Origin: JAUWCW01 sp030609125 [NCBI: Candidatus Rokuibacteriota bacterium]
GTDB taxonomy: Bacteria; JAUVQV01
Length of the DNA stretch: 5,497 nt
Reading direction: 5' to 3'
Assembly (NCBI GenBank): GCA_030609125.1
Contig: JAUWCW010000156.1
Coordinates: forward strand, 1 to 5,497
The notes under the pieces are model-generated. The model was not told the origin of the DNA and made no database searches. It saw nothing but the letters and a program-made list of their open reading frames with translations. A program made the position numbers and the translations under genes. How positions within the stretch are numbered: position 1 is the stretch's first letter; each line of letters starts with the position of its first letter. Of this stretch, positions 1 to 5,497 are shown piece after piece.

Positions 1-69
1 GCTATCGAGGACTGCATTCAGCGCTCCTTCGAAGAGTGCGCCCGCGTCCTTAGCCCGGAAATTTCATAA
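1..69 (+). CDS. 3' end of an unidentified gene (partial)
   Basis: Frame 1 is open from the first base and ends in TAA at 67-69, giving 22 C-terminal residues (AIEDCIQRSFEECARVLSPE, then IS). Most codons end in G or C, as in the genes to the right, and the next + strand gene starts only 144 bases on. This makes a genuine gene end more likely than chance. The fragment has two cysteines and an amphipathic helical look, but it is too short to assign to a family. A chance open frame of 22 codons in GC-rich DNA cannot be excluded. Confidence 0.35.
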   Translation, partial: AIEDCIQRSFEECARVLSPEIS

Positions 70-123
70 CATCCCCGTCCGTCTTCATCTTGACAACCTC
101 TCCCGCGCTACCCAGAATCGCCT

Positions 124-144
124 CATGAGTGCATCTCATGATGC
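124..144. repeat. Two overlapping small inverted repeats
   Basis: CATGAG (124-129) pairs with CTCATG (135-140) around a 5-base loop. GCATC (131-135) pairs with GATGC (140-144) around a TCAT loop. The two hairpins share bases and are mutually exclusive. They lie in the gap between the partial gene ending at 69 and the protease gene starting at 214. No T-run follows on the + strand beyond TTT (145-147), so this is not a convincing terminator. The rest of the 70-213 gap shows only a lone -10-like hexamer, TATAAG at 187-192, without a fitting -35. Confidence 0.3.
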
Positions 145-213
145 TTTGGGGAGGCAAAACAGCCCGTCATCCCGCAAGGAAATTCTTATAAGTTGTACAG
201 GCGGAAATAGCAG

Positions 214-1059
214 GTGAAGTTTACGCCCCGCCGGATCCGGGAGGAGGTCAACGTCTCCCGGGAGCATCCCCTGAAGGAGTTTCTCATCCTCGTGGGAGGC
301 ATCGCGGGGGGCTTTCTCGCGGTTTACATCGTCCTCGGCTTTGCCCTGGACCTCGTTGTGCCTCACATCGATCCGGGGCTGGAAGCGCACCTCGGGGGAC
401 TGTATCTTTCAGCTTTCGACGCCGCCGAGGAGCCCTCTCCCGCCGAGGCGCGGCTCCAGGAGCTTCTGGACGATCTGGCGACGCGGATGGAGGGCTCCGA
501 AAGGGACTACCGGGTCCATCTCGTCCCGTCGGAGGATGTCAACGCCATCGCCCTCCCCGGAGGGCACATCGTGGTCTTCTCGGGCCTGGTGAAGGAGGCC
601 GCCTCCGAGAACGAGCTGGCCATGGTCCTCGGCCACGAGCTCGGCCATTTCCAGAATCGCGACCACCTGCGGGGCCTGGGGAGAGGCCTGGTCCTGGTCT
701 TTCTCTCCTCCCTCCTTTTCGGCACCGACAGCTCCCTTTCGCGGCTCACCACGGCTCTTCTGGGGAGCGCGGAGATGCAATTCTCACAGCACCAGGAGAA
801 GCAGGCCGACGCCTGGGGGCTGGAGCTGGTCATGAGAAAATATGGCCATGCCGGGGGGGCGACGACCTTCTTCCGGCGCCTCGCCGAGAAGGAGGAAGGA
901 AAAGAGCTGATCTACCTTTTCGCCTCCCACCCCTTCCCGCTGGAGCGGATCGAGTCCATGGAAAAGACGATTCGGGAGAGAGGGTACCCGGTGCGGGAAA
1001 CCGTGCCGCTGGATGAGAGTTTTCTCGAAACCGGCGGGTCCCCCTCAGGAAGAGAATGA
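214..1059 (+). CDS. Membrane-anchored M48 family zinc metalloprotease
   Basis: This 281-residue protein belongs to the M48 (Ste24/HtpX/BepA-like) zinc endopeptidases, which usually cut misfolded or membrane-associated proteins in envelope quality control. The catalytic motif HELGH is at residues 141-145 and the likely third zinc ligand is E195 in the E-K-Q-A-D stretch. Two further family signatures are visible: NAIALPGGHIVVFSGLV (110-126) and SHPFPLERI (238-246). One hydrophobic segment at about 23-48 follows a basic N-terminus, which suggests an inner-membrane anchor with the protease domain outside the cytoplasm. A second hydrophobic stretch (155-169) follows the zinc motif. There are no TPR repeats, unlike BepA. 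The start is GTG 214; TAG lies two codons upstream, so it is the first possible start. The ribosome binding site is modest (AGGCGGA, 199-205). An in-frame GTG at 292 would remove part of the membrane anchor. The substrate is unknown. Confidence 0.88.
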   Translation: MKFTPRRIREEVNVSREHPLKEFLILVGGIAGGFLAVYIVLGFALDLVVPHIDPGLEAHLGGLYLSAFDAAEEPSPAEARLQELLDDLATRMEGSERDYRVHLVPSEDVNAIALPGGHIVVFSGLVKEAASENELAMVLGHELGHFQNRDHLRGLGRGLVLVFLSSLLFGTDSSLSRLTTALLGSAEMQFSQHQEKQADAWGLELVMRKYGHAGGATTFFRRLAEKEEGKELIYLFASHPFPLERIESMEKTIRERGYPVRETVPLDESFLETGGSPSGRE

Positions 1060-2262
1060 AACGGAGGCGAAGCTGACCGCCGACTCGGTCGCCTTCTCGT
1101 GCCAGACCTGGTAGTCGAGGACTTTTCCCTTCACCCCGGGGAGGGCCGCCAGCAGGGTCCAGAGGGCGGAGAAGCCGCAGACCTTGAACCGGTTGCCGTT
1201 CCCGGCGACGGTCTGGAAGAGCCGGTCCGCGTCCCCTGCTTCGAGGGCGTCGAGGAGCTTCCGGTCGCCGGCCCGGAACTGCTCTTCGAGAGCCGCCGCG
1301 GGCTCGCGGTCTCCGAACTTCGGCCCGACGTGGGAGAGGTCGACGCCGGCGACGACAAGTTTCCCCTCCGGGGGCTCGGAGAGCCACCCCTTCAGCGTGT
1401 TGATGAAGGCCGCGATGGCCGGGACTTCCAGCGGCGTTGTCCTGAAGTGGTCGAGGGGCCCGCAGAGGAGAGGGACGATGGGCACCTTCTCCATCGGGAA
1501 GAGCCGCTGCAGGAAAAGAAGCTGGAACTCGATGGAGTGCTCGCTCCGGTGGGCGAAGTCCTCGGGGGCCACCGCGCCGCCGCCGGCATCCCTCAGGCGC
1601 CGTATCGTTTCCACGTCGGCCGGCACGCATCCGAGGGGTGTGACATAGGTCTTCTCCGTCAGGGAGTAGGGGCTTTCGAGAGAGTGGCCGGTCCCGAGAA
1701 GAAGAATGGCTGAAGGCCGAGCGGAGGCGAGGCAGCGGTAGGCCCGCCCGTAGGACGGCCCGCCGACGGCCAGGTCGATGTGAGGGGCGGCGAGGGCGCG
1801 GGGGGCCGGCGTGTCGAGGTCGTCCTCGGCGGAGGCGCCGAGCGAGCGGAGCCGATCGATCTCCGCCGCCGCCTCGGCGGGGTCGCCGGGGTAGGCGCTC
1901 CCCGCCAGGGCCGGGGGCCGCTCCTTCATCCGCGCGAAGCTCGCCACCGCCTCATCACGGCCCCGGTGGTAGCGCCCGGTCTGCAGCAGGCCCAGGCGGT
2001 CGAGCTCCTCGACCAGAGCCGTCACATCGTCGATTGAGACGGTCTCACTGTTCGACCGTCTCGCGATGGCGAGCTGAAAGTCGCGCGGGGAGGTCATGCC
2101 GTCAAAGAAGCGCAGAAGGGGCGCCACGTCGGCGTTGAGGGCCAGGCCGGTTTCGGCGATCCCGAGAGTGTCCCGCACGAGCAGGAGGGATCTGCCCTCG
2201 TGCCGGAAGGGGACGATGTCGATGTCATGCCGCAGCGGCGGGAGCACTTTCATGCCGTGCAT
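1045..2262 (-). CDS. Memo-family protein (AmmeMemoRadiSam system protein B type) with N-terminal PqqD-like extension
   Basis: Residues 117-405 of this 405-residue protein match the Memo family, which resembles class III extradiol dioxygenases and in humans (MEMO1) binds metal near the positions conserved here. Visible signatures are AGSAYPGDP (120-128), APHID with H161, GTGHS with H193, EHSIEFQLLFLQ with H242, GVDLSHVG with H311, and VCGF with C362. H161, H193 and C362 correspond to the human metal-site residues H49, H81 and C244, and H311 to H192, so the site looks intact. Residues 1-116 are extra. The part around 38-98 (an LN-ADVAPLLRFFDG-like helix, then a VEELDRLGLL helix) resembles PqqD-like domains. 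Bacterial and archaeal homologues often occur with AMMECR1 and radical SAM proteins, but neither is in this window, and the precise reaction is not established. The start is ATG 2262; ATG 2253 (residue 4) is an alternative, and neither has a strong ribosome binding site. The last 15 bases overlap the end of the convergent protease gene. Confidence 0.85.
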   Translation of the reverse strand: MHGMKVLPPLRHDIDIVPFRHEGRSLLLVRDTLGIAETGLALNADVAPLLRFFDGMTSPRDFQLAIARRSNSETVSIDDVTALVEELDRLGLLQTGRYHRGRDEAVASFARMKERPPALAGSAYPGDPAEAAAEIDRLRSLGASAEDDLDTPAPRALAAPHIDLAVGGPSYGRAYRCLASARPSAILLLGTGHSLESPYSLTEKTYVTPLGCVPADVETIRRLRDAGGGAVAPEDFAHRSEHSIEFQLLFLQRLFPMEKVPIVPLLCGPLDHFRTTPLEVPAIAAFINTLKGWLSEPPEGKLVVAGVDLSHVGPKFGDREPAAALEEQFRAGDRKLLDALEAGDADRLFQTVAGNGNRFKVCGFSALWTLLAALPGVKGKVLDYQVWHEKATESAVSFASVSFSS

Positions 2263-2330
2263 TGTAGCACCCGCAAGGCCGGCGCAGGGGATGTCCCACG
2301 ATTCAGAGAGGGGCCATCTTGCCTACGGTT

Positions 2331-2359
2331 TTGTAGGATTCTGCCTGTCGTGATACACT
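2331..2359 (+). promoter_or_regulatory. Sigma-70 type promoter for the NifA-like activator gene
   Basis: TTGTAG (2331-2336) and TACACT (2354-2359) are separated by 17 bases, and a TG one base before the -10 (2351-2352) makes it an extended -10 element. The -35 matches consensus at three positions and the -10 at four. Transcription would start near 2366, giving a leader of about 18 bases before GTG 2384. The promoter lies in the 121-base gap between divergent genes. No equally good promoter for the - strand Memo gene was found in that gap. Confidence 0.5.
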
Positions 2360-2373
2360 CCGGTGTCTTTTGG

Positions 2374-2378
2374 GGAGG
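2374..2378 (+). promoter_or_regulatory. Ribosome binding site that fixes the activator start
   Basis: GGAGG within GGGGAGGA (2372-2379) stands five bases before GTG 2384, an ideal spacing. The in-frame GTG at 2363 lies upstream of this site and next to the predicted -10 element. ATG 2396 is 17 bases from the site, which is too far. The site therefore favours GTG 2384. Confidence 0.7.
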
Positions 2379-2383
2379 AAAAA

Positions 2384-3928
<1,545 letters not shown>

Positions 3929-3946
<18 letters not shown>

Positions 3947-3967
3947 GTTTCGTACGGTCTTTCATAC
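3929..3967 (+). repeat. Three direct copies of TTTCRTAC
   Basis: TTTCATAC (3929-3936), TTTCGTAC (3948-3955) and TTTCATAC (3960-3967) lie in the same orientation. The first is inside the last codons of the activator gene and the other two are just after its stop. Relative to the predicted sigma-54 transcription start near 4105 they fall at about -176 to -138, a usual place for enhancer sites. The spacings of 19 and 12 bases are irregular, so chance is possible. Confidence 0.3.
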
Positions 3968-3981
3968 CAGAAAGTAGTTTT

Positions 3982-4001
3982 GGCGGCGCACGTCCGCCGC
4001 C
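3982..4001. repeat. GC-rich perfect dyad: candidate enhancer site or hairpin
   Basis: GGCGGCG (3982-3988) and CGCCGCC (3995-4001) are perfect inverted repeats around a 6-base centre. TTTT (3978-3981) before and AAAA (4004-4007) after could extend the pairing past a 2-base bulge. It sits 35 bases after the activator stop, and about -123 to -104 from the predicted sigma-54 start. No T-run follows on either strand, so it is a poor intrinsic terminator. Size and position fit an upstream activator sequence, but it does not match the NifA consensus TGT-N10-ACA or the NtrC consensus. Confidence 0.4.
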
Positions 4002-4025
4002 TGAAAACATCGTCGCTTCTGCAAG

Positions 4026-4058
4026 AATATCTTTCAATATCAGGAGGTTGCTGATATT
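4026..4058. promoter_or_regulatory. AATATC repeat/dyad containing a near-consensus IHF site
   Basis: AATATCAG (4036-4043) and CTGATATT (4051-4058) form a perfect 8-base inverted repeat with a 7-base centre. A further direct AATATC (4026-4031) lies exactly 10 bases, about one helical turn, upstream. Within the dyad, 4038-4050 matches the IHF consensus WATCAA-N4-TTR at 8 of 9 specified positions (TATCAG, four bases, TTG). The location, about -67 to -55 from the predicted start, is where IHF normally bends DNA between an enhancer and a sigma-54 promoter. The dyad could instead be an operator for another regulator. Confidence 0.45.
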
Positions 4059-4078
4059 TCTCCGCCGAATTCCCGGAC

Positions 4079-4094
4079 TGGCACCGTCTTTGCT
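4079..4094 (+). promoter_or_regulatory. Sigma-54 (RpoN) -24/-12 promoter of the amt gene
   Basis: TGGCAC (4079-4084), five bases, then TTGCT (4090-4094) fits the consensus TGGCAC-N5-TTGCW. The invariant GG (4080-4081) and GC (4092-4093) are separated by exactly ten bases. Transcription should start about 12 bases after the GC, near 4105, giving a leader of about 56 bases to ATG 4161. An activator with the GAFTGA loop is encoded directly upstream. Ammonium transporters are commonly induced through sigma-54 under nitrogen limitation, which fits. Confidence 0.85.
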
Positions 4095-4112
4095 CTTGGA
4101 AATGGCATTGCC

Positions 4113-4134
4113 GAAGCGGGCAGAAGCCCGTCTC
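4113..4134 (+). other. Hairpin in the predicted amt mRNA leader
   Basis: CGGGC (4117-4121) pairs with GCCCG (4126-4130) around an AGAA loop. A G-T wobble and two outer pairs beyond one mismatch extend the stem to 4113-4134. It falls eight bases after the predicted transcription start and ends 13 bases before the ribosome binding site. It might stabilise the 5' end. The sequence after it (CATCTTTGC) is too poor in T for a strong attenuator. Confidence 0.3.
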
Positions 4135-4147
4135 ATCTTTGCTCAAC

Positions 4148-4154
4148 GAGGAGG
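4148..4154 (+). promoter_or_regulatory. Strong ribosome binding site of the 33-codon frame
   Basis: GAGGAGG ends six bases before ATG 4161 and is the best ribosome binding site between the sigma-54 promoter and the Amt coding region. The Amt ATG at 4274 has only GGAG directly touching it, which is a poor spacing. This shows that translation of the transcript is meant to begin at 4161. Confidence 0.75.
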
Positions 4155-4160
4155 AAGAAA

Positions 4161-4262
4161 ATGACGGCCCGTATTGAAAAAGCCGGTTCAAGGATCGTTC
4201 CTTTGTGTTTCCTGGTGCTTTTCCTGCTGAGCGTGGCGGTCGCCACCTACGTCTCGGCCTGA
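4161..4262 (+). CDS. 33-residue signal-peptide-like frame: Amt leader separated by a frameshift, or leader peptide
   Basis: ATG 4161 follows a strong ribosome binding site and the frame ends in TGA 4260-4262. The product has a basic start (R4, K7, R11), a hydrophobic core (residues 12-28, including PLCFLVLFLLSVAVA) and an ending TYVSA, the layout of a Sec signal peptide with an AxA-like cleavage site. The Amt frame is open across this point and reads LSAAEMTTIDSG from 4259. One added C at 4258-4259 would fuse the two as VSA-LSAAEMTTID. Many bacterial Amt proteins, including E. coli AmtB, carry a cleaved signal peptide, so this is probably the true Amt N-terminus put out of frame. The alternative is a genuine small membrane or leader peptide coupled to Amt, whose ATG comes 11 bases after the stop. 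No slippery heptamer is evident at the junction. Confidence 0.6.
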   Translation: MTARIEKAGSRIVPLCFLVLFLLSVAVATYVSA

Positions 4263-4273
4263 GCGCAGCGGAG

Positions 4274-5497
4274 ATGACGACGATCGATTCGGGGGACACC
4301 GCCTGGGTCCTGATCAGCTCCGCCCTGGTGCTGCTCATGATACCGGGCCTCGCCTTTTTCTACGGCGGCCTGGTGAGAAAGAAGAACGTCCTCTCCATCC
4401 TGATGCAGTGTTTCATGCTGATGGGTGTCATCACCATCCAGTGGATTGTCGTCGGCTACACCCTCTCGTTTGGATCGGACATCGGCGGAGTCATCGGCGG
4501 CATGGACTTTTTCGGCATGAGAGGTGTCGGGATCGGCGCCAACCCGGACTTTTCCGAAACGATACCCCATCAGGCCTTCATGATCTTCCAGGCCATGTTC
4601 GCCATCATCACGCCGGCGCTAGTCATCGGCGCCTTCGCGGAGCGGATGAAGTTTGCCGCTTTCATCGTCTTCTCCCTCCTGTGGACTACGCTGGTCTATG
4701 ACCCGGTCTGCCACTGGGTCTGGGGGGGCGGCTTCCTCGGCAGCGACGGGGCCCTCGATTTTGCCGGGGGTACGGTGGTGCACGTCAACGCCGGAATGGC
4801 GGCCCTGGCGGCGGCGCTCGTTCTTGGCAAGAGGAAGAGCTATCCTGACAAGACGTCGCCTCCGCACAACCTCCCCTTCGCCGTCCTCGGGGCGGGACTG
4901 CTGTGGTTCGGGTGGTTCGGCTTCAACGCCGGCAGCGCCCTCTCCGCCGGAGCGCTGGCCGCCAACGCGTTTGTCGTTACCCACGTTGCCGCGGCCGCGG
5001 CCGGGCTCACCTGGGCCCTCCTGGACTGGCTGATCCACAGGCGCCCAACCGTTCTCGGCATGATTACCGGCGTAGTTTCCGGGCTGGTGGCGATCACCCC
5101 CGCAGCCGGCTTCGTAAACATCATGAGCTCCGTCTGGATAGGCATCGGATCGTCAGCGATCTGCTACTTCATGGTCATGGTCGTCAAGGAAAAGCTCGGG
5201 TTCGTCGATTCCCTCGATGACTTCGGTGTACACGGTGTAGGGGGGATCTGGGGGGCTCTGGCCACGGGGCTCTTCGCCACCACCGCGGTGAACGCCGACG
5301 GCGCCAACGGGCTCTTCTACGGAAACCCCGGGCAGTTCTTCGTCCAGATCAAGGCCGTTGTCGTGACGATCGTGTACTCCTTCGTGGTCTCCTTCCTCCT
5401 CCTCAAGCTGGTGGGGCTCTTCCTGCCCCTGCGTGCCGAGGACGAGGAGGAAAGGATCGGCCTGGACGTCACTGAGCACCGCGAAGCGGGCTACACG
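4274..5497 (+). CDS. amtB: Ammonium transporter (Amt/AmtB), 3' end cut by window edge
   Basis: 408 codons are seen without a stop. The product is an Amt-family ammonium channel, a trimeric inner-membrane protein with 11 membrane helices in the mature form. Counted from ATG 4274, key pore residues are present: twin histidines H170 (GGTVVHVNA) and H320 (DFGVHGVGG), phenylalanine gate F109 and F217, D162 in LDFAGG, W150 in VWGGG, W214 and S221 in WFGFNAGS. The early motif PGLAFFYGGLVRKKNVLS (24-41) is diagnostic. The C-terminus GLDVTEHREAGYT is the conserved tail that couples to the PII protein GlnK, and only a few residues should be missing. The start is uncertain. ATG 4274 gives a plausible signal-less protein but has a weak ribosome binding site, whereas the strong one serves the out-of-frame signal peptide at 4161. 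Expression is expected from the sigma-54 promoter at 4079-4094 under nitrogen limitation. A glnK gene is not visible but could follow. Confidence 0.93.
   Translation, partial: MTTIDSGDTAWVLISSALVLLMIPGLAFFYGGLVRKKNVLSILMQCFMLMGVITIQWIVVGYTLSFGSDIGGVIGGMDFFGMRGVGIGANPDFSETIPHQAFMIFQAMFAIITPALVIGAFAERMKFAAFIVFSLLWTTLVYDPVCHWVWGGGFLGSDGALDFAGGTVVHVNAGMAALAAALVLGKRKSYPDKTSPPHNLPFAVLGAGLLWFGWFGFNAGSALSAGALAANAFVVTHVAAAAAGLTWALLDWLIHRRPTVLGMITGVVSGLVAITPAAGFVNIMSSVWIGIGSSAICYFMVMVVKEKLGFVDSLDDFGVHGVGGIWGALATGLFATTAVNADGANGLFYGNPGQFFVQIKAVVVTIVYSFVVSFLLLKLVGLFLPLRAEDEEERIGLDVTEHREAGYT

What the first reader, a model, noticed from the sequence alone, without database searches (positions are those of the whole stretch)
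4148..4300. Amt signal peptide lies out of frame with the transporter by one base
Seen: a strong ribosome binding site and ATG 4161 open a 33-codon frame with perfect signal-peptide layout ending in VSA, then TGA. The Amt frame is open across the junction and reads LSAAEMTTID there. One more C in the GCC at 4257-4259 would give a continuous signal-peptide-bearing AmtB. Known: AmtB of E. coli and relatives has a cleaved signal peptide. Inferred: this is a frameshift mutation, a homopolymer sequencing error, a rare recoding site, or a real leader peptide translationally coupled to an Amt that starts at ATG 4274.
Basis: partly seen in the sequence, partly recalled or inferred. Interest (0 to 1): 0.6.

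Follow-up and report, generated by a model that had tools for sequence, protein, structure and literature searches.

The report
Ammonium transporter with frameshifted signal peptide
This is an ordinary bacterial ammonium transporter gene whose reading frame slips by one base between the signal peptide and the transporter, most likely an assembly slip or a recent mutation rather than a new kind of gene control.

Summary
In detail: ATG 4161 to TGA 4262 encodes 33 residues with signal-peptide layout behind AGGAGG, and the Amt frame is offset by one base and open across the junction. The signal peptide is real. It resembles the in-frame signal peptides of four of the closest Amts (L003, L004, L112, L220; 0 of 2000 shuffles reach any score), with mostly synonymous codon changes against L112. 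Among 110 relatives surveyed I saw no other such split. So the ancestral gene was a normal preprotein AmtB, and this copy differs by a net one-base shift at the signal peptide/mature junction. Programmed frameshifting has no support: no slippery heptamer, no stable fold. The same bin has other one-base indels (purA in a G8 run, no second copy found; a class V aminotransferase in a G10 run), so an assembly error is plausible, although this site has no run longer than two bases. The alternative is a recent real mutation, with Amt starting at ATG 4274 without a signal peptide; 50 of 110 relatives lack an in-frame hydrophobic start by a crude rule. Reads or a conspecific genome would decide; neither was available.

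The parts
2363..3946 (+). NifA-like sigma-54-dependent regulator (GAF, AAA+, Fis-type HTH) upstream of amt
   Evidence: PF01590, PF00158, PF02954; TIGR01817 nifA 556.9 bits, cut-off 528.85
4079..4093 (+). sigma-54-type promoter-like site TGGCAC-N5-TTGC
   Evidence: one exact match in the window, mean 0.01 in shuffles (1 of 200 had one). With two mismatches allowed there are 4 matches, no more than chance (3.66). No sigma-70-like site in 3900-4400. Function inferred
4149..4154 (+). Shine-Dalgarno AGGAGG, 6 nt before ATG 4161
4161..4262 (+). 33-codon frame: the Amt signal peptide, ending in VSA, then TGA
   Evidence: similarity to in-frame signal peptides of L004, L112, L003, L220
4251..4270 (+). 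Interval in which the one-base frame offset most likely lies (signal peptide / mature junction)
   Evidence: Signal-peptide frame matches relatives up to A33 (4257-4259), Amt frame from the linker on; bounds are my estimate
4274..5497 (+). Amt ammonium transporter, from possible start ATG 4274 to the contig end
   Evidence: PF00909 1-399/399; TIGR00836 467.6 bits, cut-off 343.3

Best explanation
It is an ordinary amtB-type gene under an apparent sigma-54 promoter. Its product was a preprotein with a cleaved signal peptide, in one continuous frame. In this assembled copy the frame is off by one base at the signal peptide/mature junction. I put about 0.5 on an assembly or sequencing indel (the living cell then has the continuous gene) and about 0.4 on a recent real mutation (the cell makes a 33-residue stub, and Amt from ATG 4274 by re-initiation). 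Shown: both frames, the similarity of the signal peptide to in-frame ones, their in-frame state in four of the closest relatives. Inferred: promoter use, cleavage, the cause, and the start used.
For: In-frame similar signal peptides in L003, L004, L112 and L220 (67-74% identical Amts). Ungapped 33-residue match to L004; 0 of 2000 shuffles for each of the four. In the 20 codons compared with L112, 7 are identical, 8 differ synonymously and 5 non-synonymously, so the frame was selected as protein. Other single-base indels in the same bin: purA, split in a G8 run with no second copy found, and a class V aminotransferase split in a G10 run. A precedent for error: passages of PMC2330054 list Vibrio fischeri ES114 amtB among its sequence corrections, as a frameshift.
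Against: The junction has no run longer than two bases, unlike the two proven indels. Only one genome of the species and one other of the phylum are held, so no close copy could be compared. Two further close Amts, L032 (70%) and L034 (67%), have in-frame hydrophobic N-termini that are not detectably similar to this peptide, and L033 (64%) has none by the rule, so N-termini change fast in this family. The site lies in the short linker where a real shift would be tolerated, which argues for real mutation over random error (inference).
Confidence: 0.88

Rival explanations
1. Real recent frameshift with a working gene: ribosomes translate the signal peptide, stop at TGA 4260-4262 and re-initiate at ATG 4274, 11 bases on, giving Amt without a signal peptide.
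For: 50 of 110 relatives have no in-frame hydrophobic start by a crude rule, many beginning just before GDTAW. The offset falls in the linker, where both halves survive. The site is not a homopolymer.
Against: ATG 4274 has no properly spaced Shine-Dalgarno (GGAG at spacing 0). The bin has other indels that are probably artefacts.
Confidence: 0.4
2. Assembly or sequencing indel; the organism has one continuous signal-peptide-bearing amtB.
For: purA, with no second copy found in this genome, has one extra base in a G8 run relative to the G001 copy; a class V aminotransferase is split in a G10 run. Both halves here look intact.
Against: The two confirmed indels lie in long G runs; this one does not. 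Of 17 checked frame switches none was shown to be an indel outside a homopolymer, though 6 of the 17 stayed unresolved.
Confidence: 0.5
3. Programmed -1 frameshifting joins the signal peptide to Amt.
For: Both frames overlap and are open from 4178 to 4259.
Against: No slippery heptamer in 4161-4262. Region 4240-4330 folds no better than shuffles, z 0.86, 167 of 200 at least as stable. A shift before the end of the hydrophobic core would spoil the signal peptide. Not seen in relatives.
Confidence: 0.04
4. An evolved, conserved leader peptide that regulates amt translation by coupling.
For: Strong ribosome binding site for the first frame and only 11 bases from its stop to ATG 4274.
Against: No such split seen among 110 relatives; the similar peptides are in frame. 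No Rfam match in 3940-4330.
Confidence: 0.04

Closest known systems
E. coli AmtB type ammonium channel with cleaved signal peptide
   Same: Amt family, N-terminal hydrophobic signal peptide before the first transmembrane helix; passages read (PMC3831643, PMC10433425)
   Different: Signal peptide is out of frame by one base in this assembly; scores below the E. coli AmtB equivalog cut-off (374.7 vs 657) but above the general amt model
Amt of the same-order genome G001 (L004, L112), of G030 (L003) and of G060 (L220)
   Same: 67-74% identity; similar signal peptide
   Different: Signal peptide and transporter in one frame
Amt proteins without signal peptide
   Same: What would be made from ATG 4274
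   Different: By my reading, those surveyed have no signal-peptide-like frame set against the Amt start

Membership tests
Amt/AmtB ammonium transporter | Full-length Ammonium_transp domain | tested here: met
   PF00909 1-399/399, 429 bits; TIGR00836 over cut-off
Amt/AmtB ammonium transporter | Signal peptide in frame (the AmtB-type subset) | tested here: not met
   Signal peptide present and similar to relatives', but in another frame
Amt/AmtB ammonium transporter | Ammonium transport activity | not testable with these tools
   Needs an experiment
Programmed -1 ribosomal frameshifting | Slippery heptamer X_XXY_YYZ in the upstream frame | tested here: not met
   none in 4161-4262
Programmed -1 ribosomal frameshifting | Stimulatory structure downstream | tested here: not met
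   z 0.86; no better than shuffles (no pseudoknot search was made)
Conserved leader peptide / upstream ORF | Same stop and split conserved in relatives | tested here: not met
   seen in none of 110 relatives (my reading); no congener available
Assembly or sequencing indel | Reads disagree with the assembled sequence | not testable with these tools
   No reads held; indirect evidence only

The most novel reading that the evidence does not exclude
The split is real and used: a separate 33-residue signal-peptide-like leader is made first and its termination at TGA 4262 couples translation to a signal-peptide-less Amt at ATG 4274, so that one mutation turned an Amt preprotein into a leader plus mature-type transporter that works and is kept.
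Probability: 0.12. Interest if true: 0.4.

Novelty: already known. Interest (0 to 1): 0.14.

Why it matters
Little in itself. The gene should be annotated as a signal-peptide-bearing Amt with a frame break, the peptide is not a new leader family, and this bin carries single-base indels that will make false split genes. If the shift were real, it would be a natural case of an Amt losing its signal peptide in one step.

Tried and rejected
Leader peptide: rejected because the peptide resembles in-frame signal peptides and no split was seen among the relatives surveyed. Programmed frameshift: no heptamer, no structure. A +1 shift at the TGA, as in release factor 2 (recalled), would lead to the third frame, not the Amt frame (read from the sequence). 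RNA element before amt: no Rfam match at E 0.1. Second Amt copy: none found in this 92%-complete genome.

Frameshift rate by tblastn between the two genomes of the order: only about 29 kb of the sampled sequence of the window's genome was covered at the set thresholds and the candidates were ambiguous, so I used a codon-usage segmentation plus Pfam instead.

Literature searches (7, 0 and 9 papers listed) showed nothing on a frame-split Amt signal peptide in titles or abstract starts. I opened passages of three papers only: PMC3831643, PMC10433425 and PMC2330054.

Full report
The window is one whole contig of 5497 bases from a 2.3-Mb, 376-contig genome, 92% complete by the tool's table. Only one other genome of its phylum is held, in the same order but another family.

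Anatomy. Genes in the window: a peptidase of family M48 (214-1059, +), a Memo-family / AmmeMemoRadiSam B protein (1045-2262, -), a NifA-like sigma-54 activator (2363-3946, +) and the Amt gene. Before the Amt gene there is an exact sigma-54-type site, TGGCAC-N5-TTGC, at 4079-4093: one match in the window, 0.01 expected. With two mismatches allowed, four matches are no more than chance. No sigma-70-like site was found in 3900-4400; one terminator-like hairpin at 4116-4131 is at chance level (1 found, 0.6 expected). Then come AGGAGG, ATG 4161, 33 codons and TGA 4260-4262. The Amt frame is open from just after the stop at 4175 to the contig end, and Pfam's Ammonium_transp model is matched end to end. 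One Amt was found in this genome.

Is the 33-codon frame the signal peptide of this Amt? Yes. The in-frame N-termini of two G001 copies and of G030's Amt are MEATAGKARSRLVPLIFLLIFLGVTAIASVVAA (L004), MRLRFFKVPLFFLVLFLLSVVLATVVAA (L112) and MKKLVTGFPFWFFVVFLAMVVYATHVSA (L003), each followed in frame by a short linker and GDTAW. The window's peptide aligns with L004 over all 33 residues without a gap (score 73), and with L112 (71) and L003 (50). None of 2000 full or 2000 region-wise shuffles reached these scores. G060's Amt (L220) also has its signal peptide in frame and scores 40, 0 of 2000 shuffles. In the 20 codons compared with L112, 7 are identical, 8 differ synonymously and 5 change the residue. 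These four Amts are 74% (L003), 74% (L220), 69% (L004) and 67% (L112) identical to the window's. They are not the only close ones: L032 (70%) and L034 (67%) have in-frame hydrophobic N-termini not detectably similar to this peptide (1047 and 365 of 2000 shuffles reach their scores), and L033 (64%) was classed as having none.

How general is the split? I surveyed 110 relatives: 29 loci, the best 80 of 592, and L112. They were not dereplicated. 60 have a hydrophobic in-frame N-terminus and 50 do not; with the window the script's tally reads 60 and 51 of 111. The rule is crude: hydrophobicity and starts within 75 codons, no signal-peptide predictor. Eight of the 50 (and seven of the 60) have some hydrophobic out-of-frame ORF nearby. 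By my reading none of these has a charged start, a core and a cleavage-like end set against the Amt start; L109's looks like the tail of an upstream Amt. L220 to L223 were fetched later and are not in that count. So Amt without a signal peptide seems a common natural form, while the split was seen in the window alone.

Recoding. No X_XXY_YYZ heptamer lies in the upstream frame; the best partial sites are in 4176-4184, before the hydrophobic core. The RNA 4240-4330 folds no better than shuffles (z 0.86). No Rfam family matches 3940-4330 at E 0.1. I reject programmed frameshifting.

Error or mutation? I sampled 60 further contigs of the same genome. With the window this makes 61 contigs and 388,503 bases, three of them N throughout; 339,782 bases were called coding. 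A codon-usage segmentation found 136 direct same-strand frame switches, of which 97 were explained by a start codon close to the stop and 39 were not. I checked 17 of the 39 with Pfam. 2 of 17 are frame breaks inside one family: purA (profile 1-250, then 253-416) and a class V aminotransferase (1-70, then 74-371). 9 of 17 are neighbouring genes of different families. 6 of 17 are unresolved, because one or both halves match nothing. The other 22 odd pairs and the 97 explained ones were not checked, so 2 is a lower bound. The purA break lies in G8, where the G001 copy is one base shorter, and the aminotransferase break lies in G10. No other purA copy was found in this genome, so at least that break is probably not true of the living cell (inference: purA is a core gene). 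The bin therefore contains single-base indels, which makes an artefact at the Amt junction plausible. But the longest run in 4240-4275 is two bases, unlike the two proven cases.

Against a random error stands the place: the shift falls in a stretch of roughly 25 bases, in a gene of more than 1300, where both halves survive. That is what selection would leave of a real mutation (inference, no test). If it is real, Amt would start at ATG 4274, 11 bases after the stop. That ATG has no well-spaced Shine-Dalgarno (GGAG at spacing 0), so translation would depend on re-initiation. I leave the two at about 0.5 (artefact) and 0.4 (real).

Literature. E. coli AmtB is made as a preprotein with a cleaved signal peptide, giving 11 helices with the N-terminus outside, and a haloarchaeal AmtB has no predicted signal peptide (passages of PMC3831643, and PMC10433425). 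In Vibrio fischeri ES114 a resequencing study lists amtB among its corrected sequences, marked as frameshift with a 3' extension (passage of PMC2330054), so an amtB frame break that was a sequence error has a precedent. Three searches listed nothing on a frame-split Amt signal peptide by title or abstract start; subscription papers are mostly absent from that library.

The thing is an ordinary signal-peptide-bearing Amt gene with a one-base frame break of undecided origin. Low interest.

Noticed in passing
L129:856-2155 (-), G000 contig 14: purA (adenylosuccinate synthetase) is split over two frames at a G8 run; no second copy was found in this genome.
   Followed up: yes
L175:2985-6270 (-), G000 contig 61: Class V aminotransferase split over two frames at a G10 run; its first part is in one open frame with a molybdopterin oxidoreductase, so a further frame break between the two genes, or a fusion, is possible.
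   Followed up: partly
L139, about 5866 (-): Frame switch at a C run of about ten in a long protein with a weak receiver-domain match; possible third homopolymer indel, not confirmed.
   Followed up: partly
L143:1879-3058 (-): Frame switch before an RF-1 domain protein; not resolved whether a release-factor frameshift site or two genes.
   Followed up: no
G001:C155:11820-31681 (L196, L197): Three long Amt matches and two Amt fragments (28980-29219, 29213-29362) within 20 kb in the same-order genome.
   Followed up: no
window:4116-4131: Terminator-like hairpin followed by CTCATCTTTG between the sigma-54-type site and the ribosome binding site; at chance level by the scan.
   Followed up: no
window:2363-4093: NifA-like activator directly upstream of an exact sigma-54-type site and amt, suggesting local nitrogen control.
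   Followed up: partly
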